From: Chloroflexota bacterium
GTDB taxonomy: Bacteria; Chloroflexota; Anaerolineae; J102
Reading direction: 5' to 3'
Assembly (NCBI GenBank): GCA_013151415.1
Contig: JAADII010000006.1
Coordinates: 1-36,861 of the forward strand
Length of the DNA stretch: 36,861 nucleotides
Part shown: piece by piece, positions 1 to 36,861 of the stretch
Layout: every line of letters starts with the position of its first letter
How positions within the stretch are numbered: position 1 is the first letter of the stretch
Translations under genes and position numbers: made by a program
Notes under the pieces: generated by a model
The model's database searches: none
What the model was told of the DNA's origin: nothing
What the model saw: the letters and a program-made list of their open reading frames with translations, nothing else

Positions 1-1
1 G

Positions 2-77
2 GACGATGGGACCATAGGACGATGAGACCATGGCCGAACCTAACCCCATCGTCCTATCGTCTTATGGTCTTATCGTC
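2..77. repeat. Palindromic GACGAT element upstream of ogt
   Basis: A 32-nt left arm (2-33) and a 32-nt right arm (46-77) that are reverse complements with only a few changes, each made of GACGAT and GACCAT words. The 12-nt loop is CCGAACCTAACC. Homologous elements recur at 17139-17164, 17324-17387 and 36774-36839. Confidence 0.75.
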
Positions 78-100
78 TATTTTCAAAGCAGTGAATTCTC

Positions 101-562
101 ATGTCTTCCCATCTCTATCTCGACACGCCCATTGGCAAACTGCTCATCGTCGGTGATGAAGCCATCACCCGCGTGACGTTCGTCGGTGAAGCAGGGGATG
201 CCGCCAAACCGACAGCGCTCCTGGAGGAAGCCGCGCGGCAGCTGGACGCCTATTTCCACGGCGAACTGCGCACCTTCGACCTGCCTCTGGCTCCCGCCGG
301 CTCCGCCTTCGAGCAGGCCGTATGGCGGCATCTTTTAACCATTCCCTATGGCCGCACCACAACTTATGGAGAGATCGCAACGGCTTTGGGCCGCGGCCAT
401 GCGGCCGCGCGGGCTGTTGGCGCGGCCAACGCCCGAAATCCCATCGTCATCATCATCCCTTGCCATCGCGTCATCGGACGCGGCGGCAAACTGGTGGGTT
501 ATGGCGGCGGTCTGTGGCGCAAGCGCTGGCTCTTGCAACACGAGGGCGCTTTGCTACTATGA
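101..562 (+). CDS. ogt: Methylated-DNA--protein-cysteine S-methyltransferase
   Basis: A suicide DNA-repair enzyme of the Ogt/AGT family. It transfers the methyl group of O6-methylguanine (or O4-methylthymine) to its own cysteine. The 153-residue product has the active-site motif IPCHRVIG with the acceptor Cys at residue 121, preceded by the helix-turn-helix segment YGRTTTYGEIATALG (about 83-97) and the R-A-V-G-A-A-N stretch that carries the arginine finger. An N-terminal degenerate RNase-H-like half (residues 1-65) is present, so this is a full-length single-domain form without an Ada domain. The ATG at 101 gives a standard N-terminus, although no strong ribosome binding site is visible. It stands alone and converges with queG across about 20 nt. 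A palindromic GACGAT element lies directly upstream and may hold or displace its promoter. Confidence 0.95.
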   Translation: MSSHLYLDTPIGKLLIVGDEAITRVTFVGEAGDAAKPTALLEEAARQLDAYFHGELRTFDLPLAPAGSAFEQAVWRHLLTIPYGRTTTYGEIATALGRGHAAARAVGAANARNPIVIIIPCHRVIGRGGKLVGYGGGLWRKRWLLQHEGALLL

Positions 563-583
563 TGTCGGGGCTTGAAGGTGACT

Positions 584-1723
584 TTAGCCTCGCTCCGACA
601 TCCATTTTTCAAGCGCGGCGCGGCCTGCATCTCCTTTCAGACGAGCCAGCGCCCAGGCGGCATGAGTCGCGACCAAAGCGGGGCTATGATGGAGGTGATA
701 GGTGAGAGCTTCCAACGCCGCGGGCTCGCCCCAGTTGCCCGCGGCCACACATACATTGCGCATGAAACCCTCCCATTTGGCCCGCTTCACCGCACTGCCG
801 CGAAAACGGCGGGCGAAATCTTCCGGACTGAGCGCCAGCAGATCGAGCAAGGGCGGCGCGAGCCGGTCGGGATGGGGTTGCAGCCGCGGGTGGGTCGCGG
901 GTGGGGCCTGACGGTTCCAGGGGCAAACGTCCTGGCACAGATCGCACCCAAACACCCAGTTTCCTATTTTGGGTCGCAGTTCGGGCGGAATCTCCCCGCG
1001 CAGTTCGATGGTCAGATAGGATATGCACAATCGCGCGTCCAGCTCATGAGCCGAAACCAGGGCGTTGGTGGGGCAAACGTCGAGGCAACGGGTGCAACGA
1101 CCGCATGTCGCGCGCGCGCCGTCATCAAAACGCCACCAGATCATGGACGAAGCGGATGAGGCTTGGATATGAGGAGCCCCATCGGGTTGGAGTGGTTCGG
1201 GAATGAGCAAACCGCCAAGGAAAAAATAAGAACCAAGTCGGGGATGGATGAGACAGGTGTTTTTGCCGATGAACCCCAACCCCGCGCGGCTTGCCCATGA
1301 ACGCTCCAATATGGGTGCGCTATCTACAAAGACGCGACCATGGCTTGTGCGCCCTGTTTGAGCGCGTATCCAGGCGTCTAGCTGGATAAGGGCCTTACGC
1401 ATGATTTTATGGTAGTCGTCGCCCAATGCATAGGCCGCGATTTGGCCTCGCGAGGGGTCTGCTCTCAGGGCCGGGTCCACGGCCTGCGCGTAGTTCAACG
1501 CCACCACCACCATCGAGCGCGCGTCGGGCAACAAATTGCGCGGGTCGGCTTTCAATGAGGCATGACGAAGCAGGTAACCCATGTCGCCGGCGCGATCTGC
1601 CTCGAGCCAACGCACATAACGTTGGTAATCAGGGCTTGCTCCCACAGCAGCGACGGCGACCAGATCAAAGCCCAATTCCAATGCTTTGTGCTTGACGCCG
1701 CGAGTGAGATTTTTTGAGTGCAT
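584..1723 (-). CDS. queG: Epoxyqueuosine reductase QueG
   Basis: The last enzyme of tRNA queuosine synthesis. It reduces epoxyqueuosine to queuosine in tRNA using cobalamin and two [4Fe-4S] clusters. I chose the ATG at 1723, giving 379 residues, the family's usual size; the open frame continues upstream but that extension resembles no QueG. Visible features are the catalytic segment VFVDSAPILERSWA with Asp at residue 134, the GFIGKNTCLI motif (150-159), the first ferredoxin motif CGRCTRCLDVCP (207-218) and the second CDLCQDVCPWN (260-270). The C-terminal 90 residues are HEAT-like. A short insertion of about 20 residues precedes the first Cys cluster compared with typical family members. The gene is monocistronic here, divergent from the nitroreductase and convergent with ogt. 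Confidence 0.93.
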   Translation of the reverse strand: MHSKNLTRGVKHKALELGFDLVAVAAVGASPDYQRYVRWLEADRAGDMGYLLRHASLKADPRNLLPDARSMVVVALNYAQAVDPALRADPSRGQIAAYALGDDYHKIMRKALIQLDAWIRAQTGRTSHGRVFVDSAPILERSWASRAGLGFIGKNTCLIHPRLGSYFFLGGLLIPEPLQPDGAPHIQASSASSMIWWRFDDGARATCGRCTRCLDVCPTNALVSAHELDARLCISYLTIELRGEIPPELRPKIGNWVFGCDLCQDVCPWNRQAPPATHPRLQPHPDRLAPPLLDLLALSPEDFARRFRGSAVKRAKWEGFMRNVCVAAGNWGEPAALEALTYHLHHSPALVATHAAWALARLKGDAGRAALEKWMSERG

Positions 1724-1920
1724 GACGCGTGTCTCTGAAAAAATTCGCTGTCGGCTCTCTGAGGGTTTGCGCTCTCGTCCGACGCCAGTGAGCCTTCTCT
1801 GCGTCGCGACGAACAACCACGCGTCATTCTACTACAGGGCGCCGTTTCGTCCACAGCCGCACCGGCTCGATAAAACGATATCGGACAGATTCAAAACAGG
1901 CGTCATTAGAATGCACTTCG

Positions 1921-1950
1921 TTCACTGTGGGAGCGCGAATATGTTACAAT
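1921..1950 (+). promoter_or_regulatory. Candidate sigma-70 promoter of the nitroreductase-rqcH pair
   Basis: TTCACT (1921-1926), an 18-nt spacer and TACAAT (1945-1950). It lies about 60 nt before the ATG at 2013 and about 50 nt before the strong Shine-Dalgarno AAAGGAG. Inferred from consensus only. Confidence 0.5.
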
Positions 1951-2012
1951 CATCGGGTGCAAAATCGTGCAACTCATATGGAATCCGTTATCGCTTTTAG
2001 AAAGGAGATATT

Positions 2013-2816
2013 ATGTCGAATATCAATGCGCCGCTTGCACAAGGAGAAATAAGCGCTCCCACCATCGAACTCATCCATCGGCACCGCTCCATCCGACGTT
2101 ACAAATCCGATCCGGTTTCCTCTGAGTTGGTTGAGACTATTGTGGCCGCGGCTCAGCGCAGCTCGACCTCCTCGAATCTACAAACTTACAGCGTCGTTGC
2201 GGTCACCGACCCGACAAAACGTCATCGCCTGGCCGAACTTTGCGGTAATCAACGTCACATTAGAGAGGCGCCCGTCTTCCTGGCCTGGTGTGCGGACTGG
2301 CATCGACTGGCTCGAGCTTGTGAAATACAGGGTTATCGCCCCGTAACAAACTATGTGGAGAGTTTCTTGATCGCGGCTGTAGATGCGGCCATCGCTATGC
2401 AAACAGCCGCGCTTGCTGCGGAGTCGTTGGGACTGGGGATGTGTTTCATTGGCGGCATTCGCAACGACCCCGCGGCAGTAGCCGAATTGTTGCAGCTGCC
2501 GCAACTTGTGTTCCCCATCTCGGGCATGACATTAGGCTGGCCGGCAGAAGAGCCGATTTTCAAACCGCGCTTGCCTCTAAAAGCCGTCCTTCATTGGGAG
2601 CATTATGATACAAGCCGCGAGGATGAGGCTTTGCGGGAATACGACCGCATCATGCAGGAAACAGGCATTTACAAAGGCCGACAGGTGACGGTGAAAGAAG
2701 GCGAACCCGAACATGAAACCTATGGCTGGCTTGAGCACTCGGCTCGCCGTGCATCCCAACCCGCGCGCACGCATCTACGACGCGTATTGCAGGAGATGGG
2801 GTTCGATTTGGAGTAA
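2013..2816 (+). CDS. NfsA-like NADPH-dependent FMN nitroreductase
   Basis: A flavin-dependent oxidoreductase of the nitroreductase superfamily, subgroup NfsA/FRP (267 residues). The N-terminal signature IELIHRHRSIRRY followed by the FMN-binding S-S-T-S-S-N-L-Q stretch (about residues 50-58) is clear. So are the central AAVDAAIAMQTAALAAESLGLGMCFIGGIRN helix-loop and the late P-x-x-G-M-T-LGWPAE segment typical of the group. The substrate cannot be told; family members reduce nitroaromatics, quinones or flavins with NADPH. The start is fixed by AGAAAGGAGATATT just before the ATG. Its stop codon directly abuts the ATG of rqcH with no intergenic base, so the two are almost certainly cotranscribed. 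Confidence 0.9.
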   Translation: MSNINAPLAQGEISAPTIELIHRHRSIRRYKSDPVSSELVETIVAAAQRSSTSSNLQTYSVVAVTDPTKRHRLAELCGNQRHIREAPVFLAWCADWHRLARACEIQGYRPVTNYVESFLIAAVDAAIAMQTAALAAESLGLGMCFIGGIRNDPAAVAELLQLPQLVFPISGMTLGWPAEEPIFKPRLPLKAVLHWEHYDTSREDEALREYDRIMQETGIYKGRQVTVKEGEPEHETYGWLEHSARRASQPARTHLRRVLQEMGFDLE

Positions 2817-4547
2817 ATGGACGCCATCACCCTCACCGCCGTGGTTCGCGAACTGGAAGAGCGCCTTCTGGGCGGTCGCGTGCAAGCTGTTGTGCAACCC
2901 GACGAACATAGCCTCAGCCTCGAAGTGTTCCATCATGGCGAACGACGCTGGCTCTTACTCGATGCGACGGCGGCGCATGCCCGCGTTCATTTCCTGCCCC
3001 AAAGAGCGCGGCGAGGCCTTGCCAGCGACACGCCATTTCTGTTGCTCGCCCGCAAACATCTACGCGGCGCGCGGGTAACGCGCATCTTTCAACCGCCTTG
3101 GGAGCGCGTGCTTTATTTACGTTTCCAGCATCGCGAACACGGCGCGACCACATTGGTGGGCGAAATCATGGGACGATGGAGCAACCTGGCTCTGCTCGAT
3201 GAACGCGGCCGCATATTGGACGCATTGCGCCGCTTTGGGCCGGATGAAAATCCTTATCGCACCATTCTTCCCGCGGCCCCTTATCAACCGCCTCCTCCGC
3301 CGAAGGGGAAACAACCCATCGACCTGATTACAGAGGCTGATTTGGAGCGTTTACTCAATCAAACGCCGGCCGGTCAGCCTCTATGGCGCGTGTTGGTAAG
3401 GCGGATTTCCGGGCTTAGCCCCCTGGCCGCTCGTGAAATCATCCATCGAGCCACCGGTGACGCACAGGCCGAGCCATCTCATCCCAATGTACGGGCTTCG
3501 GCTTTGTTCGACGCCCTGTCATGGTTTCGCAACCTGCCTTTACAGGGCGGCTGGGCCCCGACAGTGGCCCTAGACCCCATTGACGAAACGCCCGCGGCTT
3601 TCGCGCCTTACGAGCTGAGCCACTTGGGCAGGCTGAAACACTGCCGCGCCATAAGTGACGCCGCTCACCTCTACTATTCGACCGTCATCGGCGCTGATAG
3701 CTACGCGGGTCGGAGAAAACAGGTGCGGCAATTGCTCGCAAACGCTCACAAGAAACTCCTCGCCCGTCGCGCCGCCTTAAACGAGCAGGCTGTGAGCGAC
3801 GAGCAAGTGGCGCAATGGCGTCGTTTCGGCGAGTGGATATTAACTTACGCCTGGAAGATAACCCCTGGCGATCGCGAGCTGGAAGCCGATACAGGCGAAG
3901 AAATCTTGCACATACCTCTGGATCCCGCTCTATCCGCGTCGGAAAATGCGCAGGCCTATTTCGCTCGCTATCGCAAAGCCAAACGAGCGGCCGCCAAAGT
4001 GCCCGAGCTTTTGGCTGAAGTGGACCGCGACCTGGCCTATATAGAGCAACTGCAAAGCGACCTGGAGCTGGCCGACAATGCGCCTCAGATCGAGGAAATT
4101 CGCGAAGCCGCGCTGTTGTCGGGGCTTGTGCGCGAAGCTGCGCCAAAGCGCCGCGTTGCATCCGCTCGCACCCGTCCCTTACGCGTTCGCATAAACAACT
4201 TCGATGTATTCATTGGCCGCAACGCGTTGCAAAACGATATTGTCACCTGGAAACTGGCCCAGCCGAATGACATGTGGCTACATGTGAAAGACGCGCCCGG
4301 CGCTCATGTGATCATTCGTAGCGAAGGTCGCGAGGTTCCGCCGCCGGTCATCGAGCAGGCCGCAGGCTGGGCCGCGTTTCATTCATCGGCCCGACGCGAC
4401 GCCAAGGTCGCGGTCATGGTCACTCAGCGTCGGCATCTGCGCCGTCTCAAGCGCGGACGTCCTGGTCAGGTGCGCGTGCTCCGGTATAAGACCATTACCG
4501 TCGCGCCGCTGAGCGCCGGGCAAGCCTCGGTCGGCGATGACGAGTAG
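2817..4547 (+). CDS. rqcH: NFACT family protein, Rqc2/RqcH homologue
   Basis: A 576-residue homologue of bacterial RqcH (formerly FbpA-like). This factor binds obstructed 50S subunits carrying peptidyl-tRNA, recruits tRNA-Ala and adds C-terminal alanine tails to mark stalled chains for degradation. Visible regions are an NFACT-N domain beginning MDAITLTAVVRELEERLLGG and continuing to about residue 200, a helical coiled-coil middle (about 280-430, rich in Arg/Ala/Glu) and the C-terminal NFACT-R domain from about 455. The last contains NNFDVFIGRNALQND, the WLHVKDAPGAHVII core and a basic RRHLRRLKRGRPGQV stretch. It immediately follows the nitroreductase stop codon and probably depends on translational coupling. 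It converges with the GH4 gene. The symbol follows family membership; alanine tailing was not shown for this organism. Confidence 0.9.
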   Translation: MDAITLTAVVRELEERLLGGRVQAVVQPDEHSLSLEVFHHGERRWLLLDATAAHARVHFLPQRARRGLASDTPFLLLARKHLRGARVTRIFQPPWERVLYLRFQHREHGATTLVGEIMGRWSNLALLDERGRILDALRRFGPDENPYRTILPAAPYQPPPPPKGKQPIDLITEADLERLLNQTPAGQPLWRVLVRRISGLSPLAAREIIHRATGDAQAEPSHPNVRASALFDALSWFRNLPLQGGWAPTVALDPIDETPAAFAPYELSHLGRLKHCRAISDAAHLYYSTVIGADSYAGRRKQVRQLLANAHKKLLARRAALNEQAVSDEQVAQWRRFGEWILTYAWKITPGDRELEADTGEEILHIPLDPALSASENAQAYFARYRKAKRAAAKVPELLAEVDRDLAYIEQLQSDLELADNAPQIEEIREAALLSGLVREAAPKRRVASARTRPLRVRINNFDVFIGRNALQNDIVTWKLAQPNDMWLHVKDAPGAHVIIRSEGREVPPPVIEQAAGWAAFHSSARRDAKVAVMVTQRRHLRRLKRGRPGQVRVLRYKTITVAPLSAGQASVGDDE

Positions 4548-4659
4548 AAGAAATGAGGCCGAGCGACGTTTGCTCGCCATTGGAAACCACCGCGTGCTCG
4601 ATGAAAAACCTGCCCGCGCTCCACAATGCAACTGTCAGGCGCTCATAACCATGAGCCGC

Positions 4660-5982
4660 TCAAGAGCCTGGCTCAAAACCTTGCAACCATTCGCCATGGG
4701 CCTCTATCAATTCGTCCACGAGACGCCATATTTGCTCCAGATCGAGTTCGGCCGCAGTGTGAGGATCGAGCATAGCCGCATGATAGACGCGTTCTCGGTC
4801 GCCAGTCAGCGCGGCTTCGACCGTGAGCTCTTGCACATTGATGTTGGTGCGCATGAGGGCGGCCAGATGAGGCGGCAATGGGCCGATGCGCGTGGGTGAG
4901 ACGCCGTTTTTATCCACCAGGCAAGGCGTTTCCACACAACAACCTTGCGGCAGATTATCGATCAATCCCCGGTTGATCACATTGCCATAGATGACTCGCG
5001 GCCGGCCCGTCTCCATGCTGTGGATGATGCGCGCGGCGTACTCCTCACTGCGCGTCACCTCGATCTCCATGTCTTCTCGTTCGAATTGGCCGCGCTGAAA
5101 CTCCCAATAGGCGTTTTGCAACTCGCAGCGCAAAATATATTCATCCAACGGGATTTCGTACTTTTCGATAAGGTCGGGTCGGTCGCGCTTGATGAACCAG
5201 GGAACATACTCCGCGAAGTGTTCACTGGATTCGGTGACAAAATACCCCAAGCGACGCAAAACTTCATAGCGAACATGATCAGCCAGGCCGCGAAAACGCC
5301 GGCCATAGTTTCCGCTTTCGGCCAGCTCGCGCAAACGTGGATAAAGATCATGTCCCTGATGTTCGAAACGCAGAAAAAAAGCCAGGTGATTAATGCCCGC
5401 ACAGAGATAATTGATCTCCTCCACCGGCAAGTCCAAGTCATCGGCCAGAGCCCGCGCGGTGCTCTGCACGCTATGACACAACCCCACCGCATTTACTGAG
5501 CTGGCCCTATCGATAGCCCACATGTTCATAGCCATTGGGTTGGCGTAGTTTAGCAAAAGCGCGTCGGGGCATAGCGCTTCCATGTCTCGACAAACATCGA
5601 GTAATGCAGGAATGGTGCGCAGCCCTCTCATGATGCCGCCAATGCCCACCGTATCGGCGATGGTTTGCCGCAAGCCATATTTCTTGGGAATTTCAAAATC
5701 GATCACCGTGGCCGGTTTGTAGCCGCCGATCTGAAACATGACGATCACATAATCCGCGGCATCCAATGCTGCGCGTCGATCGGTCGTCGCCTCGATAACA
5801 GGATACGCGCCCAACGCCCGAGCGACTTTGTGGGCCACCATTTTTGAGACGCGCAATCGATCCAGATCGATATCATGTAGGCTCAAGATCGCGTTCGCCA
5901 ACTCGGGATAACTGAGGATATCCCCCATCAGCGTCTTGGCGAAGATGACGCTGCCTGCACCAATAAACGTGATTTTGGGCAT
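4660..5982 (-). CDS. Glycoside hydrolase family 4, alpha-galactosidase/glucuronidase-like
   Basis: A 440-residue GH4 enzyme. This family cleaves glycosides by an NAD+- and Mn2+-dependent oxidation-elimination mechanism. I start at the ATG at 5982 ([11 protein letters not shown], the Rossmann NAD-binding beta-alpha-beta); the longer open frame upstream is the out-of-frame Thr-Pro linker of the neighbour. Motifs are the NYANPM segment (145-150), the metal-binding GLCHSVQ with Cys169/His170 and the GINHLAFF motif with His199. [15 protein letters not shown] (111-125) is typical of the MelA/alpha-glucuronidase branch rather than the phospho-glucosidase branch, so an unphosphorylated alpha-galactoside or glucuronide substrate is likely. 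The start overlaps the peptidase stop by one base (TAATG), and AAAGG stands before it. It is the last gene of a five-gene minus-strand run. Confidence 0.9.
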
Positions 5983-7418
5983 TAGCTTGCCTTTCGCGCC
6001 AACAAAACAATGAGTAGAAGCCCGCCCAAAGCCAAGAGAATGCTCAGGACGCCAAAACAGCATGCCAGGGGAAGCCACAGGGGTATTTCCTGCGACAACG
6101 CCGTTGAAGGAAGAGGAGTGGGCGTGGGCGAAGGAGTGAATGGGCGCGTGGGAGATGGGATGGGCGTGAGGGTGGGTGAAGGAGAAGGAGTGAGAGTGGG
6201 TGATGAAACGCTGGCGCGCGTGGGCGAAGGGGTGCGGGTTTTCTGGTAAAAAGGCAGGGGCGTGGGAGGTTCGGGCGTAGGATAAACCCAAGGCGTGGGC
6301 GTGACCAGTGAGCCGGGCGGCGCACCCAGCCACTCGGCCCAATCCAGATCAAATTGACCCATACTGACGCCCAAAGCGGCCTCAAATGCGTCGTCTCCGG
6401 CCTTGCCCGCTTTATACGCAGCCAGTAAACGCGCCAAACCCTCTTGGCCATACGTCTCGATAAGATAAACCACGGCTGAATAGGATTCTTTATAAGCCAA
6501 ACGCACTCGCGTTTCATCCGAACGACCAAATCCGGCCGTGAGAGTGACGAGCGGAATCAGTTGACCTTCCTTCGCCACCTCGCGCATTTCCTCGACAATC
6601 CAACGCTGGTCTTGAAACTCATTATATTGAGCGACGCCTTCGTTGAGCCAGGTGGGCGCGGGCGCGGCCGGGTTGCCTGCCACTTGCTCAAAATAGAGAT
6701 GAGAAATCTCGTGCGGGATGACATCATTGAGCCAAGCCTTGTCGGGCCGTTTCCCCTTGACCACTTGCGTGGTGATGCCAAAGGCCGGAAAGCCCAATCC
6801 TCCGGCCCATTCGGTGGGAACGCCATGCCAGGCTTGGAAATCTTCAAGAGTGCCATAAATGACTATGCGAATCGGATGCTCCAAATCAGCGCCAAATAAC
6901 TGACGCTGTCGCTCCACCGCCTTTTGAGCGAGAGCGAACACTTGTCTGCCAAATTTTTTGGGCTTGTCGTACCACCAAACCGAAATGCGCTCATCTTCCA
7001 GTTTTTTCCAGCGAAAACGCACGTCTTCGTAGAACACGCGCTGGGGCTCGGTCTGTAATTTCGCTCCGGTGGAATCGGTCACCACCCAATAAAACACCAC
7101 GGGCGCGAAAGGCGGCGTGGTGATTCCATCCGTATCCCAAGTGTAGGCAAGAGTCACCTTTTTCCCTGGCTCGAACTCGATCTGGCGACGATTCAGATTG
7201 TCGAGCCCTAACAGGTTGTCGAGGTAGAACACCAGCTCGGCTTTGATGATTTCGCCATCGCGGCTGATGGCTTCGGTTTCAAAGCTGAGACTGCTGGGAA
7301 ACTGGTTGCGAATCGTGGTGGCCGAGATGGTGATGGCCGGCTCTTGGGCGGCTACGCCAGGCGCGAGCAAAGAAAATGCAAACAAGGAAAAAAGGGAAAG
7401 CCAAAGGAAACGGTTCAT
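5982..7418 (-). CDS. Membrane-anchored gluzincin (peptidase MA-like) metallopeptidase
   Basis: A secreted or surface-held zinc protease of the peptidase MA-like family, 478 residues from the ATG at 7418. Residues 1-24 (MNRFLWLSLFSLFAFSLLAP...) form a signal peptide. The active site is HEISH within IPHEISHLYFEQ, with the downstream glutamate in WLNEGVAQY as the probable third zinc ligand. The C-terminus holds a Thr/Ser/Pro-rich linker of about 60 residues (PTPSPTP-type), then a hydrophobic segment LWLPLACCFGVLSILLALGG and a short LLARKAS tail. The protein is therefore probably tethered by its C-terminus with the catalytic domain outside. An upstream in-frame extension of 44 residues is not used because it would hide the signal peptide. 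The natural substrate is unknown. It lies between the reductase gene and the GH4 gene. Confidence 0.88.
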   Translation of the reverse strand: MNRFLWLSLFSLFAFSLLAPGVAAQEPAITISATTIRNQFPSSLSFETEAISRDGEIIKAELVFYLDNLLGLDNLNRRQIEFEPGKKVTLAYTWDTDGITTPPFAPVVFYWVVTDSTGAKLQTEPQRVFYEDVRFRWKKLEDERISVWWYDKPKKFGRQVFALAQKAVERQRQLFGADLEHPIRIVIYGTLEDFQAWHGVPTEWAGGLGFPAFGITTQVVKGKRPDKAWLNDVIPHEISHLYFEQVAGNPAAPAPTWLNEGVAQYNEFQDQRWIVEEMREVAKEGQLIPLVTLTAGFGRSDETRVRLAYKESYSAVVYLIETYGQEGLARLLAAYKAGKAGDDAFEAALGVSMGQFDLDWAEWLGAPPGSLVTPTPWVYPTPEPPTPLPFYQKTRTPSPTRASVSSPTLTPSPSPTLTPIPSPTRPFTPSPTPTPLPSTALSQEIPLWLPLACCFGVLSILLALGGLLLIVLLARKAS

Positions 7419-7479
7419 GTGTGATGTGATGATCTGGATGTGGACGAAGGCGAGACGAACGCTCTCTATGCACCTTGCG

Positions 7480-8352
7480 TCAATTTTGGAGACATACTTC
7501 GTAAGGCGAGCGAGGACGGTTATGAAGCAACGCACGCGCCAGGCTATCACTGAGATCCAAACATCGAGGCGCTATGAAATCAGACGGCATGGGCGCGGCG
7601 ACTATGTTGGCTGGATCGAGACCAAGCTTTTGGCATAGAAGCAGGCCAAATTCGTAACGACTCAAGGCTATCGGGCCAACAAGATGGATCACGCCACTGA
7701 AATCCAAGGTCGCCAGCTCCCATAAGCACGTCGCCAGATCTGGCGCGTAGATGGGGCGACGGATTTGATCGGTGAATAAGGTCACTTTCCGGCCGGCCTG
7801 AACGCCCTCAACCAGCCAGCGGGTGCTATGGTCCAACGGCTCGAAACCGTAAATGAGCGAGGTGCGGACGATAACAGGGCTGGGATGAATCTCACGCACC
7901 AAATGCTCGGCGCGAGCTTTCGCGCGACCATGCGGGGAGAGGGGATCGGGTTGTCCGCTTTGGGGTTCGGGATGAGGCGTGGCCGATTCATCATATGTTG
8001 GGGCCGCGCCATCGAACACGATGTCGGAGGAAAGATGAATGAGTCCAACCCCGAATTCGGCCGCAGCCCGGGCCACATGGACGGAACCGCGCACAATGAC
8101 AGCATCGAATTGAGTGGGTTGGCGAGAGATGGCGGTGTGCAAAATCAGATCGGGCCGAGCGCGTCTGATCACCGTTCGCACAGCCTCGGGTTCGCGAATA
8201 TCCATCGGCATGGCCCTTATATTGGGACTTGACAACAATGGTTGCGTGCGATGGTAACAAGCTATGATCCGCCAATCCCTGGAAGAAGCGCTCAGCAAGA
8301 GATGGCGTCCCAAATAACCGCTGGCGCCAGTGATGAGAATGCAACGATTCAT
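7480..8352 (-). CDS. RmlD-like NAD(P)-dependent sugar-nucleotide reductase (SDR)
   Basis: An extended short-chain dehydrogenase of the RmlD/dTDP-4-dehydrorhamnose reductase type, 290 residues from ATG 8352 (AGGTGG precedes it). The N-terminus has the nucleotide-binding LITGASGYLGRHLL glycine motif. LSSDIVFDGAAPTYDE (about 108-122) is the RmlD-type signature around the catalytic Ser/Thr. The expected YxxxK motif reads HGRAK, so the usual Tyr is His141 with Lys145 retained. This could change chemistry or reduce activity. The C-terminal half (YAPDLATCLWELA, GVIHLVGP) fits the substrate-binding region. No other rhamnose genes are nearby, so the sugar substrate is open. The gene begins 14 nt after the rnc stop. 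Confidence 0.85.
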   Translation of the reverse strand: MNRCILITGASGYLGRHLLLSASSRDWRIIACYHRTQPLLSSPNIRAMPMDIREPEAVRTVIRRARPDLILHTAISRQPTQFDAVIVRGSVHVARAAAEFGVGLIHLSSDIVFDGAAPTYDESATPHPEPQSGQPDPLSPHGRAKARAEHLVREIHPSPVIVRTSLIYGFEPLDHSTRWLVEGVQAGRKVTLFTDQIRRPIYAPDLATCLWELATLDFSGVIHLVGPIALSRYEFGLLLCQKLGLDPANIVAAPMPSDFIAPRCLDLSDSLARALLHNRPRSPYEVCLQN

Positions 8353-8365
8353 ACGCCCACCTGGA

Positions 8366-9082
8366 TCATTCACGACCGGCGATAGCCTCAAGCGCGGCGC
8401 GAGCGGCTTGCTGAGCCGCTTTTTGCTTGCTCAGCCCCACGCCCACGCCATACACATCCTGGCCAATCCACACCTCCACGGTGAATTCTTTCGCGTGGTC
8501 TGGGCCTGTGCTGCCCACAGTGACATAATGAGGCGTTTCGCCTAGTGCAGTCTGCGCCCATTCTTGTAGACGGCTTTTGGGGTCTTTGGTCAATTCGCCA
8601 TGAGCCAAAGGAACCAGCATGGGTTCGAGTAAAGGATAGAGAAAACTCGCGGCGGTTTCCAAGCCTTGATCAAGATATATGGCGCCGCAAAGGGCCTCAA
8701 ACGCGGCGCAAAGTAATGCATCGCGTTCTCGGCCGCCATTTTCAGCCTCCCCTCGGCCCAACAAAAGGTATTTTCCGAGATCGATCTGACGAGCGAAGCG
8801 AGCGAGCGTCTCTCTTCTCACCAGGCTGGCGCGCATGGTGGTTAGCGTGCCTTCTCGTTGTTCCGGGAAACGCTGGTAGAGAACTTCGGCAACCAAAAGA
8901 TCGATGACCGCATCGCCCAGGAATTCCAGACGTTCGTTGTCCATATGCACCAATGGCGCCTCATTGAGAAAGGAACGATGAGTGAGCGCGCGGGTAAGCA
9001 GGCTTTTGTCTTTGAAATGGATGCCCAAGCGGTCTTCGAGCTCGTGATGAAGTGCAAACACGTCAATTCGTCTTGAATCCAT
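8366..9082 (-). CDS. rnc: Ribonuclease III
   Basis: An endonuclease that cuts double-stranded RNA in rRNA maturation and mRNA turnover; 238 residues, the family's usual size. The signature NERLEFLGDAV lies at 49-59, with the catalytic Glu53 and Asp57. A second acidic cluster (AAFEALCGAIYLDQG, about 128-142) supplies the remaining Mg2+ ligands. The C-terminal dsRBD runs from about residue 165 (DPKSRLQEWAQ) to the end, with the KQKAAQQAARAALEAI helix. The ATG at 9082 overlaps the 3' end of the PLP-enzyme gene by 20 nt, so translation is probably coupled. Confidence 0.95.
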   Translation of the reverse strand: MDSRRIDVFALHHELEDRLGIHFKDKSLLTRALTHRSFLNEAPLVHMDNERLEFLGDAVIDLLVAEVLYQRFPEQREGTLTTMRASLVRRETLARFARQIDLGKYLLLGRGEAENGGRERDALLCAAFEALCGAIYLDQGLETAASFLYPLLEPMLVPLAHGELTKDPKSRLQEWAQTALGETPHYVTVGSTGPDHAKEFTVEVWIGQDVYGVGVGLSKQKAAQQAARAALEAIAGRE

Positions 9083-10172
9083 GGCCGGTGAGTATGAGAA
9101 CTACCGTTTGGTCGGGATCGAATGTATGGCGGATCTGAAGCCACGCAACATAGCTGAGCGCGGCCGTAGGCTCGACAAAGAACCCCATGGCCGTAAGCGC
9201 ATCGCGAGCGGGCAAAATATCCTCTTCAGGCGCGACAATGACCGCGCCTTGGGTCTTGCGCACGGCCGCCCACATGGCGTCGAGAAGGGGGGGATTGGGA
9301 ATGGCGACGCCATCAGCCACAGTGGGCAAGGCTTCGAATTCGTTGACTCGATACGCGCCCTGGCTAAACGCCAGCAGCGGCGCGCAATGCGCCGCCTGCA
9401 CGGCGTAGAGTCGGGGCAATTTGGGGATGGCCTTTCCCTTTTGCAGCGAACGGAAACCCCAACGCACCCCGCGCAGCAAGCTGCCGTTGCCCGCCGGCAT
9501 GATCACAGCATCGGGCGCTCGACGCCCCAATTGCTCCCAAATTTCCCAGGCTATCGTTTGCATGGCCAGAGAATAACCGGGATGATGAACATGACTGGCG
9601 TAAAACACATTATCTTGCTGACTGCCCTGCTCCGCAGCCACGCGCACTTTGTCTCGATTACCGGGAACAAGGATCACTTGCGCGCCATAATGCAGGATTT
9701 GCTGAATCTTGGCCGCGGGCGCATCCTTTGGCGCATAAATGCGGGCCGCGACGCCGGCTCGCGCGGCATACGCGGCCAGCGCGGCCCCGGCATTGCCCGA
9801 CGAATCATCAATGACCACGCGCGCATCGCCAATGGTGTTGATGAGCAATGCCGCGCCCCGATCTTTGAAACTACCGGTGGGGTTCAGACTTTCGTTCTTG
9901 AAATACACCCGCGCTCGTGAATCGGGGACTGCGAGAAGAGGCGACCCACCTTCACCCAAGGTGACAGGATGCACAGGCAAAGGCGGCAACATGTGACGAT
10001 AACGCCACATGCCATGCAATGCAGGCTCAATAAGCCCGACATCGAAGATGATATTACGTTTAGGCTGCAAAGGCCCGCGACAAGAGGGCCGGGGACAACG
10101 AGGGCCAGCAGGGGGCCAGTCGACCGGCTGATTACAATAGCGGCAGCGGAGCTTAAATGGAGCGATTGCCAT
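9063..10172 (-). CDS. Threonine synthase-like PLP-dependent enzyme
   Basis: A fold-type II pyridoxal-phosphate enzyme, 369 residues from ATG 10172. The N-terminus carries a zinc-ribbon with Cys10, Cys13, Cys26 and Cys31, as in many archaeal-type threonine synthases. The PLP lysine is Lys103 in NPTGSFKDRGA, and the substrate/phosphate loop DSSGNAGAALAAYAARAG follows. The C-terminal VVLILTGHGFK motif is characteristic of threonine synthase, which converts O-phosphohomoserine to threonine. No thrA or thrB lies nearby, so a diverged paralogue with another beta-replacement activity cannot be excluded. It is the first gene of the run ending in the GH4 gene. Confidence 0.85.
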   Translation of the reverse strand: MAIAPFKLRCRYCNQPVDWPPAGPRCPRPSCRGPLQPKRNIIFDVGLIEPALHGMWRYRHMLPPLPVHPVTLGEGGSPLLAVPDSRARVYFKNESLNPTGSFKDRGAALLINTIGDARVVIDDSSGNAGAALAAYAARAGVAARIYAPKDAPAAKIQQILHYGAQVILVPGNRDKVRVAAEQGSQQDNVFYASHVHHPGYSLAMQTIAWEIWEQLGRRAPDAVIMPAGNGSLLRGVRWGFRSLQKGKAIPKLPRLYAVQAAHCAPLLAFSQGAYRVNEFEALPTVADGVAIPNPPLLDAMWAAVRKTQGAVIVAPEEDILPARDALTAMGFFVEPTAALSYVAWLQIRHTFDPDQTVVLILTGHGFKTN

Positions 10173-10486
10173 GAAACGGTCTTCCCGTCGCTCATTGTAT
10201 AGCCGGATGGGCGCTCTGGCAAAACCGCGCAAAGGCCAACGGTTTTGAAACAGCAAACCCGCTACTCTTTCGGCCTTATTGCGTCTTGATCTATAACCAT
10301 GCGCATTGTCTGAAGATTATCTCTTCTTTATTTTCACTTCACGATAACACGGCTTCAGCTTATTGAGAAAACCCCTCCATATATGAGCATGCCCTGTCAA
10401 CCATCAGCCGCATTCGCGAGAATATAGAATACGCAACCTTGATCGACGCCTCCACCGCATCCACTCACCCCAAGCCGAGGTTCTTC
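10173..10486. other. Divergent intergenic region
   Basis: About 310 nt between the start of the threonine-synthase-like gene and the small plus-strand protein. It is AT-richer than the flanks, with stretches such as ATTATCTCTTCTTTATTTTC near 10316-10335. It must hold the promoter of the minus-strand run, but I could not pick a convincing -35/-10 pair. No coding signal is evident. Confidence 0.5.
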
Positions 10487-10735
10487 ATGCTGAACGAGCG
10501 CAAGATCGCCGAGGTCTTGGATGAATATGTCGAAGACATGTTCGCCGGACGACTTCCTCGAATCTATCATCGCATGGCGAGCGCCATCGGAATCGATGTC
10601 GATTCTCTACTGGAACTGATTCCCTTACTGGAAATGGCCACCCTCATTTATTTGGCTGGAAGGGAAGTCTCCGTCCAATTTCTTCCGCTTTCATCAAGAC
10701 GCAACGGGAAAACGCATGATCATAGGCAAAATTGA
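10487..10735 (+). CDS. Small hypothetical acidic protein
   Basis: An 82-residue product from ATG 10487; a TTG 48 nt upstream in the same frame is an alternative start. I do not recognise the family. Residues 1-60 (MLNERKIAEVLDEYVED..., then DVDSLLELIPLLEMATLIYLAG) are helical, with a cluster of Leu/Ile. This pattern vaguely recalls the short helical modules near sigma or anti-sigma factors in Chloroflexota and Actinobacteria. The tail is basic (SSRRNGKTHDHRQN). No membrane segment or metal motif is seen. A GAGG sits 10 nt before the ATG. It stands alone in an AT-richer region before a stem-loop. Confidence 0.5.
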   Translation: MLNERKIAEVLDEYVEDMFAGRLPRIYHRMASAIGIDVDSLLELIPLLEMATLIYLAGREVSVQFLPLSSRRNGKTHDHRQN

Positions 10736-10757
10736 ACCATTTTCTCCCGAAAAGAGA

Positions 10758-10785
10758 ATCCCCGGCGACATAAGACGCCGGGGAT
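10758..10785. terminator. Stem-loop ATCCCCGGCG/CGCCGGGGAT
   Basis: A perfect 10-bp inverted repeat with an 8-nt loop, 23 nt after the stop codon of the small protein. No T-run follows on the plus strand. On the minus strand the stem is followed by TCTCTTTTC, so it could serve either direction weakly. Confidence 0.5.
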
Positions 10786-10884
10786 CTCTCCACACACACA
10801 TTGAAAGGAGGTGCACCAATTTTGGAGGGTGCTACATTCAGGGAGGTGACACGCCTTTAGTAAAGCATATGTGTGGTGGTTTGG

Positions 10885-10902
10885 ATATGATCTGGATCAT
10901 AT
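10885..10902. promoter_or_regulatory. 18-bp dyad ATATGATC-TG-GATCATAT
   Basis: A perfect 8-bp inverted repeat with a 2-nt spacer, followed by GAGACCTGTTTTTT. The short spacer suits a protein operator better than an RNA hairpin. It sits in a stretch (10800-10910) with three SD-like GGAGG motifs but no ORF longer than about 12 codons following them. Confidence 0.35.
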
Positions 10903-11005
10903 GAGACCTGTTTTTTGTAAGATTTTTTCCGATCAGTGCGCGTCGAAAAAATCATCGTCGGCCCGAGCTTGCCAACAGCATATTGAGGGAAATCGCCAAC
11001 GCCCA

Positions 11006-11425
11006 TCAAGCATAAGAAACATGACCTTCGAACTGCTCGCGCAGGACCGCGAAGAACTCCTCGGCCACATCCCGCTCGAACGCCAGGCTGGGCGGCAATT
11101 GCACCAACAGCGGCCCCAGCTTTTCCTTCAGCTCGCGCGGCCCGGCCAGGAACTCGGCCAAACCGGACGCATCTTTGAGGCGGCCATAATGGGTGATGGC
11201 GCATGGCATCTTCACCGCGAAGCGAAAATGGGCCGGCGTGGACGCGGCCCAGCGCGCATAGGTTTGGGGGCGGTGCAGCCGATAGAAAGAAGAGTTGATC
11301 TCCACTGCGGGGAATCGCGCCGCGTATCGCTGCAAATGCGTCTCCTTGGTCGGAAACAACTCCGCCTGCGCCTTGGGGATGGACCATCCCGCACAGCCGA
11401 TGTGGATGACTGAATGCGCTCTCAC
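11006..11425 (-). pseudogene. DUF72 family protein, C-terminally truncated
   Basis: From a GTG at 11425 the frame encodes IHIGCAGWSIPK, AVEINSSFYRLHRP and the RFAVKMP strand. These are the N-terminal hallmarks of DUF72 (YecE-like) proteins, which have a TIM-barrel-like fold and unknown function. DUF72 proteins are usually about 230-290 residues, but this one stops after about 139 at FEGHVSYA, just where the E-x-R-H motif of the second half would be expected. The downstream DNA is AT-richer and I could not recognise the missing half in another frame. I read this as a gene broken by deletion or insertion, next to a toxin-antitoxin module. A functional short form is less likely. Confidence 0.6.
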
Positions 11426-11434
11426 GGAGTGTAG

Positions 11435-11464
11435 TTGGTGATAAAAATGGGCTTGTTCTATAAT
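11435..11464 (+). promoter_or_regulatory. Candidate promoter of the toxin-antitoxin pair
   Basis: TTGGTG (11435-11440), an 18-nt spacer and a perfect TATAAT (11459-11464), 46 nt before the antitoxin ATG. It abuts the divergent start of the truncated DUF72 gene. Confidence 0.55.
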
Positions 11465-11509
11465 GAATGAGTGTTCGCGATTTATCTCATCACCCTGCTC
11501 AGGAGCATA

Positions 11510-11743
11510 ATGATGGTGGAGAAAGTGATCAACCTGGATGAAACCCTTTGGAATCGTCTTCAGATGCTCGAACGTCGTACAGGGCAATCTTTTGAAGAGA
11601 TGGCCAACGAGGCTTTGGCGCGCTACATCCGTTGGAAAGAGATTTTTGAGCACGATCCGATGGATGATCTCATTGGCAGCATCGAGAGCGGGCATACTGA
11701 TACGAGCGAACAGGTGGACGCGCTACTGTACAGAAAATCATGA
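11510..11743 (+). CDS. Ribbon-helix-helix antitoxin (VapB-like)
   Basis: A 77-residue protein (a second ATG at 11513 is equally possible; AGGAG precedes both). The N-terminus MVEKVINLDETLWNRLQMLERRTGQSFEEMANEALARYI fits a ribbon-helix-helix fold: one beta strand for DNA binding and two helices for dimerisation. The acidic C-terminal half (EHDPMDDLIGSIESGHTDTSEQVD) would wrap the toxin. The gene overlaps the PIN toxin start by ATGA. By analogy with VapBC systems the protein should neutralise the toxin and, as a complex, repress the promoter just upstream. Confidence 0.8.
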   Translation: MMVEKVINLDETLWNRLQMLERRTGQSFEEMANEALARYIRWKEIFEHDPMDDLIGSIESGHTDTSEQVDALLYRKS

Positions 11744-12147
11744 ACCATTCCTTGATCCTCGCCGATACAGGCGCATTATATGCACTGATGGACAAATCAG
11801 ATGTTCATCATGCTGAAGCTGTGGAATTCTATCAACGTGCTTCGGAGAGCCTGTTCGTTGTCATTGAATATGTGCTAGTGGAGACGATGACACTACTACG
11901 TCGCCGTGGCTTTTCGCACACAGCGGTTCTCCTCCGAGAACGACTTGATGTAAGCCAATCGTGGCGTCTTCTGCTCAGCAATGCCGATATGGAAAGGGCT
12001 ACTTTTGACATATATCGACGGTATGACGACAAAAATTGGTCATATACAGATTGCGCCCTCCTTGTTGCTTCTCGAATGTTCGATGATGCGCCTATTTTTT
12101 CGTTCGATCATCATATAAGGCAAATGGGTGTGATCGTACATCCTTGA
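11740..12147 (+). CDS. PIN-domain toxin (VapC-like ribonuclease)
   Basis: A 135-residue PIN-domain nuclease. The four acidic metal ligands are visible as Asp9 (LADTGALYAL), Glu48 (VLVETMTLL), Asp104 (YTDCALLV) and Asp123 (SFDHHI). Family members cleave specific tRNAs, rRNA or mRNA when released from the antitoxin. It overlaps the antitoxin by four bases (ATGA), the usual arrangement of VapBC operons. Codon use is more AT-rich than in the surrounding metabolic genes, which together with the broken DUF72 neighbour points to horizontal acquisition. Confidence 0.88.
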   Translation: MNHSLILADTGALYALMDKSDVHHAEAVEFYQRASESLFVVIEYVLVETMTLLRRRGFSHTAVLLRERLDVSQSWRLLLSNADMERATFDIYRRYDDKNWSYTDCALLVASRMFDDAPIFSFDHHIRQMGVIVHP

Positions 12148-12266
12148 GCGAACATAATGGTTCACGAAATCGCCAGTGGTCAGAGAAAAGCCGTGAAAAC
12201 CGAATTGTTTCGGTGGCGTCTGCCGCGTGACAAATCGCCGGAGTGATTGAGGAGATGACAGGCGAA

Positions 12267-12980
12267 TTAAAAATCAACCTCGCCGAATAGCAACGCCTTC
12301 TTCACCTCGCCGATGGCCTTGGTGATGTTGATCTCGCGGGGACAGGCCTCGACGCAATTGAAAGCCGTGCGGCAAGCCCATACGCCAAAGCGATCGTTCA
12401 GCACTTGCAGGCGTTCGGCCTGGCCCTGGTCGCGCGAATCGAAGATGAAGCGATGCGCTTGCACAATGGCCGCGGGGCCGATGTAGCGACCATTGGCCCA
12501 GAATGAGGGGCACGAGGTGGTGCAGGCCGCGCAAAGAATGCATTTGGTGGTGTCGTCGAAGCGCGCTCGCTCCTCCTGGCTTTGCAGCCGTTCGCGCACG
12601 GGCGGCCGTTCATCGTTCATGAACCAGGGCTCCACCGCGCGATAACTGGCGAAGAACGGCTCCATGTCCACAACCAAGTCTTTGATCACCGGAAGCCCGC
12701 GGATAGGCTCGACCGTGAGCTTGGGCGCGACGTCGCGCACCAGGGTCTTGCAGGCCAAACGATTGCTGCCGTTGATAACCATCGCGTCCGAGCCGCACAC
12801 GCCATGCGCGCACGAGCGCCGCAGCGTCAGCGTGCCATCCTGATACCACTTGATCTGATGCAACACGTCCAACACCTGCGCGGTTTCGTCCGCGCTGACC
12901 TGATATTCCTGCCAATAGGGTTTCTTATCCACTTCGGGGTTGAAGCGCAAAATGCGCACGGTGAGATCGACTTTTGCCAT
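12267..12980 (-). CDS. sdhB: Succinate dehydrogenase iron-sulfur subunit
   Basis: The electron-transfer subunit of complex II (237 residues). It passes electrons from the flavin of SdhA to quinone. The N-terminal plant-ferredoxin-type domain holds the [2Fe-2S] ligands in RRSCAHGVCGSDAM and NRLACKTL. The C-terminal domain has CILCAACTTSCPSFW and CRTAFNCVEACPREI for the [4Fe-4S] and [3Fe-4S] clusters. AAGGAG lies before the ATG, and the gene starts 22 nt after sdhA. Last gene of sdhCDAB. Confidence 0.97.
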   Translation of the reverse strand: MAKVDLTVRILRFNPEVDKKPYWQEYQVSADETAQVLDVLHQIKWYQDGTLTLRRSCAHGVCGSDAMVINGSNRLACKTLVRDVAPKLTVEPIRGLPVIKDLVVDMEPFFASYRAVEPWFMNDERPPVRERLQSQEERARFDDTTKCILCAACTTSCPSFWANGRYIGPAAIVQAHRFIFDSRDQGQAERLQVLNDRFGVWACRTAFNCVEACPREINITKAIGEVKKALLFGEVDF

Positions 12981-13002
12981 GATGTTCGCGCTCCTTGTCC
13001 GT

Positions 13003-14817
13003 TCAATACACCCGCTTGATGGGTGGATACTTGAGGCTGCCGTCAGGATTATAGGCCACGCGCACGGGCTTGTAATCCAGCCGCACCGAGCCGTCCTCCT
13101 CCAGCCAGGCCAACGAATGCTTCATCCAGTTCTCGTCATCCCGTTCGGGATAATCGTCGCGCGCGTGCGCGCCCCGCGATTCGGTGCGATTCGCGGCCGC
13201 GGCCGCGGTGACCAACGCCAGATCTAGCAGATTGCCCAGCTCCCAGGCTTCGAGAAGCTCGGTGTTGAAACGTTTACCCTTGTCCATGATGGTCACATGG
13301 CGAAAACGCTCGCGTAATTTCTGGATCTCGGCCACGGCCTCATCCAGCAGCTCCTGAGTGCGAAACACGCTCACGTTTTTCATCATAAGCGCCTGCATCT
13401 CTCGCCGGATGTCGGCCACATTCTCGCCGTCCGAGTTGGTGCGGATGCGCTCGAGCAGCTCTGCGGTCGGCTCCCAGGTGGTTTCGGGCAGAGGGGCGAA
13501 ATCATTTTCCCGGCAAAATTGAGCCATATCATCGCCGGCCCATTTGCCAAAGACCACGATATCCACCAACGAGTTCGTGCCCAAACGATTGGCGCCATGC
13601 ACGCTCACGCACGCGCACTCGCCCGCGGCATAAAATCCCGGCAAGATCGTCTCCTTGCTATCGATGAGCACGCGGCCGCGCACATCGGTGGGGATGCCGC
13701 CCATCGCGTAGTGCGCGGTGGGCTGCACGGGCATCGGCTCCTTCACTGGATCGATGCCCAGATAGGTGCGGGTGAAGTCCGCGATGTCGGGCAATTTTTG
13801 CTCGATATACTCGGCCGTGATGCGTCGCGGGGTTCCGTCGGGATTGGTGACGCCGTCGCGCTCGAAATATTTGTTCACGGTCTCGGGCCGCACATCCAGC
13901 CACACCCAATCCTCGCCATTGATGCCCCGACCCGCGGCCACTTCCAGATAGATGGCGCGCGAGACCACGTCGCGCGAGGCCAAGTCTTTCACGGTGGGCG
14001 CGTAGCGATCCATGAAGCGCTCGCCTTCGTTATTGATGAGCACGCCTCCTTCTCCTCGCACGCCCTCGGTGATGAGGATGCCCATGCCGCGAATGCCGGT
14101 GGGGTGGAACTGGAAGAACTCCATATCCTCTTGCGGCACGCCCCGACGCAGGGCCACCGCGTTGCCATCGCCTGTGAGCGCGTGGGCGTTGCTGGTGATC
14201 TTCCAAATGCGCCCGAAACCGCCGGTTGCGAAGAGCACGGCCTTGGCATGGAACACGTGCAATTCGCCTGTGCCGATCTCATAGGCCACCACGCCGGTCA
14301 CGCGACCATCGTTGAGCAACAGGTCCATGACCTGGAACTCATCGTAGAAATTCACCCGATTCTTGATGCATTGCTGATAGAGCGTCTGCAAGATCATATG
14401 GCCGGTGCGGTCGGCCGCATGACAGGCCCGGCGCACCGGTTTCTTGGTTTCGTTGTTGGTGTGGCCGCCGAAGGGCCGCTGCGAAATCTTGCCCTCGGGC
14501 GTGCGGTCGAACGGCAGGCCCATGTGCTCCAATTCGATGACAACATCGATGGCCTCGCGACACATGGCGTCGATCTCGGGCTGATCGCCCAGCCAGTCCG
14601 AACCTTTGACCGTGTCATACGCGTGCCATTCCCAATGGTCTTCTTCTAGATTGCCCAAGGCTGCGCCAATGCCGCCTTGGGCCGCGCCCGTGTGCGAGCG
14701 AGTGGGATACAATTTCGAGATGACCGCGGTGTCTGCATGGCGACTGGCATAGAGCGCGGCCATCAATCCCGCGCCGCCCGCGCCCACGATAATGGCTTCA
14801 TGTTTATGATATTGCAT
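13003..14817 (-). CDS. sdhA: Succinate dehydrogenase flavoprotein subunit
   Basis: The catalytic subunit of complex II, oxidising succinate to fumarate (604 residues). The N-terminus has the FAD-binding [18 protein letters not shown], and His42 in SHTGAAQGG is the residue expected to carry covalent FAD. Further motifs are QFHPTGI, the HYAMGGI segment and the substrate-binding [13 protein letters not shown]. The C-terminal helical domain ends in the usual LDYKPV and IKRVY region. The strong site AAAGGAG precedes the ATG. Length and domain order are typical of SdhA; fumarate reductase is possible from sequence alone, but the neighbouring sdhC/D pair fits a dehydrogenase. Confidence 0.97.
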
Positions 14818-14849
14818 AGCTGTTTCTCCTTTCCGCGCCGTAATGAAGT

Positions 14850-15245
14850 CTATCCTCGGAAACTAAAAATCGCGTAAGCGCCCATGAGAATGACGATGAT
14901 GAGCAGAAGCAGCGCCAGGCCTTTGATGATTATGTTCCATCCTGGCCGCTGAATATAGTCGTCGATGACCCATCGCAAGCCATTGAAGCCGTGCAACAAA
15001 GCAAACACCAACAAACTGAGATCATAGAGCCGCCAAAACGGCCCCCACGGCCCCAACCAGCGAGCCTCCACCGTGCCGAAATCGATATTCTCCACCCTAA
15101 TGACCACATGCATCAGCATAAGATGAGCCACTGCAATGAGCAGAAGCACAGCCCCGCTCAGGCGCATGAAATACCAGGAATAAATTTCGAACCGACCGCC
15201 AATGGGCTTCTGTCGAAAGCCCATCCGATTGACTTTGCCTCTCAT
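14850..15245 (-). CDS. sdhD: Succinate dehydrogenase membrane anchor subunit
   Basis: A 131-residue protein with three predicted transmembrane helices, roughly [40 protein letters not shown] and [20 protein letters not shown]. His in [13 protein letters not shown] resembles the heme-b or quinone-site histidine of SdhD. GGGAGG lies before the ATG, and it follows sdhC by 11 nt. Together with SdhC it anchors SdhAB and forms the quinone site. Confidence 0.88.
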
Positions 15246-15256
15246 GATCGCCTCCC

Positions 15257-15643
15257 TTATTCAAAAATAGGCGCCAGGGTGAAATACCCGGCGATCGCCG
15301 TAAGAATCAATGTGATGAGCATAACCATCCGCCACATCTGGCGTTCATACACGGTCGTTTTCGGCCAAAAATCAATGATGATAATGCGAAGACCATTGAA
15401 TGCATGATACACGACGCCGAAGATCAGCCCCACTTCGGCTATGCGAGCGATAGGATGTGTGTAGAGCTGCAAAAACTCGTTGAACACTTCTTCGCCAAAA
15501 GTCACCAAAAAAATGTCGAACACATGCAAAATTAGAAAAGCAAGCACCCCTAAACCGGCCGCTCGATGTAAAATGAATGCATAATGCCCTTCACGGCCCC
15601 GATAGGTCACGCCTTTCCACAAGGATGCAATCAGTCGTCCCAT
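15257..15643 (-). CDS. sdhC: Succinate dehydrogenase cytochrome b556 subunit
   Basis: A 128-residue membrane protein, first gene of sdhCDAB, with three hydrophobic helices (AAGLGVLAFLILHVFDIFLV; IAEVGLIFGVVYHAFNGLRII; MVMLITLILTAIAGYFTLA). The H-R-A-A-G-L-G motif near residue 26 and the conserved YHAFNGLRI carry candidate heme-ligand and quinone-site residues. AAAGGAG precedes the ATG. The assignment of C versus D is by order and by the SdhC-like motif. Confidence 0.88.
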   Translation of the reverse strand: MGRLIASLWKGVTYRGREGHYAFILHRAAGLGVLAFLILHVFDIFLVTFGEEVFNEFLQLYTHPIARIAEVGLIFGVVYHAFNGLRIIIIDFWPKTTVYERQMWRMVMLITLILTAIAGYFTLAPIFE

Positions 15644-15735
15644 GACAAACTCCTTTAACGATGAGTGGTTGTGGACGAAAGGACGAAGAGAGGATGAGTC
15701 AATGTTTTTCTCTCCACAAGAGAAGCAAATGAAGA

Positions 15736-15794
15736 CACTGATAGGGAGAAACGCCGATAAACATCAAAGCGCATCAGGTTTCTTCCTATCAGTG
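15736..15794. repeat. Long imperfect inverted repeat between icd and sdhC
   Basis: A 17-nt left arm beginning CACTGATAGG and its complement at 15778-15794 differ at one base, with a 25-nt loop. No T-run follows, so it is not a clear intrinsic terminator. It may be a processing or attenuation hairpin at the 3' end of icd. Confidence 0.55.
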
Positions 15795-15817
15795 CCCTGG
15801 TCAGACGCTTTGAAGTC

Positions 15818-17074
15818 TTACATATTCGCGATCAGCGCGTCGCCGAATTCGGAACACTTGAGCAGCGTCGCTCCCTCCATCAAGCGATGGAAATCATAGG
15901 TGACGGTCTTGGCCGCGATGGTGCGCTTCATGGCCTCAATGATTTTGTCCGCGGCTTCGTCCCAACCCATGTAACGGAACATCATTTCACCAGAGAGGAT
16001 GACCGAGCTGGGATTGACCTTGTCCAGGCCGGCATACTTGGGCGCGGTGCCATGCGTGGCCTCGAATATGGCCGCGCCGGTCTCATAGTTGATGTTCGCG
16101 CCCGGCGCGATGCCGATGCCGCCAACTTGAGCCGCCAGCGCGTCCGAAATGTAATCGCCGTTCAGGTTCATGGTGGCGATGACATCATATTCGCGCGGAC
16201 GGGTGAGAATTTGCTGTAAGAAGGCATCCGCAATGACATCTTTGATGATGATCTCCCGGCCATCATCCAATGTGATCACCTGCCACGGGCCGCCATCCAG
16301 GTCTTGCGCGCCGAATTCCTCCTTGGCCACCTGATAGCCCCAATCGCGGAACGCGCCCTCGGTGAACTTCATGATATTGCCCTTATGCACCAACGTCACC
16401 GATCGACGACCGTTGGCGATGGCGTATTTGATGGCGTCGCGCACCAGCCGATACGTCCCTTCCTTGGACACCGGCTTGACGCCGATGCCGGAGCTCTCTG
16501 GAAAACGAATCTGAGTCACGCCCATCTCTTCTTCCAGAAAGCGAATCACTTTTTTCACCGCTTCACTGAAAGCCGGCCACTCGATGCCCGCGTAAATGTC
16601 TTCTGAATTTTCGCGGAAGATGACCATGTCGATCCATTCTGGATGCTTCACCGGGCTGGGCGTGCCAGGGAAATATTGCACGGGACGCAAACACACATAA
16701 AGATCGAGCCGCTGGCGCAAGGCCACGTTCAGGCTGCGGATGCCCCCGCCCACGGGCGTGGTCAGCGGGCCCTTAATGCCCACCAGATACTCGCGGAAGG
16801 CATCCAAGGTCTCTTCGGGCAGCCACACGCCTTCGCCGTAAACTTCGAGCGCCTTTTCCCCTGCATAGACTTCCATCCAGGCGATTTTCCTGGCTCCGCC
16901 ATAAGCTTTCTCCACTGCCGCGTCAAGCACGCGCTGCGCAGCCGCCCAAATATCCGGCCCCGTGCCGTCGCCCTCGATGAACGCCACAATGGGATTGTCG
17001 GGCACATTCAACTTGCCGTCGGAAATGGTGATCTTCTCGCCGTCGTTGGGAACAACAATTTTTTCGAACGTCAT
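15818..17074 (-). CDS. icd: Isocitrate dehydrogenase, NADP-type
   Basis: Oxidative decarboxylation of isocitrate to 2-oxoglutarate; 418 residues, as in E. coli Icd. Visible are the substrate loop [21 protein letters not shown], whose Ser corresponds to the regulatory Ser113 of the E. coli enzyme, and the YAGIEW region. The cofactor segment [15 protein letters not shown] has the Lys-Tyr pair that marks NADP use. It precedes sdhCDAB on the same strand with a 174-nt gap containing a long inverted repeat, so it may be a separate transcript. GAGGTG precedes the ATG. It makes the substrate for the possible 2-oxoglutarate:ferredoxin oxidoreductase at 22-25 kb. Confidence 0.96.
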
Positions 17075-17138
17075 TGTTTGAACACCTCGGGTTTATATGG
17101 TTCAATGTTTTATGGATTAGCGATTGGTGATTTTCGCT

Positions 17139-17164
17139 GGACGATAGGACGATTGAGACGATGG
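17139..17164. repeat. GACGAT element, partial
   Basis: GGACGATAGGACGATTGAGACGATGG, upstream of icd. A partial copy of the element at 2-77. Confidence 0.6.
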
Positions 17165-17284
17165 TTTTTTCCATGCAAAAAATCGCCCCGCCATGATAGC
17201 GCAGAGCGAGGCGAGAAGACAAGAAATGAAGGATGAGAAGAGTGAGAACGAAACCTCTTTGGCTCACCAAGTTTCGAAAATAGC

Positions 17285-17308
17285 GTCCAAAGTCCGAAGT
17301 CCAAAGTC
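17285..17308. repeat. GTCCRAA heptamer repeat
   Basis: GTCCAAA-GTCCGAA-GTCCAAA-GTC, three tandem seven-base units in the larB-icd intergenic region. Confidence 0.6.
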
Positions 17309-17323
17309 GGCGGGTTGGTCGGT

Positions 17324-17387
17324 GGACGATGAGACGATGGGGGCTAGGCTCAGCTATGGTCTCATGGGCCTATCGTCCCATGGTCTC
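17324..17387. repeat. GACGAT element overlapping the larB 3' end
   Basis: GGACGATGAGACGATGG (17324-17340) and, in inverted orientation, CTATGGTCTCATGGG...CGTCCCATGGTCTC (17354-17387). The inverted arm supplies the last codons and the TAG stop of larB. Confidence 0.65.
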
Positions 17388-18098
17388 TTTCATCGGTATT
17401 GGCTCTGGCAAGCCGGCCACCGGGCTGTTTTGCGTTTGCTCCAACAACTGCAAAATGCGGTGCGCGGCCGCGGCCGCGCCAAAGCCGTTGTCGATGTTCA
17501 CCACGGTGACGCCGGGCGCGCAGGCCGTGAGCATGCCCAGCAGCGCGCTCAGGCCGCCAAAGTTGGCGCCATAGCCCACGCTGGTGGGAACCGCGATGAT
17601 GGGCGCGGGGATGCGACCGCCCACCACGCTGGGCAGCGCGCCCTCCATGCCCGCCACCACAATGCACACCGCGGCCTCGCGCAACACATCCTCCACCTCG
17701 AACAGGCGATGGATGCCTGCCACGCCCACGTCGCGCGCCCGCTCCACCCGATGCCCGGCCCATTCCAGGGTCAGCGCGGCCTCCTCGGCCACGGGCAGAT
17801 CGCTGGTCCCTGCGCAGGCCACGGCCGCGTAAGGCCCATCCGGTCGGGGTTCGCGTAAGCGCGGGCCAACGGTGATGAGCCGGGCCAGTTCGTGATATTG
17901 GGCCTGGGGTAGGCGTTTGCTCACGGTCGCGAAATGCTCGGCATTCGCGCGCGTGGCCAGCGCGCTGCCCGCGCGGGCGTGCATCTCGGCCAGGATATGG
18001 GCCACTTGCTCGGGCGTCTTACTCTCCGCGTACACCACTTCGGGCAAGCCATTTCGCGCCGCGCGTTCGTGATCGATTGTTGCAATGGGAAGAGTCAT
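17370..18098 (-). CDS. larB: Nickel-pincer cofactor biosynthesis protein LarB
   Basis: A PurE-like carboxylase/hydrolase. In Lactobacillus, LarB carboxylates nicotinic acid adenine dinucleotide and releases AMP, the first step to the nickel-pincer nucleotide of lactate racemase. The 242-residue product from ATG 18098 (TTG 18104 is possible) shows the PurE-like AGTSDLPVAEEAALT motif, VAGMEGALPSVVGG and VPTSVGYGANFGG, all hallmarks of LarB. It begins 2 nt after the larE stop. The last codons (E-T-M-G-R-stop) coincide with a GACGAT repeat element that also supplies the stop codon. No larC or larA is in the window. Confidence 0.92.
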   Translation of the reverse strand: MTLPIATIDHERAARNGLPEVVYAESKTPEQVAHILAEMHARAGSALATRANAEHFATVSKRLPQAQYHELARLITVGPRLREPRPDGPYAAVACAGTSDLPVAEEAALTLEWAGHRVERARDVGVAGIHRLFEVEDVLREAAVCIVVAGMEGALPSVVGGRIPAPIIAVPTSVGYGANFGGLSALLGMLTACAPGVTVVNIDNGFGAAAAAHRILQLLEQTQNSPVAGLPEPIPMKETMGR

Positions 18099-18100
18099 GT

Positions 18101-18961
18101 TCAAAGCGCCTCGTTCATACTTCCTGACCGGAAACCCTCCAAATCGAGGGTGATATAGGTGAAACCGAGGGACTTGAAAAAGCTGACGAGCTCTTGTCGC
18201 AGCATGATCAATACAGGAATTTCAGCGGTGGGAACCTCGATACGCGCGAGTTTGTCATCCTGCACGCGCACCCGCAGTTGGCGAAAGCCCCGCGCCCGCA
18301 GCCAGCCCTCGGCCCGGTCCACCCGGCTCAGTTTTTCGGGATCGATGGTCACGCCATAGGCGAAGCGGGAGGCCAGGCAAGCCATAGCCGGTTTGTCCCA
18401 CACGCTCAGGCCCAGGTCCCTGGCGGCCGCGCGCACATCGGCCTTGCGAAATCCGGCCTCTTTGAGCGGGCTGCGCACATGATGCTCGCGTCCAGCTTGC
18501 TGTCCGGGACGGAAATCGCCCACATCGTCCAGGTTGTAGCCGTCGAGCAGATAAGGCCATCCCTCTCGTTCGGCGAGATCGCTCAGTTTTTCCCACAAAT
18601 CGCTCTTGCAATAGTAACAGCGATTGAGAGGATTGGCCGCGTAGTCGGGGTTTTCCACTTCGGACGTGGCCACGAAACGATGCGGCCCGCCGATCTCCTC
18701 CACCAATCGCAGGATGTTCTCTTGTTCCCATGAGGGCAAAGAGGGCGAGATGGCCGTTACGGCCAGCGCATTGTCGCCCAATTCATCGTGGGCCACGCGC
18801 CAGAGAAAGGCGCTATCCACCCCGCCCGAAAGGGCCACGATGACTCGTCCCATCTCGCGCAACATCCCGCGCAGAAGCTCGAGCTTGGTTTGCCAGTCGC
18901 GAGTAGGGGATTCTTCGGGCCGGTCGGGGCTTTGGGTGTGTAAAGGAATGGTTTGTAACAT
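18101..18961 (-). CDS. larE: ATP-dependent sacrificial sulfur transferase LarE
   Basis: A PP-loop ATP pyrophosphatase-type enzyme (286 residues). LarE adenylates the carboxylates of the pincer precursor and donates sulfur for nickel binding. The PP-loop SGGVDSAF lies at 45-52. NRCYYCKSDLW follows, and KPAMACLASRFAYG carries the Cys in the position of the sacrificial or cluster-binding cysteine. The C-terminal half has the usual LARIEVP region. The first 20 residues are non-conserved, but AGGAA before the ATG supports this start. It lies directly upstream of larB on the same transcript. Confidence 0.92.
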   Translation of the reverse strand: MLQTIPLHTQSPDRPEESPTRDWQTKLELLRGMLREMGRVIVALSGGVDSAFLWRVAHDELGDNALAVTAISPSLPSWEQENILRLVEEIGGPHRFVATSEVENPDYAANPLNRCYYCKSDLWEKLSDLAEREGWPYLLDGYNLDDVGDFRPGQQAGREHHVRSPLKEAGFRKADVRAAARDLGLSVWDKPAMACLASRFAYGVTIDPEKLSRVDRAEGWLRARGFRQLRVRVQDDKLARIEVPTAEIPVLIMLRQELVSFFKSLGFTYITLDLEGFRSGSMNEAL

Positions 18962-19000
18962 GGCGTTCCTGTCGTAAAGGGGATTTTTTCAGCCTCGCCC

Positions 19001-19043
19001 GATTGTGAATCCGGCGACCACGCGACTAGCCGGATTCACAATC
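19001..19043. terminator. Perfect 15-bp stem-loop between recA and larE
   Basis: GATTGTGAATCCGGC (19001-19015) pairs with GCCGGATTCACAATC (19029-19043) across a 13-nt loop. It lies about 100 nt after the recA stop codon. There is no T-run on either side, so it may be a rho-independent-like 3' end without U-tract, or a mobile repeat. Confidence 0.5.
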
Positions 19044-19149
19044 AGGGGTCACGCGAACATGCCATTATTCACATTTTCCCCTGGTTCGACAAAGATCAAG
19101 CCGCCATGGGCCAGTCCTCGTAAACGGCCTCGGCTTGTTCTGACTGATG

Positions 19150-20190
19150 TTATGCCGCTTTTTCCGGCGCTGTTTCCGCTTCGGTTGTCGGGTCTGGCGG
19201 CAGCAAGCCGGCCTGCACCCTCACCAGATGATCGATGCGGTCCAGAATATCGGGGTTCTCGCGCAGGAAGCGCTTGGCGTTCTCGCGGCCCTGGGCCAGC
19301 CGCTGCCCCTCGAAGCTGTAAAACGCGCCGCGCTTGTCTACGATGCCCATGTCGGTGGCCACATCCAGCACCGACCCGGCCCTGGAAATGCCCTCGTTGA
19401 ACATGATGTCGAACTCCGCCACCTTGAACGGCGGCGCGACCTTATTCTTTTTCACGGTCGCGCGGGTGCGGTTGCCGATGGTCTCGCCGCCCGATTTGAT
19501 GGCCTGAATGCGCCGGATGTCCAGCCGCACCGAAGCATAGAACTTCAGCGCCATGCCGCCGCTGGTGGTCTCGGGATTGCCGAACATGACGCCGATCTTC
19601 TGACGCAATTGGTTGGTGAAGATCATGATCGCGTTCGACTGCTTGATGGCGCCGCTGAGCTTGCGCAGGGCCTGGCTCATGAGTCGCGCCTGCAAGCCCA
19701 TATGACTATCGCCCATTTCGCCCTCGATCTCCGCGCGCGGAACCAGCGCGGCCACCGAATCGATCACCACCACATCCATCGCGCCCGAGCGGATCAACGC
19801 CTCCGCGATTTCCAACGCCTGTTCGCCCGTATCCGGCTGCGAGATATAAAGATTATCCACATTCACGCCGATTTTGGCCGCGTAGGCCGGGTCCAACGCG
19901 TGCTCCACGTCGATGAACGCGCAGATGCCATCTCGCTTCTGCGCCTCCGCGATGACGTGCAAACAGAGCGTCGTCTTGCCCGACGACTCCGGCCCATAGA
20001 TTTCGACCACGCGGCCACGCGGCAGACCGCCCACGCCCAAAGCAATATCCAGAGAAAGCGCGCCCGTGGGGATGGCGTCCACCTCCATACTGGTGGCCTC
20101 GCCCAATTTCATAATCGATCCCTCGCCAAACCGCTTGTTGAGATTGGCGATGGTCGTTTCCAGCGCCTGCGCTTTGCCGTTCGCGCTCAT
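19150..20190 (-). CDS. recA: Recombinase RecA
   Basis: The DNA strand-exchange protein and SOS co-protease; 346 residues from ATG 20190, chosen for AGGAG upstream. The Walker [10 protein letters not shown] lies at 66-74 at the same place as in E. coli Rec[13 protein letters not shown] is the Walker B strand, and [20 protein letters not shown] contains the L2 loop. The C-terminus ends in an acidic/Ala-rich tail ([12 protein letters not shown]). Monocistronic, with a 15-bp stem-loop downstream and paired direct repeats upstream. Confidence 0.98.
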
Positions 20191-20255
20191 ATGCTTGCTC
20201 CTGTGTTGAAAAGTGAATCGCGGCTTTCCCAAAAACGCTGTGACGCAAACTCTGA

Positions 20256-20283
20256 CACGAATTTAGCGAACTATCACGAATTT
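20256..20283. promoter_or_regulatory. Two direct 9-bp repeats upstream of recA
   Basis: CACGAATTT at 20256-20264 and again at 20275-20283, 19 nt apart (about two helical turns), 66-93 nt before the recA ATG. The spacing suits a regulator site. It does not match the E. coli or Bacillus LexA box. Confidence 0.35.
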
Positions 20284-20465
20284 CTAACTCGCTTTCTTGG
20301 CGGAATTCATGTGGTTCGCCTGGGAAAAGACAGCACCTGAAGGGGGCTGCTTATGCGCGAAAAAGCTCAGAAAAGATCAGTGAAAATCCATCAAATCTGC
20401 GTCATCTGCGTTCCAATGAAATTCAGTTGGCGCCCATGATAGCACTGATGTTCTAATTTGTCAAA

Positions 20466-21815
20466 TCACACTTGAGCAAAACGGCGAATAAGCTCGACCA
20501 AATAAACGATATTGCGGAAATAATCCTCCAGGCGAATGTTTTCATTGGGCGCGTGCATATTCACGCCCGAATAAATCACGCCCACCGTGACCGCATCCAT
20601 GCCCAGGCCCTGGGCCAGAGGATACATGGGCCCGCTGCCGCCGTGCGAGGGATAAACCACCGGCTCGTGGCCGTAAACCTCTCGCGCCACCTCGACGGCC
20701 GTCTGCACAATCCGCGCTTCCGGATTCGAGCGCGCGGCCTCCATCGCGCTGCGCGGGATGATCTCGATGTCCGTAAAGCCGCGGCGGTCCAGATGCGCGC
20801 GCAAAAGCTGAATGACCAGATCCGCCGTGAGGTCGGGCACGAGGCGAAAATCCAGCTTCACCGACGCTTCAGAGGGCAACACCGTCTTCTGCCCCTCCTC
20901 GATGAAGCCCGAGCGGAAACCGCAGATGGTGCAGGTGGGGCTATAGAGAAAACGCTTGAGCGCTTCGCGGTCATCGATGCCGCCGATGAACTCGGAAACG
21001 CCCCAGGCCGCCTTCAATTTGTCGCCGTCGAAGGGGATCGCATCGAGATAGGCTTCCTCCACCGGCGTGATCGCGCGCACATGCTCTTGAAACCCGTCGA
21101 TGATGATGCGATCGTCCGGGTCTTTCAGCGTGTTCAGCGCCCACACCAGTCGCCAGGCCGGGTTGGGAACGATGGGCGCGTAGGCCGAGTGAAGGTCGGT
21201 GTTGGCCCCGCGGGCGCGCAGTTCCAGATATTGGATGCCCTTGACGCCCAGATAAAACGTATAGCGTTCGTTGGCGTCGAAGCCGCCCGACTCCCAAAGA
21301 CAACCGTCCGAGCGCAGTTCGTCGGCATGGGCCTGGGCCAGGGGCGCGAGATGAGGGCTGCCCACCTCCTCTTCGCCCTCGATGAAAAACTTAAAACGCA
21401 AGGGCAAATCGCCGTACACGGCCCGATAGGTCTCGATGGCGTGAATTCGGGCCATGAAATCCCCTTTATCGTCCGAGACCCCGCGCGCAAACAGCTTGCC
21501 CTCGCGCACGGTCGGTTCGAAGGGCGGCGAGTCCCACAGTTCCAGAGGGTCCGCGGGCTGCACATCGTAATGGCTATACGAGAGCAAGCTGCGTTCGCCT
21601 TCGCCCGCCTCGGCCCACACAATGGGCGGCCCATCCTCCACAGGCCAATAGGTCACATCACACCCCGCGCGCTCGAGGCGCGCTTGCAACCATGCCGCCA
21701 TCTCGGCCAGCGGCTCTTCCTGCTCTGAAACCGAAGGAATGCGACAGGCTTCCATCAGCTCGGCCAAAAACTCGTTGCGATGCTCATTCACATATTGTCG
21801 GATGCGCTCATCCAT
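20466..21815 (-). CDS. M20-family dipeptidase
   Basis: A zinc metallopeptidase of the M20/ArgE-DapE-CPG2 group, dipeptidase (CNDP/PepV-like) branch, 449 residues from ATG 21815 (AAAGGAG upstream). The metal-binding motifs are SYSHYDVQPAD (first His and adjacent Asp), RGVSDDKGD (bridging Asp), EGEEEVGSP (catalytic Glu and ligand Glu) and the late His in YPSHGGSGPMYP. An inserted lid/dimerisation domain lies between about residues 185 and 340. It likely hydrolyses dipeptides or acyl-amino acids in the cytoplasm. It has its own promoter and no partners. Confidence 0.93.
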   Translation of the reverse strand: MDERIRQYVNEHRNEFLAELMEACRIPSVSEQEEPLAEMAAWLQARLERAGCDVTYWPVEDGPPIVWAEAGEGERSLLSYSHYDVQPADPLELWDSPPFEPTVREGKLFARGVSDDKGDFMARIHAIETYRAVYGDLPLRFKFFIEGEEEVGSPHLAPLAQAHADELRSDGCLWESGGFDANERYTFYLGVKGIQYLELRARGANTDLHSAYAPIVPNPAWRLVWALNTLKDPDDRIIIDGFQEHVRAITPVEEAYLDAIPFDGDKLKAAWGVSEFIGGIDDREALKRFLYSPTCTICGFRSGFIEEGQKTVLPSEASVKLDFRLVPDLTADLVIQLLRAHLDRRGFTDIEIIPRSAMEAARSNPEARIVQTAVEVAREVYGHEPVVYPSHGGSGPMYPLAQGLGMDAVTVGVIYSGVNMHAPNENIRLEDYFRNIVYLVELIRRFAQV

Positions 21816-21849
21816 GAACAAGTCTCCTTTGACATTTTACATTTTCGAC

Positions 21850-21878
21850 ACTATATCAACCTGATGACAGCTTGTCAA
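21850..21878 (-). promoter_or_regulatory. Sigma-70-like promoter of the M20 dipeptidase gene
   Basis: On the minus strand TTGACA (21878-21873), a 17-nt spacer and TATAGT (21855-21850). The predicted transcript starts close to 21843, about 28 nt before the ATG, just upstream of the AAAGGAG site. Confidence 0.7.
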
Positions 21879-21927
21879 TATACGAACGCGCATCGGGTTC
21901 GTTTCAAAATGGGGGCGCGTTCATAGG

Positions 21928-22026
21928 CGTTATTGCGAGACCGTAGGCCGAAGCCCCCAACGTCCATGTGGACGCTGCTATGAGCGTTGGCGATGGCTTC
22001 GGGGCTGACGCCCCCTCGCAATGACG
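21928..22026. repeat. REP-like palindromic element
   Basis: The ends are CGTTATTGCGAG and CTCGCAATGACG, inverted and differing at one base. Inside, GAAGCC/GGCTTC and CCAACG/CGTTGG also pair, so the 99-nt unit can fold into a long cruciform. The GTCATTGCGAG word recurs as a half-copy near 25332. This layout is typical of dispersed non-coding REP or MITE-like elements. Confidence 0.6.
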
Positions 22027-22247
22027 TGCAGCTTTTTGCCCCGAAATCGAACGCACCCCCCGCGCATCCACAAATGGAAATCGCGATTTTGCATCGATTT
22101 TTGGCGACAAACCCCTATTCTTTGAATAAAATATGCGAGTCGCTTATCAAAAACGTGCGACTCGCTCATCACGTGATGTCAAGAAACGTCGAATGCGCAT
22201 GTTGAACGCCCATAGTCGTTTTGCCACGCCATTCTCAGCAGCAATCG

Positions 22248-22814
22248 TCACGTCACTGCTGCGCTGGCGGGCATAAAAATACGGGCAAACTCCGCGCCCG
22301 CGCGCAAAGCAGCGATGTTGGCGTCCAGCAGGTGGTAATGACGTTTGGGCAGGTGGTCGCGTAAGGCCTGTTCGACCTGTTCCAAAGGCAACAAATCTGT
22401 GGCCTCGAGCAATGCGCCCAACATAACCACGTTGGCCAGGCGTTGTGAGCCATGCTCCTGAGCCATGTCATTGGCCGGGACCACCAGGGTCTCGATATCG
22501 GTGCGGCGGATGGGGCGCTTGACCAGCGAGCCATTCACCACCAACAGACCGCCTGATTTAACCAGCGGTTCATATTTGTCAGTGGAAGGCAAGTTCATGG
22601 CCACCACCATATCGGGATTTCGCACCAATGGCGAGCCAATGGGTTCATCACCCACGACCACCGTGCAGTGGGCCGTGCCTCCGCGCATCTCCGGGCCATA
22701 GGATGGGATCCACGTCACGTGCAGCCCCGCGTCCGCGGCCGCATAGGTGAGCAACTGGCCGGCAAATAGCGCGCCTTGCCCACCAAACCCTGCAAAAATA
22801 ATGGAATGTTCCAT
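22248..22814 (-). CDS. korC: 2-oxoacid:ferredoxin oxidoreductase, gamma subunit
   Basis: The gamma domain/subunit of a 2-oxoacid:acceptor oxidoreductase, 188 residues from ATG 22814 (GGAGG upstream). The N-terminus [26 protein letters not shown] is the glycine-rich signature of the family, followed by [16 protein letters not shown], a hallmark of the Kor/Vor gamma chain. The gene follows the beta gene with an ATG 12 nt past its stop codon. Whether the complex uses 2-oxoglutarate or branched-chain 2-oxoacids cannot be decided from sequence alone. Confidence 0.88.
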
Positions 22815-22825
22815 ATTTGACCTCC

Positions 22826-23647
22826 TCACTTGCTTTGTTTCAGCGCTTCATGAACCTTCAATTCTCCCAAAGGGAAGATGGGAATCATGCGATCGCGGAT
22901 GAAATCCAACGACTCGACGGGTCCCAAATGCCAGTTTGTGGGGCAACTACTCAAAATTTCGACGATTCCCAGCCCTAAATTCTTCAATTGGGCCTCGAAG
23001 GCTAACCGAATGGCTTTTTTTGTCTTGCGGATTTCGGCCACCGAATGCATGGAGCGTCTGGCCGCATAGGCCACGCCAGGCATAATGGCCAACATTTCAG
23101 TGATATGCATGGGGTAACCCTGCGACTGAATGTCGCGGCCAAAAGGCGAAGAGGTGGTGACCATGCCCGGCGGCGTAGTGGGCGCCATCTGACCGCCGGT
23201 CATGCCATAAACCGCATTGTTGACAAAAATGACGGTTAAATTTTCACCACGGCCGGCTGCATGCAATATTTCGTTGCCGCCGATGGACGCCAGATCGCCG
23301 TCGCCTTGATAGGTGAAAATGATATGATTGGGCATGACCCGCTTCAGCCCCGTAGCCATGGCCGGCGCGCGACCGTGCGCGGCCTCGCAACCATCCACAT
23401 TGAAATATTCATACGCGAACACTGCACACCCCACCGGCGCCACGCCAATGGTGCGCTCCCGCACGCCCAACTCATCGATAACCTCGGCGATAAGACGGTG
23501 GATGATCCCATGGGTGCAGCCCGGGCAATAATGGGTGTGCGCGTCGGTCAGAGATTCCGGTTTTTTGTAGACAACTTGCATTTCTTCCAGCCGCGGAAGA
23601 GACGGCATGGATTTTGCTTGAGTGGTGGAAACTTGGGTTACTGTCAT
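22826..23647 (-). CDS. korB: 2-oxoacid:ferredoxin oxidoreductase, beta subunit (TPP)
   Basis: The thiamine-diphosphate-binding subunit, 273 residues. It has the CPGC motif (Cys41-Cys44) and the TPP/Mg2+ motif [14 protein letters not shown]...FVNN. Two further Cys-containing stretches (VGCAV, SSCPTNW) are usual for the beta chain and support [4Fe-4S] binding. CGGAGG precedes the ATG. The enzyme decarboxylates a 2-oxoacid oxidatively to an acyl-CoA, reducing ferredoxin. It lies 102 nt downstream of the alpha gene in the same operon. Confidence 0.9.
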
Positions 23648-23749
23648 AGATCGCCTCCGATGATGGGTTCGTGTCCGTATGGCATCCTTTACCGCAGCAA
23701 AAGCGAACGCCTTCTGACAAAAAACTGTAATACAAACATCCTTTATGCT

Positions 23750-24850
23750 CTATGCAAAAGCCATTTCACGTTTATGACCATTTTGTCCATTTCCGCTCGC
23801 ATCCAAAGCTTCCAATACGGGAAGAATGTCGTCGGGCAGGGGAATCACGCCTCCCATGCGTCCCGTGAAGTGCACAGGGACTCGTTGGGCCGCAATGCGT
23901 TTCACATCTTCCAACATCTGGCCTGCGTTCATTTCCACCACCAGAATGTCTTTGACGCGACCCTGCGCGATTAACGCATCCAATTCTTTCTCTGGGTAAG
24001 GCCAAAGCGTAATGGGGCGGAAGAGACCCGCTTTCATCCCGTTGGCCCGCGCTTGTCGCACGGCCGACTTTGCAATGCGGCCCACCGTGCCAAAAGCGAC
24101 GATAAGATGCTCAGCGTCGTCGGCCATGAAGGTTTCATAACGCACTTCATTGGCGGCGATGCGCTGCAGCTTTTCTTGCAAACGCAGATTGACCGCCTCC
24201 AACTTATCCGCTCCCAGATAAAGAGAAGTGATGATACGCGGAGGCCGGTCTTTCGCGCCCCTGAGCGCCCAATCGGGTCGCTTCTCAGGCCATTCCTTAA
24301 AAGGCGGCATTTCCACCGGCTCCATCATCTGTCCCAGGCTGCCATCGCCCAACAATGTGACGATGGTGCGATATTTGAAGGCCAGATCGAATGCGATCTG
24401 CATTAAATCGACGGCTTCTTGAATGGTGGAAGGGGCCAACACGATGGCATGGAAATCGCCATGCCCGACGGTTTTGGTCATAAGAAAATAATCGCCCTGA
24501 CTGGGTTGGATATTGCCCAGCCCAGGACCGCCGCGCATGATGTTCACCAACACCACAGGCACTTCACTGGCCGCAATGTAACTCAGCCCCTCTTGCATCA
24601 GGCTGATGCCTGGCGACGAAGAAGACGTCATCACGCGAACGCCAGCGCAGGCGGCGCCATAAACCATGTTGATAGCCCCAATCTCGCTTTCGGCCTGTAG
24701 AAATGCGAGACCGAGTTCGACCATGCGCCGTGACATGTATTCCAGTAATTCGGTCTGAGGAGTGATGGGATAGCCAAAAAACGCCTCAACCCCGGCGCGA
24801 ATTGCGGCCTCGGCCAATGCCTCGTTGCCTTTCCATAATTCTTTTGTCAT
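23750..24850 (-). CDS. korA: 2-oxoacid:ferredoxin oxidoreductase, alpha subunit
   Basis: The alpha (pyrimidine-binding) subunit, 366 residues. The start [39 protein letters not shown] is the family N-terminus. The motifs [18 protein letters not shown] and [17 protein letters not shown] are conserved in Kor/Vor alpha chains. The C-terminal domain carries the [23 protein letters not shown] segment. AAGGAGG precedes the ATG. It follows the ferredoxin-like delta gene by 15 nt. The 2-oxoglutarate reading is supported by icd and sdh in the window, but the 3-methyl-2-oxobutanoate (VorB) alternative is close. Confidence 0.9.
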
Positions 24851-24865
24851 GGTCTCCCTCCTTGC

Positions 24866-25111
24866 TCATGCCGCCCGCATTCGAGCGGCCTTGGGCATGC
24901 GATAAACGGTGAACACAACATCAGGACAGACCACCGCGCACACGCCACAACCTGTGCAGAAGTTTTCATCCTCGTCCAGCCTCACCGGACGATATCCGCG
25001 GGCGTTGTACGCATCATCAAGATGAAGAACGTGTTGCGGGCAAGCCGTCACACACAGCTCGCACCCCTTGCATCGATCCCGGTCGATGACCACTGTGCCT
25101 CTTGCTGCCAT
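24866..25111 (-). CDS. korD: 2-oxoacid:ferredoxin oxidoreductase, delta (2x[4Fe-4S]) subunit
   Basis: An 81-residue ferredoxin-like polypeptide with two [4Fe-4S] motifs, CKGCELCVTACP (14-25) and CTGCGVCAVVCP. It is the delta subunit that receives electrons and passes them to the diffusible ferredoxin. First gene of the four-gene set korDABC. GAGG lies before the ATG. Confidence 0.9.
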   Translation of the reverse strand: MAARGTVVIDRDRCKGCELCVTACPQHVLHLDDAYNARGYRPVRLDEDENFCTGCGVCAVVCPDVVFTVYRMPKAARMRAA

Positions 25112-25361
25112 ATGTTTTACCTCGTCTTATGAAATATATTAAGATTGTTCATGCAAAAACCCCATCGGACAACGTGTCGAACCTCCCCCCGGACAGTAAC
25201 GGGCGGCGCGATGAACACGAAGCGGGACGGGGTCGCGAGCGCATCGTCGTTGATGCCATTCTACTCATAGCACCATTATTGCACAGCATTTGTTCGAGCG
25301 GTATGATCTAGAACAGGATTCAGGCGCGTCATGCGTCATTGCGAAGTATGACGGTGATGCG

Positions 25362-26612
25362 TCAATCGAGTTCAAGCCATTGCGCCAGCGTATTCTTCCG
25401 TTGAGCCAGTTGGCCTACAGCTTTTTCTCCGCGCAGTAGACGAAGCACATTCGCGGCGTTGCGCCGGAGCATCTCCCACCAGCGCCGAGGATAGGTGAAA
25501 TACAATCGATAGGACGCCGACGGAACCCCATACGCCTTGGACATGCGCGAGCGAGAAGGGAAAAACATGCGCCAGAGGTGACCAAGAAGCTGGGGCGGAG
25601 AGCGCCCCACTTCGAGCAGCCGCGCCACATTGCCGGATAGGCGTTTATTGGTTTGTTTGGAGGTGAAAATCTGCTCTCTGGCCGCGTCGAGAAGGAGGGG
25701 CGATATGCCCTCCGGTTGCAGAGCGTCTATCAGACCGTCGGGTGGGGTCGCGCCGACCAGGTCCTGCGCCAACAAAAGCGCCAAAGCCGCGCCGCGCCGC
25801 CATCCCCAGCGCACAGCCCGCTCTCGGACCGCCTCCCAATCAAGTTCACGCTCGAAATGACGGATCGCCGCAGCCAGGTCACAAGACGGTCGCAGCCCGA
25901 ATTCGAACCGATGCTGGTAGGAAGTGTGCAAACAGAGGTGCAGTATCAAGTCTTCGGGGCTGAGCGCGAGCGCATCGACTCCGGCCAGGTTGACGGGCCT
26001 GGCTCGATCCCATAGTTCCCGCACATCGATGTGGTAGGCGTATTGCGGCGCGGTGATGTTCCAGTGCAACTCAACCGAGGCTTTTCCCTCCTGAACATAA
26101 CGCGTCAGATGATGACTCCATGCCAGGTCGCTTTCGAGTACGTAGGCCTTTCGTGGATAATAGCCCAGATCGCTCAAGACGTTTGCGGCCTGAGCCATGT
26201 TTTGTCTGGGCGCGAGCAGATCGATGTCGTTCATCTCGCGCAGCCCAATTTGCTCGTATACAGCCGAAGCCAGATAAAGTCCCTTGAGCGCGATGATAGG
26301 AATGTCGGCTTCTTGCATGGATAAAGCCATACGCCGAAACTCGGCGCTGAGTCGCAGATTTCGGAAAGTGTTGCGGCGATATGCATCTTCCAACCGATCT
26401 ACGATGGTTTTGGGCGCGGCATCAACCAGATTTTTTTCACGCAGTCGATGATAGAGCAGAGGACGCACCCGTTGCTCCGCGGCCAATTGCAGCAAGGCGT
26501 CCCAATCGGATGCGGTCAAGCGCCTCACCTCGGCCGCGGACACCCTTCCCGGCTGCTGATGCAGGCAGGCGAGAAGGATGGAGATGATATGCTGGTCGGT
26601 TGGGCTGTTCAC
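25362..26612 (-). CDS. Lasso cluster nucleotidyltransferase-family protein
   Basis: A 416-residue protein of the uncharacterised nucleotidyltransferase family (NTP_transf_5 type), from a GTG at 26612 that overlaps the ABC exporter stop (GTGA). The core motif IIALKGLYLASAVYEQIGLREMNDIDLLA holds the Lys-Gly loop (110-111) and an N-D-I-D pair (Asp129, Asp131) in the position of the metal-binding acidic residues of the Pol-beta fold. Members of this family recur in lasso clusters that also have a kinase, but their role is unproven. Adding a nucleotide to the product, or a self-immunity role, are both possible. It is the last gene of the lasso operon. Confidence 0.82.
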   Translation of the reverse strand: MNSPTDQHIISILLACLHQQPGRVSAAEVRRLTASDWDALLQLAAEQRVRPLLYHRLREKNLVDAAPKTIVDRLEDAYRRNTFRNLRLSAEFRRMALSMQEADIPIIALKGLYLASAVYEQIGLREMNDIDLLAPRQNMAQAANVLSDLGYYPRKAYVLESDLAWSHHLTRYVQEGKASVELHWNITAPQYAYHIDVRELWDRARPVNLAGVDALALSPEDLILHLCLHTSYQHRFEFGLRPSCDLAAAIRHFERELDWEAVRERAVRWGWRRGAALALLLAQDLVGATPPDGLIDALQPEGISPLLLDAAREQIFTSKQTNKRLSGNVARLLEVGRSPPQLLGHLWRMFFPSRSRMSKAYGVPSASYRLYFTYPRRWWEMLRRNAANVLRLLRGEKAVGQLAQRKNTLAQWLELD

Positions 26613-28483
26613 GGTTCAGAATTCACCGTTTTGGTCTCCGGCCTGCTTTGGTTTTTTCTTTGCCCATCTGATCTTTGATTACGCCAAGACTCGGCGTAAC
26701 GGCCATTGAATTTCAACAAGGTTTGATGCGTTCCCGACTCAATGATTCGACCTTGATCCATGACATGGATGATGTCGGCGACCATTGCTGTGGTGAAACG
26801 GTGGGTGATGATCAGCGCGGTGCGACCGGCCACAAGGCGCCGGAAGCGGGCCAGCCAGTCGGCTTCGGCCCAGGAGTCCATGGCGCTGGTGGGTTCGTCG
26901 AGGATGATGATGGACGCTCGACGCAGAAACGCGCGCGCCAGGGCCAGGCGTTGCCACTCTCCACCGCTCAATTCCGCGCCGCCAAACCACTTGCCCAACA
27001 CGGTCTCATATTCCCGCGGCAAACGACGGATAGACTCATCCGCACCAGCCGCGCGGGCCGCGGCTTCGATGGCCGTTTGGGTCGGCTCGGCCGCGAGATC
27101 GCCCAGCGCGATGTTACGCGCCGCGGTGGTGTGGTAGTGCACCGACTCTTGAAACAGCACCGTAATCTGACGACGCAGCCAATCCAAAGGCAGGTCGCGA
27201 ATATCCCGACCGTTCAACAGCACCCGACCGACCGACGGGTCGTAGAAACGGCATATCAACTTGGCAATGGTGCTCTTGCCCGCGCCGTTTTTACCCACCA
27301 AAGCCACGATCTGGCCTGGGGGCAGCACCAGATCCAGGCCATCCAGGGCCGGTCTTGCGCTATCCGGGTAGCAGAAGCGAACATTCTGCAGACGAACTTC
27401 GAACGGCGGTTGAGGCTGGAGAGATGGAAGGGAAGTGGGGGACGAGATTTGGGGACGCAGGGCCAAAAACTCGAATAGATTTTCCAGAAACAGAACATTC
27501 CGCACCACCTCACCGATATTATTGAGCAGTGTTCGCATCATGCGCTGGCCTTGCGAGAACGCCTGATAGAAAAGCGCCACGTCACCCAGCGTCACCGCAC
27601 CCTGCACGGCCCGCCAGATCATCCACGCCATGCCCGCAGCCAACGCCAGCAACCCCAACCCCCCCGCGATCAGCTCGGCCAGGGCCTGGTCTCGGGCGAG
27701 AGCTATGCGCTCGGTGCGCAAACCGAGCCGGACGCGTTGAAACGCCTCACGGAAGTGATCTCCCAGATCGAACAGGCGCAATTCTGCGGCCGATTCGCGC
27801 CGCGTCAGCAGCCATTCGTAGTAGCGAGTGCGACGCACGGCCTTGGTGTTGCGCAATCGCCATCGATGAAAACGCAGCGTGTAACGAATCGCGACCCACA
27901 AAGCGGGCAGGGTTCCCAATAATAGAAGCAGGGGCGGCCCCAGGCCGTAGGGAAGCAGCACGCCGATCATGGCCACCAGGGTGATGCTGTTTTGCACCAG
28001 CCCCCCCACATTTTCCAGCAGGGCCAGGGGCCTCATGCGCGCGTCCACCCGCGCGCGATGAAGCTGGTCGTAATAATCGGGCGATTCATAAAAAGCCAGG
28101 TCCAGGGCCGCGGCCTGGCGCTGAATGAGATCACTGATGTGATCTTGCACCAATTCGGCCTGGGCTGTGCGCACCCACGTGGTCTGGCTGCGCATGAGTT
28201 CGGACAGGAGCAACACGACGGCCATGAGGCCGACCAAAAGTAGGGTGGGGCGAACTGTCTCCCACGTGGGCGACGCGGTCAGCGCCTCCACCAGGCTATC
28301 CACCAGGGTCTTGGTCAGATAGACTGTGGCCACCGGCAACGCGCCTTGCATCACCAGCAGCGCGGCCCAGGCGATGGTCCAGCCGCGCGCGGCCGTCCAC
28401 ACCAGCTTCAACGCTCGCGGGAGATAGGGCCATTGCGCTCGCAACGCGCGTAAATGAACTATCGAACTTGCTTGAGGGTTCAT
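26609..28483 (-). CDS. Lasso peptide ABC exporter (D protein)
   Basis: A 624-residue ABC half-transporter with fused membrane and ATPase domains. Transmembrane helices lie at about 35-60, 78-98, 160-200 and 268-293. The nucleotide-binding domain has Walker A GKNGAGKST (397-405), signature LSGGE (505-509) and Walker B IIILDE (525-530). There is no C39 peptidase domain, consistent with leader removal by the B1/B2 pair rather than by the exporter. By family role it should export the mature lasso peptide and give immunity. It lies downstream of the precursor genes and a 14-bp stem-loop, and no clear Shine-Dalgarno precedes its ATG. Its stop codon overlaps the nucleotidyltransferase start. Confidence 0.9.
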   Translation of the reverse strand: MNPQASSIVHLRALRAQWPYLPRALKLVWTAARGWTIAWAALLVMQGALPVATVYLTKTLVDSLVEALTASPTWETVRPTLLLVGLMAVVLLLSELMRSQTTWVRTAQAELVQDHISDLIQRQAAALDLAFYESPDYYDQLHRARVDARMRPLALLENVGGLVQNSITLVAMIGVLLPYGLGPPLLLLLGTLPALWVAIRYTLRFHRWRLRNTKAVRRTRYYEWLLTRRESAAELRLFDLGDHFREAFQRVRLGLRTERIALARDQALAELIAGGLGLLALAAGMAWMIWRAVQGAVTLGDVALFYQAFSQGQRMMRTLLNNIGEVVRNVLFLENLFEFLALRPQISSPTSLPSLQPQPPFEVRLQNVRFCYPDSARPALDGLDLVLPPGQIVALVGKNGAGKSTIAKLICRFYDPSVGRVLLNGRDIRDLPLDWLRRQITVLFQESVHYHTTAARNIALGDLAAEPTQTAIEAAARAAGADESIRRLPREYETVLGKWFGGAELSGGEWQRLALARAFLRRASIIILDEPTSAMDSWAEADWLARFRRLVAGRTALIITHRFTTAMVADIIHVMDQGRIIESGTHQTLLKFNGRYAESWRNQRSDGQRKNQSRPETKTVNSEP

Positions 28484-28509
28484 GCCGCGGCCGGGCCATT
28501 GAGCAAGAA

Positions 28510-28547
28510 TTCGCCCGACGGCCGCGGCTCGTTGGCCGTCGGGCGAA
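28510..28547 (-). terminator. 14-bp GC-rich stem-loop after the precursor genes
   Basis: TTCGCCCGACGGCC (28510-28523) pairs perfectly with GGCCGTCGGGCGAA (28534-28547), with a 10-nt loop. It sits 20 nt after the second precursor stop and 27 nt before the exporter ATG. The minus-strand continuation TTCTTGCTC is only weakly T-rich. It is best read as a partial terminator or 3' stabilising hairpin that would raise precursor mRNA over exporter mRNA. Confidence 0.65.
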
Positions 28548-28566
28548 GCTTATCGGCCGTCGAGAG

Positions 28567-28728
28567 TTAGCTGGCGCTGGTGTCGGTGGCGTCGGTGATT
28601 GGGCCTAGACCTGTTTCCGTCGCCTTGAGATCGAGTTCTGTCAGCGAAGGTGGACGCCAGGTTTTTGAGCGCGAAGTTTGCTGCGGATGAACCGTTTGAT
28701 CCGCTTGGGATGCCTGTTGTGTCTTCAT
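28567..28728 (-). CDS. Lasso precursor peptide 2
   Basis: A 53-residue precursor read from ATG 28728 (GGAGG upstream). The leader is 38 residues and contains the motif TWRPPSLTELDLKATE: W-x2-P-x-L-x3-D-x3-T-x, the spacing found in paeninodin-type leaders, which should bind the B1 RRE. Cleavage is predicted after KATE, with Thr at -2. The core would be TGLGPITDATDTSAS, with Asp8 supplying an 8-residue macrolactam ring to Thr1, and a seven-residue tail ending in Ser. The leader shares the block SLTELDLKATETG almost base for base with precursor 1, while the cores differ. The core has no aromatic, Lys, Arg or other bulky residue to act as a plug. No homology search has been run. Confidence 0.8.
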   Translation of the reverse strand: MKTQQASQADQTVHPQQTSRSKTWRPPSLTELDLKATETGLGPITDATDTSAS

Positions 28729-28798
28729 GCTGAGCCCCTCCGTTGGTTGAAATGAGAATGGGCCGTGATCGTGAACGACGCTTGTTAGCTCGCCGGAG

Positions 28799-28933
28799 TC
28801 AACTGCTCTTGGCGACGGTGGTGTCCACCAGTATGCCAGCGCCCGTTTCCGTCGCCTTGAGGTCGAGCTCTGTCAGCGTGGGCTTGCGCCAGGGCCGTTT
28901 GGTCTGGGTTTGCGATGCTTGTTGCGTGGTCAT
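28799..28933 (-). CDS. Lasso precursor peptide 1
   Basis: A 44-residue precursor. The ATG at 28933 overlaps the cyclase stop (ATGA), with GGAAG upstream. The leader motif is PWRKPTLTELDLKATE, spaced as in paeninodin (Trp in place of the usual Tyr, Pro at +3, Leu at +5, Asp at +9, Thr at +13), followed by Glu at -1. The predicted core is TGAGILVDTTVAKSS, with Asp8 for an 8-residue ring and Ser as last residue. Paeninodin's kinase phosphorylates the C-terminal Ser of the precursor, so this Ser is the natural target of the HPr-kinase-like gene upstream. Thr at position 1 is unusual, because Gly, Ala, Ser or Cys is commoner. One Lys in the tail is its only bulky residue. Confidence 0.82.
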   Translation of the reverse strand: MTTQQASQTQTKRPWRKPTLTELDLKATETGAGILVDTTVAKSS

Positions 28934-30915
28934 GATGCACTTCCATTCAAGTGGGTGTGTGGAGACAGTTGCGGTTGACGAGTGGTGGATTCGTCGGAGT
29001 CAAGGGTCCATAAGTCACCTCCTTTGGAAAAGCGAATCAGAAACAAACTACAGGCCAGGCCATGCATGAGCAAACGCGCGGCCACCCACCGGGGGTGGTC
29101 GATGGCCTCCGATTGGGAAATATCGGCCCATATCGCGTTTAGTCGCGGGATGTCGATGTACGCGGTCACCAGCGGATCGTCTCGGATGCGGGAGAACGCC
29201 CACTCCACATCCTCGCGGTGCATACGCAGACGGGCCAGCAAGTCCGCGCCTTGCAGGCCGCGACGGTGGTTGGTCCGCACTTCCTCCGGTAGGATGTCGC
29301 CCAGGGCCTGGCGATACAGTCCTCGGCTTTCGCCGTTGACATAAAAGAAACGGTCCGGTATGCCCAGGCAAAAAGTCATGAGGCGGGCGTCGGCCAACGG
29401 GATGCGGGTTTCGAGACCAAACCAGGCGGCCAGCGCGGCCTGACGCGCGCCGCCCGTCCATTGGCCCGGCTTGATGGTGGCCAGCCGCTGCTCGCGCGAG
29501 GATAGCCGTCCATGCTGCAACATTTTGTCATCGATTTCGCGATTCGCGTCGGCCATGCGTTGGGCCAAATGGTGACGCCGCGCCGCTTGCGAATGAATGA
29601 CCGAATGAGTTCGCCAGTCGTCATGCGCGAGGCGATCGCGTTTTATCCGGCGCGCCAGAGCATAGGGGATGTGGGGCGCTGCTTTGGCGCGTAATCCCTC
29701 TTTCCAGCGACCTTGCCGTAGCAAAGTGAGCCAATCTTGCGAGCGTAACAGCCCCCGCCAACTGGCGCTGACATTGCCCATGTAGCCGTTCAACAAGGCT
29801 CCAACCCCTTGTTGGGCGGCAAGCTCGCGAATGCCCAGAAGCCACGGCGCATTGGCCCAGCCCATGGTGGGCGCGTCCAGGATGTCCAGCATGATCTGGA
29901 CGGCGACTATGGGGCTGATCTCGGCGAAATGGGGGTAATGGTCGCGTATATTGCCTACATGAACCGTGACCGCTCGCGCCCACCGCGACTCGTCGGCCAC
30001 GCGAGTTCCCACGGTCACGGCGTCATCGCTCATAGGCGTGGCCGTGTAGGTGAACAGGGGTTTGTTCTGCTCGGCCAACATGGGGGCGGCCAGCGCGGCC
30101 AATCCGGCCGAGTCTAGACCCCCGCTGAGGCTCAGGCCCACGCCGCGGAAGCTGCGCACTTGGCTGCGCACGACGCGCTCCAGCATTTCGCGCAAGGCTT
30201 TTGCGTAAGCGTCGGCCGAGGGCAGGCGCACTTCGGGCGCGTTTTCCAATTGCCAATAGCGGCTGGACGCCATCTTTTCGGGCGTGACGGTGAGCGCGTG
30301 CGCGGGCGGAAGGAGATGAACGTCCTTGAAAAAGGTTTCCACGGGATCATCCTCCCAATGCGCGAGCGCGGCCGTAAATTTGCGTTGGTTCAGTTGGGGA
30401 GCGACTTGAGGCAGGCTCAGCAGGGCTTTTTGTGAGGAAGCGAAGGCGAAGAAATGCTGGCGATTGATATAATATAGTGCGGTGACGCCGTGATGATCGC
30501 GGGCCAGAAAAAGTCGGCGTTCATCGGGTCGCCACACCGCGAACGACCAATCCCCAAAAAGATGGTTGAGGCAATCTTCGCCCCATCGGTCATAGGCCAG
30601 CAAGATGAGATCGCCATCGGGGATGCGCTCGCGTTGATTCCTGGCAATGCCGAAGTAGTCGCACAATTCGTCGCGATTGTCCAGCCGGGCCTCGGCCGTG
30701 ATGGCCAGTTGACCATGGGCGACTGAGCGGGGCATTCGCTCGTGCAAAGCCTGGGGCGTGTTGTAAAGTAGCAAATGGCCCAGGCCGCAGGGGCCGCGTC
30801 GCCACACGCCGCCGCCATCCGGCCCCCAATAGGCCATGGCCCGGCGCATGGTTTCCAATAGAGCGGGATCGACGGTCGCGCCGTCTTTGTCGAAGAAGCC
30901 GAAGATGCCGCTCAT
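28930..30915 (-). CDS. Lasso cyclase (asparagine synthetase-like C protein)
   Basis: A 661-residue asparagine-synthetase-like protein from ATG 30915, which overlaps the B2 stop codon (ATGA). Class B-type asparagine synthetases start Met-Cys-Gly-Ile with Cys as glutaminase nucleophile. This one starts MSGIFGFFD, so the glutaminase nucleophile is replaced by Ser, as in other lasso cyclases, whose ring-closing amine comes from the core N-terminus and not from ammonia. The N-terminal domain runs to about residue 210. The synthetase domain has the ATP-pyrophosphatase loop SLSGGLDSAG (about 262-271). It should adenylate Asp8 of the core and close the macrolactam. The 65-residue in-frame extension upstream of this ATG lies inside the B2 gene and is rejected. 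Confidence 0.92.
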   Translation of the reverse strand: MSGIFGFFDKDGATVDPALLETMRRAMAYWGPDGGGVWRRGPCGLGHLLLYNTPQALHERMPRSVAHGQLAITAEARLDNRDELCDYFGIARNQRERIPDGDLILLAYDRWGEDCLNHLFGDWSFAVWRPDERRLFLARDHHGVTALYYINRQHFFAFASSQKALLSLPQVAPQLNQRKFTAALAHWEDDPVETFFKDVHLLPPAHALTVTPEKMASSRYWQLENAPEVRLPSADAYAKALREMLERVVRSQVRSFRGVGLSLSGGLDSAGLAALAAPMLAEQNKPLFTYTATPMSDDAVTVGTRVADESRWARAVTVHVGNIRDHYPHFAEISPIVAVQIMLDILDAPTMGWANAPWLLGIRELAAQQGVGALLNGYMGNVSASWRGLLRSQDWLTLLRQGRWKEGLRAKAAPHIPYALARRIKRDRLAHDDWRTHSVIHSQAARRHHLAQRMADANREIDDKMLQHGRLSSREQRLATIKPGQWTGGARQAALAAWFGLETRIPLADARLMTFCLGIPDRFFYVNGESRGLYRQALGDILPEEVRTNHRRGLQGADLLARLRMHREDVEWAFSRIRDDPLVTAYIDIPRLNAIWADISQSEAIDHPRWVAARLLMHGLACSLFLIRFSKGGDLWTLDSDESTTRQPQLSPHTHLNGSAS

Positions 30916-31364
30916 CGCCTCGCCTCCCCAAAACAGGCCACAACGCGATAGTTTTCCATGCCCGCCCGACCGGTGATGATGTGCTCGCCCGAGCGAAGCC
31001 AGGCGTGGGCCTCCATGTGTTGGCCGGTTTTGTTCACCCCCAAATAGAGCGCGTTGGGCAAGCCTCGGCGGCGCAACATCCAGTGGCCGGCCACGGCTTG
31101 TTCCAGGCATTTGCTGCGCCAGGGCGTGATGTGAGCCGCGCGCTGCAAGGCTCGCCCAATCCGCGGGGCCACCTGCTCATGCCCGCGAGGATCACCCCCG
31201 GTTGTGGGTGGGTGTGCGACCAGCCATCGGAAGGGCAAAAGCACGATGGCCAGCCTTGCCAACCCCAGCATGAGCACTGCTTCGCCGAGCATCAACCGGG
31301 CCGACCAGGAAAGTCGGCGCAGCGCGCGCCATTTACTCCGAAACGATCTCAACCAGGTTCGCAT
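30912..31364 (-). CDS. Lasso leader protease (transglutaminase-like B2 protein)
   Basis: A 150-residue B2-type protease. The catalytic Cys86 lies in RSKCLEQAVAGHWMLRRRGLP and His120 in EAHAWL, as in McjB/B2 transglutaminase-like proteins. The third acidic residue is not certain (Glu127 lies close by). The N-terminal segment (22-45) is hydrophobic and may anchor the protein to the membrane. It cleaves the leader after the TE position, guided by B1. It overlaps the B1 gene by 32 nt and the cyclase gene by ATGA, so these three are translationally coupled. Confidence 0.9.
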   Translation of the reverse strand: MRTWLRSFRSKWRALRRLSWSARLMLGEAVLMLGLARLAIVLLPFRWLVAHPPTTGGDPRGHEQVAPRIGRALQRAAHITPWRSKCLEQAVAGHWMLRRRGLPNALYLGVNKTGQHMEAHAWLRSGEHIITGRAGMENYRVVACFGEARR

Positions 31365-31635
31365 CGGCCAACCTCTTCACGAACGCCAGCACATCCTGTT
31401 CGCACGTTTGGCGATCCACATCGTACTCTTCCTGCAAGCGGTCGCACACCGCGGAAATGGTTTGGGGTTGGGATAGCAGCTTCCAAATGCGCGCGCCTAC
31501 AGGATCCATGCCGAAGTATTTGTCGCTATTCAGTTCGAGCAGCACGACTTCGTCATCGATGTCGCCGGCCAGGAGTCCTTGGGCTTGCACCACGCTCGTG
31601 TGTAGATGAATGTTTTCCATGGGTCTCGCGGTCAT
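31333..31635 (-). CDS. Lasso RiPP recognition element (PqqD-like B1 protein)
   Basis: A 100-residue PqqD-family winged-helix RRE protein that binds the precursor leader and presents it to B2 and C. Characteristic blocks are DDEVVLLELNSDKYFGMDPVGARIWKLL and ISAVCDRLQEEYDVDRQTCEQDVLAFVKRL. The ATG at 31635 is preferred over ATG 31620 because AAGGAGG lies 4-8 nt upstream. A triple 22-bp tandem repeat lies right before this start and could influence its expression. The split of B1 and B2 into separate genes is normal for Firmicutes- and Chloroflexota-like clusters. Confidence 0.9.
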   Translation of the reverse strand: MTARPMENIHLHTSVVQAQGLLAGDIDDEVVLLELNSDKYFGMDPVGARIWKLLSQPQTISAVCDRLQEEYDVDRQTCEQDVLAFVKRLADANLVEIVSE

Positions 31636-31646
31636 GCATCCTCCTT

Positions 31647-31712
31647 GGTCAGAGCGGCAGGGGTCAGGGGTCAGAGCGGCGGGGGTCAGGTGTCAGAGCG
31701 GCAGGGGGCAGG
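31647..31712. repeat. Three 22-bp tandem repeats before the B1 gene
   Basis: Units GGTCAGAGCGGCAGGGGTCAGG, with one change in the second unit and two in the third. They lie 12 nt upstream of the B1 ATG, just before the Shine-Dalgarno. Confidence 0.75.
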
Positions 31713-31907
31713 GGACAGAATCCAATACGCGATTTTCCAGCGGTCATAGCGAGCCATCTCGGCCTATTTCAGCAAACAAAGGGACGAACATGGACGAAAA
31801 ATAGACCAGGATAGACGAAAAAGGATGGCATGACGCCTCGATTTCATGGTTTATCTTCGTCCTATGGTCTGCTCCTCGAGGGCAAGTTTTCCTGGACTAC
31901 GGCAAAA

Positions 31908-31923
31908 AACTTTTGGAAAAGTT
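31908..31923 (-). terminator. Weak hairpin AACTTTT/AAAAGTT after the sulfotransferase
   Basis: A 16-bp palindrome 20 nt after the sulfotransferase stop, followed on the minus strand by TTTTGCC. A possible weak terminator; AT-only stem, so low weight. Confidence 0.3.
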
Positions 31924-31942
31924 GCACATTGGATATCAAAGC

Positions 31943-32863
31943 TTAGAGGCCGGGAGGGTGAATCGTGAACTGTGCATGGAGCAACGGACTTTGGAAATCG
32001 GCTTGAGGGCTTTTGCCCCCATCCGGCAGATAGCCAAGCCGGTTCATCATGGCGCGATGGTCGGTGATGATGCGAGCGGCCTGGGCTTTGCTGAGCGCAT
32101 CGCGCCAGCCGCCAACCCGGCCTCGCCTGAAAAAACGAGCGTTTGCGCGCGGACGTTCGCGAAAGCCTTTTTCCCTTTCCTGACGTTGCAACACATCGAA
32201 GCGGGAGAAACGAATGGCTTTCTCCAGCCGCATTTCATCCGTAGGCAGGCCAACAAATGCCACAACGCGCGCAAAGGTGGCGAACGGTTCCGCGTGCATG
32301 TCTTCGTAGCGCACCGGGAGCACAGGAAAGGGCTTTTCGATGTCCAGCCAACTGCTCACGTGGTCGCTCCAAGAGAGCAGTTTTTGGCGAAATTGGGTGT
32401 TCCCGCGCCTGACCGACGCGGCCAAGACCGCGCCTGAATCGCCCATGCGTTCGATGGTCTGCTCCAGTGATTCATCGTCCATATGGTGCTGCATGGAGAC
32501 GGCTACATCCAATGGATTGCGAACGATGTAAATCGCGGCTCGGGTGGCCTCGGCCGGAAAAAGGGGGCTTCCGTCCGGCAATAACGTATATGCATCGTGC
32601 GTTTTGATGAAACGCACTTCTTCGCTCTCGGCCGCCAGCGCGCGGTAGACATCAGGCCGCAGGAGGTCGATTTCATCTGCGGTGAGCTCCGTGGACTCCA
32701 CGCCGGCGTATTCCTCCACAAGGCTATGCACGCTGGCGCCGCCCATTTTTTCTAGATCGTTAATATCGGCCGGTTCGTCGGCGTCGCGTAGATAATTGGT
32801 CAGAAACACGCGCATCCAGGTGTTGCCTGATTTTGGGTAGGAGGCCAACCAGATGATGCTCAT
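31943..32863 (-). CDS. Lasso cluster sulfotransferase
   Basis: A 306-residue PAPS-dependent sulfotransferase. The 5'-phosphosulfate loop is at the N-terminus (LASYPKSGNTWMRVF, with Lys11 and the Ser-Gly-Asn-Thr phosphate contacts). The 3'-phosphate strand is IYIVRNPLDVAVSMQHH, and VRYEDMHAEP marks the family's late conserved segment. It overlaps the kinase stop by ATGA, so the two genes are made together. In context its substrate is probably the lasso peptide or a residue of it (Ser/Thr hydroxyl); sulfation of another metabolite is possible. The frame ends in a short, less conserved tail. Confidence 0.88.
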   Translation of the reverse strand: MSIIWLASYPKSGNTWMRVFLTNYLRDADEPADINDLEKMGGASVHSLVEEYAGVESTELTADEIDLLRPDVYRALAAESEEVRFIKTHDAYTLLPDGSPLFPAEATRAAIYIVRNPLDVAVSMQHHMDDESLEQTIERMGDSGAVLAASVRRGNTQFRQKLLSWSDHVSSWLDIEKPFPVLPVRYEDMHAEPFATFARVVAFVGLPTDEMRLEKAIRFSRFDVLQRQEREKGFRERPRANARFFRRGRVGGWRDALSKAQAARIITDHRAMMNRLGYLPDGGKSPQADFQSPLLHAQFTIHPPGL

Positions 32864-33777
32864 TGCCGGAGATCGTTTTCAATGAGATCGGCCAACTCAT
32901 CGAGCGAGCAGCCGCTTTTAGGACGTTCGATGATGCAGACGCGCGCTTGTGAAGCAATGGCGATCATCGCGCCAAAAAGCCACGGCCACACGCGCTGCGC
33001 TTCGGCGAATCGGAATTTGAAGAGGTGAGATTGAATTTCTCTCAATTTGGCCGCGCCTTCGAGCGGTTTGAGTTTGGGGCGTTCGATGGGTTTGGCCGTC
33101 AGAAAATAGATGGCGTGCAGCCGCGTCGGACGCGTGCAAAATGCGTTCGGGGGGATCGGGTAGTGATACTTGTGCAATTCAGGACGGATTTGCTTCAATT
33201 CGCTCGTGTTCACCCCCAAACGTTGGCACGCGTCGGCCCAGACTTTGATGCTGGGATAACCCGGCAACACGCGGCACGCGCCGTCGCTTTCCATGCGAAT
33301 CGCGCTGAGGTCATCGGCCAGCGAGCGAAAGCCGCGAAGGTGCAATGCTAAAGCCAACGTTGATTTTCCTGCACCGGCGTTTCCGCTCAGCAGCATAGCC
33401 CCTTGCTCGCCGACCAGCGCGTTGCCATGCAGGGGTGGAAGGCCTCGCTGCATGATTAATGCCGACATGCAAGAACTTAACAGAAACGCCCTCACCACGT
33501 CGTCGCGTCCCCGACCCACGCGCTCGACCACCACTTCCCGTCCTTGCCGCACCAAAAAACGCGCGCCGGTGATGTGTTCTGCTGTCAACAACCACACATC
33601 ACGGCGCGCCTGACGAATAAGGCCATCAATGGCCGGTTGCTCAAGAGACCGGGGCACAGCGCCCAAACGAATATGGACATCGGGCGGTCCGTTGGCCGGC
33701 ATCAGTTCGGGAAGCGGGATCGCCGATGTCAGGTTCAAATCGTAGATGCGATAATGGAAACCCTGTCGAGGACTCAT
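32860..33777 (-). CDS. Lasso cluster HPr kinase-like peptide kinase
   Basis: A 305-residue protein from ATG 33777 related to the HPr kinase/phosphorylase C-terminal domain and to the lasso kinases of paeninodin clusters. The P-loop is SGNAGAGKST (131-140), preceded by the PPLHGNALVGEQGAMLL strand and followed by RGFRSLADDLSAIR, whose acidic pair (155-156) suits Mg2+/ATP binding. Paeninodin's kinase phosphorylates the C-terminal Ser of the precursor; both precursors here end in Ser. Being first in the operon, it should be translated in step with the sulfotransferase. No Shine-Dalgarno is obvious. A TTG at 33813 gives an alternative, longer start. Confidence 0.85.
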   Translation of the reverse strand: MSPRQGFHYRIYDLNLTSAIPLPELMPANGPPDVHIRLGAVPRSLEQPAIDGLIRQARRDVWLLTAEHITGARFLVRQGREVVVERVGRGRDDVVRAFLLSSCMSALIMQRGLPPLHGNALVGEQGAMLLSGNAGAGKSTLALALHLRGFRSLADDLSAIRMESDGACRVLPGYPSIKVWADACQRLGVNTSELKQIRPELHKYHYPIPPNAFCTRPTRLHAIYFLTAKPIERPKLKPLEGAAKLREIQSHLFKFRFAEAQRVWPWLFGAMIAIASQARVCIIERPKSGCSLDELADLIENDLRQ

Positions 33778-33880
33778 AACCGTATGCGAAATGGGAGGCC
33801 GACGACATCCCAATCAAATGAGCGCCTGGGCCTCGAGCGTTTCGGAGTTGCGGGAGGACCCCCAACCAGGCATTGACGGC

Positions 33881-33909
33881 ATCTTAGCAACCATGTATGC
33901 TTTTGTCAA
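33881..33909 (-). promoter_or_regulatory. Sigma-70-like promoter of the lasso operon
   Basis: TTGACA (33909-33904), a 17-nt spacer and TAAGAT (33886-33881) on the minus strand. The predicted start is near 33874, giving a leader of about 97 nt before the kinase ATG. The best promoter match seen in the window. Confidence 0.7.
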
Positions 33910-33957
33910 GAGGGGTTTCGGCGGGGCGGATTCGACCGGTTGTCGCGTGATATCGCT

Positions 33958-36753
33958 TCAATTATCGGGCGTATAGGCGTATGTGACGCGTAGTTGGGGC
34001 GGGGAGCCGGACGCGCTTTCGAGGCTATGGAGTGCAATGCGTCCGGGAGGGCCGCTGGCGCTGAGTGCGAGGTAGGCCCAGCGGAAGGAGCGGAGGCCGT
34101 AGGCGTCCCAGGCCGCGACTTGAGCGGTGACGTCCAGAGAGAGGGGGCCGGGTGTGGAGGGGATGGGTGCGGGCGGGGATGGGTTGTAGGCGTCGGGTGC
34201 GGAGGCGTAGGTGACAAGAGCGGGGGTGAAGGGTTCGGTGTTGAGTGCGGTGAGGGTTTTGCCCCAAGCGCCGGATTGGGCGGTGAGATTGAGGGTGAGA
34301 GTGGCGCTGATGATGGAGGCGTTTTGAGGGAGCAGGGAGCGGTCGAACTTGAGGAGGGCGTTGTCGAGGCCGGAGGTCCAGATAGAGAGGCCGGGCCAGG
34401 TCTGGTAGTTGAGGTGTGGGCGACCCCAGGTGACCCAGGTGTCGTCGAGGAGGGGGAGTGTGATGGTTTGCGTGATGGGTGGGGTGGGGGGCGTGGTGGG
34501 GGTTTCGAAGAAGAACATGGTTTCGTGGACTTCGTGGGTGGGATTGGTCCATTCGAGTGTGGTCAAGTCGAGGATTTCGCCATCTTCGCTCCAGACGTCG
34601 ATGGGTGTCATGCCTTGTGGGGTGTGAGCGATGAGGGTGTAGGCGTCGTAATCGAGCCAGGGTTGGATGATGTGGAAGTTGAAGAAGCCGGCGAGGTCGG
34701 TGGATTTGGAAGCGATGATGAATTTGCGTTGCGGGTTGCTCTCGTTCCAGCCGAAGAGAGTGAGGCGCGCATTGGGTAGGGGTTGGGAGAAGTCGCCCCG
34801 GGGGCCGTTGTACACAAAGCCCCGGAAGCGCATGACGGGCGTGGGCGTGGGTGTGACGGTGGGGGTTTTGGTGGGCGTGGGGGAGGGCGTGGGTGAAGCG
34901 GTGTGAGTGGGTGATGGAGAGGGAGTGGGCGTAGGCGAGGGCGTGGAGGTGGGTAGAGGGGAGGGTGTGAAGGTGGGAGTGGGCGTATTCGTGGGAGCGG
35001 AGAGGCCGGAGCAATCTTTGCCGGCGTCGGTGATGGACCAGCCGCGAGAAGCGATCATGTTGTTTCGGGCGGCTTCGCCGTTGCAATAAGTGCTGTCGCC
35101 GGCGTGAAAGGTGACGTTGGGCTGCAAGGCTTGGGCGTTCCAGCCCGTGAGCAGGGCGTCGTAATTGGCGGTGGAGAGCTTGGCGCCGAGGAACATATCG
35201 GTGGCGTCGGCGAGGGAGGTCACGTTCCAGCCGCCGATGTCCTGGTCGAAGGCCGCGGCGTTGTAGAACATGTTGCTCATATTGGTGACGTTGGAGACAT
35301 CCCAAGCGCCGATGTCCTGATTGAAGGTCGCGGCGCCTCCGAACATGCTCGCCATATTGGTGACGTTGGAGACATTCCACCCGCCGATGTCTTGGTCGAA
35401 TGCTGCAGCCTCTGCGAACATGTACGCCATATCGGTGACGTTGGAGACATCCCAAGCGCCGATGTCCTGGTTGAAGGCCTTAGCGTTGTTGAACATCCAT
35501 CTCATAGAGACGACGTTGGAAGTGTCCCAAGCGCCGATGTCTTGGTTGAATGCCACAGCGTCTCCGAACATGCTGCCCATATAGGTGACGTTGGAGACAT
35601 CCCAGCCGCCGATGTCCTGATTGAATGCCGTAGCGCCTGCGAACATGCCGCCCATATCGGTGACGTTGGAGACATTCCAAGCGCCGATGTCCTGATTGAA
35701 GGCTGTAGCGTCGGCGAACATTACGGCCATAATGGTGACGTTGGAGACATCCCAGCCGCCGATGTCCTGGTTGAATGCCGTAGCGCCTGCGAACATGCTG
35801 TTCATTTCGGTGACGTTGGAGACATTCCAAGCGCCGATGTCCTGATTGAATGCCGTAGCGCCTGCGAACATCCTTGACATATCGGTGACGTTGGAAGTGT
35901 CCCAAGCGCCGATGTCCTGATTGAATGCCGTAGCGTATGTGAACATCCTTGACATATCGGTGACGTTGGAAGTGTCCCAAGCGCCGATGTCCTGATTGAA
36001 TGCCGTAGCGCCTGCGAACATGCCGCCCATATCGGTGACGTTGGAGACATTCCAAGCGCCGATGTCCTGGTTGAAGGCCTTAGCACCTTCGAACATACCG
36101 AACATATCGGTGACGTTGGAGGTGTCCCATGCGCCGATATCTTGGTTGAAGGCCGTCGCGTATGCGAACATCTGGCTCATATTGGTGGCGTTGGAGACAT
36201 CCCACCCACCGATGTCTCCGTTGAAAGCCCGGGCGTCCAAGAACATGCGGACCATATCGGTGACATTGGAGAGGTCGGGTGCGTCGGTGGCGTTCATGGT
36301 CATGTTGATGGCCCCTTGAAAAGCCCGCGCCATGGATGTCCATTTTCCCGTTCCCCACTGCTCGATGGTGAGGAGCTTCTGTGCATCCAGCGAGTAATAG
36401 ATTCTGGGAAATCCTACGCCGGCGCCGGTGTTGTCTTTGATGCGGATGGTGTATGTGCCGGGGCTGGCGTAGTCGCAAACATAGTCCCCGGTGACGCCGG
36501 TGGCTTCGTTTACGCCGTCGTTGTCGCAATCCACGTTGTAGTTGTAGCCGCCGCCGATGGTGGTGATGGTGAATTGGGTGTCGGAGGACATGCCCGGGTT
36601 GTCGGTCTTGACGGTGATGACGAAGTCGTCGGTGGATGCGGGTATGGCGATGGCGCGGCCGGCGTCGGGCTGCGCGTGGATGGCCATGAGCCAAAGCGTC
36701 GCGGCCGCGAGACCAATCAGGGTGAAGCGGAATGATGGCAAACGCATGTTCAT
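33958..36753 (-). CDS. BspA-family (DUF285) repeat surface protein with DNRLRE-like domain
   Basis: A 931-residue secreted protein. Residues 1-33 are a signal peptide ([17 protein letters not shown]). Residues 177-526 hold fourteen 25-residue repeats of the type [20 protein letters not shown], the BspA/DUF285 leucine-rich-like repeat that many bacteria display for adhesion; a degenerate unit precedes them. A Thr-Pro/Ser-Pro linker spans 587-639, then an SdrD-B/carboxypeptidase-regulatory-like domain ([15 protein letters not shown]..., about 641-745). A C-terminal DNRLRE-like domain (about 750-931) begins [13 protein letters not shown] and contains [11 protein letters not shown]. Some DUF285 units are nearly identical at DNA level, so recent expansion or concerted evolution is likely. 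No LPXTG or transmembrane anchor is seen at the end. It ends in TPDN, as does the partial gene at the edge of the window. Confidence 0.88.
35176..36225 (-). repeat. Fourteen 75-bp tandem coding repeats
   Basis: The DUF285 units of the surface-protein gene, each 75 bp, with conserved words such as GCCGATGTCCTG and GACGTTGGA at the same place in each unit. Near identity between non-adjacent units suggests gene conversion or slippage. Confidence 0.9.
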
Positions 36754-36773
36754 GTGGCGACTTCTTTGAAGGG

Positions 36774-36839
36774 GGACGATGGGACGATGAGATCATCGTC
36801 GAGCCTGACCTCCGTTGTCCCTCGTCTGTTTTCAAGGCG
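36774..36839. repeat. GACGAT element upstream of the BspA-like gene
   Basis: Starts GGACGATGGGACGATGAGATCATCGTC and ends CTCGTCTGTTTTCAAGGCG. The tail matches TTTTCAAAGCA after the element at the left edge of the window (77-90). Confidence 0.65.
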
Positions 36840-36845
36840 GAGGGT

Positions 36846-36861
36846 TCAATTATCGGGCGTA
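36846..36861 (-). CDS. 3' end of a probable tandem paralogue of the BspA-like gene (partial)
   Basis: The last 16 bases of the window (TCAATTATCGGGCGTA) are identical to 33958-33973, the end of the BspA-like gene: a stop codon followed in reverse by the codons for Asn, Asp, Pro and Thr. The GACGAT element lies between it and the complete gene. Only the last few codons are inside the window. Confidence 0.55.

Follow-up and report, generated by a model that had tools for sequence, protein, structure and literature searches.

What do two short open reading frames, placed between a putative lasso cyclase gene and a transporter gene, encode, and how could a peptide that begins with Thr and has hardly any bulky residue in its tail be closed and held as a lasso? 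These questions are raised by the window, by which we mean the whole 36,861-nucleotide stretch that was analysed and which belongs to a 4.5-Mb genome of a Chloroflexota bacterium in the class Anaerolineae. A preliminary description of this DNA had placed in it two hidden precursor peptides with Thr1-Asp8 rings and no plug residues, and both small frames are indeed present on the minus strand (28933-28799 and 28728-28567).

Operon and precursor genes

The two frames lie within an operon whose order along the minus strand is K-ST-B1-B2-C-A1-A2-D-N:

K, 32860..33813 (-), HPr-kinase-like peptide kinase (TIGR04352/HprK-related models, E 7e-8; Hpr_kinase_C, E 1e-4)
ST, 31943..32863 (-), PAPS-type sulfotransferase (PF00685, E 5e-32); start overlaps the K stop codon
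B1, 31333..31635 (-), PqqD-like RRE, predicted leader binder (NF033536 lasso PqqD, 84.6 bits, above the cut-off of 80)
B2, 30912..31364 (-), leader peptidase (NF033537, 91.6 bits, above the cut-off of 33; PF13471)
C, 28930..30915 (-), lasso (macrolactam) cyclase; the MSGIFGFFDKDG start overlaps the B2 stop codon (ATGA)
A1, 28799..28933 (-), precursor of 44 aa; leader ...WRKPTLTELDLKATE, core TGAGILVDTTVAKSS; below the NF033524 cut-off
A2, 28567..28728 (-), precursor of 53 aa; leader ...WRPPSLTELDLKATE, core TGLGPITDATDTSAS
Hairpin between A2 and D, 28484..28569 (-), 14-bp stem TTCGCCCGACGGCC...; fold -44.5 kcal/mol, z -3.7
D, 26609..28483 (-), ABC transporter (ABC_tran, E 4.5e-32)
N, 25362..26612 (-), nucleotidyltransferase (PF14907, E 5e-68); start overlaps the D stop codon

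ATGA overlaps join K to ST, B2 to C, D to N and also C to A1, the start of A1 overlapping the stop codon of C; A2 has GGAGGGG just 5' of its ATG. The hairpin is very stable and probably marks the end of a transcript or a point at which processing stops, to the advantage of the A genes. Before the A genes, the operon has only one long gap, of about 300 bp between ST and B1, and a 22-bp unit is repeated in it in 3.3 copies (31647-31719). Directly upstream of K, a gene on the same strand (33958-36753) encodes a 931-aa surface-type protein with PARCEL/DUF285 repeats and a C-terminal DNRLRE domain; this gene contains a 75/225-bp tandem array at 35232-36272.

The enzymes expected of a lasso cluster are present: an RRE protein (B1, for which TbiB1 is the nearest solved chain), a transglutaminase-like peptidase (B2) and an asparagine-synthetase-like cyclase (C). 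Although C is under the NF033535 cut-off (389 bits against 525, E 3e-116), it is over the cut-off for PF00733 and GATase and has the SGGLDS ATP-binding motif. Elsewhere in the genome B2 has a second, weak match (G000:C110), which was set aside because this transglutaminase-like protein stands alone, with no lasso genes beside it. The K motif H-x14-G-x2-G-x-G-K-S-x15-D-D is spaced exactly as in the catalytic motif of the lasso kinase BsfK (PMC10368454). Such a kinase, with its H, GxxGxGKS and DD motif, and cores ending in Ser, as both window cores do, are features of phosphorylated lasso peptides. ST has the PAPS-binding and catalytic motifs of a PAPS-dependent sulfotransferase (YPKSGNTW, K-x-HDA and RNPLD, all kept in its lasso-associated homologues); among solved chains it is closest to Teg12 and Teg14, which are sulfotransferases of glycopeptide antibiotics. 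A PF14907 nucleotidyltransferase such as N is found in clusters for pseudomycoidin-like phosphoglycosylated lassos. D has 57% identity to the D that adjoins the lasso cluster of another genome (G044), and would serve in export and possibly in self-protection.

It was fair to call the precursors hidden: no Pfam or NCBIfam model calls either frame. The best model, NF033524 (paeninodin family), matches A1 only (E 0.005, 16.5 bits, cut-off 27) and has no hit to A2. Elsewhere in the host genome only one sequence resembles the precursors (G000:C69); the match is weak (E 0.7) and was dropped, lying as it does inside a larger, unrelated, repeat-bearing frame of 812 aa.

The earlier reading of a lasso leader with paeninodin-like spacing is supported. 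The block common to A1 and A2, LTELDLKATETG, is the same in both proteins. Its 12 codons differ at four synonymous and no non-synonymous sites, whereas downstream of Gly2 nine amino-acid changes are found in 13 codons. This substitution pattern shows that the leader, Thr1 and Gly2 were kept by selection as the remaining core residues changed, much as had been proposed; it is far beyond chance and is that expected of paralogous genes in which leader, Thr1 and Gly2 are under purifying selection. Counting the leader Thr as -2, Asp is at core position 8 in both, and the ring positions that the cores share are T1, G2, G4 and D8, again as described. Thr(-2) followed by Asp or Glu at core position 7-9 marks a lasso precursor and is present in A1, A2 and their relatives. 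Judged from sequence, A1 and A2 are real lasso-peptide precursor genes within a complete, tightly packed operon. Cores are 14-16 residues in length, short enough to be readily synthesised.

Kinase-sulfotransferase pairs in other genomes

Relatives were taken from a search of other genomes because a cyclase scan of a collection of genome contigs gave only four distant ones. Among 396 Anaerolineae genomes, ST homologues at at least 46% identity comprise 11 matches in 10 genomes, all of them in or beside lasso genes. K is directly upstream, on the same strand, of 11 of the 12 Anaerolineae ST genes (counting an incomplete one that lies at the end of a contig in G008). The exception is L110 in G133: here B1 and B2 adjoin ST, and a separate contig (L085) carries C, two K genes and two precursors. 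The K-ST pair also occurs in two further Chloroflexota genomes and at three alphaproteobacterial plasmid loci. ST homologues thus sit with lasso genes, mostly behind K, which makes ST a dedicated partner of the lasso-cluster kinase. Two kinase genes lie side by side in the lasso loci L085 (6854-8631) and L109 (G260, 6754-8486), and one of the two L109 copies is without the full catalytic motif.

It seems very unlikely that ST and K modify another molecule of the operon or cell and not the peptide. PF00685 enzymes often modify small molecules, those of nearest solved structure have glycopeptide antibiotics as substrates, and no hydroxyl that might be the ST acceptor was found to be conserved throughout the family cores. 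In Tistrella mobilis pTM1 (L181, NC_017957.2 602737-617585), a K-ST pair is accompanied by a second sulfotransferase and two precursor-like frames, and no cyclase was found within 7 kb. Even there, however, the adjoining frames read like precursors (SETL then TGVAYGSDGNCGS; SDTL then NNYSNSGGDGIGCVS). Moreover, ST is confined to lasso clusters in the 396 Anaerolineae genomes, its pairing with K is fixed, and the K motif is that of proven lasso-precursor kinases.

The sister cluster of the window, L084 in G163, has the same order from K to A, with identities of 63% for C, 67% for ST, 70% for B1 and 51% for K; the two are joined in the C tree with 100/100 support. Its precursor reads ...AWRKPALAEIDLEDTE followed by the core TGIHTGSDYSASSS. 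The search of relatives for the same leader, proposed in the preliminary description, thus gives this sister core and a family of 25 precursors with constant spacing from Thr(-2) to the ring acid. These 25 were curated from K-ST clusters of Chloroflexota and alphaproteobacterial plasmids. Cores from such clusters include HGPGSLTDGFQTGSSTTTGPR, GKSGTGGDASVASS, SGKTPGGDDGVSPGSTSTS and, in G630, KSTGSGSDGGSATK; the pairs YKTGSDTDGFSGSNIG and YKTGSNTDAGASGNVTD, FGGGSNIDGFTGSLPPQ and ADTGSIIDGGAFTTLT, SGGFSSFFENTNYYPNTAAIS and SGFIFATREETTIPTRPLAS, and FGGGSFTDGGMPSPG and FGAGSGTDMLNQTTTGV; one of four in G252, TAILPIVLETACVYPDV; and, on plasmids, GKAFANPTEASPATGS, VAGGFGPDNDLSPS, NNGLVAPGDDIFSPSPTGS, TGVAYGSDGNCGS and NNYSNSGGDGIGCVS. 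The register at L182 (RERTR then TWFGGALTD) is ambiguous. Small frames in G224, G087 and G150 (LDIAETLRGSGPCPDGDGGSEAM) are alike in leader style and were not counted, as their surroundings gave no match to the lasso genes of the window; the closely similar 34-aa frames at these loci (L062, L067 and L072), MRTWTKPVLVKLDIAETLRG[S/Q]GPCPDGDGGSEAM, have a lasso-like leader and perhaps represent another RRE-dependent peptide family.

Ring register and first residue

Counted from the leader Thr, the ring acid is at core position 8 or 9 in the 25 curated precursors. A shuffle test of Asp8/Glu9 is partly circular, since the first search required an acid at 7-9, and a leader-only scan requiring no acid was used instead: every convincing ST-cluster precursor has Asp8 or Glu9 from Thr(-2), the exception being a doubtful opposite-strand frame at L038 (ETTKTFSIIE) that was left out of the counts. 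The Thr1-Asp8 ring predicted earlier is strengthened both by this constant spacing and by the independent sister core.

The 25 K-ST-cluster cores begin with T, S, F, Y, H, K, A, G, V or N. Gly1 occurs in two of these, versus 13 of 21 cores from clusters without ST (Fisher p 1e-4, a descriptive value because clusters related on the tree do not give independent labels). Thr1 is also found in a cluster without ST (L150 in G166: TGQGNSTD..., with a Ser1 partner). Thr1 had been called unusual, and this holds against published surveys, in which residue 1 is Gly in 62%, Ala in 16% and Leu in 7% (PMC7549694); it does not hold as a singularity, as Tyr1 and Asn1 have been shown experimentally in Snou-LP (PMC5974421) and metanodin (PMC12670498) and residue 1 is variable within the K-ST family. 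Among the papers searched, no Thr1, Phe1, His1 or Lys1 lasso peptide was found. Because the K-ST relatives vary at residue 1 and have tails poor in bulky residues, Thr1 and the weak plug are best read as family traits, not as an oddity of the A1/A2 pair. Three Anaerolineae clusters without ST have predicted Asn1 cores that resemble the proven Asn1 of metanodin: NTFAWGSE (L042, G053), NSFLVSGLD (L045, G015) and NVKTFGLYD (L036, G044).

A core that begins one residue later, at Gly, would put the leader Thr at -3 and give a Gly1-Asp7 ring; with seven residues, such a ring would need a smaller plug, and both oddities would be gone. The distance from Thr to the acid is constant under either register, and the T/H/F/S-Gly2 pattern would fit the later cut too, which is a point against the Thr1 reading. 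Of 18 Chloroflexota ST-cluster cores, 13 have Gly, the commonest residue 1, right behind the odd residue, a smaller ring gives higher heat stability (PMC7549694), and one rumen survey put the leader Thr at -3 (PMC7533575). Despite these points, we consider the later cut quite unlikely. It would place Lys, Asp, Ala or Ser first in members such as YKTGSDTD, ADTGSIID, GKSGTGGD, TAILPIVLE, KSTGSGSD and VAGGFGPD. The resulting ring would also be smaller than the seven-residue rings of the xanthomonins, which are closed by Glu, and paeninodin has Ala1-Gly2 behind the same leader spacing. The Thr1-Asp8 register is preferred because Thr(-2) is the general rule, found in earlier reported precursors apart from rare Ile or Val (PMC10368454) and in metanodin (PMC12670498), because Ala1, Ser1 and Gly1 members occur in that register, and because of the first residues that the later cut would give in members without Gly2. 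Should the Thr1-Asp8 register hold, this family would supply natural lasso cyclases with a very wide choice at residue 1, a position that limits lasso engineering.

Tails, predicted tailoring enzymes and a possible lock

Tails of K-ST-cluster cores are short (median 8 residues). With relatedness of clusters ignored, their Ser/Thr fraction is 0.34 compared with 0.15 in clusters without ST (25 versus 21), and their F/W/Y/H/R/K fraction is 0.07 compared with 0.20. None of these six residues is found in 12 of 25 ST-cluster tails, versus one of 21 tails without ST. These figures extend to the family the point made earlier for the window pair. The claim that the window cores have no plug residues stands as a count: the core 2 tail is without F/W/Y/H/R/K/M and core 1 has Lys13 only. 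As a statement about the lock it is weaker than it was put, because in benenodin-1 Glu14 and Gln15 hold an 8-residue ring between them and Lys17 acts as a stopper (PMC13352647), so that a missing aromatic need not mean a missing lock. Core 1 may have an ordinary lock in Lys13; core 2 would need the smallest of locks or an added group. A phosphate or sulfate on Ser or Thr is an attractive hypothesis for this lock, and not a result.

With no holding residue in the tail, the ring could also be made and the product yet be branched-cyclic and unthreaded, or loosely threaded. The scarcity of F/W/Y/H/R/K in ST-cluster tails points this way, and in known lassos replacement of lock residues mostly stops maturation or permits unthreading by heat (PMC13352647). 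The cyclase family, however, closes rings round a prefolded tail, benenodin-1 manages with the modest residues named above, and two tailoring enzymes able to enlarge tail hydroxyls are always present; we regard such a product as unlikely.

That A1 and A2 are the precursors of a kinase- and sulfotransferase-tailored lasso cluster, with steps in the order K/ST, B2, C, N and D, we consider likely. From the genes, their order, motifs, conservation and spacing we infer the chemical steps, the threading and the choice of modified hydroxyls as follows. B1 would hold the leader (W-x2-P-x-L...LDLKATE), and K and ST would act on the linear precursor with its leader still attached: K most likely phosphorylates the C-terminal Ser, and sulfation by ST most likely falls on a Ser or Thr hydroxyl in the Ser/Thr-rich tail. 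B2 would then cleave after Glu(-1) and C would link the Thr1 alpha-amine to the Asp8 side chain, forming the ring around the tail. The phosphate may be extended by N, in the way that the pseudomycoidin nucleotidyltransferase does this with hexoses, and D would export the product. In the likeliest order, leader binding by B1 would precede phosphorylation and sulfation, followed by B2, C, possibly N, and D. The tail would be held by small to medium residues (Lys13 in core 1), probably aided by the added anionic groups, and residue 1 would be free to vary in the family.

Kinases of this type are known to work on the precursor while it is linear, either at its C-terminal Ser (PMC8498205) or, in the case of BsfK, at Ser3 with B1 helping (PMC10368454). 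The C-terminal residue is Ser in 10 of 18 Chloroflexota ST-cluster cores. Since members beginning YKTG, HGPG, FGGG and ADTG have K and end otherwise, K cannot always use a C-terminal Ser, and in the YKTG/HGPG/FGGG branch it must have another site.

The window combines features of several known systems. It shares with the paeninodin family of Bacillota (C-A-K-B1-B2-D) a split B1/B2, a kinase, the Thr(-2) leader spacing and the C-terminal Ser; it differs in its ring (Thr1-Asp8, compared with Ala1-Asp9), its short tail without aromatics, the K-ST pair that opens the operon and the A genes that follow C, and the NF033524 results place the window precursors outside that family. Snou-LP, metanodin and citrulassin (Leu1) likewise close a ring on a residue other than Gly behind a Thr(-2) leader, but their clusters are unrelated and without K-ST. 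Pseudomycoidin-type clusters, which make a phosphoglycosylated tail, have a kinase, a PF14907 nucleotidyltransferase and a core ending in Ser (PMC8498205); the window adds a sulfotransferase, and its operon ends with N, which follows D. The Bradymonas bsf cluster (PMC10368454) has the identical kinase motif spacing, the B1/B2/C/D/N set and an Asp8 ring, with Ile(-2) and Gly1 instead of the Thr(-2) and Thr1 of the window, whose cores have no Ser3. Kinase-bearing clusters of Bacillota with a predicted sulfotransferase gene at their start, as in the window, are mentioned by Zhu et al. 2016 (via PMC8498205); that likeness is by description only, in another phylum.

Lasso clusters with split B, a kinase and a nucleotidyltransferase are thus already known, as are proven Tyr1 and Asn1, and both odd first residues and a sulfotransferase gene in lasso clusters have been reported before. 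What is new, as read from these genomes, is a K-ST lasso family across two phyla, its free residue 1 (including Thr, Phe, His and Lys) and the trend in its tails. Among the papers searched, no sulfated lasso peptide was found, and the family would probably give the first ones if the register holds. A wider proposal, possible but on balance doubtful, is that across Chloroflexota and Alphaproteobacteria the K-ST cyclase takes almost any residue 1 (T, S, F, Y, H, K, V, N, A or G) and that sulfate and phosphate on tail hydroxyls, not bulky side chains, hold the thread, giving sulfated lassos with a chemical, removable lock. The family would be well suited to a clean test of the idea that a steric lock can be formed by a post-translational group.

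The four G252 precursors are in tandem within one K-ST cluster (L107, 11862-13071), and three of their four tails contain Cys (CFPCCNPS, TALCCLPS and TACVYPDV), which suggests that disulfides are possible.
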